Below are positions 1 to 64,000 of a DNA stretch of 64,000 nucleotides, piece after piece (the first letter of the stretch is position 1; each line of letters begins with the position of its first letter). The notes below the pieces were generated by a model. It saw only the letters and a list, made by a program, of their open reading frames with translations, had not been told where the DNA came from and ran no database searches. A program made the translations under genes and the position numbers. The stretch is from Neobacillus piezotolerans (GTDB lineage: Bacteria > Bacillota > Bacilli > Bacillales > Cytobacillaceae): assembly GCF_003362805.1 (NCBI RefSeq), contig NZ_QNQT01000001.1, forward strand, positions 682,001 through 746,000. Direction: 5' to 3'.

Positions 1-2027
1 AAGGCAGCCAAGGAACGCGCCCGCAAGGCGGACAGCAAAACCGTCCCCAACAGCCGGCGGCAGCCAATCAGCAACGTCCTTCAAGACCTGCTGGCCAAAA
101 GCCTGTAGAGAGCAAAAAATCGGAAAATGATAACAGGTCAAAAGAAAATAAAGCGTTCAATAAAGGGAAAACTTCAAATAGGCCCAATCAGAATCAGGGC
201 CAAAACAGGAATAGGCCTGGCAAGAAGCCTCATCAGCATCAGCCGGCTCCTGTCGTGAAAAAAGAAAGGGAACTCCCTGAAAAGATTACTTTCACAGAAT
301 CCCTGACAGTTGCCGAACTCGCGAAGAAGCTTTACAGGGAGCCATCCGAAATCATCAAGAAGCTGTTCCTTCTCGGTGTGATGGCGACAATCAATCAGGA
401 ACTTGATAAAGATGCGATTGAACTGATTGCCAGCGAGTACGGAGTTGAAGTCGAAGAAGAAATCAAAATAGACACAACTGACCTTGAAGTTTACTTCACA
501 GAGGATGAAACTGAAAACCTCGTTGAAAGGCCATCGGTCGTTACGATCATGGGCCACGTTGACCATGGTAAAACGACATTGCTTGATTCCATTCGCCATA
601 CAAAAGTAACAGCAGGCGAAGCAGGTGGAATCACCCAGCATATCGGTGCATACCAGGTAGAAGAAAACGGCAAAAAGATCACTTTCCTTGATACGCCTGG
701 ACACGCCGCGTTTACAACTATGCGTGCACGTGGTGCTAAAATTACCGATATCACCATCCTTGTCGTAGCAGCTGATGATGGCGTAATGCCGCAAACGGTT
801 GAGGCAATCAACCATGCGAAGGCAGCGGAAGTGCCAATTATTGTCGCAATCAACAAAATGGATAAGCCAACCGCGAATCCTGACAGGGTCATGCAAGAAT
901 TGACCGAGCACGCCCTTGTTCCTGAAGCATGGGGCGGGGATACAATTTTCGTTCCGCTTTCAGCGAAAACAGGGGAAGGGATCGATAATCTCCTTGAAAT
1001 GATTCTTCTTGTAGGTGAAGTGGAAGAATACAAAGCGAATCCGAACCGTAAAGCGGTCGGAACAGTCATCGAGGCCCAGCTTGATAAAGGCCGCGGATCT
1101 GTCGCGACATTGCTTGTCCAGAATGGAACACTAAAAATCGGTGACCCGATTGTTGTCGGCGATACGTTCGGCCGCGTCCGCGCGATGGTTAACGACAAAG
1201 GGCGCCGCGTGAAAGAAGCCGGCCCATCAACTCCGGTAGAAATTACCGGCTTGAATGATGTCCCTCAGGCAGGCGACCGTTTCGTCGTATTTGAAGATGA
1301 GAAAACTGCAAGGCAGGTCGGGGAGTCCCGCGCCTCACAAGCATTGGTCGCATCCCGTGGCGAAAAGTCCCGTGTAAGCCTGGATAACTTGTTTGAACAG
1401 TTAAAACTAGGGGAAATGAAAGACTTGAACATCATTATCAAAGCCGATGCCCAAGGTTCCGCGGAAGCAATGGCTGGATCCCTGATGAAAATTGAAGTTC
1501 CAGGAATCAATATCCGGATAATCCATACTGGAGTCGGTGCGATTAACGAATCCGACATCACCCTAGCCGCTGCTTCGAATGCTATCGTAATCGGATTTAA
1601 TGTCCGCCCTGATGCGAATGCCAAGCGCGCGGCTGAGGCTGAAAAAGTGGATATGCGTTTGCACAGAATTATTTACAAGGTAATTGAAGAGATTGAAGCT
1701 GCCATGAAGGGTATGCTTGATCCTGAGTTCCAGGAGAAAGTTATCGGTCAGGCTGAAGTCCGCCAGACGTTCAAAGTATCCAAAATTGGTACAATTGCCG
1801 GTTCTTATGTAACAGATGGCAAGATTACCCGAGATAGCGGAATCCGCGTCATTCGTGACGGCGTTGTTATTTTTGAAGGTACAATCGACGCCTTGAAGCG
1901 TTTCAAGGATGATGCCAAAGAAGTAGCGCAAGGGTACGAGTGCGGTATCACAATCAAGAACTTCAATGACGTTAAAGAAGGCGACGTCATCGAGGCGTTT
2001 ATTATGGAGGAAGTGGAAAGGAAATGA
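1..2027 (+). CDS. infB: Translation initiation factor IF-2 (5' partial)
   Basis: IF-2 is the GTPase that brings initiator fMet-tRNA to the 30S subunit and drives 50S joining. The frame is open from base 3, so the start lies upstream and about 674 C-terminal residues remain. The first ~85 visible residues are rich in Gln, Asn, Pro and Lys, the usual disordered linker of Bacillus IF-2. An IF2-N type helical segment follows (TVAELAKKL), then the G domain with G1 GHVDHGKT (nt 552-575), G3 DTPGH and G4 NKMD, then the beta-barrel, domain III and the fMet-tRNA-binding C-terminal domain. A GTG at 255 could act as an internal start, as IF-2 genes often encode short isoforms, but I see no strong ribosome-binding site for it. 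The stop overlaps the start of ylxP (ATGA), indicating translational coupling. Confidence 0.98.
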
Positions 2028-2305
2028 TTGTAGGCATTGCCAGATGTGAGTGCATGATTTATGATGCCGGCTCCCTAAAGGAGAAACGCGCGGTCCTGCA
2101 AAGGATTATCAGCCGCATCAGGCAAAAATACAATGTTTCCGTTTCGGAAGTGGACTATCAGGATGCATGGCAGAGGACAGCGATTGCGGTCGCTGCCGTC
2201 GCCTCCGCGAAGGTCCCGGCCGAACGGGAAATCCAAAACGCAATCAAACTGATTGATTCCTTTCCGGAAATAGAAAGGACCCTCACCGATATAGAATGGC
2301 TTTAA
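2024..2305 (+). CDS. ylxP: YlxP, DUF503 family protein
   Basis: This 93-residue protein of the DUF503/YlxP family sits between infB and rbfA, its conserved place in Bacillales. Its start overlaps the infB stop by four bases (ATGA). The N-terminus [20 protein letters not shown] and the body pattern ([24 protein letters not shown], then a helix ending in [10 protein letters not shown]) match the small ferredoxin-like fold of the family. Its context between IF-2 and RbfA suggests a role linked to 30S assembly or initiation, but I infer that only from position. It belongs to the nusA-infB type operon. Confidence 0.9.
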
Positions 2306-2322
2306 AATAAGAGGTGACTGAC

Positions 2323-2694
2323 ATGAGCCATAGAGCAAACCGTGTTGGAGAACAAATGAAAAAAGAGCTGAGCGAAATCATCGGCCGGAAAATCAAGGAT
2401 CCTCGGATTGGATTCGTAACGGTAACAGATGTTCATGTAACCGGGGACCTTCAGCAGGCAACGGTTTACATTTCTGTTCTCGGTGATGAAGAACAGCGGG
2501 AAAATACGTTGAAGGGCCTCGCCAAGGCAAAAGGATTCATCCGCTCCGAAATCGGCAACCGGATCCGCTTGCGGAAAACCCCTGAAATTGTATTTGAATT
2601 CGATGAGTCGATTGACTATGGAAACAGGATTGAAACACTCCTTACAAAAATCCACAATGAAGATAAGCAGGATGACCGGAACGATGAGGAATAG
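2323..2694 (+). CDS. rbfA: Ribosome-binding factor A
   Basis: RbfA (123 aa) is a KH-like 30S assembly factor that binds near the 5' helix of 16S rRNA and is needed for late maturation and cold growth. I chose ATG 2323 ([16 protein letters not shown]) because AGAGGTG lies about 7 bases upstream and the family begins this way; an upstream in-frame GTG at 2314 overlaps that site and is rejected. Family signatures are [13 protein letters not shown], the [10 protein letters not shown] strand, and [13 protein letters not shown]. It is the last gene before an intrinsic terminator at 2699, although truB follows closely and partial read-through is likely. Confidence 0.95.
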
Positions 2695-2698
2695 GCGC

Positions 2699-2730
2699 GA
2701 TGGGTAGACGTATGTCTATCCATCTTTTTT
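2699..2730 (+). terminator. Intrinsic terminator after rbfA
   Basis: An 11-bp stem (GATGGGTAGAC/GTCTATCCATC, one G-T wobble) with a GTAT loop is followed by six T. It separates the infB-rbfA unit from truB. Confidence 0.85.
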
Positions 2731-2763
2731 CTGACTGAAGAATAAATGAAGGGAGCAGTTGCG

Positions 2764-3687
2764 ATGGAAGGGATTATACCGCTTTATAAACCGGCCGGGC
2801 TAACCTCTCATGACTGCGTTTTTAAATTGAGGAAAATTTTAAAGACTAAAAAGGTTGGGCACACCGGGACGCTCGATCCCGATGTTACAGGGGTTTTGCC
2901 GATTTGCGTCGGCAGGGCGACAAAGGTCGCGGAATACATAACAGATGCGGGAAAAGCGTACGAAGGCGATGTAACCATTGGGGTTTCAACAGAAACGGAA
3001 GATGCTTCGGGAGCCATCGTTGAGGAAAAACATGTTGGCCGTGTGATAACAAGGGAGGAAATCCTCTCGGTATTTGAAACGCTGACAGGGGAGATCGTTC
3101 AGATTCCGCCAATGTATTCGGCAGTTAAGGTGAATGGGAAGAAGTTGTATGAATACGCCCGCAGCGGCCAGGAAGTTGAAAGGCCGACTAGGAAGGTCAC
3201 CATATACAGTCTTGAGTTAATGGACGATCGGACAGAATTTTCCGGTGATAAAATCACCTTCCGGTTCAGGGCGGAATGCAGCAAAGGGACCTACATCAGG
3301 ACCCTGGCCGTCATGATCGGTGAACGCCTCGGTTATCCAGCCCATATGTCATCGTTGGTCAGGATCAGGTCCGCATCCTTTTCTCTTGACGATTGCCTCA
3401 CTTTTTCCGATATTGAAGAATTGATGGAAAAAGGGGAGATTGGGAATGCGCTCAGGCCGCTTGAAAGCGCGCTTCTTCATTTGCCCAAATACAGGATAAA
3501 TGATACATTAGCAGAGAAAGTAAAGAACGGGATGCGCCTGCCAATCCCTGAGCAATTCACGAATTTGGACGGCCCTGTCGTTGTTGAGCGCGGGGACGGA
3601 AAGGCCCTGGCTATTTACAGCCGCCATCCTGAAAAACCTGGGATCATGAAGCCGGTCAAAGTGCTTCGAAATGACAGGGAACTTTAA
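2764..3687 (+). CDS. truB: tRNA pseudouridine(55) synthase TruB
   Basis: TruB (307 aa) makes pseudouridine 55 in the T-loop of tRNA. ATG 2764 is chosen because AAGGGAG lies 8 bases upstream and MEGIIPLYKPAGLTSHD is the family N-terminus; an ATG at 2746 is upstream of that site. The catalytic aspartate is D38 in the GHTGTLDPDVTGVLP motif. Other signatures are MYSAVKVNGKKLYEYARSG and the C-terminal PUA-like segment. It is followed closely by ribF with no terminator between, as in B. subtilis. Confidence 0.97.
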   Translation: MEGIIPLYKPAGLTSHDCVFKLRKILKTKKVGHTGTLDPDVTGVLPICVGRATKVAEYITDAGKAYEGDVTIGVSTETEDASGAIVEEKHVGRVITREEILSVFETLTGEIVQIPPMYSAVKVNGKKLYEYARSGQEVERPTRKVTIYSLELMDDRTEFSGDKITFRFRAECSKGTYIRTLAVMIGERLGYPAHMSSLVRIRSASFSLDDCLTFSDIEELMEKGEIGNALRPLESALLHLPKYRINDTLAEKVKNGMRLPIPEQFTNLDGPVVVERGDGKALAIYSRHPEKPGIMKPVKVLRNDREL

Positions 3688-3755
3688 AGAGCGTGCTTTT
3701 CCGCTGCATTAAATTGCCGGAGAAACCGCAGCTTTACGAGAAAGGTGAACCTATA

Positions 3756-4706
3756 GTGGAAGTAATAAATCTCGGATTTCCCCATAACCTGGATCAAAAA
3801 TCTGTGCCCGAGGCGGCCGTGGCGCTCGGGTATTTTGACGGAGTCCACCTTGGCCATCAGCGCGTCATTGCCGATGCGAAGGAGGAAGCCTCGAAAAAGG
3901 GAATAAAAACTGCTGTAATGACTTTCCACCCGCATCCAAAGGCTGTGCTTAGAAAGCTTGATCAGGATATAGAGCATATCACTCCCCTGAAGGAAAAGAT
4001 CGAGCGCATCCAGGGTGAGGGAGTCGATATATTATACATTGTTGATTTCAGCCCTGAATTTGCGAACCTGACCCCTCAGGAGTTTGTGGACCAATACATC
4101 ATTGGCCTTAATATTGTCCATGTTTCCGCCGGCTTTGATTATACATACGGGCGGATGGGGAAAGGTACGATGGAAACACTGCCGTTCCATTCAAGAGGGA
4201 AATTCACTTATTCGACCGTCGGGAAACTAAGCGAGGGCGGCGAGAAAATCAGTTCCACCCGCATCAGGAAACTATTGTCGGAAGGCCGGACAGATGAAAT
4301 AGCCGTGCTGCTCGGCAGGAATTACACAACCCCCGGGGTGGTCATCCATGGAGATAAGCGGGGAAGGACCATAGGGTTTCCAACAGCGAATGTTGAACCG
4401 GAAAACGGCTACCTGATCCCGCCTCCCGGAGTATATGCGGTACGGATTAAGATTGGCGGCCAATGGCATTTTGGGGTTTGCAATATCGGCTTTAAGCCGA
4501 CATTCAATAAAGACATGCGTGGGAAGCCATCCGTTGAAGTGCATATTTTTAATTTTTCAGATGATGTATACGGTGAAAATGTACTTGTTGAATGGCACAA
4601 ATATCTTCGGAAGGAACAAAAATTTTCAGGCATCGAACAGCTCGTGGCCCAAATCACGAAAGACAAGCTGGATGCGATGGTCCATTTTGGCATTCGTCCC
4701 GAATAA
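3756..4706 (+). CDS. ribF: Bifunctional riboflavin kinase / FAD synthetase
   Basis: This enzyme (316 aa; called RibC in B. subtilis) phosphorylates riboflavin to FMN and adenylylates FMN to FAD. The N-terminal nucleotidyltransferase domain shows GYFDGVHLGH (about residues 25-34) and the ISSTRIRKLL motif. The C-terminal flavokinase domain shows GRTIGFPTANVE and GVYAVRIKIGG. I chose GTG 3756, preceded by AAAGGTGA at 3741-3748; the family starts just before the ALGYFDG strand. No FMN riboswitch is visible upstream. It sits between truB and rpsO as in other Bacillales. Confidence 0.96.
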   Translation: MEVINLGFPHNLDQKSVPEAAVALGYFDGVHLGHQRVIADAKEEASKKGIKTAVMTFHPHPKAVLRKLDQDIEHITPLKEKIERIQGEGVDILYIVDFSPEFANLTPQEFVDQYIIGLNIVHVSAGFDYTYGRMGKGTMETLPFHSRGKFTYSTVGKLSEGGEKISSTRIRKLLSEGRTDEIAVLLGRNYTTPGVVIHGDKRGRTIGFPTANVEPENGYLIPPPGVYAVRIKIGGQWHFGVCNIGFKPTFNKDMRGKPSVEVHIFNFSDDVYGENVLVEWHKYLRKEQKFSGIEQLVAQITKDKLDAMVHFGIRPE

Positions 4707-4787
4707 ATCCTTCCAAACCATGGTTTATGCTTGCTTTTTGGGCCAAAACATTGTATTCTTATTAACGTATCAAAAAAAGAACCTTTG

Positions 4788-4820
4788 CTTGGCAAGTCGA
4801 GTCACCGACGCTTGCTCAGT
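4788..4820 (+). promoter_or_regulatory. Possible S15 autoregulatory leader hairpin of rpsO
   Basis: The 148-bp ribF-rpsO gap holds an imperfect hairpin: GCAAG (4792-4796) pairs with CTTGC (4811-4815), and an inner TCG/CGA pairing leaves a CG bulge. Autoregulatory leaders bound by S15 are established upstream of rpsO in Bacillales, so this is a candidate. I cannot confirm a pseudoknot or three-way junction. Confidence 0.35.
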
Positions 4821-4848
4821 AAACGGGGATTGAAATTTTAGGAGGTGA

Positions 4849-5124
<276 letters not shown>

Positions 5125-5131
5125 TCAAAAG

Positions 5132-5155
5132 AAGCGGGAATTTTCCCGCTTTTTT
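5132..5155 (+). terminator. Intrinsic terminator after rpsO
   Basis: AAGCGGGAA pairs with TTCCCGCTT, followed by a run of T. It lies eight bases after the rpsO stop codon. Confidence 0.9.
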
Positions 5156-5303
5156 GTTAGGTAAAAATAGAGTGGCAATATTCATACATATTTTAAGCCA
5201 GGTGTAATTTGAGCATACTAACATTAATTTGTTATTAAATATATGTTTTAGTGCTGTGGGAATATTCAAAAGCGAATGAGCCGGAAAGAGGGGTAATAAC
5301 TAT

Positions 5304-7424
5304 ATGGAATCACCGAAACAAGAGTTTTCGATTGACTGGGCGGGACGAAAGTTAACAGTGGAGCTTGGCCAGCTTGCAAAGCAGGCGAATGGCGCTGTCC
5401 TTGTCCGTTATGGTGATACAGCGGTCCTAAGCACCGCAACCGCATCAAAAGAACCAAAAAATGTCGACTTTTTCCCATTGACAGTCAACTATGAGGAGCG
5501 TCTTTACGCCGTCGGGAAAATCCCTGGCGGATTCATTAAACGTGAAGGGCGCCCAAGCGAGAAGGCAATCCTCGCCAGCCGCCTAATTGACCGTCCGATC
5601 CGTCCGTTGTTTGCAGACGGCTTCAGGAATGATGTCCAGGTTATCAGCATCGTCATGAGCGTGGACCAGGACTGTCCATCCGATATGGCAGCGATGTTCG
5701 GATCTTCACTTGCTTTGAGCGTTTCCGACATTCCATTCCAAGGCCCTATCGCGGGAGTCATCGTCGGACGCGTTGACGGCAATTTTGTCATTAACCCGAC
5801 TGTCGAACAAAGTGAAAAGAGCGATATCCATCTTGCCGTCGCAGGTACGAGGGATGCGATCAACATGGTTGAAGCGGGGGCGAAGGAAGTTCCTGAAGAA
5901 GTCATGCTTGAAGCGATCATGTTCGGCCATGAGGAAATCAAACGCCTCGTCGAATTCCAGGATCAGATCATTAAGGTTTGCGGCAAGGAAAAACGTGAAG
6001 TGACCTTATATCAAGTCGACCAGGATTTGAAAGCCGAAGTCCTTGAAGCTTGTGAAAAAGATATGCTGAACGCGATCCAGGTGCAGGAAAAGCACGCGCG
6101 TGAAGCTGCCATTAAAGAAGTGAAGGACCAGGTCCTTGCGAAATACGCAGAGCAGGAAGCAACCGACGAAGACATCAAACAGGTAAAACAAATCCTGGAC
6201 AAGCTCGTCAAGGATGAAGTGCGCCGTTTGATTACTGAAGAAAAGGTACGTCCAGACGGCCGTGGCGTGGATGAAATCCGCCCATTGTCCTCACAGGTTG
6301 GCATTTTGCCGCGCACACATGGCTCCGGCTTGTTTACCCGCGGGCAAACTCAGGCACTAAGCGTTTGTACGCTTGGTGCGATGGGTGACGTCCAAATCCT
6401 GGATGGCCTCGGCCTTGAGGAAGAAAAGCGGTTCATGCACCATTACAACTTCCCGCTCTTCTCTGTAGGGGAAACCGGACCGATCAGGGGCCCTGGCCGC
6501 AGGGAAATTGGCCATGGTGCTTTAGGCGAAAGGGCGCTTGAGCAAGTCATTCCTTCCGAAAAGGATTTCCCATACACGATCCGCCTCGTATCGGAGGTTT
6601 TGGAATCGAACGGTTCGACTTCCCAGGCGAGCATCTGCGCAAGCACCCTTGCTATGATGGATGCCGGTGTGCCAATCAAGGCACCGGTTGCGGGAATCGC
6701 GATGGGACTTGTGAAATCTGGGGAAAATTATACGGTTTTAACAGATATCCAGGGTATGGAAGACCATCTTGGCGATATGGACTTTAAAGTTGCCGGTACA
6801 TCCAAAGGCGTAACGGCGCTTCAAATGGACATCAAGATTGAAGGCCTTTCCCGCGAAATTCTCCAAGAAGCTTTGGAACAGGCGCAAAAAGGGAGGATGC
6901 AAATCCTTGAATCGATGCTTGCGACCCTTTCTGAGCCGAGAGAGCAGTTGTCCCCTTATGCGCCTAAGATCCTGACAATGACGATCAATCCGGACAAAAT
7001 CAGGGATGTTATCGGGCCAAGCGGAAAGCAAATCAACAAAATCATTGAAGAAACCGGCGTAAAAATCGACATTGAACAGGACGGAACGGTTTTCATTGCT
7101 TCCACAAATGAAGAAATGAACCAGAAAGCAAAGAAAATCATTGAAGATATCGTCCGTGAAGTCGTAGTCGGGGAATACTATCTAGGAAAAGTGAAGCGGA
7201 TTGAGAAGTTTGGCTGCTTCGTAGAAATATTTGCCGGCAAAGACGGCCTCGTCCACATTTCGGAACTTGCCGAAGAACGCGTCGGTAAAGTTGAAGACGT
7301 CGTGAAAATCGGCGATGAGATGCTTGTCAAGGTAACTGAAATCGACCGCCAGGGCAGGGTGAACCTGTCTAGGAAAGCTGTACTGAAAGAACAGCGCGAA
7401 AAAGCGGAGCAACAAAATAAATAA
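5304..7424 (+). CDS. pnp: Polyribonucleotide nucleotidyltransferase (PNPase)
   Basis: PNPase (706 aa) is the trimeric phosphorolytic 3'-5' exoribonuclease that dominates mRNA decay in Bacillus and also acts in competence and DNA repair. Two RNase PH domains are separated by a helical linker. The second carries the [19 protein letters not shown] active-site region. A KH domain ([15 protein letters not shown]) and an S1 domain ([16 protein letters not shown]) close the protein. ATG 5304 has AAAGAGGGG at about 10 bases. The 143-bp leader is AT-rich and may host autoregulation, but I see no clear hairpin in it. Confidence 0.98.
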
Positions 7425-7478
7425 AATCGCATCCACGAAATTCCGCGGCTGTGTTGATTGGCTTAAATATCAGTAAGA

Positions 7479-7517
7479 AGACAAAGCCAGGGGACAACCC
7501 TGGCTTTGTCTTTTTTT
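7479..7517 (+). terminator. Strong intrinsic terminator after pnp
   Basis: A perfect 14-bp stem (AGACAAAGCCAGGG with its complement, loop about 5 nt) is followed by a long T run. Confidence 0.95.
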
Positions 7518-7644
7518 GGAATCCGTAAATGATTGCCTGTATCCTTCTTGAGACAGTGTGAAAATATCCAGATTGCCCAGGGCGTAGGGGGCTTGTTCTA
7601 CCATACGCTGCTCCAACATACTTTTGTATGGAGGAGGGAGCTAT

Positions 7645-8601
7645 ATGGTTAAGCGGTTTGGGTTATTTTTAATGGCATGTTTTCTTTTTATTTCACTCGT
7701 AAACAGCCCTTTGGTCGGGTCATACATACAATCTCTGAAAATCGGCGCGGAGGCCGTTTCAAAGCAGAATGATCCTCTATACGAGAGAATTTCAATGGAA
7801 GCGGCGGAAAAGAGAATTCCCGCTGAGGATGCCCGCATTGATAAAGTGTGGAAAACAATGCCCGGCTATAATGGGTTGGAAATCGACATTCCCGCGTCAT
7901 ACCGGAAAATGAAAGCATCGGGCAAATTTGACCCGAAAAAGCTTGTTTATAAGGAAGTCAAGCCCAAAATCCATCTCGGGCAATTGCCGCCTGCGCCTAT
8001 ATTCAGGGGCAGCCCGTCAAAGCCAATGGTTTCGTTTGCCGTCAATGTTGCCTGGGGGAACGAGTTTTTGCCGGATATGCTGGCTGTTATGAAAAGGCAC
8101 AATGTGTCCGCCAGTTTTTTTCTAGAAGGAAATTGGGTAAAGAAGAATCCGGAGATTGCTAAAATGATTGCCTCAGCGGGACATGAAATTGGGAACCACT
8201 CTTATTCCCATGCAGATATGAAACGAATATCAAAGGAAAAGGCCCTTGACGAGTTAAGGAAGACAAATGAGGTCATTGAAGCCACAATCGGCAATAAATG
8301 TACCTGGTTTGCCCCCCCGAGCGGCAGCATGGGACCGGATACAGCAGCCATTGCCGCCGAGGCAGGAATGGGGACCATCATGTGGACTGTCGATACGGTG
8401 GATTGGAAAAAGCCAAGTCCGGAAACAATTATTAACAGGGTCTCATCGAAGGTTTCCAATGGTTCAATCATTTTAATGCATCCAACCGAGCCAACAGCAC
8501 TCGCACTGGAACGGCTGATATTGTCGATAAAAGAAAAGAAGCTCAAAATTGGCACCGTTTCCGATATGCTATCGGAAAGCAGGGTAGAAGTAATAGAGTA
8601 G
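7645..8601 (+). CDS. ylxY: Polysaccharide deacetylase-like sporulation protein YlxY
   Basis: YlxY (318 aa) has an N-terminal signal/anchor segment (about residues 5-27) and a NodB-type deacetylase fold (about 130-310). ATG 7645 follows GGAGGAGGGAG. The zinc-binding second motif is kept (NHSYSHAD), and motif 3 appears as APPSG. The first motif, normally TFDDG with the catalytic Asp, reads AVNVAWGNE. As I recall, this substitution is typical of the YlxY subfamily, so ordinary deacetylase chemistry is doubtful. The usual context upstream of mlpA in spore formers is kept. It is probably exported and linked to the spore envelope. Confidence 0.9.
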   Translation: MVKRFGLFLMACFLFISLVNSPLVGSYIQSLKIGAEAVSKQNDPLYERISMEAAEKRIPAEDARIDKVWKTMPGYNGLEIDIPASYRKMKASGKFDPKKLVYKEVKPKIHLGQLPPAPIFRGSPSKPMVSFAVNVAWGNEFLPDMLAVMKRHNVSASFFLEGNWVKKNPEIAKMIASAGHEIGNHSYSHADMKRISKEKALDELRKTNEVIEATIGNKCTWFAPPSGSMGPDTAAIAAEAGMGTIMWTVDTVDWKKPSPETIINRVSSKVSNGSIILMHPTEPTALALERLILSIKEKKLKIGTVSDMLSESRVEVIE

Positions 8602-8699
8602 GTTGCGGCGGCTCCTCTAAAATTTGGAGAATCGGCCACGAACATGTAAAATGATTTCAGAGCAAGCCGCAGCAGTTGTCCAAGAACAGGAGGAATTCG

Positions 8700-9938
8700 A
8701 TGATTAAGAAATATACTTGCCAAAATGGTGTGCGAGTTGTGCTGGAAAATATTCCAACGGTCAGGTCCGTTGCAATCGGGGTCTGGATCGGTACAGGCTC
8801 CAGGAATGAGGTGCCTGAGAATAACGGAATTTCACACTTTTTGGAGCACATGTTCTTTAAAGGAACAAAAACACGTACAGCCCGGGAAATCGCTGAATCA
8901 TTCGACAGCATCGGCGGCCAGGTAAATGCCTTTACTTCGAAAGAATACACCTGCTATTACGCAAAGGTGCTTGATACACACGCGGATTTCGCCTTGGAAA
9001 TCCTATCGGATATGTTTTTCAATTCAACGTTCGATGGCGACGAACTTAAAAAGGAAAAGAATGTTGTTTTGGAAGAAATCAAAATGTACGACGACACACC
9101 GGATGATATTGTCCATGATCTTTTAAGCAAGGCGGTTTATGAAAAGCATCCGCTCGGCTATCCGATCCTTGGAACTGAATCGACACTTGAAACCTTTACC
9201 GGCGACAAGCTTAATGAATATATTTTCAACCATTATACACCTGAGAATGTCGTCATCTCGATTGCCGGTAACATTACTGACTCGTTCATTTCCAAGGTAG
9301 AAAAGCATTTCGGCTCCTACGAAGGCGGCAATCCCGAAATCCGTGAAAACAAGCCTGACTTCCATGCTAACCGTCTTTCCCGGAAAAAAGAAACCGAACA
9401 GGCTCACCTGTGCATTGGCTTTGAAGGCCTTAAGGTTGGCCATGACGATATTTACAGCCTGATTGTTTTAAACAATGTCCTTGGCGGGAGTATGAGCAGC
9501 CGCCTCTTCCAGGATGTCCGTGAACAGCGCGGTCTCGCGTATTCGGTCTTTTCGTACCATTCAGCTTATCAGGACAGCGGTATTGTCACAATTTACGGCG
9601 GCACAGGCGCGAAGCAGCTCGACCTGCTGTACGAAACAATCCAGGAAACGCTTGATACGCTGAAACGTGACGGAATAACAGATAAAGAGCTTGTGAACAG
9701 CAAGGAGCAGCTCAAGGGGAGCCTGATGCTCAGCCTTGAGAGCACGAACAGCCGGATGAGCCGGAACGGAAAAAATGAATTGCTGTTAAAATACCACCGT
9801 TCACTGGATGAAATCGTCGAGCAGATTGACAATGTGACAAAGCATAGCGTTGATAGCCTTGCAAGCTCAATTTTTACCGACCACTTCTCGGTCGCTTTGA
9901 TCAGTCCTGACGGGGAACTCCCAGCCAAATTGAAATAA
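8700..9938 (+). CDS. mlpA: M16 family zinc peptidase MlpA (YmxG)
   Basis: MlpA (412 aa) is a cytoplasmic insulinase/processing-peptidase type metalloprotease. The inverted zinc motif HFLEH is at residues 46-50, and the downstream glutamate helix (KNVVLEEIKMYDD) supplies the third ligand. ATG 8700 is preceded by AGGAGG (8688-8693), which rules out the in-frame TTG at 8676. The C-terminal half (GGSMSSRLFQDVREQRGLAY) is the non-catalytic M16 domain. It lies just upstream of ymxH and dpaAB, as in B. subtilis. Confidence 0.95.
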   Translation: MIKKYTCQNGVRVVLENIPTVRSVAIGVWIGTGSRNEVPENNGISHFLEHMFFKGTKTRTAREIAESFDSIGGQVNAFTSKEYTCYYAKVLDTHADFALEILSDMFFNSTFDGDELKKEKNVVLEEIKMYDDTPDDIVHDLLSKAVYEKHPLGYPILGTESTLETFTGDKLNEYIFNHYTPENVVISIAGNITDSFISKVEKHFGSYEGGNPEIRENKPDFHANRLSRKKETEQAHLCIGFEGLKVGHDDIYSLIVLNNVLGGSMSSRLFQDVREQRGLAYSVFSYHSAYQDSGIVTIYGGTGAKQLDLLYETIQETLDTLKRDGITDKELVNSKEQLKGSLMLSLESTNSRMSRNGKNELLLKYHRSLDEIVEQIDNVTKHSVDSLASSIFTDHFSVALISPDGELPAKLK

Positions 9939-9951
9939 TTGATATTTTACG

Positions 9952-9977
9952 GCCATTGCGGATGCAATGGCTTTTTT
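9952..9977 (+). terminator. Intrinsic terminator after mlpA
   Basis: GCCATTGC/GCAATGGC with a GGAT loop, followed by six T. Confidence 0.9.
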
Positions 9978-10060
9978 CATTCCAAAATCTAATCAAACAA
10001 AAGTAACAGTCTTAAAATTTAATAGCCCAAGCAAAGAAACCAGCTATCCTTTAACAGGTA

Positions 10061-10089
10061 GTCTATTTTCCGCTAAAGGGCTATACACT
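10061..10089 (+). promoter_or_regulatory. Possible sigma-E type promoter of ymxH
   Basis: GTCTATTT (10061-10068) and TATACACT (10082-10089) are separated by 13 bp. They partly fit the mother-cell sigma-E consensus (about 6/8 and 7/8). This is plausible because the YlmC/YmxH family is sporulation-linked. Confidence 0.35.
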
Positions 10090-10118
10090 AATAGAAGAAT
10101 AGCAGGGGGGCGATCAAA

Positions 10119-10367
10119 TTGAGGCTGAGCGAGCTTAGCGGGAAGGAAATTGTGGATGTGAAGCGGGCGGAGCGTCTGGGGGTCCTTGGCCAGACCGATC
10201 TTGAGATAAATGAACAAACAGGCCAAATCCAGGCATTGCTAATCCCGTCGCTAAAATGGTTTGGTCTCCGGAAGCAGGGCGAAGAAATCCGGGTTCAATG
10301 GAAGCACATAAAAAAAATCGGCGCCGAAATGATTATCATTGATTTCCCTGGAGAAGCAGACGAGTAA
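10119..10367 (+). CDS. ymxH: YlmC/YmxH family sporulation protein (PRC-barrel)
   Basis: This 82-residue protein belongs to the YlmC/YmxH family, built on a PRC-barrel fold. It starts with TTG at 10119 behind AGGGGGGC; MRLSELSGKEIVDVKRAERL is the family N-terminus, so the unusual start is well supported. The motif GVLGQTDLEINEQTGQI and the WKHIKKIGAEMIIID strand complete the barrel. Its biochemical role is unknown. It sits between mlpA and the dipicolinate synthase genes and has its own terminator at 10477. Confidence 0.92.
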   Translation: MRLSELSGKEIVDVKRAERLGVLGQTDLEINEQTGQIQALLIPSLKWFGLRKQGEEIRVQWKHIKKIGAEMIIIDFPGEADE

Positions 10368-10476
10368 CTTCAATAGAGAAATCATATGAAATTCCTGACC
10401 ATTACAGCAAAAACTGCTAGCTTTTCCCATCCCTTCCCATCCCAATACCAAATACAATAATTTAATTATGTTAACA

Positions 10477-10507
10477 AAACCCGGTTGAAGGCAGCCGGGT
10501 TATTTTT
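10477..10507 (+). terminator. Intrinsic terminator after ymxH
   Basis: AACCCGG/CCGGGTT stem followed by ATTTTT. The rest of the 10368-10728 gap holds the sigma-K-like promoter below and no gene I can support. Confidence 0.85.
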
Positions 10508-10641
10508 CGTTTCTTGCATCAAATGAATAAAACCCTTTTTACCGGATACAGGTCCCACAAAACCGCTATCGTTCACAGAAGCACAGGAATTTTTTACATA
10601 AGAGCTGGGGGTTGATTAAGCCGGCATTCCGCTTTCGTTTT

Positions 10642-10670
10642 CACAGAAATCTGCTTCCCTTCATAAACTG
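10642..10670 (+). promoter_or_regulatory. Sigma-K type promoter of dpaAB
   Basis: CACA (10642-10645) is followed after exactly 16 bp by CATAAACTG (from 10662), close to the sigma-K consensus mACm-N16-CATAnnnTA. The spoVF (dpaAB) operon is known to be transcribed by sigma-K in B. subtilis, so sequence and context agree. Confidence 0.55.
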
Positions 10671-10728
10671 ATAAGTAGCCTGGAGACTGGGCAACGAATG
10701 ATTTTTTGAAAAAGAAGGTGAAGGGTTC

Positions 10729-11631
10729 ATGCTGACAGGTATGCAGATAGCCATCATTGGCGGGGATGCCCGGCAGCTCGAAATCATCAGGAAGCTGACC
10801 GAACTGGATGCGAAGCTATCGCTGATTGGTTTCGAACAACTGGATCATGCCTTTACAGGTGCGCAAAAAGAAAAATTATCGGAAGCGGATTTTTCTGAAA
10901 TGGATGCGCTTATCCTCCCTGTATCGGGAACGAGCCTGGAGGGCCAGGTTGAGACGATTTTTTCGAATGAGCAGGTCATTTTAACAGAAGCATGCCTTGC
11001 CAAAACGCCTGAAGCATGCACGATTTATACCGGAATTACGAATCCATATTTGACTGGCATAACAAAGCAAGCGAAAAGGCGTCTCGTCCAGCTGTTTGAG
11101 CGGGATGATGTCGCGATATACAATTCCATCCCAACCGTCGAGGGAACGATTATGATGGCAATCCAGCATACCGATATAACAATCCATGGATCAAAAGTCG
11201 CCGTGCTCGGTCTTGGCAGGACGGGAATGAGCGTGGCAAGGGCCTTTGCCGCTCTCGGCGCCAAGGTGAAAGTGGGCGCGAGGAGGAGCGAACACCTTGC
11301 ACGGGTGACCGAAATGGCACTTGAGCCTTTTCATCTATCAGACATAGAAAAAGAGCTTAGGGATGTGGATATTGTCATCAACACAGTTCCGCACCAAATT
11401 GTAAGTGCATCGGTGATCTCGAAAATGGCGGTGCATACGCTGATCATCGACCTTGCCTCCAAGCCGGGCGGGACCGATTTCCGTTATGCGGAAAAACGGG
11501 GCATCAAAGCGCTCTTGGCCCCGGGGCTGCCCGGAATCGTCGCTCCGAAGACAGCCGGCCAGATTTTGGCGAATGTCCTGACGCAATTGCTTCAGGCGGA
11601 TCTTAAAAACCGAAAGGGGAAAGCGATATGA
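10729..11631 (+). CDS. dpaA: Dipicolinate synthase subunit A
   Basis: DpaA (SpoVFA, 300 aa) works with DpaB to convert dihydrodipicolinate into dipicolinic acid, the major spore-core solute, in the mother cell. ATG 10729 follows AAGGTGAAGGG; the protein begins MLTGMQIAIIGGDARQLEI. A second Rossmann motif, VAVLGLGRTGMSVARAFAAL, marks the NAD(P)-binding domain, and LAPGLPGIVAPKTAGQILA is the conserved C-terminus. It overlaps dpaB by four bases (ATGA). Its substrate comes from the asd-dapG-dapA genes immediately downstream. Confidence 0.97.
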   Translation: MLTGMQIAIIGGDARQLEIIRKLTELDAKLSLIGFEQLDHAFTGAQKEKLSEADFSEMDALILPVSGTSLEGQVETIFSNEQVILTEACLAKTPEACTIYTGITNPYLTGITKQAKRRLVQLFERDDVAIYNSIPTVEGTIMMAIQHTDITIHGSKVAVLGLGRTGMSVARAFAALGAKVKVGARRSEHLARVTEMALEPFHLSDIEKELRDVDIVINTVPHQIVSASVISKMAVHTLIIDLASKPGGTDFRYAEKRGIKALLAPGLPGIVAPKTAGQILANVLTQLLQADLKNRKGKAI

Positions 11632-12227
11632 ATCTTAAAGGAAAGCGAATCGGCTTCGGTCTCACTGGATCCCATTGCACCTATGACGCCGTTTATCCGG
11701 AAATTGAGAAGCTTGTCAACGCTGGAGCAGAGGTTGTCCCTGTAGTCACGTTCACGGTAAAGAATACCGAGACAAGATTCGGCAAGGGCGAGGACTGGAT
11801 TGAAAGGATTGAAAAACTGACTGGAAAAACCGCGATCGATTCAATCGTTAAAGCCGAACCGCTCGGACCGAAGGAACCTCTTGATTGTATGGTCATTGCG
11901 CCATTGACCGGAGCCTCGATGAGTAAATTTGCAAATGCGATTAATGATTCGCCGGTCCTGATGGCCGCTAAGGCGACGCTTAGGAACCAGAAACCGGTTG
12001 TGTTGGGGATTTCAACGAATGATGCACTTGGGCTGAACGGCGTCAACCTGATGAGGCTCATGGCATCGAAGAACATATTTTTCATTCCGTTCGGGCAGGA
12101 CGACCCGGAAAAAAAACCAAATTCGATGGTTGCGAGGATGAGTCTCTTAAAAGAAGCAGTGGAAGCAGCCCTTGAGGGAAACCAGCTGCAACCCGTCCTG
12201 GTTGAGAGATACCTTGATGAAAATTAG
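11628..12227 (+). CDS. dpaB: Dipicolinate synthase subunit B (flavoprotein)
   Basis: DpaB (SpoVFB, 199 aa) is the flavoprotein-like partner of DpaA. It starts within the dpaA stop (ATGA). The Rossmann-like flavodoxin fold is visible in MNLKGKRIGFGLTGSHCTYD, in CMVIAPLTGASMSKFANAI and in VVLGISTNDALGLNGVNL, as in flavoprotein decarboxylase/UbiX relatives. It is closely coupled to dpaA. A short GC-rich hairpin follows at about 12302 without a convincing T run, so read-through into asd is possible. Confidence 0.96.
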   Translation: MNLKGKRIGFGLTGSHCTYDAVYPEIEKLVNAGAEVVPVVTFTVKNTETRFGKGEDWIERIEKLTGKTAIDSIVKAEPLGPKEPLDCMVIAPLTGASMSKFANAINDSPVLMAAKATLRNQKPVVLGISTNDALGLNGVNLMRLMASKNIFFIPFGQDDPEKKPNSMVARMSLLKEAVEAALEGNQLQPVLVERYLDEN

Positions 12228-12413
12228 CCAATTCGCGCCAGACGTGCAATTGATTATTTCATTGTTGAAGGAATGTGATAAAATGTAGGAAAGTTTGTCG
12301 GCGGGCATCGCCCGCTGATATCTTTCATACATATGGGGCCGAGTGCCATCATAGATTGCATTTACTTGAATAATCAAAGCGAATGCTTTTTGACGGAAGG
12401 GGTAAACAGAAAA

Positions 12414-13469
12414 ATGGATGGTCAAACTGGTTTGAATGTGGCTGTCGTCGGTGCAACAGGCGCTGTTGGCCAGCAAATGATTGAAACACTCGTAAAAAGG
12501 GATTTCCCTATTAAAAAGCTTGTCCTGCTTTCCTCAGCCCGTTCTGCTGGAAAGGTTGTAACAGTAAATGGTAAGGAGCATGTTGTCCAGGAGGCCAAGC
12601 CGGAAAGCTTTGAAGGCATTGACATCGCCTTGTTCAGCGCCGGCGGCAGTGTTTCAAAGGAGCTCGCGCCAGAAGCGGCAAAGCGCGGAGCCATTGTCAT
12701 CGACAATACGAGCGCTTTCCGGATGGACCAGGAAGTGCCTCTTGTAGTTCCGGAAGTAAATGAAGAAGATGTGCATACACATAAAGGGATTATCGCGAAT
12801 CCAAACTGTTCGACGATTCAGATGGTTGTCGCGCTTGAACCAGTCCGCAAGAAGTTCGGCCTGAAAAAGATCATTGTCTCCACATACCAGGCGGTTTCCG
12901 GAGCGGGTGCGGCGGCGATTGAGGAATTGAAGGAAGAAACGCGGGCCATCCTTGCGGGTGAGGCATATGAACCGAAAGTCCTTCCGGTAAAAGGGGCCGA
13001 TAGGCATTACCAGATTGCCTTCAACGCGATTCCTCAAATCGATAAATTCGAAGATAACGGCTTTACTTTTGAAGAACTGAAAATGATCAATGAAACGAAA
13101 AAGATTATGCACGACCAAAGCCTACAGGTCGCGGCTACATGTGTAAGGCTGCCGGTCGAGACGGGCCATTCCGAATCGGTTTACTTTGAAATCGAATCGG
13201 AAGGCGTCACCGCGAATGATATTAAGGAACTTTTGAAGGACGCACCCGGCGTTGTTCTCCAGGATGATCCCGCGAACCAGGTTTACCCTATGCCCGCGGA
13301 TTGCGTAGGGAAACAGGATGTTTTTGTGGGAAGGATCCGAAGGGATCTTGATAATGAGAAAGGATTCCATATGTGGGTCGTTTCGGACAATCTCCTGAAA
13401 GGCGCTGCATGGAATTCCGTCCAAATCGCGGAAAGCCTTGTCCGCCTAGGCGTCGTCGGACAGAAATAA
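12414..13469 (+). CDS. asd: Aspartate-semialdehyde dehydrogenase
   Basis: Asd (351 aa) reduces aspartyl phosphate to aspartate semialdehyde with NADPH, the branch point for lysine, DAP, dipicolinate, threonine and methionine. Start ATG 12414 precedes the Rossmann motif VAVVGATGAVGQQM; upstream in-frame codons to 12333 lack a ribosome-binding site. The catalytic cysteine lies in IIANPNCSTIQM and the second signature is NETKKIMHD. It heads the asd-dapG-dapA block, which feeds both peptidoglycan and the adjacent DPA synthase. Confidence 0.97.
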   Translation: MDGQTGLNVAVVGATGAVGQQMIETLVKRDFPIKKLVLLSSARSAGKVVTVNGKEHVVQEAKPESFEGIDIALFSAGGSVSKELAPEAAKRGAIVIDNTSAFRMDQEVPLVVPEVNEEDVHTHKGIIANPNCSTIQMVVALEPVRKKFGLKKIIVSTYQAVSGAGAAAIEELKEETRAILAGEAYEPKVLPVKGADRHYQIAFNAIPQIDKFEDNGFTFEELKMINETKKIMHDQSLQVAATCVRLPVETGHSESVYFEIESEGVTANDIKELLKDAPGVVLQDDPANQVYPMPADCVGKQDVFVGRIRRDLDNEKGFHMWVVSDNLLKGAAWNSVQIAESLVRLGVVGQK

Positions 13470-13498
13470 AAACAACATAGCAGTTTTGGGGTGCTTGA

Positions 13499-14746
13499 AT
13501 GAAAGTAATAGTCCAGAAGTTTGGCGGTACATCAGTCAGGAACGAAGAAAGCAGGCAAAATGCCAAAAACCATATTGAAAAGGCCCTTTCTGAAGGATAT
13601 AAGGTTGTCGTTGTCGTTTCGGCCATGGGACGCAAAGGTGACCCGTATGCAACGGACACCCTTCTCTCCCTTCTGGAAGGGAGCATTGGGAAAATCAGCA
13701 GGCGCGAAATTGATATGCTGATGTCCTGCGGCGAGATTATTTCCAGCGTAGCGTTTACATCGCTTCTTCTTGAATCGGGTATTAAAGCTGTCGCCCTAAA
13801 TGGAGCGCAGGCAGGTTTCCGGACAAATGACGATCATACAAACGCCAAGATCATCGAAATGAAATGTGAGCGGCTCCTTGAAGAGCTAAATGTAGCGGAT
13901 GTCGTCGTGGTCGCCGGCTTCCAGGGAGTGGCCGAAAACGGAGACGTGACGACTATTGGCAGGGGCGGAAGCGATACGTCCGCGGCCGCGATTGGCGCCG
14001 CACTCGGCGCCGAATGGATCGATATTTTCACGGATGTGGAAGGAATCATGACCGCCGACCCGAGAATCGCCGAAAACGCAAGGCCGCTGCCAATTGTCAC
14101 TTATACGGAGGTATGCAACCTCGCCTATCAAGGCGCGAAGGTCATCCACCCAAGGGCAGTTGAGATAGCGATGCAGGCAAAAGTGCCGATGCGGATCCGG
14201 TCCACCTATTCAGACGGGCCGGGCACACTCGTTACTAGCCAGGCGAGAACAAGCGCAGGCAGCGATATAAAAGAACGGCCGGTTACAGGGATTGCCCATG
14301 TTCCAAACGTCACCCAGATTAAGGTATTCGCGAGAGACGGGCAGTACAATTTGCAATCGGAAGTCTTCAAGGCAATGGCAAACGAAAAAATTTCTGTCGA
14401 CTTTATCAATATTTCTCCGAACGGGGTTGTTTACACCGTGTCCGAGGATTCAGCCGACCGCGCTATTTCCGTCCTGAACGTCCTTGGCCATGAACCCGTT
14501 GTGGAAAGGAATTGCGCGAAAGTATCGGTTGTCGGCGCGGGAATGGCCGGAGTGCCGGGCGTCACGGCAAGGATTGTAACAGCGCTGGCAGGCCAGGGCA
14601 TCCGCATCCTCCAATCCGCCGACAGCCATACAACCATTTGGGTCCTCGTAGAGCAGGACGACCTTATTAAGGCTGTCAATGCCCTTCACGATGCCTTCCA
14701 TCTGGAAAACGAGTCCGCAGAGTTTGAAAGGCCGCAAGGAATTTAA
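13499..14746 (+). CDS. dapG: Aspartate kinase I (diaminopimelate-sensitive)
   Basis: DapG (415 aa) phosphorylates aspartate, the first step of the aspartate pathway. The kinase domain starts VIVQKFGGTSV and carries TIGRGGSDTSAAAIGAALGA and DVEGIMTADPR. Two C-terminal ACT domains (about 270-400) provide feedback control, in this isoenzyme by meso-diaminopimelate according to knowledge of B. subtilis DapG. The ATG at 13499 follows TTTTGGGGTG. It sits between asd and dapA. Confidence 0.95.
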   Translation: MKVIVQKFGGTSVRNEESRQNAKNHIEKALSEGYKVVVVVSAMGRKGDPYATDTLLSLLEGSIGKISRREIDMLMSCGEIISSVAFTSLLLESGIKAVALNGAQAGFRTNDDHTNAKIIEMKCERLLEELNVADVVVVAGFQGVAENGDVTTIGRGGSDTSAAAIGAALGAEWIDIFTDVEGIMTADPRIAENARPLPIVTYTEVCNLAYQGAKVIHPRAVEIAMQAKVPMRIRSTYSDGPGTLVTSQARTSAGSDIKERPVTGIAHVPNVTQIKVFARDGQYNLQSEVFKAMANEKISVDFINISPNGVVYTVSEDSADRAISVLNVLGHEPVVERNCAKVSVVGAGMAGVPGVTARIVTALAGQGIRILQSADSHTTIWVLVEQDDLIKAVNALHDAFHLENESAEFERPQGI

Positions 14747-14823
14747 TATACAACAACAAAAAGGTATTAAGCCGGCAGGTGCCTTGCCTGCCCAAACCAA
14801 TCAAAGGACGGGTGAAGAGGACC

Positions 14824-15705
14824 ATGATTCATTTTGGCAGAGTTTCAACTGCGATGGTAACGCCTTTCGATAAGAAAGGGCATATCGATTTTACGAAAAC
14901 AACCCAGTTAATCAACCATTTAATCGAAAATGGGACTGACTCTCTAGTTATCGCGGGTACAACCGGCGAATCGCCTACATTATCCAAGGAGGAAAAACTA
15001 GCTCTGTTCAGCCATGCTGTCAAAGCAGTCGCCGGCCGGATTCCTGTCATCGCTGGAACAGGAAGCAATAACACCTATGAATCAATTGAAATGACAAAAA
15101 AAGCGGAACAGCTTGGCGTGGACGCGATCATGGTTGTCGCCCCTTATTACAACAAGCCGAACCAGGAAGGCCTTTACCAGCATTTCAAGGCAGTCGCGGA
15201 AAGCACTAAGCTGCCGGTGATGGTTTACAATATACCTGGCAGGGCTGTTGTCAACATCGCGCCGGAAACAGTCATCCGCCTTTCCGAAATCCCAAATATC
15301 GTAGCAGTCAAGGAAGCCAGCGGCGACCTGAATGCCATGACAAAAATCATCGCAAATACACCGGAAGATTTCATTCTCTACAGCGGCGACGACGGTATTA
15401 CATTGCCGGTTCTTTCCATTGGAGGGTTTGGCGTCGTATCGGTGGCTTCCCATATCATCGGCAATGAAATGCAGGAAATGATCCAGGCATTTTTCGCGAA
15501 GGAACTTGAGAAAGCGGCCCGTCTCCATCAGCAGCTTCTTCCGGTCATGCAGGGGCTGTTCGCGGCTCCTAGCCCGGCTCCTGTAAAAACAGCCCTTCAG
15601 CTGAAAGGGATGGACGTAGGCTCTGTAAGGCTTCCGCTCGTTCCATTAAGCGCTGAAGAGCGCACCGCATTGACGTCAGTACTGGGGATCCATCAGCCCT
15701 CTTAA
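14824..15705 (+). CDS. dapA: 4-hydroxy-tetrahydrodipicolinate synthase
   Basis: DapA (293 aa) condenses pyruvate and aspartate semialdehyde, the first committed step to DAP, lysine and dipicolinate. The TIM-barrel motifs are GTTGESPTLS, the catalytic tyrosine in MVYNIPGRAV and the Schiff-base lysine in VAVKEASGD. I chose ATG 14824 (MIHFGRVSTAMVTPFD), the family start; the in-frame ATG at 14779 would add a basic, non-homologous extension. GGTGAAGAGG precedes it. A terminator at 15749 ends the unit. Confidence 0.97.
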   Translation: MIHFGRVSTAMVTPFDKKGHIDFTKTTQLINHLIENGTDSLVIAGTTGESPTLSKEEKLALFSHAVKAVAGRIPVIAGTGSNNTYESIEMTKKAEQLGVDAIMVVAPYYNKPNQEGLYQHFKAVAESTKLPVMVYNIPGRAVVNIAPETVIRLSEIPNIVAVKEASGDLNAMTKIIANTPEDFILYSGDDGITLPVLSIGGFGVVSVASHIIGNEMQEMIQAFFAKELEKAARLHQQLLPVMQGLFAAPSPAPVKTALQLKGMDVGSVRLPLVPLSAEERTALTSVLGIHQPS

Positions 15706-15748
15706 TTGTATTTTCGTCCCTCAAAAGGGAAAAGGACATGATTTTCAA

Positions 15749-15783
15749 GGCAGCAGGCGCGATTAATGCCCGCTGTCTTTTTT
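15749..15783 (+). terminator. Intrinsic terminator after dapA
   Basis: A 10-bp stem (GGCAGCAGGC with GCCCGCTGTC, one mismatch and one wobble) is followed by six or more T. Confidence 0.85.
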
Positions 15784-15923
15784 CATGGGCAAGGTGAATT
15801 TTCAACGAACAGTAAAGAGGCCATTTGTGTATTAGAAGCGCAATTATTACCTTGCTTTTTTAAAGAGAAGAAGTTGCCGTGCCTGGCAGTTTTTTCTTTT
15901 GGCGCGCGGGAAAGGGAATAAGG

Positions 15924-15953
15924 TTGTAAAGATTTTCCGCATTCAAGTATAAT
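15924..15953 (+). promoter_or_regulatory. Sigma-A type promoter of rnjB
   Basis: TTGTAA (15924-15929), an 18-bp spacer and a perfect TATAAT (15948-15953) lie about 50 bp before the rnjB start. Confidence 0.55.
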
Positions 15954-16003
15954 GATTGTAACTGATCTCGATCGGCCTAAATCATCATAGGAGGAAACAG
16001 AAA

Positions 16004-17671
16004 TTGGCAAAGAAAAAAAATAAGAATATCAGGATCGTCGCCCTGGGCGGCATGGGAGAAATCGGGAAGAATATGTTCCTGTGCGAGGTGGACAGGGATA
16101 TTTTCGTTATCGATGCGGGCTTAATGTTCCCCGAGGATGAAATGCTTGGCATTGATATCGTCATTCCCGACATCTCCTATCTGCTCGAAAACAAGGAAAG
16201 GGTCAAGGCTGTTTTTCTTTCCCATGGCCATGAGGACCATATCGGCGCCTTATCCTACATCCTGAGACAAATCAAGGTTCCTGTTTACGGGACGGAGCTG
16301 ACCCTGGCGCTTGCCGCCGCGAAGCTGAAGGAACAGGAATTCAATGGTAAAACAGATTTTAATGAAATCAATTCGGATTCGGTTATTGAAATCGGAAATG
16401 TGAACGTCTCATTTTTTAAAACAAACCATAGCATCCCTGGATCGGTTGGGATTTGTATTAACACAACCGAAGGGGCGATCGTCTACACAGGCGATTTCAA
16501 GTTCGACCAGGCCGCGACAGAATTGTACAAGCCGGAAATCGGCAAAATGGCCGCGATTGGCGAAAAAGGCGTGCTCTGCCTGCTTTCCGACAGCACCGAG
16601 GCGGAAAAGCCGGGTTATACAATTTCCGAAGCGAATGTGGCAAGGGAAATGTGTGACACCTTCTATAGCGCGTCCGGAAGGATTATCGCGGCGTGCTTCG
16701 CATCTGACATTAACCGCATCCAGCATATCTTCGATTCCGCAGAGGAAACGGGCAGGAAGGTCGCTGTTGTCGGGAAGAGCCTTGAACGGATTTACCATAT
16801 CGCCGTCGAACTTGGCTATCTTGATATCGCCGAAGGGCTGATCATCCCTGCATCGGAAATAGGGAACCTTCCGGACAGGGAAATCGTCATCCTAATGACA
16901 GGTTCGCAAGGCGAACCAATTGAAGGGCTGCAAAAAATGGCCCGCAAGTCTCATAGGCTTGTCAATATCAAGGAAGGCGATACGGTCTTGATTGCAGCTT
17001 CAACACTAAGGGGAAGCGAACTTTTCCTCGCAAAAACAGTGGATATGTTGCTTCGCGCTGGCGCGAATGTCGTTTCGAACAAAAAGACGATACACGTTTC
17101 AAGCCATGGGAGCCAGGAAGAACTGAAATTCATGATCAATTTGATGAGGCCTAAACTTTTCATACCGGTCCACGGGGAATTCCGGATGCTGAAGGCGCAT
17201 GAAAAAGTCGCCAGGGAATGCGGGCTTACCAGGGAACAAATTTACATTCCCGATAATGGGGAAGTGGTCGAAATCAAGGATGGAATGTTCATTCCGGCGG
17301 GCAAAGTACCATCAGGCAACATTCTGATAGACGGAATAGGCGTCGGCGATGTCGGCAATATTGTCCTTCGCGACCGCAGGCTTCTCTCCCAGGACGGCAC
17401 ATTGATTGTCGTCGTCACGCTTTCAAGGAAAGAGCGTAAAATTCTCGCGGGGCCGGAGATCATTTCAAGAGGATTCGTTTATGTCAGGGAATCGGAAAAA
17501 TTGATGGAGGAATCCGGCAAGCTGGTAAGGGATATTGTTGAAAAGAACATTTCCCGCGATTTCTTTGACTGGACGAGCCTAAAACAGGAAATTAGGGACG
17601 ATTTGAACAAGTATTTATTCGAAAGAACGAAAAGGCGCCCAATGATCCTTCCGATCATTATGGAAGCGTAA
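16004..17671 (+). CDS. rnjB: Ribonuclease J2
   Basis: RNase J2 (555 aa) is a metallo-beta-lactamase/beta-CASP ribonuclease that partners RNase J1 in 5'-end-dependent mRNA decay. It starts with TTG 16004, behind AGGAGG at 15989-15994. The metal motif is H74-G-H76-E-D78-H79, with NHSIPGS, GDFKFDQ and a late PVHGEFRM motif. Unlike the B. subtilis protein, whose motif I recall as the degenerate HGHDEN, this copy keeps all catalytic ligands. The C-terminus (TKRRPMILPIIMEA), the length and the neighbour tepA identify it as J2 rather than J1. Confidence 0.92.
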   Translation: MAKKKNKNIRIVALGGMGEIGKNMFLCEVDRDIFVIDAGLMFPEDEMLGIDIVIPDISYLLENKERVKAVFLSHGHEDHIGALSYILRQIKVPVYGTELTLALAAAKLKEQEFNGKTDFNEINSDSVIEIGNVNVSFFKTNHSIPGSVGICINTTEGAIVYTGDFKFDQAATELYKPEIGKMAAIGEKGVLCLLSDSTEAEKPGYTISEANVAREMCDTFYSASGRIIAACFASDINRIQHIFDSAEETGRKVAVVGKSLERIYHIAVELGYLDIAEGLIIPASEIGNLPDREIVILMTGSQGEPIEGLQKMARKSHRLVNIKEGDTVLIAASTLRGSELFLAKTVDMLLRAGANVVSNKKTIHVSSHGSQEELKFMINLMRPKLFIPVHGEFRMLKAHEKVARECGLTREQIYIPDNGEVVEIKDGMFIPAGKVPSGNILIDGIGVGDVGNIVLRDRRLLSQDGTLIVVVTLSRKERKILAGPEIISRGFVYVRESEKLMEESGKLVRDIVEKNISRDFFDWTSLKQEIRDDLNKYLFERTKRRPMILPIIMEA

Positions 17672-17676
17672 ACCGA

Positions 17677-17705
17677 AGCATCGGCAATCCTGCCGGTGCT
17701 TTTTT
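17677..17705 (+). terminator. Intrinsic terminator after rnjB
   Basis: GCATCGGCA/TGCCGGTGC (one wobble) with an ATCC loop and a T run. Confidence 0.85.
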
Positions 17706-17808
17706 ATATACGCTAGCGTAACTGGCCATGATCTATAAATCAAAAAGGCATGAATTAACCGACGAGGTCCAATACTAACCATATATGAACCGAAGGGAGA
17801 CAGTTAAA

Positions 17809-18567
17809 ATGGACCATTTAATTCCATCAACGCGGATGGGCGATCAAGAGGAAGCACCTAGCCCGGAAACCGATGACAAACCAGGTTCCAAGCTTATTGA
17901 AAAAATCCAGCAACTTGGCGCGACAAACGTGCCGCAGCTTTCAAATGATTCACGCATCCACTGTATGACAATAGTCGGGCAAATCGAAGGGCATCTCGCC
18001 TTGCCCCCGCAAAATAAAACGACGAAATACGAGCACATCATTCCGCAGCTCGTGGCGATCGAGCAAAATCCGAAAATAGAAGGATTGCTTGTAATCCTGA
18101 ACACGGTTGGAGGGGACGTGGAAGCGGGCCTAGCCATTGCCGAAATGCTCGCATCACTATCCAAGCCTTCCGTGTCCATTGTCCTTGGGGGTGGCCACTC
18201 AATCGGGGTCCCAATCGCGGTTTCATGCAATTACAGCTTCATTGCCGAAACGGCCACGATGACCATCCATCCAATCCGGCTGACTGGGCTTGTCATTGGC
18301 GTTCCGGCAACGTTTGAGTATCTCGATAAAATGCAGGAACGGGTCGTCCGGTTCGTAACAGGCCACTCCAATATCCCGGAGGAAACGTTTAAGGATTTGA
18401 TGTTCGCGAAGGGAAACCTGACGCGGGACATCGGTACGAATGTAGTTGGCGCCGATGCAGTCGCATACGGGCTCATTGATGAAGTTGGCGGGCTTGGGCC
18501 GGCAATGAAAAAGCTGAATGACCTAATTGAAATGAACAAGACTGAGCAGGAAGGGCTGATCCAATGA
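17809..18567 (+). CDS. tepA: ClpP-like translocation-enhancing protease TepA
   Basis: TepA (YmfB, 252 aa) is a ClpP/crotonase-fold serine peptidase of Bacillales, linked to protein export and degradation of spore proteins in B. subtilis. The nucleophile is S131 in GGGHSIGVP and the general base is H154 in TIHPIR, both intact. The N-terminal ~45 residues are an acidic, low-complexity extension. ATG 17809 has AAGGGAGA eight bases upstream, which favours it over ATG 17785. It overlaps ylzJ by ATGA, so the two are co-translated. Confidence 0.93.
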
Positions 18568-18773
18568 TCCTTTACACAATGATGCCCGAGGAGCTTATTT
18601 TTCAACAACAGCAGGATGCGGTGCCGAAGGAAAGGAAAATAATCTCCAAGGAAGGGGTTTCGATGGAAGTGGAGAGCTCGGGCGACGGGTTCCAGATTGT
18701 CAGGCTGCTAAGCACGGACCCAGTCCATTACATGGATGCAAGATGGCTGCCAGGGTCGAAAATTTCCCTATAG
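18564..18773 (+). CDS. ylzJ: YlzJ-like small protein
   Basis: This 69-residue protein belongs to the YlzJ family, found next to tepA and spoIIIE in Bacillales. It starts in the tepA stop (ATGA). The core pattern is [13 protein letters not shown], then [20 protein letters not shown], then [13 protein letters not shown]. No catalytic motif or membrane segment is evident and its function is unknown. Confidence 0.85.
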
Positions 18774-18806
18774 CCTGAAGGTCCTGTCCAATCCGGAATC
18801 CCTTTA

Positions 18807-18815
18807 TGGTATAAT
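18807..18815 (+). promoter_or_regulatory. Extended -10 promoter before spoIIIE
   Basis: TGG directly precedes TATAAT (18810-18815), giving an extended -10 element. No good -35 is seen. It would drive spoIIIE separately from tepA-ylzJ. Confidence 0.4.
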
Positions 18816-18883
18816 CAGGTTACGGTTTAGGAAAATGGCATTTTTGGATGATAGCCAAAAAGCTGGAAATGCCAGACTGAATA

Positions 18884-18908
18884 AAGCAGCCGGAGGGCTG
18901 CTTGTTCT
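18884..18908 (+). terminator. Weak intrinsic terminator or attenuator before spoIIIE
   Basis: AAGCAGCC/GGCTGCTT with a GGAG loop. The tail GTTCTATTT is poor in T, so termination is likely partial. It lies downstream of the -10 element at 18810 and so could attenuate spoIIIE. Confidence 0.5.
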
Positions 18909-18952
18909 ATTTGGCGATCCTGGCTGAAGACTTATACATAAAGGTGATTAGG

Positions 18953-21307
18953 ATGGCCAAGAAAAAACGCAGGCAAACCCGAAGCAGGGATAGCCAATTG
19001 AAAACAACTCTAAAATTTGAACTGGCCGGCCTGGTCATGCTGGCCCTGTCCATTATTTCAATGGCGGAGCTTGGGGCTGTGGGAAATGGAGTATCCCTGT
19101 TTTTCCGTTTTTGGCTTGGGGAATGGGGGATGGCCGGGCTTATCGGGATGTTCATGTTAAGCATCATCATGATGTGGAAACGTGAAATGCCTTTTCTTTT
19201 TCCGTCAAGGCTTATGGGGGCGTATCTGATTTTGGCCGCATTGCTGATTCTGAGCCATATCACGCTGTTCGGGTCCCTGGCAAAGAGTGGACAGCTTGAG
19301 AATCCGAGTGTGATAGCCAACACCTGGACGTTTTTTTGGGACGAAGTAAAGGGTGATCCGTCTTCCCCTGATCTTGGCGGGGGAATGGTCGGCGCTGTGC
19401 TGTACGCAATGTTCCACTACCTGTTTGCCACAACAGGAACAAAAATCATTGCTGGGCTGCTGATTGCAAGCGGAGTGATCCTCCTGACTGGAAAAACGTT
19501 CGGGGAAGCGCTCGGTAAAATTTTCTCGATAATTGGTTCAGGCTATCGGAACCAGCTTGAGGCATTTAAAGCCGATTTGTCCGAATGGAAGAAAAAAAGG
19601 CAAAAGCAGAAAGATCAGCAAAAGCGGGACAAGCGTGAAAAAGAGAAAAAGGCAGCGGAAAAACCAGTGGCGGCACCAACCGAATTAATCGATGGCGCCA
19701 CGGTTGCCATAGAGGAAGAACCGCCTGTGCCGGAGCCTATCATTTCAAGTTTTATCGACAAAGCCTATGGAAACGGAGCGAAACAGGAACGCCATAAAAA
19801 GCACCAGCCCGATTCCGGAGAAAAGGAGATGGAGGAAGAGGAAATCGCTCCCCCAATCACCTTTGTGGAACTGGAAAACACATCTTATGAGCTGCCGCCG
19901 CTTTCGCTGCTAAAACTTCCAAGAAAAGCGGACCAAAGCGGGGAATACGAACTCATTCACGCCAATGCCGCGAAGCTTGAGCGCACCTTCCACAGCTTCG
20001 GGGTAAAAGCGAGGGTAACGCAGGTGCACCTTGGCCCAGCCGTTACCAAATACGAGGTCCATCCGGATGTGGGCGTCAAGGTAAGCAAAATTGTCAGCCT
20101 GAATGATGACCTTGCCCTAGCGCTTGCCGCCAAGGATATCCGGATTGAAGCGCCAATTCCGGGAAAGTCGGCGATTGGAATCGAGGTCCCGAATTCCGAG
20201 GTAGCGATGGTTTCCTTAAGGGAAGTGCTTGAAGCGACCCAGAACGACCGCCCGGAATCAAAACTTCTGATCGGGCTTGGGCGGGATATTACCGGCGAGG
20301 CGGTCCTTGCGGAGTTGAACAAGATGCCGCACCTTCTTGTCGCCGGGGCAACGGGAAGCGGGAAAAGTGTGTGCATCAACGGAATCATTACGAGCATTTT
20401 GATGAGGGCGAAGCCGCATGAAGTGAAGATGATGATGATCGATCCGAAAATGGTCGAGCTGAATGTGTACAATGGTGTTCCCCATTTGCTCGCTCCAGTT
20501 GTAACTGATCCGAAAAAAGCTTCCCAGGCGCTGAAAAAAGTCGTCAATGAAATGGAAAGGCGTTATGAGCTCTTTTCATTTACAGGGACACGCAATATTG
20601 AAGGCTATAATGAACATGTCAGAAGGCATAATGCGGAAGAAGATGATAAGCAGCCGCTGCTCCCATATATCGTTGTCATTGTCGACGAGTTAGCCGACTT
20701 GATGATGGTTGCGTCCTCGGATGTTGAGGATTCCATAACAAGGCTTGCGCAAATGGCCAGGGCGGCGGGCATCCACCTCATCATCGCCACCCAGCGCCCG
20801 TCCGTGGATGTCATTACGGGTGTGATCAAGGCGAATATTCCATCGAGGATCGCTTTCGCTGTATCGTCGCAGACAGATTCACGCACAATCCTTGATATGG
20901 GCGGCGCCGAAAAGCTGCTCGGTCGGGGAGACATGCTTTTCCTGCCTGTCGGCGCTTCAAAGCCAATCAGGGTCCAGGGGGCATTTTTATCAGACGAGGA
21001 AGTCGAAGATACAGTTGAGTTTGTCATTTCCCAGCAAAAAGCGCAGTACCAGGAAGAAATGATCCCTGATGACGTGCAGGAAGTCGAGGGTGAAGTGGAC
21101 GATGAACTTTATGAGGAAGCGGTCGACCTGATTACCGAGATGCAGACAGCATCTGTGTCGATGCTGCAGCGAAGGTTCAGGATTGGCTATACAAGGGCAG
21201 CAAGGCTGATTGACGAAATGGAGGCGCGGGGCGTTGTCGGCCCGTACGAGGGCAGCAAGCCGAGGGCGGTGCTCGTTTCAAAGCAGCCGGAAGAAGCAGG
21301 CCATTAA
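18953..21307 (+). CDS. spoIIIE: DNA translocase SpoIIIE (FtsK family)
   Basis: SpoIIIE (784 aa) pumps chromosomal DNA across the division septum into the forespore. The N-terminal ~170 residues contain four hydrophobic segments. A charged linker rich in Lys, Glu and Gln follows (about 200-340), then the RecA-like motor with Walker A GATGSGKS (about 464-471) and Walker [15 protein letters not shown]-terminal gamma winged helix ([18 protein letters not shown]) reads polar DNA sequences. ATG 18953 ([12 protein letters not shown]) has AAAGGTGA upstream; the longer frame from 18902 has no such site. Confidence 0.96.
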
Positions 21308-21321
21308 GAGAAGATGATGAA

Positions 21322-21349
21322 GGAAGCCGGGATTCCGGCTTCTTTTTTT
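21322..21349 (+). terminator. Intrinsic terminator after spoIIIE
   Basis: GGAAGCCGG pairs with CCGGCTTC, followed by seven T. The head fragment of a dispersed repeat begins directly at the T-tract. Confidence 0.9.
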
Positions 21350-21405
21350 GTCTAGGAAAATATAAAAATGGAACCTTGATGAAAACGGAAACAATATGCA
21401 TCCTA
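21349..21405 (+). repeat. Head fragment of the dispersed element seen in full at 27481
   Basis: The stretch TGTCTAGGAAAATATAAA, then TGGAACCTTG, then AAACAATAT matches, with a few mismatches, the first ~55 bases of the element at 27481. Both copies start in or just after a terminator T-tract. The structured GC-rich body is absent here. The remaining gap to 21740 holds no gene I can support beyond a possible 19-codon frame. Confidence 0.6.
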
Positions 21406-21740
21406 TTGCGGCAACTTGTTTCCAAGGCCAACCAGGACAGGAATAAACAACCTGTTTAAGCGCCATGCTGGATGGTTATTTTTTATGAATATGACATACT
21501 ATATCATCATGCACGTGAAGGGTGAATTGGAAAAGAAGAGGTGATCCTAAACTGAAATTCATTTTTTCGCAGGGTCCTTGCATTTTGGGTGAACCACAAG
21601 GCTAGTAACAAAGGAACATACCAAATGTCAACAAAAAATTGCTGATTTCGACGATTTTTGTTTTCCAAAAAAATGATACTATCCTATTTATTTATGCTTT
21701 GAAAAGTGTTATAGTATTGTCGATTAGTAGGAATGATTAA

Positions 21741-21758
21741 ACATCAGAGGTCTGATGT
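21741..21758 (+). promoter_or_regulatory. Perfect inverted repeat before ymfC, likely GntR operator
   Basis: ACATCAGA-GG-TCTGATGT is an 18-bp palindrome 22 bp before the ymfC start. The AT-rich stretch before it (TATAGT at 21710) could carry the promoter. GntR/HutC regulators bind such dyads, so autoregulation and control of the adjacent importer are likely. Confidence 0.55.
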
Positions 21759-21780
21759 CTCAGGAGCCTGGAGGATGCAC

Positions 21781-22506
21781 ATGTCTATTAAGTCGGATAA
21801 CCGTCATTTGTATTTGCAGGTGATCGATCGGTTGAAGCAAAATATAGAAGACGGCGTTTATAAAGAAAGAGAAAAGCTGCCTTCTGAATTCGATCTTGCG
21901 AAACAACTGGGGGTAAGCAGGGCGACTCTTCGGGAGGCGTTGCGCATACTCGAAGAAGAAAACGTTATCATTCGCCGGCATGGCGTCGGGACGTTCGTTA
22001 ACGCAAAGCCGCTGTTTACATCCGGGATCGAGCAGCTCAGCAGTGTGACGAGCATGATCTTGCAGGCTGGCATGAGGCCGGGCACCATTTTTCTGAGTTC
22101 ATCAACACAAATGCCGGCAGAGGAGGACATTCGCCGGTTCTCGTTGGAACTGGATGAAGCAATCGTCGTGACCGAGAGGGTAAGGACCGCAAATGGCGAA
22201 CCGGTTGTCTATTGCATAGACAAGGTACCTGTACGCATACTGCCCGAGGCGTTCTCCCACCAGGAAGAATCCCTTCTTTCCATTTTGGAAAACCAGGCAG
22301 GACGAAGAATTACATATGCGGTAGCCCAGATTGAACCGCTCGGCTATCACGATAAAATTTCGCCCATCCTCGAATGCGATCCGGAAACAGCTTTATTGGT
22401 GCTGAAGCAAATGCACTTCGATGAAGACGACGAACCAATCCTTTACTCGGTAAACTATTTCAAAGCGGATAAGTTCAGCTTCAAGGTCCTTAGGAAGAGG
22501 GTATAG
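21781..22506 (+). CDS. ymfC: GntR/HutC family transcriptional regulator YmfC
   Basis: YmfC (241 aa) has an N-terminal winged helix (about 8-75: [37 protein letters not shown]) and a C-terminal UTRA effector domain (about 95-238), the HutC class of GntR regulators. ATG 21781 is preceded by GGAGG at 21770-21774; in-frame upstream starts are not. An 18-bp dyad directly upstream is a candidate operator. The gene is followed within 75 bp by the bmp-nupOPQ genes, so a nucleoside or related metabolite is the likely effector; this is inferred from position. Confidence 0.9.
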
Positions 22507-22578
22507 CCTTGTTGGACAATCCCGCCGCGAAAAAACATTGCTACTAAATCAAACAACAATTTTTAGGGGGACAATGCC

Positions 22579-23688
22579 TTGAAAAAGCGCAAATTCGGTT
22601 TGTTCATGTCGCTGCTTTTGTCTGCGGGAATGCTTTTGTCAGCTTGTGGCGGTAAAGAAGATGCTTCCACTAATAATGGTGGAGGCGACAAAAAGAAGAA
22701 TGACCTTAAAGTAGGTATGGTTACTGACGCGGGTACAATCGATGATAAATCGTTCAACCAAGGTACTTGGGAAGGCATTTTGAAAGCCAAGGACGAGCTT
22801 GGCGTGCAGACCAAATACCTGAAGCCATCCGGTACAACTGAAGCTGATTACCTGAAAGAAATCGGCAACCTTTACGATGCAGGCTACAAATTCATCGTAA
22901 CACCTGGTTTTAAGTTCGAAACAGCTGTATTCAAGGCACAGGACAACTATAAGGATGCAAAATTTGTCATTATCGACGGAAATCCTCACAGCGGCGATTT
23001 TAATCCAGTCGTGAAGGAAAATACCGTTTCTATTTTCTTTGCAGAACACCAAGCAGGTTTCTTGGCAGGGGTAGCTACTGCCCTTGAACTGAAAGAAGGC
23101 GAAGCAGGTTTCATCGGCGGAATGGAAATCCCTCCAGTCCAAAAGTTTAACTGGGGCTTCCAGCAAGGTATTAAATACGCCAATGAAAACATGGGAACCA
23201 AGATTGGCATGAAGAAGGAAAACTTCATTTACCAAGGCTCTTTTGACAACGTTGCCGCAGGTGGCCAAATTGCAGCTTCTATGTTCGACCGCGGAGTTAA
23301 TGTCATTCACGCAGCTGCAGGCGGAGTTGGCGTTGGAGCTATCAAGGAAGCAGTAAACCGTGTTAAAGCAGGCGAAAATGTATGGATCGTCGGAGTTGAT
23401 GTAGACCAGTACGAAGACGGTAAATATGATGGGGACAAGTCAGTTATCCTTACTTCTGCCGTGAAGAATATTGACCAATCGGCATTTGACATGATTAAGG
23501 ACGAACTTGACGGCAAATTCCAGGGCGGCAAGACCCTCATGTTTGATGCTAAAAATGATGGCGTCGGCATTACTGCTGAAAACCCTAACTTGAGCGATGA
23601 TACATCCAGCAAGGTTAAAGAGGTTTACGAAAAAGTTAAGAGCGGAGAAATCGAAGTAAAGAGTGAACAAGGCGATCTCTTCAAGTAA
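22579..23688 (+). CDS. nupN: BMP family nucleoside-binding lipoprotein
   Basis: This 369-residue solute-binding lipoprotein delivers nucleosides to the ABC permeases encoded downstream. The signal peptide ends in a lipobox with the modified cysteine at C23 (LLSAC), followed by a Gly/Asn-rich linker. The Bmp (Med/PnrA-like) domain shows GMVTDAGTIDDKSFNQGTW, VIHAAAGGVGVGAI and VIGV-type strands. The start is TTG 22579 behind AGGGGG (22565-22570); a nearby ATG is out of frame. The symbol follows B. subtilis NupN (YufN) by family and operon structure, and the substrate is inferred. Confidence 0.85.
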   Translation: MKKRKFGLFMSLLLSAGMLLSACGGKEDASTNNGGGDKKKNDLKVGMVTDAGTIDDKSFNQGTWEGILKAKDELGVQTKYLKPSGTTEADYLKEIGNLYDAGYKFIVTPGFKFETAVFKAQDNYKDAKFVIIDGNPHSGDFNPVVKENTVSIFFAEHQAGFLAGVATALELKEGEAGFIGGMEIPPVQKFNWGFQQGIKYANENMGTKIGMKKENFIYQGSFDNVAAGGQIAASMFDRGVNVIHAAAGGVGVGAIKEAVNRVKAGENVWIVGVDVDQYEDGKYDGDKSVILTSAVKNIDQSAFDMIKDELDGKFQGGKTLMFDAKNDGVGITAENPNLSDDTSSKVKEVYEKVKSGEIEVKSEQGDLFK

Positions 23689-23706
23689 TAAAAGTGTATA
23701 CAAAAT

Positions 23707-23732
23707 GAGACGGTTCTTTTCCCGTCTCTTTT
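23707..23732 (+). terminator. Stem-loop between nupN and nupO
   Basis: GAGACGG with CCGTCTC and a T-rich tail. In binding-protein operons such structures usually allow partial read-through and keep the lipoprotein in excess. Confidence 0.7.
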
Positions 23733-23858
23733 GTATATTGGACTTGAAATATAGGACTCTTGCAAACTACCAGGCCCGGGGAAGGTTTCTTTTATCCCAA
23801 ATATGGGTTTTTCCTTTTAACATTAAGGAAACAGTAAATGGCAAAGGTGAGTGTAACG

Positions 23859-25382
23859 ATGAGCTATGTAGTTGAAATGCTGAATATCCGGAAGGAATTC
23901 CCGGGTATTGTTGCCAACGATAATATCTCCCTGTCTTTAAAAACGGGAGAAATACACGCTCTCCTCGGTGAAAATGGCGCGGGAAAATCGACCTTGATGG
24001 GAGTCCTGTTCGGGATGTACCAGCCGGAAAAGGGAGTAATTAAAGTTCGAGGCGAAGAAGTTCGCATCACAAATCCAAACGTCGCGACGAGGCTGGGGAT
24101 CGGGATGGTGCATCAGCATTTTAAGCTGGTGGACAATTTTACAGTCACCGAAAATATCATTCTCGGAAGCGAGCCGATAAAAGGATTGGTCATTGATATT
24201 GACAGTGCGGCTAAAAGGATTGAAGAATTATCAAAATCATACGGCCTTAATGTGGACCCACATGCGAAAATTGAAGACATCTCTGTCGGTATGCAGCAAA
24301 GGGTCGAAATTCTGAAAATGCTCTACAGGGAAGCGGAAGTCCTGATTTTTGATGAACCGACAGCGGTATTGACTCCGAGTGAAATCGATGAACTTATGAA
24401 AATTATGCGCAATCTGATTAATGAAGGCAAATCAATCATTATCATTACCCATAAACTTAAAGAAATTAAAGCCGTGGCGGACCGATGCACGGTAATTAGA
24501 AGAGGGAAATCGATTGGTACTGTGGATGTGGCCGAGACTAGCACAGAACAACTCGCGGAAATGATGGTCGGGCGCCATGTTTCATTCAAAGTGGATAAGA
24601 AAGAAAGTACGCCAGGCGATGTCGTATTGAAAATAGATTCTCTTTCCGTAAAAAATAACAGAAAAGTCCTTGCGCTGAAAGACTTCTCTCTTGAAGTACG
24701 CGCCGGAGAAATCGTCGGGATAGCCGGGGTTGACGGGAACGGCCAAACCGAGCTTGTTGAGGCCATTACAGGGCTCAGGAAAGCGGATTCAGGATCAGTC
24801 AAATTAAATGGCGAGGAAATCATTGCCCTTCCCATTAGGGATAGAATTGAAAAAGGAATCGGGCATATTCCGGAAGACAGGCAGAAACGAGGCCTTGTGC
24901 TTGACTACACCCTCGAATCCAATATGGTTTTGGAAGTTTATAATAAGAAGCCTTTTGCAAAATACGGTTTATTGAATGAACAGGAAATGAAAAAATATGC
25001 GAATAATATCCTTGAAAATTTCGACGTCCGCTCCGGAAAAGGAGGCGCATCGATAACCCGCACACTATCAGGCGGAAATCAACAAAAAGCGATTATAGGC
25101 AGGGAAATCGAACTGAATCCGAAGCTATTGATTGCGGTACAGCCGACAAGGGGGCTGGACGTCGGTTCAATTGAATATATCCATAAACGGCTTATTGAGC
25201 ATCGGGATAAGGGGAATGCCGTTTTACTCGTTTCCCTCGAGCTTGATGAAGTCCTCCAGCTTTCAGACCGGATAGCTGCCATAAACAATGGAGAGTTAAT
25301 CGGCGTCGTGAATGCGTCCGAAACGAATGAAAACGAAGTAGGACTCATGATGGCTGGTGTAAACAAGGAGAGAAACGTATGA
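23859..25382 (+). CDS. nupO: Nucleoside ABC transporter, duplicated ATP-binding protein
   Basis: NupO (507 aa) carries two ABC domains, as in sugar/nucleoside CUT2-like importers. Domain 1 has Walker A GENGAGKST (about 38-46) and signature ISVGMQQRVEIL. Domain 2 has a degenerate Walker A (GVDGNGQTE), an LSGGNQQK signature and QPTRGLDVGS. I chose ATG 23859 because AAAGGTGA (23843-23850) lies eight bases upstream; ATG 23838 is upstream of that site. The stop overlaps nupP (ATGA). Confidence 0.92.
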   Translation: MSYVVEMLNIRKEFPGIVANDNISLSLKTGEIHALLGENGAGKSTLMGVLFGMYQPEKGVIKVRGEEVRITNPNVATRLGIGMVHQHFKLVDNFTVTENIILGSEPIKGLVIDIDSAAKRIEELSKSYGLNVDPHAKIEDISVGMQQRVEILKMLYREAEVLIFDEPTAVLTPSEIDELMKIMRNLINEGKSIIIITHKLKEIKAVADRCTVIRRGKSIGTVDVAETSTEQLAEMMVGRHVSFKVDKKESTPGDVVLKIDSLSVKNNRKVLALKDFSLEVRAGEIVGIAGVDGNGQTELVEAITGLRKADSGSVKLNGEEIIALPIRDRIEKGIGHIPEDRQKRGLVLDYTLESNMVLEVYNKKPFAKYGLLNEQEMKKYANNILENFDVRSGKGGASITRTLSGGNQQKAIIGREIELNPKLLIAVQPTRGLDVGSIEYIHKRLIEHRDKGNAVLLVSLELDEVLQLSDRIAAINNGELIGVVNASETNENEVGLMMAGVNKERNV

Positions 25383-26458
25383 GAAATGCCATTGTATCTT
25401 TAATCGCGATAATCCTCGGCCTCATTGCTGGCGGGATTTTGATGCTCTTTATCGGTAGCAACCCTCTTGAGGGATATATGTACTTGTTACAGGGAGCATT
25501 TATGACCACCAAGCGCATCGGTGACACGCTTGCCACCGCCACGCCGCTTATTTTTACAGGTCTTTCAGTAGCGTTTGCATTCAGGACTGGCCTTTTCAAT
25601 ATCGGTGCTTCGGGCCAAATGCTGATTGGCGGCCTATGCGCGTCCGCGGTTGGCCTGACCTATGATTTTTCTCGGCCGGTCCTTCTGCTTGCAATGATCG
25701 CGGCTGGCATCCTGGGCGGCGCATTGTGGGCGTTTCTTCCCGGATTGCTGAAAGCGAAATTCAACGTCCACGAAGTCGTCGCGACAATCATGATGAACTG
25801 GATAGCTTATTGGACCGTATATTATGTGGTTCCAGGCTATTTTAAAGGCGAATTCCTTGAAACCGAATCGAAGAAGTTACCGGAAAAAGCTACTTTGAAA
25901 GTCCAGTTTTTGACGGATATGTTCGATGGCTCCTATATCAACCTTGGAATATTCCTTGGCATTATCAGTGTCGTCATTATCGCTTTCATTATTAACAAAA
26001 CAACGCTTGGGTTTGAGTTAAAAGCGGTTGGATTTAACCGGCATGCGGCGGAATACGCGGGAATGCGGGTAAACAGGAATATTATCCTTTCGATGGTTAT
26101 CTCGGGAGCGCTTGCTGGGCTTGGCGGGGTCGCGATGTATACAGGCAATGCCTCAAGCATCCAAATTGGAATCCTGCCATTCCAGGGCTACGACGGAATC
26201 GCGGTTGCGCTGCTTGGGAACAATACTCCGTTTGGCGTGTTTTTCGCAGCCATCCTGTTTGGGATTCTTTATTCCGGTACAGGATTTATGAATGCGATGA
26301 CAGAAATCCCTCCTGAACTGGCGAACACAATCATTGCGATTATCATTTATTTCGCGGCCACGAGCGTCCTAATCCACCGCCTTGTCAATAAATTCTGGAA
26401 GCGCGGTTCCGAAGGCAATGTGAATGATGTGCCGGCGGCAAAGAAGGGGGAAGCATAA
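25379..26458 (+). CDS. nupP: Nucleoside ABC transporter permease NupP
   Basis: NupP (359 aa) is a BPD_transp_2 type permease with about nine hydrophobic helices and the cytoplasmic coupling region FELKAVGFNRHAAEYAGM. It starts in the stop codon of nupO (ATGA) and is followed after one base by nupQ, so the permease pair is translated as a unit. It forms the membrane channel with NupQ. Confidence 0.92.
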   Translation: MRNAIVSLIAIILGLIAGGILMLFIGSNPLEGYMYLLQGAFMTTKRIGDTLATATPLIFTGLSVAFAFRTGLFNIGASGQMLIGGLCASAVGLTYDFSRPVLLLAMIAAGILGGALWAFLPGLLKAKFNVHEVVATIMMNWIAYWTVYYVVPGYFKGEFLETESKKLPEKATLKVQFLTDMFDGSYINLGIFLGIISVVIIAFIINKTTLGFELKAVGFNRHAAEYAGMRVNRNIILSMVISGALAGLGGVAMYTGNASSIQIGILPFQGYDGIAVALLGNNTPFGVFFAAILFGILYSGTGFMNAMTEIPPELANTIIAIIIYFAATSVLIHRLVNKFWKRGSEGNVNDVPAAKKGEA

Positions 26459-26459
26459 T

Positions 26460-27410
26460 ATGTGGACCATCATAGAGCAAATATTTCCTTATGCGATTGC
26501 TTTTACAATTCCTCTTCTGATTACTGCATTGGGCGGCCTTTTTAGTGAAAGAAGCGGTGTTGTCAACATTGGGTTGGAGGGCTTGATGGTTATCGGCGCA
26601 TTTTCGAGCGCGCTTACAGTCCACTACCTAAACGATAAGTGGGCCAGTCATACGATGGTTCTTTGGGCGGGCCTTTTCGCCGCGATAGTCGCAGGCATCC
26701 TGTTCGCTGCCCTGCACGCCTTTGCGAGCATCAATTTAAGCGCGAACCAAATCATCAGCGGTACTGCTATCAACTTGATTGCCACAGCGCTGACAATTTT
26801 CCTTGCGAGGAACATGACTGGAAGCGGCAATATCAGGGTGAGCGGCTTTTCTCCGAAAACAATTCACGGAGTCGCGGACATTCCTGTCATAGGTCCTTTA
26901 TTTTTTACTAAAACGTATCCTACGACATGGTTCATCCTAATTATTCTTTTTGCCAGTACCTTTATTTTGTATAAAATGAAATTTGGTCTCCGTTTGCGGT
27001 CTTGCGGCGAATTCCCACAGGCTGCAGAGGCTGCGGGCATCAATGTCCGGAGAATCAGATATGCCGGCGTGCTGATATCCGGGGCTTTCGCCGGATTGGG
27101 CGGTGCAATTATCATTCTTACGTATGCCGGCGAATTCACGGGTACGGTATCCGGGCTTGGGTTCCTTGCCCTTGCTTCCTTGATATTTGGGCAATGGAGG
27201 CCACTCGGCATATTAGCCGCGACCTTCTTCTTTGGATTCGCGAGCACGATTGCCAACGTTTCGCAGGTTATACCGGAATTGTCCGTCATTCCACCAATCC
27301 TTCTGAAGATTTTCCCATACGTCGTTACGTTGATTGCCCTGGTTGTATTCTCGAAATCATCCCAGGCGCCAAAAGCGGTCGGCGAACCATTCGACTCGGC
27401 GAAACGGTAA
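26460..27410 (+). CDS. nupQ: Nucleoside ABC transporter permease NupQ
   Basis: NupQ (316 aa) is the second permease subunit. It is a polytopic membrane protein with the coupling motif LRLRSCGEFPQAAEAAGIN, equivalent to that in NupP. ATG 26460 is preceded by AAGGGGGAA within the end of nupP. The gene ends the operon at a strong terminator (27454). Confidence 0.92.
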   Translation: MWTIIEQIFPYAIAFTIPLLITALGGLFSERSGVVNIGLEGLMVIGAFSSALTVHYLNDKWASHTMVLWAGLFAAIVAGILFAALHAFASINLSANQIISGTAINLIATALTIFLARNMTGSGNIRVSGFSPKTIHGVADIPVIGPLFFTKTYPTTWFILIILFASTFILYKMKFGLRLRSCGEFPQAAEAAGINVRRIRYAGVLISGAFAGLGGAIIILTYAGEFTGTVSGLGFLALASLIFGQWRPLGILAATFFFGFASTIANVSQVIPELSVIPPILLKIFPYVVTLIALVVFSKSSQAPKAVGEPFDSAKR

Positions 27411-27453
27411 TCTTTTCGCGGAAAAGCATCAAGTGCAAAATTGGTTTCACAAG

Positions 27454-27480
27454 CCTCCTGGCCATCCAGGAGGTTTTTTT
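27454..27480 (+). terminator. Intrinsic terminator after nupQ
   Basis: CCTCCTGG/CCAGGAGG with a CCAT loop and seven T. A dispersed structured repeat starts at the T-tract. Confidence 0.92.
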
Positions 27481-27665
27481 ATTGTCTAGGAAATTATAAA
27501 TTGGAACCTTGTGGATAACTCGAAACAATATATTGTAATCCAGCTCCAGCGCCTAGCCCCTCGAGGTCATAAGCCGGTTCCCTCCGGAGGGCAGGCCCGT
27601 CCTGTGGGCCCCGTCTTATGCAGGTCGGGGCTGACCAAGGCGCTTTCGCATTTTGTTCATACTGG
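27481..27665 (+). repeat. Dispersed structured Bacillaceae repeat element
   Basis: This non-coding element starts TTGTCTAGGAAATTATAAA and contains CAGCTCCAGCGCCTAGCCCC, a phrase I recognise from dispersed repeats of Bacillaceae genomes. It folds well on paper. AGCGCCT (27548-27554) pairs with AGGCGCT (27638-27644), and AGCCCC (27555-27560) with GGGGCT (27627-27632). CATAAG (27568-27573) pairs with CTTATG (27615-27620). Inside lie the palindrome CCCTCCGGAGGG and a GGCCC/GGGCC hairpin. No reading frame is conserved. It is more GC-rich than its surroundings. Confidence 0.65.
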
Positions 27666-27804
27666 GCAAACAAAAGCTGTATAAGTTGTAAAAACGAGTC
27701 CTGACAAATTATAGTTAGAATAGAATGTAAATGGCATGGGGAAAATAATATGGCAGAAATATGGATATTATTGCCTATTGCTCTTACCAAAGGAGGCCGC
27801 GAAC

Positions 27805-29091
27805 ATGAGCTTTTTGCCTGAACAAACCTTTTCCATGCAAGGGTATAACCTTCATGTGACGAAGACGGAAAAATATAAAACGAATGCGATTGTTTTCAAA
27901 ATGAAAGCCCCCCTGAACGAAGAAACCGCGACGCTGAGGGCCCTTCTCCCACATGTCTTGCAAAGCAGCTCGGCTGAATACCCAACCACCACATTGCTCC
28001 GGTCCTATCTGGATGACCTGTATGGAGCGGTCCTAAGTGTAGATCTCGCGAAAAAGGGAAATGCGCATATTATTACGTTTTTTATGGAAATTGCCAATGA
28101 GAAATTTTTATCGGACCAGACTCCATTACTTAGAAAAGGAATGGAGCTCCTTAAGGAAATTATCCTTAACCCGCTTCTTGAAGGAAATGGTTTTGACCGG
28201 GCGACTGTCGAAAAGGAAAAGCGGACGCTGAAACAAAGGATTCAATCAACGTTTGATGACAAGATGCGGTATTCGAGCTTCCGCCTAATCGAGGAAATGT
28301 GTAAAGGGGAAGCCTATGCAATCAACGTGAATGGGCGAATCGAGGACATCGACGCGATCACCCCGGAAGGTTTGTATAATTATTACCGCTCATCCCTTTC
28401 AGAGGATGAAGTGGACATTTATATTGTTGGCGACGTCGAAGAAAATACGGTGAAGGATATTTCCGAAGAACTGTTCCGCTTTGAAAAAAGAGAAGCAAAA
28501 ATTCCTGCAAACGAGCCGCTTTCTAAAATAGAGGAGCCGAAAGTGATTAAGGAAGCACAGGATGTGAAGCAAGGAAAGCTGAACATCGGCTACCGTACCA
28601 ATATCCTCTATGGAGATCCGGATTACAACGCGCTTCAGGTTTTCAATGGTATTTTCGGAGGCTTCTCGCATTCAAAGCTGTTCATAAACGTCCGCGAGAA
28701 GGCAAGCCTCGCTTACTATGCCGCAAGCCGGCTTGAAAGCCATAAAGGCCTGATGCTCGTCATGTCGGGAATCGAAATGAAAAATTTCGACCAGGCCGTC
28801 GGGATTATCAAGGAACAGATGGAAGCGATGAAAAAAGGTGATTTTTCGGATGAGGAGCTGGAACAAACGAAGGCGGTTATCGTCAACCAGCTGCTTGAAA
28901 CAATCGATACGAACAGGGGCATTGTCGAAGTCCTTTACCACAATGTGGCCGGGAGAAAAAATATACCTTTTGACAGCTGGATTAAAGGCATGGAGGAGGC
29001 GACACGTGAAGATATTGTCGCAGTCGGTGAAAAAATCGAACTCGATACGATTTATTTTTTAACGGGAAAGGAGGCTGCCAATAATGGATAA
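27805..29091 (+). CDS. ymfF: M16-like inactive peptidase homologue YmfF
   Basis: YmfF (428 aa) belongs to the M16 peptidase family but lacks the zinc motif: the place where HxxEH would fall reads LLPHVLQSSSAEYP. It keeps the M16 domain 2 pattern (GGFSHSKLFINVREKASLAYY). The pairing with ymfH resembles heterodimeric M16 enzymes such as mitochondrial processing peptidase, in which one subunit is catalytic. ATG 27805 follows AAAGGAGG at 27789-27796. The 8-bp overlap with ymfH implies coupled synthesis of the two subunits. Confidence 0.88.
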   Translation: MSFLPEQTFSMQGYNLHVTKTEKYKTNAIVFKMKAPLNEETATLRALLPHVLQSSSAEYPTTTLLRSYLDDLYGAVLSVDLAKKGNAHIITFFMEIANEKFLSDQTPLLRKGMELLKEIILNPLLEGNGFDRATVEKEKRTLKQRIQSTFDDKMRYSSFRLIEEMCKGEAYAINVNGRIEDIDAITPEGLYNYYRSSLSEDEVDIYIVGDVEENTVKDISEELFRFEKREAKIPANEPLSKIEEPKVIKEAQDVKQGKLNIGYRTNILYGDPDYNALQVFNGIFGGFSHSKLFINVREKASLAYYAASRLESHKGLMLVMSGIEMKNFDQAVGIIKEQMEAMKKGDFSDEELEQTKAVIVNQLLETIDTNRGIVEVLYHNVAGRKNIPFDSWIKGMEEATREDIVAVGEKIELDTIYFLTGKEAANNG

Positions 29092-30373
29092 ACTCCAGTT
29101 CGGCCAGTTAAACGAAGAACTTTATTACGAAAAGATGCCGAATGGGCTGGATGTGTATGTCCTCCCGAAAAAAGGGTTCAACAAAACGTATGCCACGTTT
29201 ACGACGAAATACGGTTCGATTGACAACACGTTCAAGCCCCATGGCAAGGACGAGTTCGTAAAAGTGCCTGATGGGATTGCCCACTTCCTCGAGCATAAGC
29301 TGTTTGAAAAGGAAGACGGCGATGTGTTTCAGCAGTTCAGCAAGCAGGGGGCGTCAGCGAACGCTTTTACATCCTTTACAAGGACTGCCTACCTTTTTTC
29401 AAGTACATCACGGGTGGAAGAAAATCTTGAAACGCTCGTCGATTTTGTCCAGGATCCGTATTTTTCCGAAAAGACGGTTGAAAAGGAAAAAGGAATCATC
29501 GGCCAGGAAATCACGATGTACGATGACAACCCGGATTGGCGCCTCTATTTCGGCCTGATTGAAAACATGTACCATGCGCATCCTGTTAAAATTGATATCG
29601 CGGGGACGATTGATTCAATTGCGAAAATTGATAAGGATATGCTGTATGAATGCTACCATACATTCTACCATCCCGCGAATATGCTATTATTCATAGTGGG
29701 CCCTGTCTCTCCCAAAAAGATTATGGACCAGGTGAGGGATAACCAGGCAAAGAAGGAATTCGTCGACCGGCCGCCGGTTGAAAGGAAGTTTGAATCAGAG
29801 CAGGCGGGCGTCGCCACTCCGAAGCAAGTGCTGAAAATGAACGTCCAGACGCCGAAATGCCTTGTGGGGCTTAAGGCCGCGCATACCGATACAAAAGGAA
29901 GGGAAATGCTTGTACAGGAATTGTCCATCAATTTGCTTCTCGATATCCTTTTCGGAAAAAGTTCCGAAAATTTTATCCGCCTTTATGACAGCGGGCTTAT
30001 TGATGAGACGTTTTCGTTCGACTATACCCAGGAGCAGGGGTTCGGGTTCGCGATGATTGGCGGCGATACGGCCAATCCCGATGGTCTGGCCGACACGTTA
30101 AAGGCAATCCTTGAGAAAACCAAGGAAGGCAACATATCCGAGGAGCAGCTTGAGCGGGCAAAACGGAAACGAATCGGTTCATTCCTGAGGGCGGTCAATT
30201 CGCCTGAATTCATCGCCAACCAATTCACCCGGTACGCGTTCAATGAAATGGACCTCTTCTCTGTCGTGCCGGAACTTGAGAAAATCTCGGTCGATGATAT
30301 ACGGGCCGCGGCGAGGGAACTTTTCTCGGAAGAACGCTATTCGGTATGCCAAGTTGTTCCCGGTGGAAATTAG
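29084..30373 (+). CDS. ymfH: M16 family zinc peptidase YmfH
   Basis: YmfH (429 aa) is the active M16 partner of YmfF, with the inverted zinc motif H67-F-L-E70-H71 and a downstream GIIGQEITMYDDNP helix that supplies the third ligand. The second half carries the R/Y-type pattern of domain 2. It starts eight bases before the ymfF stop. Its substrate is unknown; the locus is conserved upstream of ymfI and pgsA in Bacillales. Confidence 0.92.
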   Translation: MDKLQFGQLNEELYYEKMPNGLDVYVLPKKGFNKTYATFTTKYGSIDNTFKPHGKDEFVKVPDGIAHFLEHKLFEKEDGDVFQQFSKQGASANAFTSFTRTAYLFSSTSRVEENLETLVDFVQDPYFSEKTVEKEKGIIGQEITMYDDNPDWRLYFGLIENMYHAHPVKIDIAGTIDSIAKIDKDMLYECYHTFYHPANMLLFIVGPVSPKKIMDQVRDNQAKKEFVDRPPVERKFESEQAGVATPKQVLKMNVQTPKCLVGLKAAHTDTKGREMLVQELSINLLLDILFGKSSENFIRLYDSGLIDETFSFDYTQEQGFGFAMIGGDTANPDGLADTLKAILEKTKEGNISEEQLERAKRKRIGSFLRAVNSPEFIANQFTRYAFNEMDLFSVVPELEKISVDDIRAAARELFSEERYSVCQVVPGGN

Positions 30374-30426
30374 AAAAGCGGAAACGCCCGTTTAGCGGCG
30401 GTTCCCATTAAGCTTTATGCAAGAGG

Positions 30427-30451
30427 AAAAGCGCCATTCAGGCGCTTTTTT
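30427..30451 (+). terminator. Intrinsic terminator after ymfH
   Basis: AAGCGCC/GGCGCTT with an ATTCA loop and a T run. Confidence 0.85.
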
Positions 30452-30485
30452 AGAGAAATCGTGTTGAATGATTGGGGTTGGGGAA

Positions 30486-31208
30486 ATGCGGAAATTCGCG
30501 TTGATTACAGGCGCGAGCGGCGGGATTGGCCAGGCGATTGCAGCCGAACTCGCCGCCCGGGGCTATAATTTATATCTTCATTACAATTCGAATAAGGAAG
30601 CTGCCGAACGCCTGGTGGAAAGCCTTTCTGTGCACGGGGGGGAATACAGTCCCATCATGGCTGATTTTTCAAGGCAGGGGGGGTACAAGGAGCTGCTCCC
30701 CAGCCTGTTCGGGGTTGACGCGGTTGTGCACTGCGGGGGAACCGCCGCCTATGGGTTATTCCAGGACCTTGACGACGAGGAAGCCGCTAGCCTTTTCAAC
30801 ATCCATGTCCTGAATCCGATGCTCCTGACAAAGGCGTTGATTCCGGAACTTTTGAAAAGGAAGACGGGCAGCATCGTCTTTATTGCTTCCATCTGGGGGC
30901 AAACCGGGGCAGCATGTGAAGCAGCATATTCGGCAGCGAAAGGCGCGCAAATTTCTTTCGTGAAAGCATTGGGTAAAGAGCTTGCGCCGAGCGGGATTCG
31001 GGTGAATGCCATCGCCCCTGGTGCTGTTGAGACGCAAATGATCGCTGGGTTCTCATCAGAGGAATTGGAGGAGCTGGCGAACGAAATCCCGATGGGCAGG
31101 CTAGGGCGCCCCAAGGAAATTGCCAATGCCGCCGCATTCCTTCTCTCGGAGCAGGCGTCGTATATTACCGGACACATCCTGTCCGTCAATGGCGGATGGT
31201 ATACGTGA
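30486..31208 (+). CDS. ymfI: SDR family oxidoreductase YmfI (EF-P 5-aminopentanone reductase)
   Basis: YmfI (240 aa) is a short-chain dehydrogenase. The NADPH loop is GASGGIG (residues 9-15) and the catalytic triad is S135, Y148 and K152 (YSAAK). In B. subtilis, YmfI reduces the 5-aminopentanone on elongation factor P to 5-aminopentanol; I assign that role by synteny and family. It otherwise resembles FabG. ATG 30486 is preferred over ATG 30468 because only the former leaves a normal SDR N-terminus (MRKFALITGASGG) and has GGGG-rich sequence upstream. Confidence 0.85.
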   Translation: MRKFALITGASGGIGQAIAAELAARGYNLYLHYNSNKEAAERLVESLSVHGGEYSPIMADFSRQGGYKELLPSLFGVDAVVHCGGTAAYGLFQDLDDEEAASLFNIHVLNPMLLTKALIPELLKRKTGSIVFIASIWGQTGAACEAAYSAAKGAQISFVKALGKELAPSGIRVNAIAPGAVETQMIAGFSSEELEELANEIPMGRLGRPKEIANAAAFLLSEQASYITGHILSVNGGWYT

Positions 31209-31287
31209 ACAGCCTTGAAAAATTCAGGTATATTTTCGCCAGCCCTCCGGAAAACTAACGTTGTATTATGAAATAGGAGGGATTGCG

Positions 31288-31545
31288 ATGTCTGTACTCG
31301 ATAACTGGAAACAATGGGAAGATTTCCTTGCTGACAGGCTTCACCAGGCACAGGACGAAGGTGTCAACAAAGATGTGGTTTCCGATTTGGCTTATCAGAT
31401 TGGCGACTATCTCGCGAATCAGGTTGAACCGAAGAACGAGCAGGAAAGAATTCTTGCAGATCTTTGGTCTGTAGCTGACAAGGATGAGCAGCAAGCTATC
31501 GCCAACATGATGGTCAAGCTTGTCCAAAATAATGGCACACGCTAA
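31288..31545 (+). CDS. ymfJ: DUF3243 family protein YmfJ
   Basis: YmfJ (85 aa) is a small acidic helical protein of the DUF3243 family (VLDNWKQWEDFLADRL, EQERILADLWSVADKDEQQA). ATG 31288 has AGGAGG at 31275-31280, ruling out the in-frame TTG 31261. No enzymatic motif is visible; its function is unknown. It is conserved between ymfI and ymfK. Confidence 0.9.
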   Translation: MSVLDNWKQWEDFLADRLHQAQDEGVNKDVVSDLAYQIGDYLANQVEPKNEQERILADLWSVADKDEQQAIANMMVKLVQNNGTR

Positions 31546-31573
31546 AAAGAGAGGATACCCTCTCTTTTTTTCT
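31545..31573 (+). terminator. Intrinsic terminator after ymfJ
   Basis: AGAGAGG/CCTCTCT around a short loop, then seven T. It begins at the stop codon. Confidence 0.9.
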
Positions 31574-31698
31574 TTTTACCGGTAAAATGGCTAGAATCGA
31601 TGACCACATTGTTTTTCCTTTCATCTTCTAAGAAAATCATATAATATAGGTTTAGATAATATGATGAAATTTGTCAGATGCAGTGCCAGGAGGTAAAT

Positions 31699-32490
31699 AT
31701 GGAAAAAAAAGAATGGTACATCGAATATGAAATCCAGCAAAACCGCCCTGGCTTGCTGGGCGATATTTCGTCTCTCCTAGGCATGCTCTCCATAAATATC
31801 GTGACGATCAATGGGGTTGACCAGGGCAGGCGAGGGCTTTTGATTCGCGCTGATAACGATGACCTGATCGAGCGCCTTGAGTCAATTTTACACACAATGG
31901 ATACAATAAAGGTAATTAAAATACGTGAACCGAAACTTAGGGACCGGCTGGCTGTCAGGCATGGGAGGTACATCCAGCGCGACGCCGATGACAAGAAAAC
32001 GTTCCGGTTTGTCAGGAACGAGCTTGGCGTCCTTGTTGACTTCATGGCGGAATTGTACAAGCAGGAAGGCCACAAATTAATTGGGATCAGGGGTATGCCA
32101 CGGGTTGGGAAGACGGAATCGATTGTCGCGGCCAGCGTCTGCGCGAATAAAAGGTGGCTGTTCCTATCGTCCACACTTCTAAAGCAAACAATCAGGAGCC
32201 AGCTGCTTGAAGATGAATATAGTGAAAACAATATTTTCATCATCGACGGGATTGTTTCATCCAGGAGGGCGAATGAAAAACACTGGCAGCTTGTGCGGGA
32301 AATCATGCGCCTGCCCGCTGTCAAAGTAATTGAACACCCGGATCTCTTTGTAAGGAATTCGGAATATACTTTGGATGATTTTGACTATATTATTGAGCTC
32401 CGCAATGATGCCGACGAGGAAATTACATACGAAGTGGTCGACAATGAAAACGAACCGTTCGCATCCGATTTTGGAGAATTCGATTTTTAA
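31699..32490 (+). CDS. ymfK: YmfK: ACT-like domain plus P-loop protein (DUF3388)
   Basis: YmfK (263 aa) begins with an ACT-like fold (about 5-75: YEIQQNRPGLLGDISSLLGM). A second part opens with a P-loop, GMPRVGKT (residues 132-139), followed by a hydrophobic strand and FIIDGIVSSRRA. The known family is DUF3388. An amino-acid-sensing ATPase or GTPase is a reasonable inference, but no function is established to my knowledge. ATG 31699 follows AGGAGG with a five-base gap. A rodZ homologue follows. Confidence 0.85.
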   Translation: MEKKEWYIEYEIQQNRPGLLGDISSLLGMLSINIVTINGVDQGRRGLLIRADNDDLIERLESILHTMDTIKVIKIREPKLRDRLAVRHGRYIQRDADDKKTFRFVRNELGVLVDFMAELYKQEGHKLIGIRGMPRVGKTESIVAASVCANKRWLFLSSTLLKQTIRSQLLEDEYSENNIFIIDGIVSSRRANEKHWQLVREIMRLPAVKVIEHPDLFVRNSEYTLDDFDYIIELRNDADEEITYEVVDNENEPFASDFGEFDF

Positions 32491-32511
32491 TAAAGTTGGA
32501 AGGTGTTTGAG

Positions 32512-33414
32512 TTGACGGAATTGGGAAACCGATTGAAGGAGGAACGGCTTGCGAAGGGTCTGAGCCTCGATGACCTGCAGGCAGCTACAAAGATTCAGAA
32601 AAGATACCTTTCAGGTATAGAGGAAGGGAATTATTCCACGATGCCGGGTGATTTTTACGTCCGCGCATTTATCAAGCAATACTGTGAAGCGATTGGGCTA
32701 AATGCGGACGAGATATTCGAGGAGTACAAGGGGGATATCCCCTCCCCTTACCAGCAGGATTTGCCTGAGCAGCTTTCACGTGTAAAATCGAGGAAAGGGC
32801 TTGGGGAAGGCGGCTCCCGGGTTATTGAAATCCTTCCGAAAATATTGGTTTGGGTTGTAGTTTTGGGAGTTGCCGCGCTGATTTATTACGTTGTGCAGCA
32901 AAACGCCGCCGGGGATTCCAGCTCGGGTGATGGCGGATCAAAAGCCCCTGCTTCAATTGTAAAGCCGCCGGATAAAAAGGATACGGAAAAACAGGAGGAT
33001 AAGCCTGAAGCCGGCGAAGATGCGGGTGATGATGAAAAACAGAAGGAAGAAGAACCTGCCGAGCCGGAGACACCCGCACAGGAATTGGAGATGGTCCAAT
33101 CTGCCGGGACTACATCTACCTATGAATTGAAAAATGCTGAAAAATTTGAGCTGAAGGTTGTTTCCAAAGGTGAAACCTGGGTAAGTATAAAAAATGGCAA
33201 AGGCAATTCTTTCTTCCAGGGATTATTGGCTGTTGGCAAGCCGGAAAGCGAAAAAACAGTCGATTTTTCCAATGAATCAGAAGCGGTATTAAGAGTCGGG
33301 AATTCCGTTGATACGGACATCTTTGTGAATGGGGAGAAGCTAGAATTTGCGATTCCACCAACCAAAGCAGTCTCCCAAAACATTAAGATCCGCTATATTA
33401 AAGGGAATGAATAG
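32512..33414 (+). CDS. rodZ: RodZ-like cell-shape protein YmfM
   Basis: This 300-residue protein is the Bacillus RodZ homologue that links MreB-type filaments to the membrane. It has an N-terminal Cro/CI-like HTH (about 1-70: GNRLKEERLAKGLSLDDLQ) and a basic patch. One transmembrane segment follows (about 105-123), then a Ser/Gly/Lys/Glu-rich linker (about 125-190) and a C-terminal DUF4115 beta domain. The start is TTG 32512 (MTELGNRLKEE), with GGAAGGTG six bases upstream; a GTG at 32503 lies within that site. Confidence 0.88.
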   Translation: MTELGNRLKEERLAKGLSLDDLQAATKIQKRYLSGIEEGNYSTMPGDFYVRAFIKQYCEAIGLNADEIFEEYKGDIPSPYQQDLPEQLSRVKSRKGLGEGGSRVIEILPKILVWVVVLGVAALIYYVVQQNAAGDSSSGDGGSKAPASIVKPPDKKDTEKQEDKPEAGEDAGDDEKQKEEEPAEPETPAQELEMVQSAGTTSTYELKNAEKFELKVVSKGETWVSIKNGKGNSFFQGLLAVGKPESEKTVDFSNESEAVLRVGNSVDTDIFVNGEKLEFAIPPTKAVSQNIKIRYIKGNE

Positions 33415-33439
33415 TCATCCTGCATGATGGCTATTTTTT
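33411..33439 (+). terminator. Intrinsic terminator overlapping the rodZ stop
   Basis: ATAGTCATC pairs with GATGGCTAT (one wobble), followed by six T. The rodZ stop codon is inside the 5' arm. Confidence 0.8.
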
Positions 33440-33461
33440 CTCGCACCTTGGAGGAAAGAAA

Positions 33462-34040
33462 ATGAATGTACCTAATAAGATAACAATTTCAAGAATTTTA
33501 TTGATCCCTTTATTTATGATCATTGTGCTGGTCCCGTTTCAATGGGGGACAGTGAGCCTGCTAGGGGCGACAATGCCCGTCACCCATTTGGTTGGGGCGC
33601 TGCTGTTCATTTTTGCTGCGGCGACGGACTGGGTTGACGGTTACTACGCAAGGAAGTATAAGCTTGTCACGAATATGGGGAAATTCCTTGATCCGCTCGC
33701 CGATAAATTGCTTGTTTCCGCAGCGCTGATCGTTCTGGTTGAATTGCAGTACGCGCCTTCTTGGATAGTCATCCTGATTATCAGCAGGGAATTCGCGGTA
33801 ACCGGATTGCGCCTCCTCCTCGTAGAGGGCGGAGAAGTCGTGGCCGCCAATATGCTTGGAAAAATTAAGACATGGGCGCAGATTATCGCGGTTTCATCCC
33901 TTTTGCTTCATAATATAATTTTTGAAATGATTTCCATTCCATTCGATGACATCGCCCTTTGGGTGGCGCTGATTTTCACGATGTGGTCCGGATGGGATTA
34001 TTTTGCTAAAAATATGCATGTCTTTAAAAACTCCAAATAA
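33462..34040 (+). CDS. pgsA: CDP-diacylglycerol-glycerol-3-phosphate 3-phosphatidyltransferase
   Basis: PgsA (192 aa) makes phosphatidylglycerophosphate, the committed step to phosphatidylglycerol and cardiolipin. It is an integral membrane protein with about six helices. The CDP-alcohol phosphotransferase signature is complete: D56, D59, G60, A63, R64, G73, D77 and D81. TTGGAGGAAAG precedes ATG 33462. Confidence 0.97.
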   Translation: MNVPNKITISRILLIPLFMIIVLVPFQWGTVSLLGATMPVTHLVGALLFIFAAATDWVDGYYARKYKLVTNMGKFLDPLADKLLVSAALIVLVELQYAPSWIVILIISREFAVTGLRLLLVEGGEVVAANMLGKIKTWAQIIAVSSLLLHNIIFEMISIPFDDIALWVALIFTMWSGWDYFAKNMHVFKNSK

Positions 34041-34070
34041 AGCTTCTACAGTTGAAGGTGTGATCGATGG

Positions 34071-35321
34071 GTGAATGCTGAAATCATAGCAGTCGGTTCC
34101 GAGCTGCTGCTCGGGCAAATTACGAATACGAACGCGCGCTTCCTTTCCGGGCAGCTCGCGCTCATTGGCATTAATGTGTATTTCCACACAGTTGTAGGGG
34201 ACAATGCCGGACGCCTGAAGCAGGCGCTGGAAATTGCCGAAAGGCGCTCCGACCTGGTGGTTATTACCGGCGGCCTTGGCCCGACCAAAGACGATCTTAC
34301 GAAAGAAACAATCGCTGCGCACCTCGGGGTCGGACTTGAAACGGATAAAGTAGCAATGGAATCGATTGAGCTTTTCTTCAAGCGGACCAACCGGGTGATG
34401 TCGGAGAACAACCGAAAACAAGCTCTTATCCTGGAAGGTTCGCAGGTCCTTCCAAATGACCATGGGATGGCTCCCGGCATGGTCCTGAAGAAAGGGGAAA
34501 AGCTCTATATGCTCCTTCCAGGGCCGCCGAGTGAAATGGAGCCGATGTTCCTTTCATACGGCGCCCAAGCTTTGACAAGCAGGCAGTCCTCCCAGGAGCA
34601 GATCGTTTCCAGGGTCCTGCGTTTCTTCGGAATCGGTGAAGCGATGCTCGAGAACGAAATTGAGGATTTGATAGACAGTCAATCGAATCCGACAATTGCC
34701 CCGCTCGCATCTGAAGGGGAAGTCACCCTCCGCCTGACCGCCAAACATTCGATTTTAGAAAGCGCCATCGAATTGCTTGATGAAACGGAAAAGGAAATCC
34801 TTGGCCGAGTTGGCGATTACTTTTATGGCTATGACGACACTTCGCTAATGAATGAGCTGGCTAAGAAATTGAAGGAAACCGGGTTGACACTTGCGTGTGC
34901 CGAAAGCCTGACCGGCGGGATGTTCCAACAGGAATTCACAAGCATACCTGGAGCAGGCTCGAGCCTTAAGGGGGGCGTGGTTTGCTATACGAACGAAGTA
35001 AAGGCCTCCGTGCTTCATGTTAAAAAGGAAACGATTGAGAACGAAGGGGTTGTCAGCGCCAAATGCGCGGCCGAGCTTGCCGAAAATGCCGCGCAATTAA
35101 TGAAAGCCGACATCGGAATCAGTTTTACCGGTGTCGCCGGGCCGGATGAGCTAGAAGGAAAGCCAGTGGGTACGGTCTATATCGGCATCAGCCAGATCGG
35201 AAAGCCTGCGCATGTCGAGAAGCTGAACCTTGGCGGCGGAAGGAAAGCCAACCGGATAAGGACGGTCAAATACGGCTGCCATTTTCTGCTCAAGCAGCTG
35301 AATGAAGGGAAGGAAGCCTAA
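34071..35321 (+). CDS. cinA: Competence/damage-inducible protein CinA
   Basis: CinA (416 aa) combines an N-terminal molybdopterin-binding-like (COG1058) domain ([33 protein letters not shown]) with a C-terminal NMN deamidase (PncC) domain (about 250-410: [28 protein letters not shown]). It is thought to act in pyridine nucleotide recycling and is co-expressed with recA in many Gram-positives. The start is GTG 34071 with GAAGGTG upstream. The terminator here makes cotranscription with recA partial. Confidence 0.94.
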
Positions 35322-35345
35322 AGCGGCTTCCTTTTGCTTTTTTGG
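35312..35345 (+). terminator. Intrinsic terminator overlapping the cinA stop
   Basis: GGAAGCC (35312-35318) pairs with GGCTTCC (35325-35331), followed by a T-rich tail. The stop codon lies in the loop. Confidence 0.8.
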
Positions 35346-35466
35346 GGGGCGGGCAAATTTTCAGATTACGGGGCAAAAAAGCCAAACGATGAGGTGTAAC
35401 GGGGTAAAACGCTTGGTTTTATAGGATAATCAGCCTTTTTACGAGCTTACGCCCTTCGAAAAAAAT

Positions 35467-35480
35467 CGAATAAATGTTCG
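35467..35480 (+). promoter_or_regulatory. LexA (SOS) box of recA
   Basis: CGAATAAATGTTCG fits the Bacillus LexA (DinR) consensus CGAACnnnnGTTCG with one change, T in place of C at position 5. It lies 9 bp upstream of the recA -35 hexamer, consistent with LexA repression and SOS induction. Confidence 0.85.
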
Positions 35481-35489
35481 TATTTTTGC

Positions 35490-35518
35490 TGGACAAATAC
35501 ATTTGAAAATTGTATAGT
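35490..35518 (+). promoter_or_regulatory. Sigma-A promoter of recA
   Basis: TGGACA (35490-35495), a 17-bp spacer and TATAGT (35513-35518), each one change from consensus. Confidence 0.8.
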
Positions 35519-35593
35519 ATTAATAGAAGCAATTTGCTAGATTTGAGTCAATCGCTTATGATTTTATATATATGATTTTAAGGAGGAAACACA

Positions 35594-36637
35594 GTGAGTG
35601 ATCGTCAGGCTGCCTTAGAAATGGCGCTAAAGCAAATAGAAAAACAATTCGGCAAAGGTTCAATCATGAAACTCGGTGAACGAGCCGAGCAGAGGATTTC
35701 AACCATGCCAAGCGGATCGCTTGCCCTTGACGCGGCCCTTGGAGTAGGAGGGTATCCACGCGGGCGGATTATCGAAATTTACGGACCTGAAAGTTCAGGT
35801 AAAACAACGGTAGCTCTTCACGCCATCGCGGAAGTCCAGGCAAAAGGCGGCCAGGCGGCTTTCATTGACGCCGAGCATGCCCTTGACCCTGTATACGCGC
35901 AGAAATTAGGGGTCAACATCGATGAATTGCTCCTTTCCCAGCCGGACACCGGCGAGCAGGCGTTGGAAATTGCCGAGGCACTCGTCCGGAGCGGCGCGGT
36001 GGACATTATTGTTATTGACTCGGTCGCTGCATTGGTTCCGAAAGCGGAAATTGAAGGGGAAATGGGCGATGCCCACGTCGGCCTGCAGGCCCGCTTGATG
36101 TCCCAGGCTCTCCGCAAGCTTTCCGGGGCGATCAACAAGTCGAAGACCATTGCCGTTTTCATTAACCAAATCCGTGAAAAAGTAGGCGTCATGTTCGGTA
36201 ACCCGGAAACGACTCCCGGCGGACGCGCCCTTAAGTTTTATTCCACGATCAGGCTGGAAGTGCGCCGCGCTGAAACCCTGAAGCAGGGAACCGAAATGGT
36301 CGGGAACAAGACAAAAATCAAGGTAGTCAAAAACAAGGTGGCTCCTCCTTTCCGTACCGCGGAAGTCGACATCATGTACGGAGAAGGCATTTCCCGGGAA
36401 GGGGAAATTGTGGACATTGGTTCTGAACTCGACATAGTCCAGAAAAGCGGCTCCTGGTATTCCTACAATGAGGAACGGATTGGGCAGGGCAGGGAAAATG
36501 CAAAGGCATTCCTGAAAGAAAACCATGTAATCCGTGAAGAAATCAGGCAAAAAATCCGTGATCATTTTGGCCTTGATGGAGAAAAGATCGTCACTGAAGC
36601 TGATGAAGATCCCGAACAGTTTGAACTGATTGATTAA
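35594..36637 (+). CDS. recA: Recombinase RecA
   Basis: RecA (347 aa) forms the nucleoprotein filament for homologous recombination and stimulates LexA self-cleavage. Walker A is GPESSGKT (residues 64-71); Walker B is in [14 protein letters not shown]. The L1/L2 DNA-binding loops ([33 protein letters not shown]) are conserved. It starts with GTG 35594 behind AAGGAGGAAA. A LexA box and a sigma-A promoter lie in the leader. The terminator at 36643 isolates it. Confidence 0.99.
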
Positions 36638-36642
36638 TCCCC

Positions 36643-36675
36643 AAAAAAGCAAAGCCTTCTCGGCTTTGCTTTTTT
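36643..36675 (+). terminator. Intrinsic terminator after recA
   Basis: AAAAAAGCAAAGCC with GGCTTTGCTTTTTT; the A-rich flank may also serve the reverse strand. Confidence 0.92.
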
Positions 36676-36721
36676 GGATATCAGTAAATTCCAATTATTG
36701 AAAGCGTTAAAGGACAAACCC

Positions 36722-36764
36722 TTGACAATGATTATTGACACATTTACAATTAACATTGTATATT
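36722..36764 (+). promoter_or_regulatory. Two overlapping sigma-A promoters of rny
   Basis: P1: perfect TTGACA (36722-36727), 17 bp, TACAAT (36745-36750). P2: perfect TTGACA (36735-36740), 18 bp, TATATT (36759-36764). The remaining ~115-bp leader is AT-rich. Confidence 0.75.
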
Positions 36765-36882
36765 TTACATTTTTGGTAATTTTACATGTTAAAAAGCCTT
36801 GGTGCTTGCTGTATGTTGATTACAATGTACATGCCGACACTTGAAAATGTAACAAAAGTTCATAGCAAGAGGAGGTGTAACG

Positions 36883-38445
36883 ATGGACACATTCACTATC
36901 ATCATCTCCATTTTGCTTGGCCTATTCGTCGGTGCGGTTGTTGGCTATTTTATTCGTAAATCCTTTGCGGAAAAACAAGTAGCTGGTGCGAAGAGCGAAG
37001 CAGCTTTGATTCTTGAAGATGCGAAGCGGGATGCGGAAGCCTCCAAGAAGGAAGCCCTGCTTGAAGCGAAGGATGAAATTCACAAGCTTCGCACTGAAGC
37101 TGAACGTGAGATTCGTGAGCGAAGAAACGAACTGCAAAAACAAGAAAACCGTTTGCTGCAAAGAGAAGAAAATTTGGATCGGAAGGATGAAACGCTTAAC
37201 AAGCGTGAAATTCTTTTAGAGAAAAAGGATGATTCTCTTAACCAAAGACAACAGCATATTGAACAGATGGAAAGCAAAGTGGACGAGATGGTACGGGCCC
37301 AGCAGGCCGAGCTCGAGAGGATCTCAGGCTTGACTAGGGAAGAAGCTAAAGCGATTATTCTGGACCAGACAGAGAAAGAACTTGCCCATGATATGGCCAT
37401 GATGATCAAGGAAACAGAAAACCGTGCGAAAGAGGAAGCTGACAAGCGGGCGAAGGATATCCTTTCCCTTGCGATCCAGCGTTGCGCGGCCGACCATGTG
37501 GCAGAAACCACTGTATCAGTTGTCAACCTTCCGAATGATGAGATGAAAGGCCGCATAATTGGCCGTGAGGGCCGGAATATCCGAACCCTTGAAACATTGA
37601 CTGGTATCGATCTGATCATAGACGATACCCCAGAAGCTGTTATCTTATCCGGGTTTGACCCAATCCGCCGAGAAACTGCCCGCCTTGCGCTTGACAAGCT
37701 TGTGCAGGATGGACGGATTCACCCGGCGCGTATTGAAGAAATGGTTGATAAGGCACGCCGTGAAGTCGATGAGCATATCCGGGAAATCGGTGAGCAGACG
37801 ACTTTCGAGGTCGGGGTACACGGATTGCATCCTGACTTGATCAAAATCCTCGGCCGCCTGAAATTCCGTACAAGCTACGGGCAAAACGTCCTTAAACACT
37901 CAATGGAAGTGGCCCACCTATCGGGGCTATTGGCCGCTGAACTTGGGGAGGACGAGACTCTGGCCCGCCGCGCGGGACTATTGCATGACATTGGTAAGGC
38001 AATCGACCATGAAGTTGAAGGAAGCCATGTTGAGATCGGCGTGGAACTTGCTACGAAGTACAAGGAACACCCGGTTGTCATCAATAGCATCGCTTCTCAC
38101 CATGGGGATAAAGAGCCTACTTCGGTCATCGCGGTCCTTGTCGCAGCTGCGGACGCCTTGTCGGCAGCCCGCCCTGGCGCACGGAGTGAAACCCTTGAAA
38201 ACTACATTCGCCGCCTCGAAAAACTGGAGGAGATTTCCGAATCCTATGATGGAGTCGAAAAATCATTCGCCATTCAGGCAGGCCGCGAAGTAAGGATCAT
38301 GGTTAAACCGGAAGCGATTGACGACCTGGCAGCCCACAGGCTTGCAAGGGATATCCGCAAACGGATTGAAGAAGAACTTGACTATCCGGGACATATTAAA
38401 GTAACGGTCATCCGTGAAACCCGTGCAGTAGAATACGCTAAGTAA
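36883..38445 (+). CDS. rny: Ribonuclease Y
   Basis: RNase Y (520 aa) is the membrane-anchored endoribonuclease that starts bulk mRNA decay in Bacillus. It has an N-terminal transmembrane helix (about 4-24), a long charged coiled coil (about 30-200), a KH domain ([15 protein letters not shown]) and an HD domain with H368-D369 in [21 protein letters not shown] precedes ATG 36883. In this window it is a neighbour of ricA (YmcA), a known RNase Y specificity factor, but not in the same operon. Confidence 0.98.
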
Positions 38446-38451
38446 AAAATG

Positions 38452-38488
38452 GACAGCGGCAGTCATGCCGCTGTCTTAATTTTTTTTA
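38452..38488 (+). terminator. Intrinsic terminator after rny
   Basis: GACAGCGGC/GCCGCTGTC with an AGTCAT loop and a T-rich tail. The 38489-38732 gap holds a TACAAT -10-like site near 38690 and no gene I can support. Confidence 0.9.
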
Positions 38489-38732
38489 ACTACATGAATC
38501 CACAGATTGTGTTTTAGCAGCGAAGTGAGTCCCGAAAGTCCAGGTATCGGGTTCGGTTTTATGCGCGAGAAATGTCCAGAAAAACTGGTGGCCTTTATGA
38601 TTAAGCTGTTCCTTCCACCGTTGTGCACGGGGATAAAGAGGACCTTGTCGGGTACGCATAAGGATGGGATAAAGGGCATGTTTATGTGATACAATGAGGG
38701 CAAAGACAAAAAATGAGCATTGGAGAAACAAG

Positions 38733-39530
38733 ATGAATATATTATTTATTGGTGATGTTGTAGGTTCACCTGGCAGGGATATGGTGAAGGAATACCTCCC
38801 GAAGCTAAAAGACAAATACAGGCCGCACCTCACTATCATAAATGGAGAAAATGCCGCCGGAGGAAAAGGGATTACCGAACAGATATACAAGAGCTTCCTT
38901 GAGGCCGGCGCCCAGGCAGTGACCCTTGGCAACCACACATGGGATAACCGGGATATCCTCGAATTTATCGGCAGGGCAAAAAACATGGTAAGGCCCGCGA
39001 ATTTTCCAGAGGGAACGCCTGGCAAAGGGATTGCCTATATTAAAATTAACGAGCTTGAAGTCGCAATCATAAACCTGCAGGGCAGAACGTTTTTGCCTCC
39101 TATCGACTGCCCATTTAGGAAAGCGGACGAATTGGTGGACGAAGCTGCGAAAAGGACGCCATTCATATTTGTGGATTTCCACGCCGAAGCAACGAGCGAG
39201 AAGCAGGCGATGGGCTGGTACCTTGATGGACGGGTTTCCGCCGTAGTGGGTACGCACACACATGTCCAGACGGCCGATAACCGGATTTTACCGGGAGGGA
39301 CTGGTTTCATAACAGATGTTGGCATGACGGGGCCATATGATGGCATTTTAGGTGTTGAAAGGGATGCGGTGCTGAAGCGGTTCCTGACATCGATGCCCGT
39401 CAGGTTCGAGGTTCCAAAAGAAGGGCGCTTTCAACTATCCGCGGTTTCCATCGAACTGGACCGTAAAACGGGTAATGCGAAGAAAATAGAGAGGATTCTG
39501 ATCAACAGCGACCATCCGTTTTATTCCTAG
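38733..39530 (+). CDS. ymdB: YmdB metallophosphodiesterase
   Basis: YmdB (265 aa) is a calcineurin-like dinuclear-metal phosphodiesterase active on cyclic nucleotides; in B. subtilis it controls biofilm versus motility fates. All expected metal ligands are in place: D8, E39, N40, N67, H68, H150, H175 and H177. ATG 38733 has TTGGAGAAA upstream; an in-frame codon at 38694 has none. It follows rny as in B. subtilis. Confidence 0.95.
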   Translation: MNILFIGDVVGSPGRDMVKEYLPKLKDKYRPHLTIINGENAAGGKGITEQIYKSFLEAGAQAVTLGNHTWDNRDILEFIGRAKNMVRPANFPEGTPGKGIAYIKINELEVAIINLQGRTFLPPIDCPFRKADELVDEAAKRTPFIFVDFHAEATSEKQAMGWYLDGRVSAVVGTHTHVQTADNRILPGGTGFITDVGMTGPYDGILGVERDAVLKRFLTSMPVRFEVPKEGRFQLSAVSIELDRKTGNAKKIERILINSDHPFYS

Positions 39531-39701
39531 CGCCAATGAAATAGTCTGCCGGACCAGCTCAGAAGAGATAGATAGTTGAAATATCCTCCAGGACGGAATA
39601 TGTCCCATTGGCCATGAATATAGTATGAATGGAATGATATATACCTGATTTGTCCATGAGCTGCTCATGCGGGATCGGGATTATACGAGGAGGAGCTAGG
39701 A

Positions 39702-39962
39702 ATGGAAATATTAAAAGTTTCAGCAAAATCTAATCCTAATTCTGTAGCTGGTGCGCTTGCCGGGGTCCTGCGTGAAAGAGGCGGAGCGGAAATCCAGGCG
39801 ATTGGTGCAGGTGCATTGAACCAGGCTGTAAAAGCAGTAGCGATTGCAAGAGGGTTCGTGGCGCCTAGCGGAGTCGATTTGATTTGCATCCCTGCATTCA
39901 CAGATATCCTCATAGATGGGGAAGAACGGACAGCCATTAAATTGATTGTTGAACCGCGCTAG
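39702..39962 (+). CDS. spoVS: Stage V sporulation protein S
   Basis: SpoVS (86 aa) is a small Alba-like protein needed for sporulation beyond stage V. The near-invariant N-terminus MEILKVSAKSNPNSVAGALA and the core GAGALNQAVKAVAIARGFV are unmistakable. GGAGGAGCTAGG precedes ATG 39702. In B. subtilis it is driven by sigma-H; I do not see a well-spaced sigma-H promoter here. Confidence 0.98.
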   Translation: MEILKVSAKSNPNSVAGALAGVLRERGGAEIQAIGAGALNQAVKAVAIARGFVAPSGVDLICIPAFTDILIDGEERTAIKLIVEPR

Positions 39963-40035
39963 GGCAAACGGACAAAGGCTGTTTGCCGGAACGGATGATC
40001 CTTCACTTTTTCCGGAAAACCAAAATAGCGCAGTG

Positions 40036-40066
40036 GCCTGCCTGGTGAATGCCAAGCAGGCTTTTT
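40036..40066 (+). terminator. Intrinsic terminator after spoVS
   Basis: GCCTGC/GCAGGC, with an inner TGG/CCA pairing and a T run. Confidence 0.8.
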
Positions 40067-40107
40067 CATGCCATAATATAAGATGGAAATAGAAAGGAGA
40101 CGAGGAA

Positions 40108-41040
40108 ATGACCGACATGAAAATTTTTGACGCTCATTGTGACGTCCTGTTAAAGCTGTATGAAGACAAAACGATTAACTTTAAGGATTCACCTAGCCTT
40201 CAGGCTAATTTGGAGGGTATGAAGGAATCTGGCGTTAAGGTTCAATGCTTCGCGATTTTCGTCCCATCCGAGCTGGAGCAGGAACGGAAGTTTGATGCGG
40301 CAGAGGAAATGGCGAACATTTTCCACAAAAAGGTCGTTGGGGAAAATGAAGGCCTTGTCCACGTCAGGAACAGGGAGGATATCTCCCGGTTGAAGGAAAA
40401 TGAAATTGGTGCCATGCTCACCCTTGAGGGCTGCGATTGCATTGGAAGTGACATTGGAAAGCTTAATACCCTTCTCGGATACGGTGTATCATCGGTCGGC
40501 CTTACATGGAACTGGGCGAACGCGGTTGCCGATGGGGCAAAGGAAACCCGGGGAAGGGGGTTGACGCCTTTCGGAAGGGAAGTTGTCGAGCTGCTGAATG
40601 AAACAAAAACGTGGTGCGATGTCTCGCATTTATCCGAGAGGGGCTTCTGGGATGTCATCGAGCTGGCGGATTTCCCAATGGCATCCCACTCGAACAGCCA
40701 TACGCTATGCCGCCACCCGAGGAATTTGAAGGATGACCAGATCCGGGCGCTAATCCGGAGGGACAGCGTGATGGGACTCACCTTCGTCCCGTATTTCCTA
40801 AACGAATCTGGTGAAGCGGCGATTAATGACGTTCTTCGGCATCTGGACCATGTTTGTTCGCTTGGCGCGGAGGACCATGTCGGCTTTGGATCGGATTTTG
40901 ACGGAATTGAAAAGACAGTGGATCGGCTATCTTCGACAAGGGAGTATACGAATCTAATAAATGAGCTGCAAAAACACTATTCTGAAATACAAGTTGAAAG
41001 ATTCCTTTTTAAAAATATGGAGAAACGACTCCCGAAATAG
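40108..41040 (+). CDS. M19 family membrane-type dipeptidase
   Basis: This 310-residue protein is a renal-dipeptidase-like metallopeptidase (M19) with a TIM-barrel amidohydrolase fold. Zinc ligand motifs are visible in order: H10-C-D12 (FDAHCDVL), the bridging glutamate in LTLEGCDC, the histidine in CDVSHLS, the histidine in MASHSNSH and the late aspartate in GFGSDFDG. No signal peptide is present, so it is cytoplasmic. GAAAGGAGACGAGG precedes ATG 40108. The B. subtilis tdh-kbl genes would occupy this place; here a dipeptidase and korAB do. Confidence 0.9.
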   Translation: MTDMKIFDAHCDVLLKLYEDKTINFKDSPSLQANLEGMKESGVKVQCFAIFVPSELEQERKFDAAEEMANIFHKKVVGENEGLVHVRNREDISRLKENEIGAMLTLEGCDCIGSDIGKLNTLLGYGVSSVGLTWNWANAVADGAKETRGRGLTPFGREVVELLNETKTWCDVSHLSERGFWDVIELADFPMASHSNSHTLCRHPRNLKDDQIRALIRRDSVMGLTFVPYFLNESGEAAINDVLRHLDHVCSLGAEDHVGFGSDFDGIEKTVDRLSSTREYTNLINELQKHYSEIQVERFLFKNMEKRLPK

Positions 41041-41335
41041 AGACTCTTTATCTCTTAGGATCCGAAATTTTCTCGAATGTCTATTGTTATGGAAAAATAA
41101 AAAAGAGTATTTGAAAAATATAAAAATTTAGATCATCAAAAATGCCATAAAGGGTTGCTTTTTTGTCGACATAGGTCTAGAATTGATAGCGTTTAGTACC
41201 CCTCCAGATAGATTCCTAAGAGCTTGCCATCCTTGAGATTCAAGCGTATTCCTAGTGGTTTATTTGGAAAAGTGCTACACTTTTAGTAGAAAGTCAATAC
41301 TATAATTTTTTTACATATCCAAAGGGGTGTAAAGC
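41041..41335 (+). promoter_or_regulatory. korA upstream region with a TATAAT element
   Basis: This 295-bp AT-rich gap has no gene I can support. A perfect TATAAT at 41301-41306 lies 30 bp before korA, but no good -35 is placed 16-18 bp upstream, so an activator may be required. Confidence 0.35.
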
Positions 41336-43069
41336 ATGATCAATCAACTTTCTTGGAAAGTTGGAGGGCAACAAGGGGAAGGTATTGAAAGTACGGGAGA
41401 AATTTTTTCAATTGCGTTGAACCGCCTGGGTTACTATTTGTACGGATACCGCCACTTTTCTTCACGGATCAAAGGCGGCCATACGAACAACAAAATTCGG
41501 GTTAGCACGACTCAAGTCAGGTCCATTTCTGATGACCTTGATATTCTGGTAGCTTTTGACCAGGAGACCATCGACTTGAACTACAAGGAACTGCACAGCA
41601 AGGGCGTCATCCTGGCCGATGCAAAATTCAGCCCTAAAAAGCCTGAAGATACACAGGCTTCTATGTATGCGGTTCCATTTACAGATATTGCTACCGAGCT
41701 GGGAACATCGCTGATGAAAAACATGGTGGCTATCGGCGCTACCACAGCAGTCCTGGATCTTGATATTTTAGTATTTGAAGAGGTTGTCCGCGAAATCTTT
41801 GGCCGCAAGGGGGACCAGGTTGTCGCGAAAAACATGGAAGCGATTAAAGCGGGACTAGATTACATGAATGAGCAGCTCGCGGGCGTCCGCACCATGCAGC
41901 TTGGCAAGGCTGATGGGCAGAAGAGGCTCTTCATGATCGGGAACGATGCGATCGCATTGGGAGCGCTCGCAGGTGGCTGCCGGTTCATGGCTGCCTACCC
42001 AATCACGCCTGCTTCCGAAATCATGGAATACCTTATCAAAAAACTGCCTCCGCTAGGCGGAACAGTTATCCAGACCGAAGACGAGATTGCCGCGGCTACG
42101 ATGGCAATCGGAGCGAACTATGCGGGTGTCCGCGCGATTACAGCATCCGCTGGACCAGGGCTTTCGCTTAAAATGGAAGCAATCGGCCTTGCCGGGATCA
42201 CCGAAACGCCAATCGTCATTGTCGACACGCAGCGCGGCGGCCCATCAACAGGACTTCCGACCAAGCAGGAGCAATCCGACTTGATGCAAATGATATACGG
42301 AACCCATGGCGAGATTCCAAAGATCGTCCTGGCGCCAAGCACGGTGCAGGAAGCGTTCTACGATACAGCCGAGGCGTTCAACCTTGCGGAAGAGTACCAG
42401 TGCCCAGTCATCGTCCTTTCCGACCTACAGCTTTCCCTTGGAAAGCAAACGGTGGAGCCGCTTGATTTCAGCAAAGTGGAAATCCGCCGCGGAAAGCTTG
42501 CGACTGGCGAGCTTCCTGAAGTTGACAACAAAGGCTACTTTAAGCGTTATGAAGTAACAGAAGACGGCGTATCTCCAAGGGTTATTCCTGGTATGAAAAA
42601 CGGTATCCACCACGTCACGGGCGTTGAGCACGATGAAACTGGCAAGCCGTCCGAATCGGCAGCCAACAGGATTGCGCAAATGGATAAGCGTTTCAGGAAA
42701 ATCAAGAATATCCGATTCAACACGCCTGTCCATGCGTATGCTCCGCATGAGGATGCAGACCTGCTCATCGTCGGGTTCAATTCCACGAGAGGGGCGATCG
42801 AAGAGGCGATTGTTCGCCTGGAAGCGGACGGCCATAAAGTGAACCATGCCCATATCCGCCTGATCCACCCATTCCCGGCTAATGAAGTGCTGCCGCTGGT
42901 GCGCTCCGCAAAACGGGTCATGGTTGTCGAAAACAACGCAACCGGACAGCTGGCTAATATTATGAAGATGAATGTGGGCAATGCCGAAAAGATGTACAAT
43001 CTCTTAAAATATGACGGGAACCCATTCCTTCCTAATGAAATTTACACAAAAAGCAAGGAGTTGTTCTAA
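41336..43069 (+). CDS. korA: 2-oxoacid:ferredoxin oxidoreductase subunit alpha
   Basis: KorA (577 aa) is the fused gamma-alpha subunit of a CoA-dependent 2-oxoacid (probably 2-oxoglutarate) ferredoxin oxidoreductase. The gamma-type domain fills about residues 1-190 (WKVGGQQGEGIESTGEIF, HFSSRIKGGHTNNKI). The pyrimidine-binding domain follows (AAYPITPASEIMEY, QTEDEIAAATMAIGA, AGPGLSLKMEAIGLA), then a transketolase-C-like domain. AAAGGGGTG precedes ATG 41336. It abuts korB with no gap. Substrate specificity is inferred from family. Confidence 0.93.
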   Translation: MINQLSWKVGGQQGEGIESTGEIFSIALNRLGYYLYGYRHFSSRIKGGHTNNKIRVSTTQVRSISDDLDILVAFDQETIDLNYKELHSKGVILADAKFSPKKPEDTQASMYAVPFTDIATELGTSLMKNMVAIGATTAVLDLDILVFEEVVREIFGRKGDQVVAKNMEAIKAGLDYMNEQLAGVRTMQLGKADGQKRLFMIGNDAIALGALAGGCRFMAAYPITPASEIMEYLIKKLPPLGGTVIQTEDEIAAATMAIGANYAGVRAITASAGPGLSLKMEAIGLAGITETPIVIVDTQRGGPSTGLPTKQEQSDLMQMIYGTHGEIPKIVLAPSTVQEAFYDTAEAFNLAEEYQCPVIVLSDLQLSLGKQTVEPLDFSKVEIRRGKLATGELPEVDNKGYFKRYEVTEDGVSPRVIPGMKNGIHHVTGVEHDETGKPSESAANRIAQMDKRFRKIKNIRFNTPVHAYAPHEDADLLIVGFNSTRGAIEEAIVRLEADGHKVNHAHIRLIHPFPANEVLPLVRSAKRVMVVENNATGQLANIMKMNVGNAEKMYNLLKYDGNPFLPNEIYTKSKELF

Positions 43070-43936
43070 ATGGCAACATTTAAGGAATTCCGCAACAATG
43101 TAAAACCGAACTGGTGCCCAGGATGCGGGGACTTTTCCGTGCAGGCTGCCATCCAGCGCGCAGCTGCGAACGTTGGCCTTGAACCGGAACAACTTGCCGT
43201 CATTTCAGGGATCGGCTGCTCGGGCCGTATCTCCGGTTATATAAATTCATACGGTTTCCATGGCATCCATGGCCGTTCGCTTCCAATCGCACAAGGCGTT
43301 AAAATGGCCAACCGCGATTTGACGGTCCTCGCGTCCGGCGGGGACGGCGACGGTTTCGCGATCGGGATGGGACACACAATCCATGCGATCCGCCGCAATA
43401 TCGACATTACGTATATTGTCATGGACAACCAGATTTACGGATTGACCAAAGGGCAAACTTCCCCAAGGTCCGCCGCCGGCTTCAAAACAAAGTCTACTCC
43501 AATGGGTTCGATCGAACAGGCTATCGCCCCTATGGAAATGGCATTGACTGCTGGCGCGACATTTGTAGCCCAAAGCTTTTCAACCGACTTGAAAGACCTT
43601 ACCGCCCTTATCGAAGCGGGCATCAATCATAAAGGATTTTCCCTGATCAACGTGTTCAGCCCTTGCGTAACGTATAACAAAGTGAACACATACGATTGGT
43701 TCAAGGAAAACCTGACAAAGCTGAGCGACATCGAAGGCTATGACCCTCATAACCGCGAGGCTGCCATGCAGACGCTTATGAAGCATAACGGCCTGGTAAC
43801 AGGGCTCATCTACCAGAACACTGAGCGCCAATCCTACCAGGAGCTGATTAACGGCTATTCCGAAACTCCGCTTTCTTCCGCGGACCTTAACCTTGATCAG
43901 GCTCATTTCGATAAGCTTGTCGCCGAATTCATGTAA
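43070..43936 (+). CDS. korB: 2-oxoacid:ferredoxin oxidoreductase subunit beta
   Basis: KorB (288 aa) is the thiamine-pyrophosphate subunit. It shows the N-terminal CPGCGDF cysteines, ISGIGCSGRISGYINSYG, the TPP motif GGDGDGFAIGMGH ending in DNQIYGLTKGQTSP, and a cysteine in FSPCVTYN. The cluster cysteines are those of two-subunit (ab) enzymes, which carry one 4Fe-4S cluster in the beta subunit. Its ATG directly follows the korA stop. Confidence 0.94.
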   Translation: MATFKEFRNNVKPNWCPGCGDFSVQAAIQRAAANVGLEPEQLAVISGIGCSGRISGYINSYGFHGIHGRSLPIAQGVKMANRDLTVLASGGDGDGFAIGMGHTIHAIRRNIDITYIVMDNQIYGLTKGQTSPRSAAGFKTKSTPMGSIEQAIAPMEMALTAGATFVAQSFSTDLKDLTALIEAGINHKGFSLINVFSPCVTYNKVNTYDWFKENLTKLSDIEGYDPHNREAAMQTLMKHNGLVTGLIYQNTERQSYQELINGYSETPLSSADLNLDQAHFDKLVAEFM

Positions 43937-43955
43937 TACAACCTTTGGAATTTCA

Positions 43956-43992
43956 AACACCCCGCCTTTTCTGACGGGGTGTTTTCTTTTTG
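43956..43992 (+). terminator. Intrinsic terminator after korB
   Basis: AACACCCCG pairs with CGGGGTGTT, then a T-rich tail. Confidence 0.88.
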
Positions 43993-44129
43993 CCCTGCAG
44001 GAGGGAAGCGGTACCGGGCGGGAAGTTTCTGTTGTTTTCGCTCTCCCAACCATTTATACTATAGTAATGTGCAGATTTATATGAAAAGTGTTTTTTCTAA
44101 TAGAAAAACAGAAGGAAAGGAGCAGGACA

Positions 44130-45689
44130 ATGAACGAGAAACAGCGTTTAGAATCCAGCCAGGCAAAAGCTGATAATTCATCGGACAAAAAATCCGCGAA
44201 GGATTACAGCAAGTATTTCGAAACCGTGTTTGTTCCACCTTCCCTAAAAGATGCGAGAAAGCGCGGCAAAGAAGAAGTTAAGTACCATGATGATTTTTCT
44301 ATTTCCGAGGAATTCCGGGGAATGGGAGATGGCAGGAAGTTTTATATCCGTACCTACGGCTGCCAGATGAATGAACATGATACTGAGGTTATGGCCGGTA
44401 TTTTCATGGCGCTTGGCTATGAACCAACAGATAAGACCGACGATGCCGATGTTATCTTGTTAAACACATGTGCCATCCGTGAAAATGCGGAAAACAAAGT
44501 TTTCGGTGAACTGGGCCATTTGAAGGGACTGAAAAAGGAGCGTCCCGACCTGCTCCTAGGGGTCTGCGGATGCATGTCCCAGGAAGAATCCGTCGTAAAC
44601 AAAATTCTAAAGACTTATCAGCATGTCGATATGATTTTCGGAACCCATAATATCCATAGGCTGCCGAACATCCTGAACGATGCGTATATGTCGAAAGAAA
44701 TGGTAGTGGAAGTATGGTCCAAGGAAGGGGACGTTATAGAAAACCTTCCTAAAGTGCGCCGCGGAAACATTAAGGCATGGGTCAATATTATGTACGGCTG
44801 TGATAAATTCTGTACGTATTGTATTGTTCCATTCACTCGTGGAAAAGAACGGAGCCGCAGGCCTGAAGATATAATCCAAGAAGTCCGCCAGCTTGCTGCT
44901 GAAGGCTACCATGAAGTTACGCTGCTTGGCCAGAACGTAAATTCGTATGGAAAAGATATAGAAGATATTCAATATGGGCTTGGTGACCTTTTGGATGACA
45001 TACGCAAAATCGGCATCCCTCGTGTCCGTTTTACAACGAGCCATCCATGGGATTTTGATGACCGCCTTATCGAAGTGCTTGCCAAGGGCGGGAACCTAAT
45101 GCCGCATATCCATCTTCCGGTCCAGTCAGGGTCGACGGAAGTCCTGAAAATTATGGGTCGTAAATATACAAGGGAAGAATACCTTGAGCTTGTCCGCAAA
45201 ATTAAGGCGTCCATCCCGAATGTCGCATTGACGACAGACATCATCGTCGGATACCCAAATGAAACGGATGAACAATTCGAAGAGACAATGACTCTATACG
45301 AGGAAGTTGGCTACGAGCTGGCATACACATTCATTTACTCGCCTCGTGAAGGAACCCCAGCCGCGAAAATGCAGGATAATGTACCGATGGATGTAAAGAA
45401 AGCCCGACTTCAGCGTTTGAATAACCTTGTAAATGAGCTTTCGGCAAAAGCAATGAAACCGTATGTAAATCAAATTGTCGAGGTTCTTGTTGAAGGGGAA
45501 AGCAAAAACAATCCGGATATTCTCGCCGGTTACACAGACAAGAACAAGCTCGTCAACTTCAAAGGGCCAAAAACGGCAATCGGCAAAATCGTCAAGGTAA
45601 AAATCATTGACGCAAAAACATGGTCCCTGAACGGTGAAATGATTGAAGAAACAGCTCAGGAAGCTGTATCATTGGCAGAGGTGAATTAA
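44130..45689 (+). CDS. miaB: tRNA-2-methylthio-N6-isopentenyladenosine synthase MiaB
   Basis: MiaB (YmcB, 519 aa) is the radical-SAM methylthiotransferase that converts i6A37 to ms2i6A37, acting after MiaA, which is also in this window. The auxiliary cluster cysteines are C78, C114 and C148; the radical-SAM cluster is C224, C228 and C231 (CDKFCTYC). A C-terminal TRAM domain follows. The first ~65 residues are a charged extension typical of Bacillus. ATG 44130 has GAAAGGAG seven bases upstream. ricA follows without a gap. Confidence 0.97.
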
Positions 45690-46130
45690 ATGGCGAAGTA
45701 TTCGAAAGACGATATCATTGCACGCGCGAAAGAGCTTGCCAACATGATTGCTGAAACGGAAGAAGTGGATTTTTTCAAAAGAGCGGAAGCGCAAATCCAT
45801 GAAAACCCAAAGGTAAGCACGCTGATTTCGGACATCAAGGGCCTTCAAAAACAGGCCGTAAACCTCCAGCATTACGGAAAGCCCGAAGCGCTTAAAAAAG
45901 TTGAAGAGAAAATTTCATCTATCGAACAAGAACTGGACGATATTCCAGTCGTACAGGATTTCAAGCAATCTCAAGTAGAAGTAAATGAACTTCTCCAAAT
46001 GATCGCGACAACCATTTCAAACACAGTTACCGATATTGTGATCGAATCAACAGGCGGCGATGTTCTCCGCGGCGAAACTGGCGCGGCTGTGAAAAGCGGC
46101 TCCGGATGCGACCACGATCACGACTATTAA
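45690..46130 (+). CDS. ricA: RicA (YmcA) regulator of RNase Y
   Basis: RicA (146 aa) joins RicT and RicF in the Y-complex that adjusts RNase Y cleavage and influences competence, sporulation and biofilm formation. It is largely helical (ARAKELANMIAETEEVDFF, LKKVEEKISSIEQELDDI, QVEVNELLQMIATTISN). The only cysteine, C140, is in a His/Asp-rich C-terminus (GCDHDHDY), consistent with the Fe-S cluster known for the complex. It starts directly after the miaB stop. Confidence 0.93.
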   Translation: MAKYSKDDIIARAKELANMIAETEEVDFFKRAEAQIHENPKVSTLISDIKGLQKQAVNLQHYGKPEALKKVEEKISSIEQELDDIPVVQDFKQSQVEVNELLQMIATTISNTVTDIVIESTGGDVLRGETGAAVKSGSGCDHDHDY

Positions 46131-46144
46131 TACAATGATGCTCG

Positions 46145-46173
46145 GCAGGCCCATTTTTTGGGCCTGTTTTTTT
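46145..46173 (+). terminator. Intrinsic terminator after ricA
   Basis: CAGGCCC/GGGCCTG with a T-rich loop and seven T. Confidence 0.92.
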
Positions 46174-46221
46174 GTTATTGATGACTGTATTAAATCCTCG
46201 ATAGCTTTCAGAATCCAGGGT

Positions 46222-46377
46222 TCATTTGGACAACGATCAGGTGAAATCAATGATTGCTGTCCAAATCCGATGCTCATTTTGACACGGATTGGGTGAAATC
46301 AATGTTTGGTGTCCAAATCCGATGCTCATTTGGACACCGATCAGGTGAAATCATTGATTGCTGTCCAAATCCAAGTC
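46222..46377 (+). repeat. 52-bp tandem repeat array A (three units) upstream of cotE
   Basis: Three units start at 46222, 46274 and 46326. Each carries arms ATTTGGACA (unit positions 3-11) and TGTCCAAAT (37-45) around 25 nt that include GTGAAATCA; the second unit has one mismatch in the first arm. Degenerate half-units are visible on both sides, each with a TTAAATCC motif near 46191 and 46399. The array is non-coding. Confidence 0.85.
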
Positions 46378-46445
46378 TGCTTTGAGAACTGACCGTGTTA
46401 AATCCGGTGTGGTTGTCGCACGCCACACAAATACAAACTACCCAA

Positions 46446-46478
46446 GACCTGGTTCAATTGCAGCCAGGTTATTTTTCT
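46446..46478 (+). terminator. Orphan terminator-like hairpin upstream of cotE
   Basis: ACCTGG (46447-46452) and CCAGGT (46464-46469) followed by TATTTTT. No gene directly precedes it; it may block read-through from ricA past the repeat array. Confidence 0.6.
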
Positions 46479-46580
46479 GACAAAAACCTACGAGTAACCC
46501 ATTCGTTAGGAACTTCTCAAATCAGGGCGCATATAATGAAGCATGCCTATACATTTATCCGATGCATTGTAAATTAAGTG

Positions 46581-46609
46581 CACCCAAGTCTGTACACGCG
46601 CATAGGATG
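46581..46609 (+). promoter_or_regulatory. Sigma-K type promoter of cotE
   Basis: CACC (46581-46584), 16 bp, then CATAGGATG (from 46601), the same spacing as the dpaA candidate. In B. subtilis cotE has sigma-E and sigma-K promoters; I see no convincing sigma-E site. Confidence 0.5.
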
Positions 46610-46640
46610 AAGTGATACTGAATGAGGAGGGTTTGCTCGA

Positions 46641-47183
46641 ATGGGAGATTACAGAGAGATAATTACAAAAGCAGTCGTCGCTAAGGGGCACAAGTTTACG
46701 CAGTCCCAGCACACGATCTGTCCGGCGCACAATCCATCCAGCATACTTGGCTGCTGGATTATCAACCATAAATACGAAGCGAAAAAAGTCGGCAAAACGG
46801 TTGAAATCCATGGCTCCTATGACATCAACATCTGGCACTCGTACAATGATAATACAAAAACAGAAGTTGTCACTGAACGGGTCCGCTACACGGATGTCAT
46901 CAAGCTGAAATACCGGGACAAAGACTGCCAGGATGACGACGGCATCATCGCGAAAGTCCTACAGCAGCCAAACTGCTGCGAAGCAGTCATCTCGCCGAGC
47001 GGAAACAAAATCATCGTCCACGTGGAGAGGGAATTCTCCGTCGAGGTAATCGGTGAAACGAAAGTCTGCGTGGCAATCAATCCGGATGGTTGCGGCTCTG
47101 ATGAAGAATGGGATCTTGGCCTGGATGAAGGGGAGTTTGAAGAAATCAATCCCGATTTCCTTGTCGGCTCGGAGGAAGAATAA
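46641..47183 (+). CDS. cotE: Outer spore coat morphogenetic protein CotE
   Basis: CotE (180 aa) directs assembly of the outer spore coat in the mother cell. It begins [18 protein letters not shown] and contains the conserved [36 protein letters not shown] and an acidic C-terminal tail ([17 protein letters not shown]) needed for coat interactions. GAGGAGGG precedes ATG 46641. 52-bp tandem arrays of unrelated sequence flank the gene on both sides. Confidence 0.97.
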
Positions 47184-47187
47184 TCGT

Positions 47188-47220
47188 AAACTAGGAGGGT
47201 CCTCTTCCTAGTTTTCTTCT
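47188..47220 (+). terminator. Intrinsic terminator after cotE
   Basis: AAACTAGGA (47188-47196) and TCCTAGTTT (47206-47214), then a pyrimidine-rich tail. Confidence 0.85.
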
Positions 47221-47272
47221 TTTTCGGGCTTAAGTGGTAAGGGTGGAAATTCTAAAACCGTTTCGATGGAAC

Positions 47273-47376
47273 AAGACCGTTTCGATTAAACAAACTGGTT
47301 GAAACGGTCTTTACACGGTTCCATAAGACCGCTTCAAAAAAGCAAACTAGTTGAAACGGTTTTTACAACAACAGTT
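47273..47376 (+). repeat. 52-bp tandem repeat array B (two units) downstream of cotE
   Basis: Units start at 47273 and 47325, a 52-bp period. Unit 1 has perfect 11-bp arms AAGACCGTTTC and GAAACGGTCTT (positions 1-11 and 29-39) around 17 nt with CAAACTGGTT. Unit 2 is partly decayed. A partial copy (AAACCGTTTCGAT) lies just upstream at 47255. The sequence differs from arrays A and C. Confidence 0.8.
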
Positions 47377-47388
47377 AATTCCGGGATT

Positions 47389-48561
47389 TTAAGTGATATA
47401 CGGGCTCAAGTACCCAAGCGATTTCCTGTTTTTGCATGCGAGACAGGTTTGCGCCTCTATACCATTTTGGGGCCAGCCGTAATAGGGGTTCCCGCATTCA
47501 CCGCATTCTGCCTGCGTGAGAGGGTATTCTACGTGTAAAAATTGGCTGGCCTTTACGAGCACTCGGACAGCACCCATTTCGCATATATCAGCGCAAAGCC
47601 CACAGCCATTGCAATTTACATGGTGAATTTCAAGGGCATTTTTTTTTATGGTAAAAACATGCTGTTTGCACATTTTGAAGCAGGCTTCACAAAAGTTGCA
47701 GCTTCTTTGGTCCAATTCAACTTTAAACAGGGACGCATTGGGGAACATCCCGGCGAGGCTAAATTCACAATGGTTAAAGCGCCACTTTGCGGGGGTAAGC
47801 GTTTTGGCTGCGATTTTTTTGCTTTCCCAAAATGCTTGGAGGAAAAATTGCCGCCTGGAACGATGATTCTCCTGCGAAACGCCAGCCGTAGAAGCCTCCC
47901 GTCCAGGACGATCCTCACGCGAAACGCCAGCCGTAGAAGCCTCCCGTCCAGAACGATCCTCACGCATTACGCCAGTCGTAAAAACCTCCTGCCTAGAGCC
48001 ATCTTCCCGGGAAACCTCCAACCTGGTATCATCCTTCTCAGAACCATTCCGCTTTGAATCGGCATGTAGCGAGCAGACCACTTTAAAAGGAGGCAGGCCC
48101 AAGCCGGCGAGCAGGGAGTCCGCAACCTTGAGGGCATCCGGGGAACCGTTGCTCATAGGGCCGAAATAGAGAGTGTTGGCCCCTTTTTTATAAAAATAAA
48201 GAAGCTCTTCGACCCCGGGCAACGGTCCATCGTCAAGGAGGAGGATGTTGCCAATGACGGTCCGTTCTGGGGAGCGGCCGTGGATTGCCTGTACGGGGCA
48301 AGCGGGGACGCATAGCCCGCAGTTCGTGCATAAGGTGCTGTCGATGGCCAAGCCGGATTCAGAGATATAAATTGCTTGTTCTGGGCAGGCTGAAATACAT
48401 TTGGTGCAGCTGCTTTTTGGGCTGTGGGCGCGCCTGCAAACAGTGGTTAGTTCGATTTCCCCGGCAAGGCTTTCGAGCCAGTTGGTTAGGATGGACACTT
48501 GCCTCAGCTCCAATCCTTTTTCTTTCATTGTATACCGGAAAGATTGGTATTTGTTATTCAT
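47389..48561 (-). CDS. Multi-cluster 4Fe-4S ferredoxin-domain protein with 15-residue repeats
   Basis: This 390-residue protein carries two pairs of ferredoxin motifs. The N-terminal pair uses C52/C55/C59 (with an earlier C42) and C78/C81/C84/C88. The C-terminal pair uses C288/C291/C294/C298 and C317/C320/C323/C327. A terminal C353-C356...C373-C376 pair could be a zinc ribbon. Between the pairs a linker holds three 15-residue units (REDRSGREASTAGVS type, about 184-228). No membrane segment is seen, so a cytoplasmic electron-transfer role is inferred; the partner is unknown. The start is uncertain: ATG 48561 and TTG 48567 both lack a clear ribosome-binding site. Confidence 0.75.
   Translation of the reverse strand: MNNKYQSFRYTMKEKGLELRQVSILTNWLESLAGEIELTTVCRRAHSPKSSCTKCISACPEQAIYISESGLAIDSTLCTNCGLCVPACPVQAIHGRSPERTVIGNILLLDDGPLPGVEELLYFYKKGANTLYFGPMSNGSPDALKVADSLLAGLGLPPFKVVCSLHADSKRNGSEKDDTRLEVSREDGSRQEVFTTGVMREDRSGREASTAGVSREDRPGREASTAGVSQENHRSRRQFFLQAFWESKKIAAKTLTPAKWRFNHCEFSLAGMFPNASLFKVELDQRSCNFCEACFKMCKQHVFTIKKNALEIHHVNCNGCGLCADICEMGAVRVLVKASQFLHVEYPLTQAECGECGNPYYGWPQNGIEAQTCLACKNRKSLGYLSPYIT
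47878..48012 (-). repeat. 45-bp in-frame tandem repeat inside the ferredoxin gene
   Basis: Three 45-bp units encode 15-residue blocks (SREDRPGREASTAGV and variants). Units two and three are nearly identical in DNA, so the expansion looks recent; the outer one has diverged. Repeat number is expected to vary between strains. Confidence 0.85.
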
Positions 48562-48696
48562 GCTCAATTATTCATAAAATAGTCGGAAGCCCCATCAACG
48601 ATGAAAAGGCCCGCAGAAATCACAAAAAGTCGGAAGAGGAGCACTCTGTACATAAACACGCTATTTCAAGGGAAAATAGGAAAAGGAGGTGCGGTG

Positions 48697-48900
48697 ATGA
48701 CGGAACCGAATAAACCAGGCAGTGAACGAATGCCGGATTTCAAGGAACTCGATGACAGGGTGATTGCCAAAGGGGCAAAGGGACCAATGCTTGTCATTAA
48801 GACGAATCTTGACCCGGACAGCCCGACGGAGGACAATCCATATTATGAAAACAAAGAGAAGACAGATAAGGGGAAGTTCGAGGAATTTTTCTCCGACTGA
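48697..48900 (+). CDS. Small acidic hypothetical protein
   Basis: This 67-residue, highly charged protein (MTEPNKPGSERMPDFKELDD, KTNLDPDSPTEDNPYYENKE, KFEEFFSD) has no cysteine, membrane segment or recognised domain. ATG 48697 has AAAAGGAGGTG upstream with a seven-base gap, so translation is well supported; longer in-frame starts to 48601 lack such a site. It faces the minus-strand cupin gene and shares a terminator with it. I do not recognise its function. Confidence 0.75.
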   Translation: MTEPNKPGSERMPDFKELDDRVIAKGAKGPMLVIKTNLDPDSPTEDNPYYENKEKTDKGKFEEFFSD

Positions 48901-48905
48901 CAAAC

Positions 48906-48942
48906 CAAAAAGCAGCTGCCGTTTGATGGGCGGGCTGCTTTT
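48906..48942. terminator. Bidirectional terminator between convergent genes
   Basis: AAAAGCAGC and GCTGCTTTT flank an imperfect GC-rich stem, with A and T tracts on either side, so it can serve both the 48697 gene and the minus-strand gene ending at 48960. Confidence 0.75.
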
Positions 48943-48959
48943 GTTCGTTAGGTTCAATT

Positions 48960-49400
48960 CTAGAAGTTGAATGATAATTGGTAATAGTGCGTTTCCTGGT
49001 TGTGGTAAAGCGGGATTTCGGAGTATAAGGCTTCATAGCCTCCGTCGTCGTCCGAATTGAATCCGGCTGCCTTGAAGTCCGGACTTACGGAGACCGGCCG
49101 TTTCTCGGTGCCTGTCGGGAAGACGATAAGATCGCCAGGCTTCACTTCAAGCTGGACTTTGCGCTCTGCGCCGATTTCAAGGGCCGCGCTTCCCTGGATG
49201 ACGCCCAGAACTTCATGGCTGGAGCGGTGGTTGCGATAGTATCCCGAGATGCCGTTCCTCCATTTGTCCATCAATTGCTTTTCGCTGTCGAGTGTTGCGT
49301 CTTTCAGCGCACCGGGATAGTAAAGCACAGGCCTTGCTGGTTTCCCGGGCAAAAAACGATTTTCAAGCAAATAGATTACTTTTACATCTGAATACTTCAT
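48960..49400 (-). CDS. Cupin domain protein (YjlB-like)
   Basis: This 146-residue cupin shows the beta-barrel motif pair YYRNHRSSHEVLGVIQGSA (metal-binding His/Glu) and VKPGDLIVFPTGTEKRPVS. It resembles B. subtilis YjlB, whose function is unknown. The minus-strand start ATG 49400 follows GGGAGGGTAGAAAGG. It is divergent from mutS. A metal-dependent sugar or small-molecule enzyme, or a binding protein, is possible. Confidence 0.8.
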   Translation of the reverse strand: MKYSDVKVIYLLENRFLPGKPARPVLYYPGALKDATLDSEKQLMDKWRNGISGYYRNHRSSHEVLGVIQGSAALEIGAERKVQLEVKPGDLIVFPTGTEKRPVSVSPDFKAAGFNSDDDGGYEALYSEIPLYHNQETHYYQLSFNF

Positions 49401-49644
49401 ACCTTTCTACCCTCCCAATAATCAGCCATGAACTGTTTTATCCAATTGATTCCCGAATTATTGGAAGTTTAAACTAGTTTGCAATTTTCGTGGGAAATTT
49501 CCCAATACCGGCATTTTTCGCGCTCCTAGGCTGTGAAAAAACCGTTTGGCGTCAGGGCAGTGCTGCTGAAATATGATATAATTAAATGTCGAAGGAACAC
49601 GAATGGGGAAAGACCCTACTAGAATGCGAATTTTGGAGGATACG

Positions 49645-52290
49645 ATGGCAGCTTACACGCCGATGATGCAACAATATTTGAAAATCAAGGCAGAGTACCA
49701 GGATGCCTTTTTATTTTTCCGCCTTGGCGATTTTTATGAAATGTTTTTCGAGGACGCGCTGAATGCTTCCCAGGAGCTTGAGATCACGCTGACAAGCAGG
49801 GAAGGCGGGACGGATGAGCGGATTCCGATGTGCGGCGTTCCGTATCATTCCGCGCAAGGGTACATAGAGCGTTTGATTGAAAAAGGGTATAAAGTGGCAA
49901 TAGCAGAACAAACCGAGGATCCAAAGCAGGCGAAAGGGGTTGTCCGCCGGGAGGTTATCCAGCTGATTACTCCGGGGACGGTCATGGAGGGCCGCAGCCT
50001 GCAGGAAAAAGAAAACAATTACCTTGCGACGGTCACGCAATTCCAGGACGGCACTTATGGTTTCGCGTATACGGATTTGTCTACTGGCGAAAACAAGGTC
50101 ACGCTTCTTCCGGCAAAAGAGGAAGAGGTACTGAACGAAATTTCCGTGCTCGGCGCGAAGGAAGTTGTCCTGTCCGCAAAGCTGGATGAAGGGCTTCAAA
50201 GGAAGATGCGCGAGCGGAATGTGCTTGCGATTTCGTATGAGGAAGAGACGGATTCCGTGGATTCTTTTTCCGGCCTGATGAAGGACCTGAACCAGGACAA
50301 GTTCCGTGTGACGGCGGCAAGACTGTTCAACTATTTGCACCGCACCCAGAAGCGGAGCCTCGACCACCTGCAGCCAGTGACGACGTACCAGGTGCACCAG
50401 TTCATGAAAATTGATTATTATTCGAAACACAATCTTGAACTGACGGAAACGATCCGTTCGAAAGGGAAAAAGGGATCGCTTCTCTGGCTGCTCGATGAGA
50501 CGAAGACGGCGATGGGCGGCCGGATGCTGAAGCAATGGGTCGACAGGCCGCGGATTGACAGGCAGGAAATTGAACGGAGGCTTGCGCTGACCGGCCAGTT
50601 CATCAGCTCTTATTTTGAACGGAAGGAATTGCAGGAACGCCTCAAGGAAGTGTATGACCTTGAAAGGCTTGCGGGAAGGGTCGCATTCGGGAATGTGAAT
50701 GCCCGTGACCTGAAGCAGCTGCTGCGTTCCCTGCAGCAAATTCCGCATTTGCACGAAATCCTCAGCCGGATTCCGGGGCAGGAGACAGGTGAGCTTGCTG
50801 AAAGCTTGGACCATTGCGAGGAAGTGGTCGACTTGCTTGAACAGGCGATTGTGGAAAACCCGCCGCTGTCAGTCAAGGAAGGGAATATCATCAAGGACGG
50901 CTTCAACGCGCAGCTTGATCAGTACCGCGATGCAAGCCGGAACGGGAAGACGTGGATCGCCCAGCTTGAGCGCGACGAGCGGGAAAAGACGGGCATCAAA
51001 TCGCTTAAGGTCGGCTATAACCGGGTGTTCGGCTATTACATAGAGGTGACAAGGGCAAACCTCCAGCATCTAGAGGAAGGCCAGTATGAGCGGAAACAGA
51101 CGCTTGCAAACGCGGAACGGTTCATTACGCCGGCCTTAAAGGAAAAGGAAGCATTGATCCTTGAGGCGGAGGAGAAATGCGGTGAGCTTGAGTACGAGCT
51201 TTTCTGTGAAATCCGCGACCAGGTCAAGGAGCATATCCCAAGGCTCCAGGCTTTGGCGAAAACATTAAGCGAAATCGATGTGCTGCAAAGCTTTGCGGAA
51301 GTAAGCGAGTCGAGAAAATACGTGAAACCCGTGTTTTCCGACAGCCGGGAAATTGTCATTGAAGAAGGCAGGCATCCGGTTGTCGAGAAGGTGCTCGATT
51401 CGCAGGAATATGTCCCGAACGACTGCAAAATGTCCGGCGAACGGGAAATCCTCCTGATCACAGGGCCGAATATGTCGGGTAAAAGCACGTACATGCGCCA
51501 AGTCGCACTAACGGCGATTCTCGCGCAGATTGGCTGCTATGTACCGGCCTCGAAAGCAGTTCTGCCTATTTTCGACCAGGTATTTACACGAATCGGCGCG
51601 GCGGACGATCTTGTTTCCGGGCAGAGTACATTCATGGTTGAGATGCTTGAGGCGAAAAATGCGATCGCGAACGCGACACAGGACAGCCTGATTTTGTTCG
51701 ATGAAATTGGGCGCGGGACGTCCACATATGACGGGATGGCGCTCGCACAGGCAATCATTGAGCACGTCCATAACCGGATTGGCGCGAAAACACTCTTTTC
51801 AACGCATTACCATGAACTGACCGTGCTTGAGGAAGAGCTTAAAAGGCTGCATAACGTGCATGTCAGTGCGATTGAGCACCATGGCAGGGTCGTTTTCCTT
51901 CATAAAATTAAGGAAGGGCCAGCCGATAAGAGTTATGGCATCCATGTCGCCGAGCTCGCCGGCCTCCCGAAGGAACTCATTTCACGGGCGAATGAAATCC
52001 TTTCATCGCTTGAGCAGCAGCCAGAGCAGACGGAAAAGCCAGCTGGTACAAAAGAAAAACCTGTTCCTGTGCTGCCGGACGGTACGGAGACAGAGGCTCA
52101 GCCTGCGCCACAGGCTTCACATCAGGCACAGCTTTCGTTTTTTGACGAGCCTGCCGTCCCGAAAAAGGCGGAGCTTGCCCCGAAGGAAAAGAAAGTTGTC
52201 GATAAAATCCGCGATTTGGATATTTTGAATTTGACACCGCTCCAGGCGATGAACGTCCTTTATGAGCTGCAAAGGAAGATAAAAAATTAG
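49645..52290 (+). CDS. mutS: DNA mismatch repair protein MutS
   Basis: MutS (881 aa) recognises mismatches and small loops. The N-terminal mismatch-binding domain carries the [15 protein letters not shown] motif. Connector, lever and clamp domains follow, then the ATPase with Walker [10 protein letters not shown] (about 607-615) and [12 protein letters not shown]. An extended Pro/Glu/Gln-rich segment (about 795-860) includes a QLSFF clamp-binding-like motif. ATG 49645 ([13 protein letters not shown]) has GGAGG at 49635-49639. A TATAAT lies near 49574 without a good -35. mutL follows 82 bp later. Confidence 0.98.
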
Positions 52291-52372
52291 TTAGGGTGGC
52301 AGGGCCGCAGCGGGGAACCCTTTTCCCAGGTTGGCTTCCTTGTCACCACAGAAATGAACCGGAGGTGTGCCC

Positions 52373-54352
52373 GTGGGCAAAATCATTCAGCTTGATGACG
52401 CGTTATCAAATAAAATAGCCGCCGGCGAGGTTGTCGAACGCCCGGCATCCGTTGTCAAGGAGCTGGCCGAAAATGCCCTTGACGCGGGAAGCACCATCAT
52501 TGAAATAGAAGTTGAAGAAGCCGGCCTTGCGAAAATCCGGATTACCGATAATGGAGAAGGCATCGCCGAGGACGACGTATCGAAGGCTTTTCACCGCCAC
52601 GCGACCAGCAAGATCAAGGATGAGACGGATTTGTTCCGGATCCGGACGCTAGGCTTTCGCGGGGAGGCGCTTCCGAGTATTGCCTCTGTTTCCCGGCTTG
52701 AAATGAAAACGTCCACCGGCGACTCCGCCGGAACGAGGATAGTTATCGAAGGCGGGCGTGAAACCGCTTTTGAAAAGGCGCCGAGCAGGCGGGGGACGGA
52801 TATTACGGTCACGGATTTGTTTTTCAACACGCCAGCGCGCCTGAAATATGTGAAAACAATCCACACGGAACTCGGCAATATTACAGACCTTGTTAACAGG
52901 CTCGCTTTGTCCCATCCCGAAGTTTCGTTCCGGCTCATCCATAATGGGAAAAAGCTTCTCCATACGAACGGGAATGGGGATGTCCGCCAGGTTCTTGCTG
53001 CGATTTACGGCATGGGAATCGCCAAGATGCTCGTGCCGATTGAAGGAAAATCGCTCGATTACAAAATCAGCGGCTATGCGTCCCTTCCCGAAGTGACGAG
53101 GGCGTCGAGGAATTACATTTCGACGATGATTAACGGCCGGTTCATCCGAAATTACGGGCTCGCGAAGGCAGTGATGGAGGGGTACCACACGCTGCTCCCA
53201 ATCGGCCGCTATCCGATTGTGCTTTTGAATGTCGAAATGGATCCGATTCTCGTCGATGTGAACGTCCACCCTTCGAAAATGGAAGTACGGATCAGCAAAG
53301 AAGCGGAATTGTTTGAACTCGTCGAGTCGGCGATTTCGGCAGCCTTCAAGCAAAAACAGCTCATCCCGTCAGGCTACAAACCCGAAAGGGCCGAGAAACC
53401 GAAATCCGAACAAACCTTCCTGGAACTCGATAACGGCCCGGAACAAGTATCAACACCTGTGCAAAAAGGAGCGCTTAACAGTTTTGGGGGGCAGGCGACT
53501 TCAGGAGCTGGAGCACCGACCGTTTTGTCAGGCCAGGTAACTTCTGATTTTGAAAGCGGGGCTTTGCAGCAATCCAGCGCGGGTATGGGAAGACCAACCC
53601 CGCAGGTCCAATCGTCTCCTTCGTACCCGCCAAGGCGGACTGCGGGCCAGGAAGCGTCCTGGTCGAGCCTGCCAGATCAGGTGAGAGAAATGTTCTTGCC
53701 GCAGAAAGTGGAAGAGGGGAACCGGCAGCCAATCCCAGTTGAGACTGAACCGGAAACTGTATCTGCCGAGCGTGTGCCACGTATGTACCCAATCGGCCAA
53801 ATGCACGGCACGTACATCCTGGCACAGAATGAGAACGGCCTATACATCATCGACCAGCATGCGGCGCAGGAACGTTTGAAATATGAATTTTTCCGCGTGA
53901 AGGTCGGGCAGGTTGAAAGCGAGCTTCAGGATATGCTCGTCCCGCTGACGTTTGAGTATTCGACAGACGAATGCATGAAAATCAATGAATACAAGGAAGA
54001 GCTTGAAAAGGTCGGCGTCTTCCTTGAGGACTTCGGGCCGAACAGTTTCATCGTCCGGTCCCACCCGCAATGGCTTCCTCACGGCGAGGAAAAGGAAGTA
54101 ATCGAGGAAATGATTGAACAGCTGCTCTCCATGAAAAAAGTCGATATTAAAAAACTTCGCGAAGAAGCGGCCATCATGATGAGCTGCAAAGGGTCCATCA
54201 AAGCAAACCGCCATTTGCGGACTGATGAAATCCAGGCGCTCCTCGATGACCTCCGCCGCGCTTCGGATCCGTTCACTTGCCCGCATGGCCGTCCGATTAT
54301 CGTCCATTTTTCTTCGTATGAAATGGAGAAGATGTTCAAACGGGTAATGTAA
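52373..54352 (+). CDS. mutL: DNA mismatch repair endonuclease MutL
   Basis: MutL (659 aa) is the matchmaker and nicking endonuclease of mismatch repair. The GHKL ATPase domain has [14 protein letters not shown] and [16 protein letters not shown] long Pro/Ser/Gln-rich linker (about 330-470) precedes the C-terminal endonuclease domain with [12 protein letters not shown] and the CPHGRPI metal site. The start is GTG 52373 (MGKIIQLDD), with CCGGAGGT six bases upstream; a GTG at 52367 abuts that site. Confidence 0.97.
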
Positions 54353-54382
54353 AAGGTTATTTTCCGAGCGCAACTGAAATGA

Positions 54383-54420
54383 AAACATCCCCTGGCTTTT
54401 CGTCAAAGGGGATGTTTTTT
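54383..54420. terminator. Bidirectional terminator after mutL
   Basis: AACATCCCCT pairs with AGGGGATGTT; T runs follow on the plus strand and TTTTC on the minus strand, fitting convergent genes. Confidence 0.85.
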
Positions 54421-54429
54421 GCTTTCAAG

Positions 54430-54753
54430 TTATTTAATTTTTGTCAGCTGGATTGTGACGACGTATTCCTTGCCGGGTTCAAAGTGGGTGTTGTCGATTG
54501 TCTCGCCGGAGTTGGATAGCGTAATGATCGTCTTGTTCGTATCGATTGTAATGGAACTTTGCTGCAAATAGTCTCTCCCCTTGCCGCGTCTATCTATGGT
54601 TTGCTGAAAGTTTCCGCTTTTGAAAGCAAATCCTATACCTTCATTGTACAATGTGCTGCGGCAAGGTGGATAGAAGAATGTGACATCTTTTTTACACATA
54701 TTCATTATGCCTGGATTGAAAACTCCATTCTCCTGGGAATGGTTTAGTGGCAT
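54430..54753 (-). CDS. Hypothetical protein of uncertain start
   Basis: A minus-strand frame of up to 107 codons converges on mutL. Its C-terminal half (SSITIDTNKTIITLSNSGET, then FEPGKEYVVTIQLTKIK) has the alternation of a beta-rich protein and ends close to the bidirectional terminator, which supports a real gene. However, no start codon has a good ribosome-binding site, and the N-terminal third looks non-conserved. It could be a truncated remnant. I do not recognise the family. Confidence 0.35.
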   Translation of the reverse strand: MPLNHSQENGVFNPGIMNMCKKDVTFFYPPCRSTLYNEGIGFAFKSGNFQQTIDRRGKGRDYLQQSSITIDTNKTIITLSNSGETIDNTHFEPGKEYVVTIQLTKIK

Positions 54754-54801
54754 CCAGCCAGTGGAAAAGGTAAAAGGACTAACCGTAAAGGGGATGGAAC
54801 G

Positions 54802-55230
54802 ATGAGTGAAAAAATTCTTACTTCAACTGTAACAGCATCTGGTGGAAGGGAAGGCCATGTCCGTTCTTCCGATGGGAAAATCGACATGGATATGGCGATG
54901 CCAGGCACGGATAGGGCGAAACAACTTCCGGACGCGGTGAATCCCGAGGAGTTTTTCGCGGCGGGGTATTCAGCCTGCTTTGACGGAGCGCTGCAGCTGA
55001 TGGCAAAGAAGGAGCGCATAAAGTTTGACTCGGAGGTAACCGCGAATGTAAGCTTATTGAAAGACGAACAGGATGATGGCTTCAAGCTCGCTGTCACTCT
55101 CCATGTAAAAGGGAAAGGAATCGAGCAGGAAAAGCTTGAAGGCCTTGTCGAAAAGGCCCATCAATTCTGTCCGTATTCAAAGGCAACCCGCGGGAACATC
55201 GAGGTCACGCTGGAATCTGAGGCCGAATAA
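54802..55230 (+). CDS. ohr: Organic hydroperoxide resistance protein (Ohr/OsmC)
   Basis: Ohr (142 aa) is a thiol peroxidase that reduces organic and fatty-acid hydroperoxides. Both redox cysteines are present: C59 in YSACFDGAL and C123 in FCPYSKATRGNIEV. The family E50 is seen in NPEEFFAAGY. AAAGGGGATGG precedes ATG 54802. No ohrR-type regulator is adjacent in this window. A terminator follows at 55287. Confidence 0.93.
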   Translation: MSEKILTSTVTASGGREGHVRSSDGKIDMDMAMPGTDRAKQLPDAVNPEEFFAAGYSACFDGALQLMAKKERIKFDSEVTANVSLLKDEQDDGFKLAVTLHVKGKGIEQEKLEGLVEKAHQFCPYSKATRGNIEVTLESEAE

Positions 55231-55286
55231 ACGGTTGATTCAACTCCTTTCCAACGTGTTCACTAATAGGATGAGAAAGACAACTC

Positions 55287-55318
55287 GGTGCTGCCATGCG
55301 GCACCTTTTGATTTTTTT
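55287..55318 (+). terminator. Intrinsic terminator after ohr
   Basis: GGTGCTGC/GCGGCACC with a CAT loop, then TTTTGATTTTTTT. Confidence 0.85.
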
Positions 55319-55401
55319 GGAGAAAAAAAATCGTCACACGGACTGCAATTTTTATTTTTTACAAAAAATAAACGAAACAGCGAAAAAAAGGGATGGAATC
55401 C

Positions 55402-55719
55402 ATGGAAATTATCATAAAACCGGCCGCACGAGAAGAATTGAAAAAGGTCGACTTCAATGAAGGCAAAGGAATCAGGGTGGAAGCTGTCTTTATCGGAAGC
55501 TGTTCCATCTATGCGGAGTACTCCCTGAAAATCGATAAAAAGAATGAAGATGACGACCTTTTTGAGGTGGATGGCGTTCCGGTCCTTGTTTCAAATGAAA
55601 GCCAAAAGCACCTGTACAATCGGATTCTGCTTGATTACAATCCCGGCATGGGCTTTAAGCTTTCGTCCGACGAAGAGGTGTACAGGTACAACCTGAAGCT
55701 GGAAAGGGTATCGATGTGA
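55402..55719 (+). CDS. HesB/Fe-S biosynthesis family protein
   Basis: This 105-residue protein has the HesB-like (Fe-S_biosyn) fold: IIIKPAAREELKKV, then GKGIRVEAVFIGSCSIYAEY, then a GMGFKL turn. It retains only one cysteine (in GSCSIY) instead of the three of A-type Fe-S carriers, as in several Bacillus paralogues. A scaffold role in cluster assembly is therefore doubtful. ATG 55402 and the in-frame ATG 55393 are both possible behind AAAAAAGGG. A Nudix gene follows 15 bp later, likely in one unit. Confidence 0.75.
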   Translation: MEIIIKPAAREELKKVDFNEGKGIRVEAVFIGSCSIYAEYSLKIDKKNEDDDLFEVDGVPVLVSNESQKHLYNRILLDYNPGMGFKLSSDEEVYRYNLKLERVSM

Positions 55720-55734
55720 TGGGGATGATGACGA

Positions 55735-56370
55735 ATGACACCAAATGCGATTAGTGAAAAACTGAAGAGGCATAAGCCGAAAATATTGGGAAGCGAGGAT
55801 TATTCGAAATATGCCGTCCTCCTGCCGCTCATCGAAACCGCGGATGGTGTAGCGGTCATGTTTGAGGTGAGGTCGATGAAACTCCGGAGGCAGCCAGGCG
55901 AAATTTGTTTTCCAGGCGGGCGGGTTGACCCGGGTGATAAGGACGAAAAGGAAGCAGCCATCAGGGAAACGGTCGAAGAGCTTGGAGTAATGCCCGAGTC
56001 CATCAAAGGCGTGCAGCCGCTTGATTACCTCATTTCCCCGTTCGGCATGATCATCTACCCATTTGCCGGGTTCATTCAGGACGCAGGCCAAATCAGGCCG
56101 AGTGAGGCTGAAGTAGGTGAGGTGTTCACCGTTCCGCTTGATTTTTTCATGGCAGCGGAGCCTGATGTTTACCATGTCCATTTTAAGCCGGAACCGGCAG
56201 AGAACTTCCCGTTCGACTGGGTTCCCGGCGGGAAGAATTATAACTGGCGGGCCAGGCAGATGGAGGAGTACTTTTACCATTATGAAGGCAGGATCATCTG
56301 GGGCCTGACCGCGCGTATCCTTGCCCATTTCGTTGCGATTATCAAAGAAGACGGGCTGGACAAGGCCTAA
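55735..56370 (+). CDS. Nudix hydrolase, probable CoA pyrophosphatase
   Basis: This 211-residue protein has a Nudix box (GGRVDPGDKDEKEAAIRETV, then EELG) preceded by the UPF0035 signature (MKLRRQPGEICFPGG), which marks CoA-diphosphate hydrolases such as YeaB/NudL. It would cleave CoA and acyl-CoA to phosphopantetheine derivatives and 3',5'-ADP. The ATG at 55735 has only a GGGGATGATG stretch upstream. The gene probably shares a transcript with the HesB-like gene. Confidence 0.85.
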   Translation: MTPNAISEKLKRHKPKILGSEDYSKYAVLLPLIETADGVAVMFEVRSMKLRRQPGEICFPGGRVDPGDKDEKEAAIRETVEELGVMPESIKGVQPLDYLISPFGMIIYPFAGFIQDAGQIRPSEAEVGEVFTVPLDFFMAAEPDVYHVHFKPEPAENFPFDWVPGGKNYNWRARQMEEYFYHYEGRIIWGLTARILAHFVAIIKEDGLDKA

Positions 56371-56450
56371 TTTTTACAAAAAAAGAAGCATGGCACTTAA
56401 AGTAAGGGGTTTGGTTTTGGACCATAATAAATTAAATTACCACAACAATT

Positions 56451-56489
56451 AGCGGCCTTATTCGAACTAGAATGAGGCTGCTTTTTTTG
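56451..56489 (+). terminator. Intrinsic terminator after the Nudix gene
   Basis: AGCGGCCTTATTC pairs with GAATGAGGCTGCT with two wobble/mismatch positions, then seven T. Confidence 0.85.
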
Positions 56490-56935
56490 TTGATATTAAA
56501 GCATAAAAAGCGAATTGTGGGGGAATTAGTAATTTCTTGTCAGCTTGTACATTTGTATCGCTAATTTTCGGAAATCAATTGGATATTTATGTTGAAATAT
56601 AGAGAGCTATTGTGTGAAGACGCATATTAGTTAAATTACATGGTGACTGATACGGAAGGATTGACCAAAGCGTATAATGAAATGCCTTAGGAACCTATTT
56701 GAAAGATTTGAAAAAGAAGAAATTGACGGGCAGTTTTGTTCTACAAGAATACCTAGCCGATGTTTTTTGCTCTGTTTAAGAATAATGGTGATTTTTGATA
56801 ACTCTTCGAAATCTTACATTCAGTTACCTGTCAGATGGTAAGTGATATAGGAATAGTATATTACTGGATTAAATAAAATTAAAACAGGAAGAAAAATGAG
56901 GTGATTGTATTTTAGAAAAACTAAGGAAAATTAAT
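56490..56935. other. AT-rich intergenic stretch without a supported gene
   Basis: This stretch is clearly more AT-rich than the flanking core genes and shows only short broken frames, such as a 16-codon frame from about 56639. It may be a remnant of lost or transferred DNA. I see no RNA gene or repeat in it. Confidence 0.5.
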
Positions 56936-57310
56936 ATGAAAACTGCTGTATTTATAGGAATTATTTTTTACTCTTTGACTATCTTAATCCACTTTCTTAT
57001 TATAAGCAAAAGTATTCCATTTACATGGGTTAATGGTGGAAGGTCTGAATCATTCGGTGAACAGCTACAAATATCTGTTATAAATATCGTTATTTCTATT
57101 ATTGGAGTAGTTTTTACGTTGATTGTTGGTAGAATTAAATTATATAAATACAAAAGAGGAATAACCGTTATATGTTGGTTTTTTGTTGTACTTTGGTCTT
57201 TTGGATTTATACAACAATTGTTTGGAACACCTTTTGAAAAAATGGTTTGTTCTTTAGTATTGCTTCTTGGAGTTATCTCGAACTTGCGTATGGCGATTGA
57301 AAAAAAATAG
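56936..57310 (+). CDS. Hypothetical small membrane protein
   Basis: This 124-residue protein has about four transmembrane helices (approximately 4-24, 46-66, 76-96 and 102-118). The motif PFTWVNGGRSES in the first extracytoplasmic loop resembles a group of small unknown Bacillus membrane proteins. AAGGA (56922-56926) precedes ATG 56936. Codon usage is AT-rich, like its surroundings, suggesting acquisition. Its function is unknown. Confidence 0.65.
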   Translation: MKTAVFIGIIFYSLTILIHFLIISKSIPFTWVNGGRSESFGEQLQISVINIVISIIGVVFTLIVGRIKLYKYKRGITVICWFFVVLWSFGFIQQLFGTPFEKMVCSLVLLLGVISNLRMAIEKK

Positions 57311-57682
57311 CTGTAGCTATTTAATTAACAAGTTTGTGAACAATTACACTTAAACTAAAGAGTCCGTATGTTAAATAACAAGGTGTAAGAGAAAACACTT
57401 GGAGCTTTATTTGCAAAGAGTTTTTTCCGCTTTAATACGATTTCATTTCAGGGTAAAGTACACTGAATCATTACCCAAAAAGTGGTAATAAAGGCGCAGG
57501 GAGTTGAATAAGGTAATATTTGAATCAAGATAGATATTAGTATAAAAGTTAATAACAGGGTTTTCCGTCATATGCAGGTTAGCATTACACTAATAAAGTA
57601 ATAAGGTTTACTTAAGTAAAATAAGGTATATTATATTTGTTGAATAGATTCTTTTTAGGGACAAGAAAAGTAGGTGAACAAA
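57311..57682. promoter_or_regulatory. AT-rich gap with a 14-bp palindrome
   Basis: No gene is supported in this gap. It contains a perfect palindrome TTTACTTAAGTAAA (57607-57620) next to TATATTATATTT, so an operator over a promoter for the 57683 gene is possible. A GGGTAA/TTACCC dyad lies near 57455-57480. Confidence 0.4.
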
Positions 57683-57832
57683 GTGGGAAAATATCAACTG
57701 GATTCCAAAGGTAAGTTAGCTGTGACAAAATTTCATGAAAAACAGAAGCCTGCTAAATTTGATAAAAAGCAGCAGCTTGAAAAAATGCGTGCGGAGTATA
57801 TGAAAAATAAGCAAAAACAAACAGATAAATAA
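57683..57832 (+). CDS. 49-residue lysine/glutamine-rich peptide
   Basis: This short frame (MGKYQLDSKGKLAVTKFHEK ... MRAEYMKNKQKQTDK) starts with GTG 57683 behind TAGGTGA (57671-57677) and ends at a clear terminator, so it looks like a real small gene. An in-frame GTG at 57674 overlaps that site. The product is basic and soluble, with a predicted helix over its second half. I do not recognise it. Confidence 0.6.
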   Translation: MGKYQLDSKGKLAVTKFHEKQKPAKFDKKQQLEKMRAEYMKNKQKQTDK

Positions 57833-57840
57833 TATGAATG

Positions 57841-57876
57841 AAAACATAGGAAGACTAAAATCTCCCTATGTTTTTC
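57841..57876 (+). terminator. Intrinsic terminator after the 49-residue gene
   Basis: AACATAGG with CCTATGTT and TTTTTC. Confidence 0.8.
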
Positions 57877-57890
57877 TTATTCGAAGTTAA

Positions 57891-57926
57891 AAGGCTTGGA
57901 ACCATATCGGTCTCCAAGCCTCTTTG
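57891..57926. terminator. Hairpin in the gap between convergent genes
   Basis: GGCTTGGA/TCCAAGCC with short T-rich flanks on both strands. It could terminate the minus-strand mreBH transcript. Confidence 0.55.
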
Positions 57927-58062
57927 TACAATTTTACCTTCAAAATCGCTTTTGAATCTTTATGCGAATTTAAATGATAAAAGCACTGTTAATTCAAATT
58001 TTGTATTTCAAAGCTAAACCCATGGAATCAAAGGCGTGCTTTGTTTTTTTGGTGAAAGATCC

Positions 58063-59070
58063 CTATTTCGCGACTGTCTGAAGCTTTCCGATATACTGGA
58101 GAGCCTTGCCAGTACCAATCGCGACAGATTCAAGCGGGTTTTCCGCAACATGGACAGGAACGAAGATTTCAGTTGAAAGCCATTCCTCCATGCCCTTCAT
58201 CAACGCGCCGCCGCCAGTCAAAATAACGCCGCGGTCCACAATGTCGCCGCTCAGTTCGGCCGGGCAATCCTCAAGAGTTGCACGGATTGCTTCAAGGATG
58301 TGGAGAAGCGACTCCTTAAGGGCATCCCTGATTTCATAGGAAGACAGCTTAATTGTTTTTGGCAGGCCTGTAACAAGATCGCGGCCGCGGATATCCAAAT
58401 GGAGCTCAGGATGGTCGACGAGCGCATACCCGATTTCCTTTTTGATCAATTCGGCGGTCTGTTCCCCAATCAGGACGTTGTATTCGTTGCGCACATGCTT
58501 GATAATGTCCTCGTCAAGACGGTCGCCGGCAATACGGATTGAATGGCAGGCAACGACGCCGCCAAATGAAATGATCGCGACTTCTGTCGTTCCGCCGCCG
58601 ATATCGACGACAACATTGGCCACAGGCTCGTCAACCGGCATACCGGCGCCAATTGCCGCGGCGACTGGTTCTTCAATCAAATTGATTTTCTTCGCGCCCG
58701 CGTTCCTGACCGCATCATGTATGGCGCGGCGTTCGACACTAGTGGAACCGGAAGGAGTACAAACAATCACGTTCGGCTTCCTCATGGAAAGGCCGATTTT
58801 CTTCGCGGCTTTCTTCATAATATGGGAGAGCAATTCGGTGGTCATGTCATAATCGGCGATGACTCCGTCCTTCAGCGGGCGGATCGCGACAATCTTGCCA
58901 GGCGTCTTACCGATCATTTCCTTTGCGTCCTTCCCGACGGCAAGGATACCTTTCGTTTCAGTATCGATCGCTACAACGGAAGGTTCGTTGACGGCGATTC
59001 CTTTATTTTTGCTATAAACAAGTATATTAGCTGTTCCTAAATCAATTCCGATTTCAGCAGATGAAAACAT
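58063..59070 (-). CDS. mreBH: Rod-shape determining protein MreBH
   Basis: MreBH (335 aa, the same length as in B. subtilis) is an actin-like protein that guides cell-wall synthesis and the LytE hydrolase. Phosphate motifs are [14 protein letters not shown] and [18 protein letters not shown]; the adenosine motif is [13 protein letters not shown]. It is closer to MreBH than to MreB or Mbl, for example in [19 protein letters not shown]. The start is ATG 59070 ([10 protein letters not shown]), with GGGGGA upstream; an ATG six codons earlier overlaps that site. In B. subtilis this gene lies elsewhere, so its place beside miaA is a rearrangement. Confidence 0.93.
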
Positions 59071-59395
59071 GTTTCTCAAATCCCCCATTCTAAAATTTAC
59101 GTGGGCGTAACAAAATCTGACCCGAAAATTGCATAATCAGCGGGAGCATAGTGTAAACTCCCTCACAAGATAGACTTCTATTAGACTAGCATTGCTTTGG
59201 GGGTAAGCGGAGGAATGTAATGCATTCGTTATCGAATTGTAAAGAAACATGTAAAATTATGCAAGGCAGCCAATTAGGTTAGAATAAGTTTGGAAAAGAA
59301 CGTCGATACTTGAACGGTATTTGCTCCGGTTTTGTACTCAAGCTTTCATTGTGTATAATAAGGGCATCCAGTATGAGAGGGCAGTGTGAAGCAAT
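59071..59395. promoter_or_regulatory. Divergent mreBH-miaA intergenic region
   Basis: This 325-bp gap serves divergent genes. TATAAT at 59354-59359 lies 37 bp before miaA with a weak -35 (TTTGTA-like). I do not see a clear minus-strand promoter or any RNA gene. Confidence 0.4.
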
Positions 59396-60349
59396 TTGGA
59401 AAGCTTGCAAAAACTAGTGGTCATTGTCGGCCCCACGGCGGTCGGAAAAACGAGGCTGGGAGTTGAAATGGCGAAACACTTCAATGGCGAGGTGATAAGC
59501 GGGGACTCAATGCAAATCTACCGCGGGATGGATATCGGGACGGCAAAGGTCACCGAAGAGGAAATGGAAGGCATTCCCCACCATCTCATCGATATAAAAA
59601 ATCCGGAAGAGGGTTTCTCGGTCGCCGAGTTCAAAAGCCTTGTCAGGGAAAAAATTGACGAGATCACGTCCAAGGGAAAACTCCCGATTGTTGTTGGTGG
59701 AACCGGCCTTTATATCCAGTCCGTCTTGTATGACTACCAATTCTCCGAAGCGCCGGCCGACGAGGAATTTCGCGCAAGCCTCGAAAAAAAGGCGGAAGAA
59801 GAGGGAAACGAGGCTGTGCACCGGGAACTGGCGGAGCTGGATCCGGAAGCGGCGGAACAGCTGCACCCGAACAATGTCAGAAGGGTCATAAGAGCGCTTG
59901 AAATCGTCAAGTCAACCGGGATGCCGCTCGCCGAAAACCAGAAATCGACCAATCCGGAGCTTCTGTACAACGCCGCAATCGTCGGCCTAACGATGGACCG
60001 GGAGTTACTATACGAACGGATTAATAGGCGGGTCGATAAAATGGTCAAGGAAGGGCTTCTAAATGAAGTGAAGAAATTTTACGATCAGGGCCTTCGAGAG
60101 TGCCAGTCAATCCAGGCAATCGGCTATAAAGAGTTTTATTGCTATTTTGACGGGAACACCACTCTGGAGGAATCGATCGATACACTGAAACAAAATACGA
60201 GAAGGTATGCCAAAAGGCAGCTTACGTGGTTTCGAAACAAGATGGACGTGGAATGGTATGATATGTCAGATACGGACGCCTTTCCAAAAATAATTCCCGA
60301 AATATTCATGTATGTGGAAGGAAAGCTTGAACTTAAATCGAATACATAA
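59396..60349 (+). CDS. miaA: tRNA dimethylallyltransferase MiaA
   Basis: MiaA (317 aa) adds the isopentenyl group to A37 of tRNAs that read UNN codons; MiaB, at 44130, then methylthiolates it. The P-loop GPTAVGKT opens the protein. SGDSMQIYRGMDIGTAK, GGTGLYIQSV and the late CQSIQAIGYKEF and RRYAKRQLTWFR motifs are all present. The start is TTG 59396, with only a distant AGAGGG; a TTG at 59405 is an alternative. hfq follows 29 bp later, as in many bacteria. Confidence 0.95.
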   Translation: MESLQKLVVIVGPTAVGKTRLGVEMAKHFNGEVISGDSMQIYRGMDIGTAKVTEEEMEGIPHHLIDIKNPEEGFSVAEFKSLVREKIDEITSKGKLPIVVGGTGLYIQSVLYDYQFSEAPADEEFRASLEKKAEEEGNEAVHRELAELDPEAAEQLHPNNVRRVIRALEIVKSTGMPLAENQKSTNPELLYNAAIVGLTMDRELLYERINRRVDKMVKEGLLNEVKKFYDQGLRECQSIQAIGYKEFYCYFDGNTTLEESIDTLKQNTRRYAKRQLTWFRNKMDVEWYDMSDTDAFPKIIPEIFMYVEGKLELKSNT

Positions 60350-60378
60350 AATGTAGAGATAATAGAGGAGGATTTTAA

Positions 60379-60615
60379 ATGAAAACAGCCATCAATATCC
60401 AGGACCAATTTTTGAACCAGCTTCGCAAGGATAACACGAACGTTACCGTATTCCTTTTGAACGGTTTCCAGCTAAGGGGCCAAATCAAGGGATTTGATAA
60501 CTTCACCGTATTGTTCGAATCCGAAGGGAAGCAGCAGCTTGTCTACAAGCATGCCATTTCAACGTTCGCTCCTGCCCGCAATGTCCAGCTAGACCTTGAA
60601 GGCCAGGGGCAATAA
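60379..60615 (+). CDS. hfq: RNA chaperone Hfq
   Basis: Hfq (78 aa) forms the Sm-like hexamer that binds small RNAs. Sm1 ([19 protein letters not shown]) and Sm2 (YKHAISTF) are intact. AGGAGGATTTTAA precedes ATG 60379. It is coupled to miaA. Confidence 0.98.
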
Positions 60616-60638
60616 GGACGGCTAATTTTAATATGAAC

Positions 60639-60671
60639 AAGGTCCGGTTGAATCCAGCCGGGCCTTTTTTC
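60639..60671 (+). terminator. Intrinsic terminator after hfq
   Basis: AAGGTCCGG pairs with CCGGGCCTT (one wobble), then six T. The 60672-60964 gap is AT-rich and holds no gene I can support. Confidence 0.88.
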
Positions 60672-60964
60672 GTTCGTTTATGTGGAATAGACGCTTGGGC
60701 TGCAATAAATTCGGAGATTTTGGGGTGGAAAGCCTATGCTAATTTTCGATACCTTTTTCTTTGGAAGAAACAAATCAAAAAATCAGCAAATCAAAGTTTA
60801 TTGTCGCAACTAAAATATCCCCATTAGTTTATCGGGATTGTGTTAATATTTAGTAAAAAGTCATTTGGTTTTCCTGACCTGTTTTTTCCTAGAATGTTAA
60901 TTGTAAAAACTCGATAACAACAATTCTGTTTTTCGGTAAGTATATAGTGAATTGGAGGGATTGT

Positions 60965-61264
60965 ATGAAAACCAGGAAACGATGGGTATTTGGAATTGCA
61001 ATTATTTTTGTTCTGCTCGTCCTTGCGTTTACAAATCCTAATGAAAAAGATTATTATGATTTTACCGAAAAAAAGTATGGAAAATCGCCGGAAGATAGCC
61101 TGTATATGTCTGAATTGGAGAGAATAAATTTTTTTGTTTTCTCAACCTATACTCCCATTTTTATAACTGAACATGGAATAACCCACCTTGGTATTATGGG
61201 TAAATTCTTTCAGATTTCAGATGGACAATTTGATTATCCTATATGGCTTAGATTGTTTAAATAA
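60965..61264 (+). CDS. DUF4359-like small anchored protein
   Basis: This 99-residue protein has a short basic N-terminus, one hydrophobic segment (about 7-22) ending in LAFTNPNEKDYYDF, and a C-terminal ITHLGIMGKFFQI motif. The FTNPNxxDY and YLGIFGxFF-like blocks suggest the DUF4359 family of extracytoplasmic proteins. GGAGGG (60955-60960) precedes ATG 60965. Its function is unknown. Base composition is AT-rich compared with hfq and spoVK. Confidence 0.7.
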   Translation: MKTRKRWVFGIAIIFVLLVLAFTNPNEKDYYDFTEKKYGKSPEDSLYMSELERINFFVFSTYTPIFITEHGITHLGIMGKFFQISDGQFDYPIWLRLFK

Positions 61265-61308
61265 AGATGCTTTAGTAAAAGAAAAAAGAAAAGAAACTGC
61301 CAAAATGC

Positions 61309-61338
61309 TGGGTTTACCCAGGCGTTTATTTTTTTCTA
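61309..61338 (+). terminator. Terminator-like hairpin after the DUF4359-like gene
   Basis: CTGGGT-TT-ACCCAG followed, after a few bases, by a T-rich stretch. Confidence 0.55.
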
Positions 61339-61353
61339 CCTTTTTTATTCAAG

Positions 61354-61416
61354 TCATTTTTCGAATGATTCTAGCTATTTTTTCAAACATTCTAGTCATT
61401 TTCGAGGTCATTCTAG
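61354..61416 (+). repeat. Three tandem 21-bp units
   Basis: Units at 61354, 61375 and 61396, each like TCATTTTTCGAATGATTCTAG and ending in ATTCTAG. The period is two helical turns. It lies in the AT-rich gap upstream of spoVK, which has no supported gene between 61265 and 61617. Confidence 0.7.
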
Positions 61417-61617
61417 TTTATCTAAAATTCGGGAAAAGGGAGGCGGTTTAGGAGAATTTGTGGGCCGTTCCCATTCGAAATGCTGTTTTTTGTAAAACTG
61501 AAATGTTTTCTCCATGGGCGAATAGGATAGTAAGAAGGATATTGTTTCGAGCCCGTAACTTCCCGGTCCCGGAACATTGCAACAGAGAGATGCAATCGCA
61601 ATTGAGAGGTGAATGCT

Positions 61618-62565
61618 TTGGACCAGCCGATGCGCATGAAGGACAATGGCCAAATCAGCATTGTTCTGAATACACAGAAACGAAAACCGGCACCGATGCG
61701 GGAGCACGAACCCTCACTGCCCAAGGCGGTACAGAAAATAGAGCACGCGGCATTGAAGGAAATCGAAGAAGAGCTCGGCGCACTTGTCGGAATGGAAGAG
61801 ATGAAAAAAACGATCAAAGAAATTTATGCCTGGATATATATCAACAAAAAGAGGGAAGAAGCCGGCCTAAAGGCGAAGAAGCAGGCGCTCCATATGATGT
61901 TCAAGGGAAACCCCGGAACTGGGAAGACGACTGTCGCAAGGCTGATTGGCAAGCTTTTTTTAAAAATGAATGTCCTCTCAAAAGGGCATTTAATCGAGGC
62001 GGAGCGGGCGGATTTGGTTGGGGAGTATATCGGCCATACCGCACAGAAGACACGTGACCTCGTCAAAAAAGCAATGGGCGGGATCCTGTTCATTGATGAA
62101 GCCTACTCGCTCGGGAGGGGCGGGGAAAAGGATTTTGGGAAGGAAGCGATCGATACGCTTGTCAAGCATATGGAAGATAAGCAGCATGAATTCATTCTTA
62201 TCCTCGCGGGCTATTCAAGGGAAATGGAGTACTTCCTGTCGCTAAATCCCGGCCTCCATTCCAGGTTTCCGCTCGTAATCGATTTTCCCGATTATAAAAT
62301 CGACCAGCTCATGGACATTGCCGGGAGGATGGTAAAGGAAAGGGAATATTCGCTTAGCCACGAGGCGGAAAAGAAATTGAGGGAGCATTTGATCTGGATC
62401 AGGTCGGTCCTGTCGCCAAACAGCTTTTCGAATGGCCGCTATATCCGAAACATCATCGAAAAATCGATCCGCGCCCAGGCAATGAGGCTCCTCATGCAAA
62501 ACAGCTACGACCGTCATGACCTCATGACCATCCGAAGCAACGACCTTGTTTTCGAAGAAGATTAA
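61618..62565 (+). CDS. spoVK: Stage V sporulation protein K (AAA ATPase)
   Basis: SpoVK (315 aa) is a CbbX-type AAA+ ATPase needed for spore maturation. It shows ELGALVGMEEMKKTIKEIYA, Walker A GNPGTGKTT, Walker B GILFIDEAYSL and the arginine-finger region NPGLHSRFP. The start is TTG 61618, since GAGAGGTGA (61604-61612) is five bases upstream; an in-frame GTG at 61609 lies inside that site. In B. subtilis spoVK precedes ynbA/hflX; here a glutaredoxin-like gene and a repeat array are inserted after it. Confidence 0.94.
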   Translation: MDQPMRMKDNGQISIVLNTQKRKPAPMREHEPSLPKAVQKIEHAALKEIEEELGALVGMEEMKKTIKEIYAWIYINKKREEAGLKAKKQALHMMFKGNPGTGKTTVARLIGKLFLKMNVLSKGHLIEAERADLVGEYIGHTAQKTRDLVKKAMGGILFIDEAYSLGRGGEKDFGKEAIDTLVKHMEDKQHEFILILAGYSREMEYFLSLNPGLHSRFPLVIDFPDYKIDQLMDIAGRMVKEREYSLSHEAEKKLREHLIWIRSVLSPNSFSNGRYIRNIIEKSIRAQAMRLLMQNSYDRHDLMTIRSNDLVFEED

Positions 62566-62567
62566 CT

Positions 62568-62591
62568 TGACCCACTTAGGGGTCTTTTTTT
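62568..62591 (+). terminator. Intrinsic terminator after spoVK
   Basis: GACCC/GGGTC around a short loop with eight T. Confidence 0.8.
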
Positions 62592-62732
62592 TGTGTAAAA
62601 CCGTAAAAAAAGGGAATGACAATACTGTATCCTTTTTTGCAGATGATTGATTAGAGCAGAATCTTTGACAGCAAAAATGGAAATCGGCCATAATACCTGC
62701 AAGGGTATAAAAATGATGAGGAGGCATTAAAA

Positions 62733-62966
62733 ATGAACGAGATTACAGTTTACTCCACCAACACTTGACCGTACTGCACAATGATGAAAAACTTCCTTGA
62801 GGCTCAAGGATTGGACTATAACGAAGTGAATGTACAAAACGACCGCGCCGCCGCGGAAAAACTGGTGAACGAAACCGGACAAATGGGCGTGCCGCAAACA
62901 AAAGTCAACGGGCACTGGGTGCTTGGATTTGATCCTGAAACATTAATGCAATACGTGAAAGAATAA
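62733..62966 (+). CDS. Glutaredoxin-like selenoprotein with in-frame TGA (UPYC motif)
   Basis: The frame opens with ATG 62733 behind a perfect AGGAGG (62719-62724, eight-base gap). It reads MNEITVYSTNT, then TGA at 62766-62768, then PYCTMMKNFLEAQG and on to TAA 62966. Reading TGA as selenocysteine gives a 77-residue thioredoxin-fold protein with U12-P-Y-C15 in place of CPYC. The cis-proline motif MGVPQTKVNG and the C-terminal helix DPETLMQYVKE are intact, and no other stop interrupts the frame. UGA at the exact nucleophile position, plus the hairpin at 62794, favours selenocysteine over a nonsense mutation. Glutaredoxins with UPYC are known in some clostridia. Without Sec insertion only an 11-residue peptide, or a restart at ATG 62781, would be made. 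selA, selB, selC and selD are not in this window. Confidence 0.8.
62794..62810 (+). promoter_or_regulatory. Candidate bacterial SECIS hairpin
   Basis: A 7-bp stem TCCTTGA (62794-62800) and TCAAGGA (62804-62810) closes a GGC loop. The loop begins 32 nt after the TGA codon. Bacterial SECIS models require a loop about 16-37 nt after UGA with a G in its first two bases, and both conditions hold. It lies within the coding sequence, as bacterial SECIS elements do. Confidence 0.6.
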
Positions 62967-62988
62967 AGAGGCCGCGGCCTCTTTTTTT
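62966..62988 (+). terminator. Intrinsic terminator after the glutaredoxin-like gene
   Basis: AGAGGCC-GC-GGCCTCT with seven T, starting at the stop codon. Confidence 0.9.
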
Positions 62989-63068
62989 ATGCCGGCCAGG
63001 AGGTCAGAGAACCCGGGAGGCGCCACTTCACGATGGATGAGTTACAACGTCCTGACAAAAAACCGGGG

Positions 63069-63854
63069 AATGTCATGAAAACTACATTTTCGTGACAGTC
63101 GAATGCAAAAAACCATCGGAATGTCACGCAACCCCCATTTGAGTGACATTCGAATGCAAAAATTCAATTGGAATGTCACGCAACCCCCACTTGAGTGACA
63201 TTCGAATGCAAAAATTCAATTGGAATGTCACGTAACCCCCACTTGAGTGACATTTGAACGCAAAAATCCAAATAAAATGTCACGCAACCCCCATTTGAGT
63301 GACATTCGAATACAAAAATCCAAATGAAATGTCACGCAACCCCCATTTGAGTGACAATCGAATGCAAAAATCCAAATAAAATGTCACGCAACCCCCATTT
63401 GAGTGACATTCGAATGCAAAAATCCAATTGAAATGTCACGCAACCCCCATTTGAGTGACATTCGAATGCAAAAATCCAATTGGAATGTCACGCAACCCCC
63501 ACTTGAGTGACATTCGAATGCAAAAATTCAATTGGAATGTCACGTAACCCCCACTTGAGTGACATTTGAACGCAAAAATCCAAATAAAATGTCACGCAAC
63601 CCCCATTTGAGTGACATTCGAATACAAAAATCCAAATGAAATGTCACGCAACCCCCATTTGAGTGACAATCGAATGCAAAAATCCAAATAAAATGTCACG
63701 CAACCCCCATTTGAGTGACATTCGAATGCAAAAAACCAATCGAAATGTCACGCAACCCCCATTTGAGTGACATTCATATTCAAAAATCCAAACGAAATGT
63801 CACGCAACCCCCATTTGAGTGACATTCGAATGCAAAAACCAATTGAAATGTCAC
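63069..63854 (+). repeat. 52-bp tandem repeat array C (about 15 units)
   Basis: Units begin with AATGTCAC at 63069 (degenerate), 63120, 63172, 63224, 63276, 63328, 63380, 63432, 63484, 63536, 63588, 63640, 63692, 63744 and 63796, with a last half-unit at 63847. Spacing is 52 bp throughout except 51 at each end. Each unit has arms AATGTCAC and GTGACATT (positions 1-8 and 24-31) around GCAACCCCCATTTGA. A linker CGAATGCAAAAATCCAA reaches the next unit. The block at 63172-63483 is repeated nearly exactly from 63484. No reading frame runs through it. Confidence 0.95.
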
Positions 63855-64000
63855 TCAACACCATATGATGAACATCCATTCAATTTCCAAAAACCTTATC
63901 CCTAGAGACTAGTAAAAACCCCTTTATGCATTCCCTCTCGCATACCAAGATAGAGAAATCGCCAAAGTTTTGTTATTATGGGGAAAAGAAAAAGATAATG
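63855..64000. other. Window end, no gene complete
   Basis: The array fades out before 63880. The last ~120 bases are AT-rich and may be the upstream region of the next gene (hflX/ynbA is expected here by B. subtilis order). No start codon with a ribosome-binding site is complete in the window. Confidence 0.4.

Follow-up and report, generated by a model that had tools for sequence, protein, structure and literature searches.

A predicted selenocysteine-containing glutaredoxin in Neobacillus piezotolerans and its Sec and Cys relatives in the Bacillaceae

The locus and its neighbourhood

The window, i.e. the whole 64,000-nucleotide stretch of Neobacillus piezotolerans DNA analysed here, covers positions 682001-746000 of contig C1 in a genome of 4.53 Mb (36 contigs, completeness 99.98%). 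Towards its end lies a short glutaredoxin-like gene (Grx, Table 1) with an ATG 8 bases past the AGGAGG, a TAA at 62964-62966 and one internal stop only, the TGA at codon 12. The initial annotation had described the same arrangement, an ATG with a perfect AGGAGG and a 78-codon frame uninterrupted apart from this TGA, followed by a terminator; our reading of the DNA agrees, including a terminator-like hairpin with a T-run after the gene. With TGA taken as selenocysteine (Sec, U), the product reads MNEITVYSTNTUPYCTMMKNFLEAQGLDYNEVNVQNDRAAAEKLVNETGQMGVPQTKVNGHWVLGFDPETLMQYVKE. The Pfam domain Glutaredoxin (PF00462) spans the TGA and scores 54.4 bits on the DNA with one TGA inside, and 64.9 bits on the protein with C for U. 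Under translation table 11 the frame yields only one open reading frame, of 61 codons and with its ATG at 62781, so that simple gene calling would give a shortened gene or none, as had been anticipated.

Table 1. Positions of the glutaredoxin gene, its signals and its upstream neighbour in the window
Feature	Position	Strand	Basis
AAA ATPase, upstream neighbour	61609..62565	+	open reading frame list and domain match; adjoins Grx in several relatives
Sigma-70-like promoter match, TTGACA-18-CATAAT	62665..62694	+	consensus match only; 1 found against 0.8 expected
Shine-Dalgarno AGGAGG	62719-62724	+	DNA reading; similar sites precede many relatives
Sec-glutaredoxin gene (predicted), 77 codons + TAA	62733..62966	+	DNA reading, Pfam, relatives, AlphaFold2 model
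UGA, codon 12, predicted Sec, first residue of UPYC	62766..62768	+	coincides with a Cys that never varies in the aligned homologues
Bacterial SECIS hairpin core (predicted), stem UCCUUGA/UCAAGGA of 7 bp, loop GGC at 62801-62803	62794..62810	+	conservation
Intrinsic terminator-like hairpin, then T-run	62965..62984	+	terminator scan

In and beyond the window the gene order is MreB-like, MiaA-like, Hfq-like, spoVK-like AAA ATPase, Sec-Grx, a 52-nt repeat array, hflX-like and ynbB-like. The AAA ATPase of Table 1 is the SpoVK-like one. The order spoVK-Grx-hflX recurs around Sec forms (L058, L059, L062, L063, L068) and around Cys forms (L094, L125, L140-L142). A conserved operon was looked for at 31 named TGA loci (L058-L085, L093, L106 and L120) by means of five test proteins. 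None was found: spoVK-like and hflX-like genes are both present at 5 of the 31 loci, the Sec loci just listed, and 25 have none of the five proteins nearby. At L070, which is located at a contig end, hflX and ynbB are present.

A different neighbourhood is seen at L077, where a pyridine-nucleotide-disulfide oxidoreductase-rhodanese fusion precedes the Sec gene and genes for TusA-rhodanese, DsrE, TauE and rhodanese-metallo-beta-lactamase proteins are in the vicinity; the neighbours of L072 are similar. Such sulfur-type neighbours occur at two of the 25 clustered TGA loci (25 of the 31 named ones), and a Cys homologue with 57% identity lies inside a sulfur operon of this kind on a plasmid of Mesobacillus foraminis. 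These are hints that some Sec-Grx members may be linked to persulfide chemistry, and they come from loci other than the window's own copy and are no evidence for it.

Between the terminator of the Sec-Grx gene and the hflX-like gene there is an array of 52-nt repeats (14.9 copies, 91% matches, 63085-63859), and 52-nt repeats recur at 46222-46404 in a shorter array (about 3 copies). Constant-size 52-nt tandem repeats are known in Bacillus (PMC8161180), and the array at 63085-63859 fits this description.

Relatives and coding constraint

Some Grx match at E 0.001 is present in 188 of the 193 genomes of the family, and a TGA-containing ortholog in at least 40 of the 193, including all 8 of the genus itself; the count is a minimum, as matches weaker than about 1e-9 are unlisted, and one of the 40 (G069) matches over residues 1-65 only. 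The DNA of all 40 listed genomes was read, and the TGA is at the CPYC position throughout (loci L028-L057, L127 and L129-L139). Among the named relatives, Bacillus sp. FJAT-27245 (94%) and FJAT-27445 (90%) come closest in identity; Mesobacillus subterraneus and Neobacillus mesonae are further named carriers of TGA genes. It had been suggested that close relatives be inspected for Cys or for frame decay at this locus: the 8 genomes of the genus all keep the TGA with the frame intact. In the alignment of homologues, UGA coincides with Cys as had been proposed, columns C12 and C15 being the same in all 21 rows (with U written as C).

The search of the order comprised 397 genomes with matches listed at E 1e-22 or better. 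Among these listed matches, TGA-containing Grx-like genes outside the family occur in four genomes (G195, G314, G564, G224), all of which have SelB over the cut-off. The Cys form is seen in some relatives of about 80-82% identity (G003, G007, G162, G258); G258, which is outside the family, has a Cys form 80% identical to the window protein and no SelB over the cut-off. Phage or plasmid carriage was considered and rejected, as no close relative was found in the three collections searched: 5 stretches of viral_contigs matched a pattern and none encodes a relative, the phage collection gave 3 records at 33-38% identity, and 6 plasmid records reached 45-69% identity without a close ortholog among them.

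A few individual genes deserve mention. The Salirhabdus copy in G564 (L093/L183, about 3975-4010) keeps the TGA, the motif and the hairpin, its first codons are replaced by stop-containing sequence, and it looks like a broken copy. The gene in G224 (L180, 3989-4228) is predicted to belong to a distant Sec-glutaredoxin subfamily with the motif TPTUPHC and 48% identity; this UPHC gene has a different stem with the loop GGA, counted 32 nt past the UGA, and its genome has selB. The frame of L106/L138 (Mesobacillus boroniphilus, G069, a draft assembly) is lost near the C-terminus, by mutation or sequencing error. L079 (JAGGQZ010000029.1) is titled Chryseobacterium sp. ISL-80 and holds a Bacillaceae-like Sec-Grx gene with 81% identity; the label looks wrong.

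The pairwise substitution counts against the window gene comprise ten listed loci, i.e. nine relatives, since L036 and L064 are the same. For the part of the gene past the TGA, codons 19-26 excepted, nonsynonymous distances range from 0.015 to 0.146; the synonymous distance amounts to 0.92 for the nearest relative (L029) and exceeds the range of the correction for the other eight. Codons 13-18 and 27-76 differ from L029 by 2.0 nonsynonymous and 18.0 synonymous changes. This low nonsynonymous against high synonymous change indicates that these lineages retain the protein in its read-through form. Codons 1-11 differ from L029 by 2 nonsynonymous changes on 26.2 sites and 4 synonymous changes on 6.8 sites, and within codons 19-26 the synonymous changes number 0 for eight of the nine relatives and 0.5 for L038. 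The recurrence of the TGA in the family and the sense constraint past it confirm that this gene with an in-frame TGA is real and beyond chance.

Selenocysteine machinery in the genome

The initial annotation proposed to look in the same genome for selA, selB, selD and tRNA-Sec(UCA), and all four are present. One tRNA-Sec match exceeds the Rfam gathering score (65.2 vs 47 bits), with the anticodon tca according to ARAGORN. SelA scores 474.8 bits against PF03841, SelB 362.2 bits (cut-off 242.25) and SelD 396.3 bits (cut-off 125). Among 14 control genomes, 5 have tRNA-Sec over the cut-off and 2 each SelA, SelB and SelD. A SelA match with one in-frame TAG was noted in another genome (G161:C17:5297-6679).

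Besides Grx the genome holds at least three further candidate Sec genes. The selD gene carries its own in-frame TGA, in LSTKAGUGCK, and 2 of the 13 Fdh-alpha match rows have an in-frame TGA, namely L187 (C32:193972; 799.3 bits, over the family cut-off) and L191 (C12:210354; 202.8 bits, under it), with the contexts NRTUHAPSVAG and ARIUHSSTVAG. In folds of sub-fragments, both FdhA-like genes form a hairpin with a GGTCT loop past the UGA, and selD a 7-bp hairpin with the loop GTT.

In the family, selB is present in 170 and selA in 172 of the 193 genomes. All 40 listed TGA-Grx genomes have both genes, and none appears among the 20 genomes listed as lacking selB or the 20 as lacking selA (hypergeometric 0.003, relatedness ignored). 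Since Sec decoding is common in the family, this co-occurrence is modest evidence when taken alone.

A conserved hairpin past the UGA

The initial annotation did not mention a hairpin with the Grx UGA; it is added here. The pattern TCCTTGA-NNN-TCAAGGA, i.e. a 7-bp stem with a 3-nt loop, is present in all 42 distinct intact TGA genes, and in all of them the loop starts 32 nt past the UGA; the loops are GGG (21), GGC (16), GTC (4) and GGA (1). The scan covered 113 loci, 112 of which matched and gave 82 distinct genes, 40 with Cys and 42 with TGA, the latter including the broken Salirhabdus fragment; the 42 intact TGA genes are the remaining 41 and L172. In the fragment one stem base differs, leaving a G-U pair. 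The 7+7 stem goes with the TGA: it is found in 42 of 43 TGA genes as opposed to 2 of 63 Cys genes.

The case for a SECIS element comes from codon conservation. Codons 20-26 have zero synonymous variation in the 41 intact TGA genes, and codon 19 nearly none; the codon entropy of codons 19-26 sums to 0.05 bits, the mean over the gene being 0.88 bits per codon, and none of 100,000 random codon sets was as low. These codons give 0.74-1.65 bits in the Cys group, whose overall divergence is higher (mean 1.13 bits per codon). The stem is invariant across the TGA clade, so that no covariation is shown. The stability of the isolated 65-nt RNA fold is no better than that of shuffles (z -0.11), and the energy of the isolated hairpin was dropped as a proof of SECIS for this reason. 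A terminator scan also flags the hairpin, as terminator-like on the minus strand.

A published model of the bacterial SECIS (bSECIS, PMC13188914) gives an apical loop of 3-9 nt, an upper stem of 4-16 bp, a G within the first two loop positions (mostly G[G/U]) and a distance of 16-37 nt from UGA to loop. The Grx hairpin agrees with these figures in loop, stem, loop G and spacing, and by this model it would be a bacterial SECIS.

Sec and Cys forms

Among 106 distinct genes, the codon at position 12 is TGA in 43, TGT in 43 and TGC in 20. The tree of these genes (63 Cys, 42 TGA and one TGA fragment) was built without codon 12 and codons 19-26 by a 'quick' method with 201 columns and midpoint rooting; 19 of its 103 inner branches are starred and 51 open, and the long branches L119 and L104 carry a warning. 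All 43 TGA rows fall within one group of 47, together with 4 Cys rows (support 84, not starred). Five TGA/Cys changes are needed on the tree compared to a shuffled mean of 33.6, a count in which gain and loss are not distinguishable.

Of the four Cys rows, L104 sits on a long branch and its placement may be wrong. The remaining three all carry TGT: L049 (G003) has stem and loop intact, L165/L184 (G258, no selB over the cut-off) keeps the stem with the loop TTC, and in L042 (G007) the stem is damaged. These genes are apparent SECIS fossils, and such hairpin remnants in Cys genes suggest loss, i.e. change from Sec to Cys. Our own reading is that the Sec form may have arisen once and returned to Cys about three times with decay of the SECIS; the tree itself gives no direction and is no proof of it. 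Both forms can be found in one genome: in G087 the Cys copy (L128) adjoins a spoVK-like gene and the Sec copy (L127) is elsewhere.

Structure and relation to known glutaredoxins

The AlphaFold2 model, computed with Cys for Sec from a 19-row alignment, has a mean pLDDT of 94.8 and a pTM of 0.83. Its elements follow in the order E-H-E-H-E-E-H, and the helix 13-24 begins directly past residue 12. Foldseek matches are glutaredoxins and NrdH/thioredoxin-like proteins, with 4tr1 (cGrx2) at rank 1. BC3987 (PDB 3zij, a 78-residue chain), presumably a Cys form from Bacillus cereus, has a TMq of 0.86, an rmsd of 1.3 and 33% identity to the window Grx.

The best PDB sequence match is cGrx1 of Clostridium oremlandii (7c10, 7c12; E 5.8e-13), with a Foldseek TMq of 0.83 (chain A) and 36-37% identity. 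According to PMC7642778, which we connect with 7c10 by the entry title 'Dithiol cGrx1', cGrx1 is a native selenoprotein, a small glutaredoxin with catalytic Sec in U(or C)PXC, and its proposed substrate is Sec-MsrA. This substrate was rejected for the window Grx: the source genome has a single MsrA match, which is free of in-frame stops and reads GCFWC.

A Grx UxxC selenoprotein family assigned to PF00462 is tabulated in PMC13188914 and PMC9312934; the window Grx resembles it in the Pfam domain, the UxxC motif, the one predicted Sec and the bSECIS downstream. Of the NCBIfam models, the YruB family (TIGR02196) is the best (E 7.6e-25, nearly the whole length), its score of 87.2 bits with Cys for Sec being 1.35 under the curated cut-off of 88.55. 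The TIGR02196-type selenoprotein 'distant Grx-like protein 1' is UxxT in PMC9312934, whereas the window Grx is UxxC. The Uxx-star model NF041212 gives 45.7 against 66 bits, and NF047338, NF041211 and NF041114 are under their cut-offs as well.

The 2006 survey PMC1794560, in its available part, has a row 'Glutaredoxin 3' and names glutaredoxin in Geobacter sulfurreducens, Alkaliphilus metalliredigenes (2) and Moorella thermoacetica. For Bacillales the same part gives 3 selenoproteins in 3 families, unnamed there, with no mention of a Bacillaceae Grx clade. Our literature search, which was open-licence with most subscription papers outside it, found no paper on a Bacillaceae Sec-glutaredoxin. 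The clade is apparently a new one, of an already known Sec-glutaredoxin family.

Discussion

We consider it very probable that the gene makes a 77-residue selenoprotein glutaredoxin in which the UGA at codon 12 is read as Sec. The initial annotation had claimed as much, a Sec-containing UPYC glutaredoxin in an organism that decodes UGA as Sec, and the machinery, the alignment with Cys and the conserved TGA speak in its favour. This reading stands with refinements: the Sec form constitutes a clade, YruB is the best model, and some relatives at about 80-82% identity have Cys.

It is exceedingly improbable that the gene is an ordinary Cys glutaredoxin with a nonsense mutation or a sequencing error. 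A single base separates TGA from TGT or TGC, and the Salirhabdus copy outside the family does have a broken 5' end; however, the TGA is shared by many separate records across the family, no decay is seen past it, and the hairpin tracks the TGA. It is also very unlikely that UGA is decoded otherwise than as Sec, i.e. as Trp or Cys or by a changed code. The evidence is indeed DNA only, but tRNA-Sec(UCA), SelA, SelB and SelD are all encoded in the genome, and the hairpin, which agrees with the bSECIS constraints in PMC13188914, is lacking in 61 of the 63 Cys homologues.

Equally improbable in our view is a selenium sensor or truncated protein, where translation without selenium would stop at codon 12 or restart at Met17/Met18 to yield a protein of 61 residues that lacks the nucleophile. 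The ATG at 62781 does open such a frame, and the pairing of a Sec with a Cys copy in at least one genome (G087) would be compatible with it. On the other hand, no Shine-Dalgarno was seen before 62781, codons 1-11 are constrained too in the comparison with L029, and according to the model a start at 62781 loses the first strand (residues 4-8).

By the known bacterial mechanism, SelB-GTP carrying Sec-tRNA(UCA) would bind the hairpin loop and insert Sec at codon 12. The UPYC motif and the fold suggest a mechanism: Sec12, located at the N-terminal end of helix 1, would attack a disulfide or persulfide, Cys15 would resolve the mixed selenylsulfide to form an internal Se-S bond, and a cellular thiol or reductase would re-open this bond. 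We hypothesize that the window Grx is a persulfide/disulfide reductase.

Bacillaceae typically use bacillithiol instead of glutathione. A more far-reaching idea, which we regard as tentative and rather unlikely, is that the Sec-Grx of these bacteria may reduce persulfides of proteins and small molecules, or selenylsulfides, and that its clade may have undergone repeated Sec-to-Cys reversion with staged SECIS fossils (intact with TGT; loop G lost, stem kept and no selB over the cut-off; stem damaged).

The Sec-Grx genes add a selenoprotein clade of at least 40 genomes to the Bacillaceae and their near kin, where the 2006 survey (PMC1794560) has three selenoproteins only in all Bacillales. The gene is also an example of truncation by table-11 gene finding. 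Finally, the Sec and Cys forms resemble each other closely, and their SECIS elements range from intact through damaged to lost; they would constitute a natural series for addressing the benefit of selenium to a thiol oxidoreductase and the loss of Sec.
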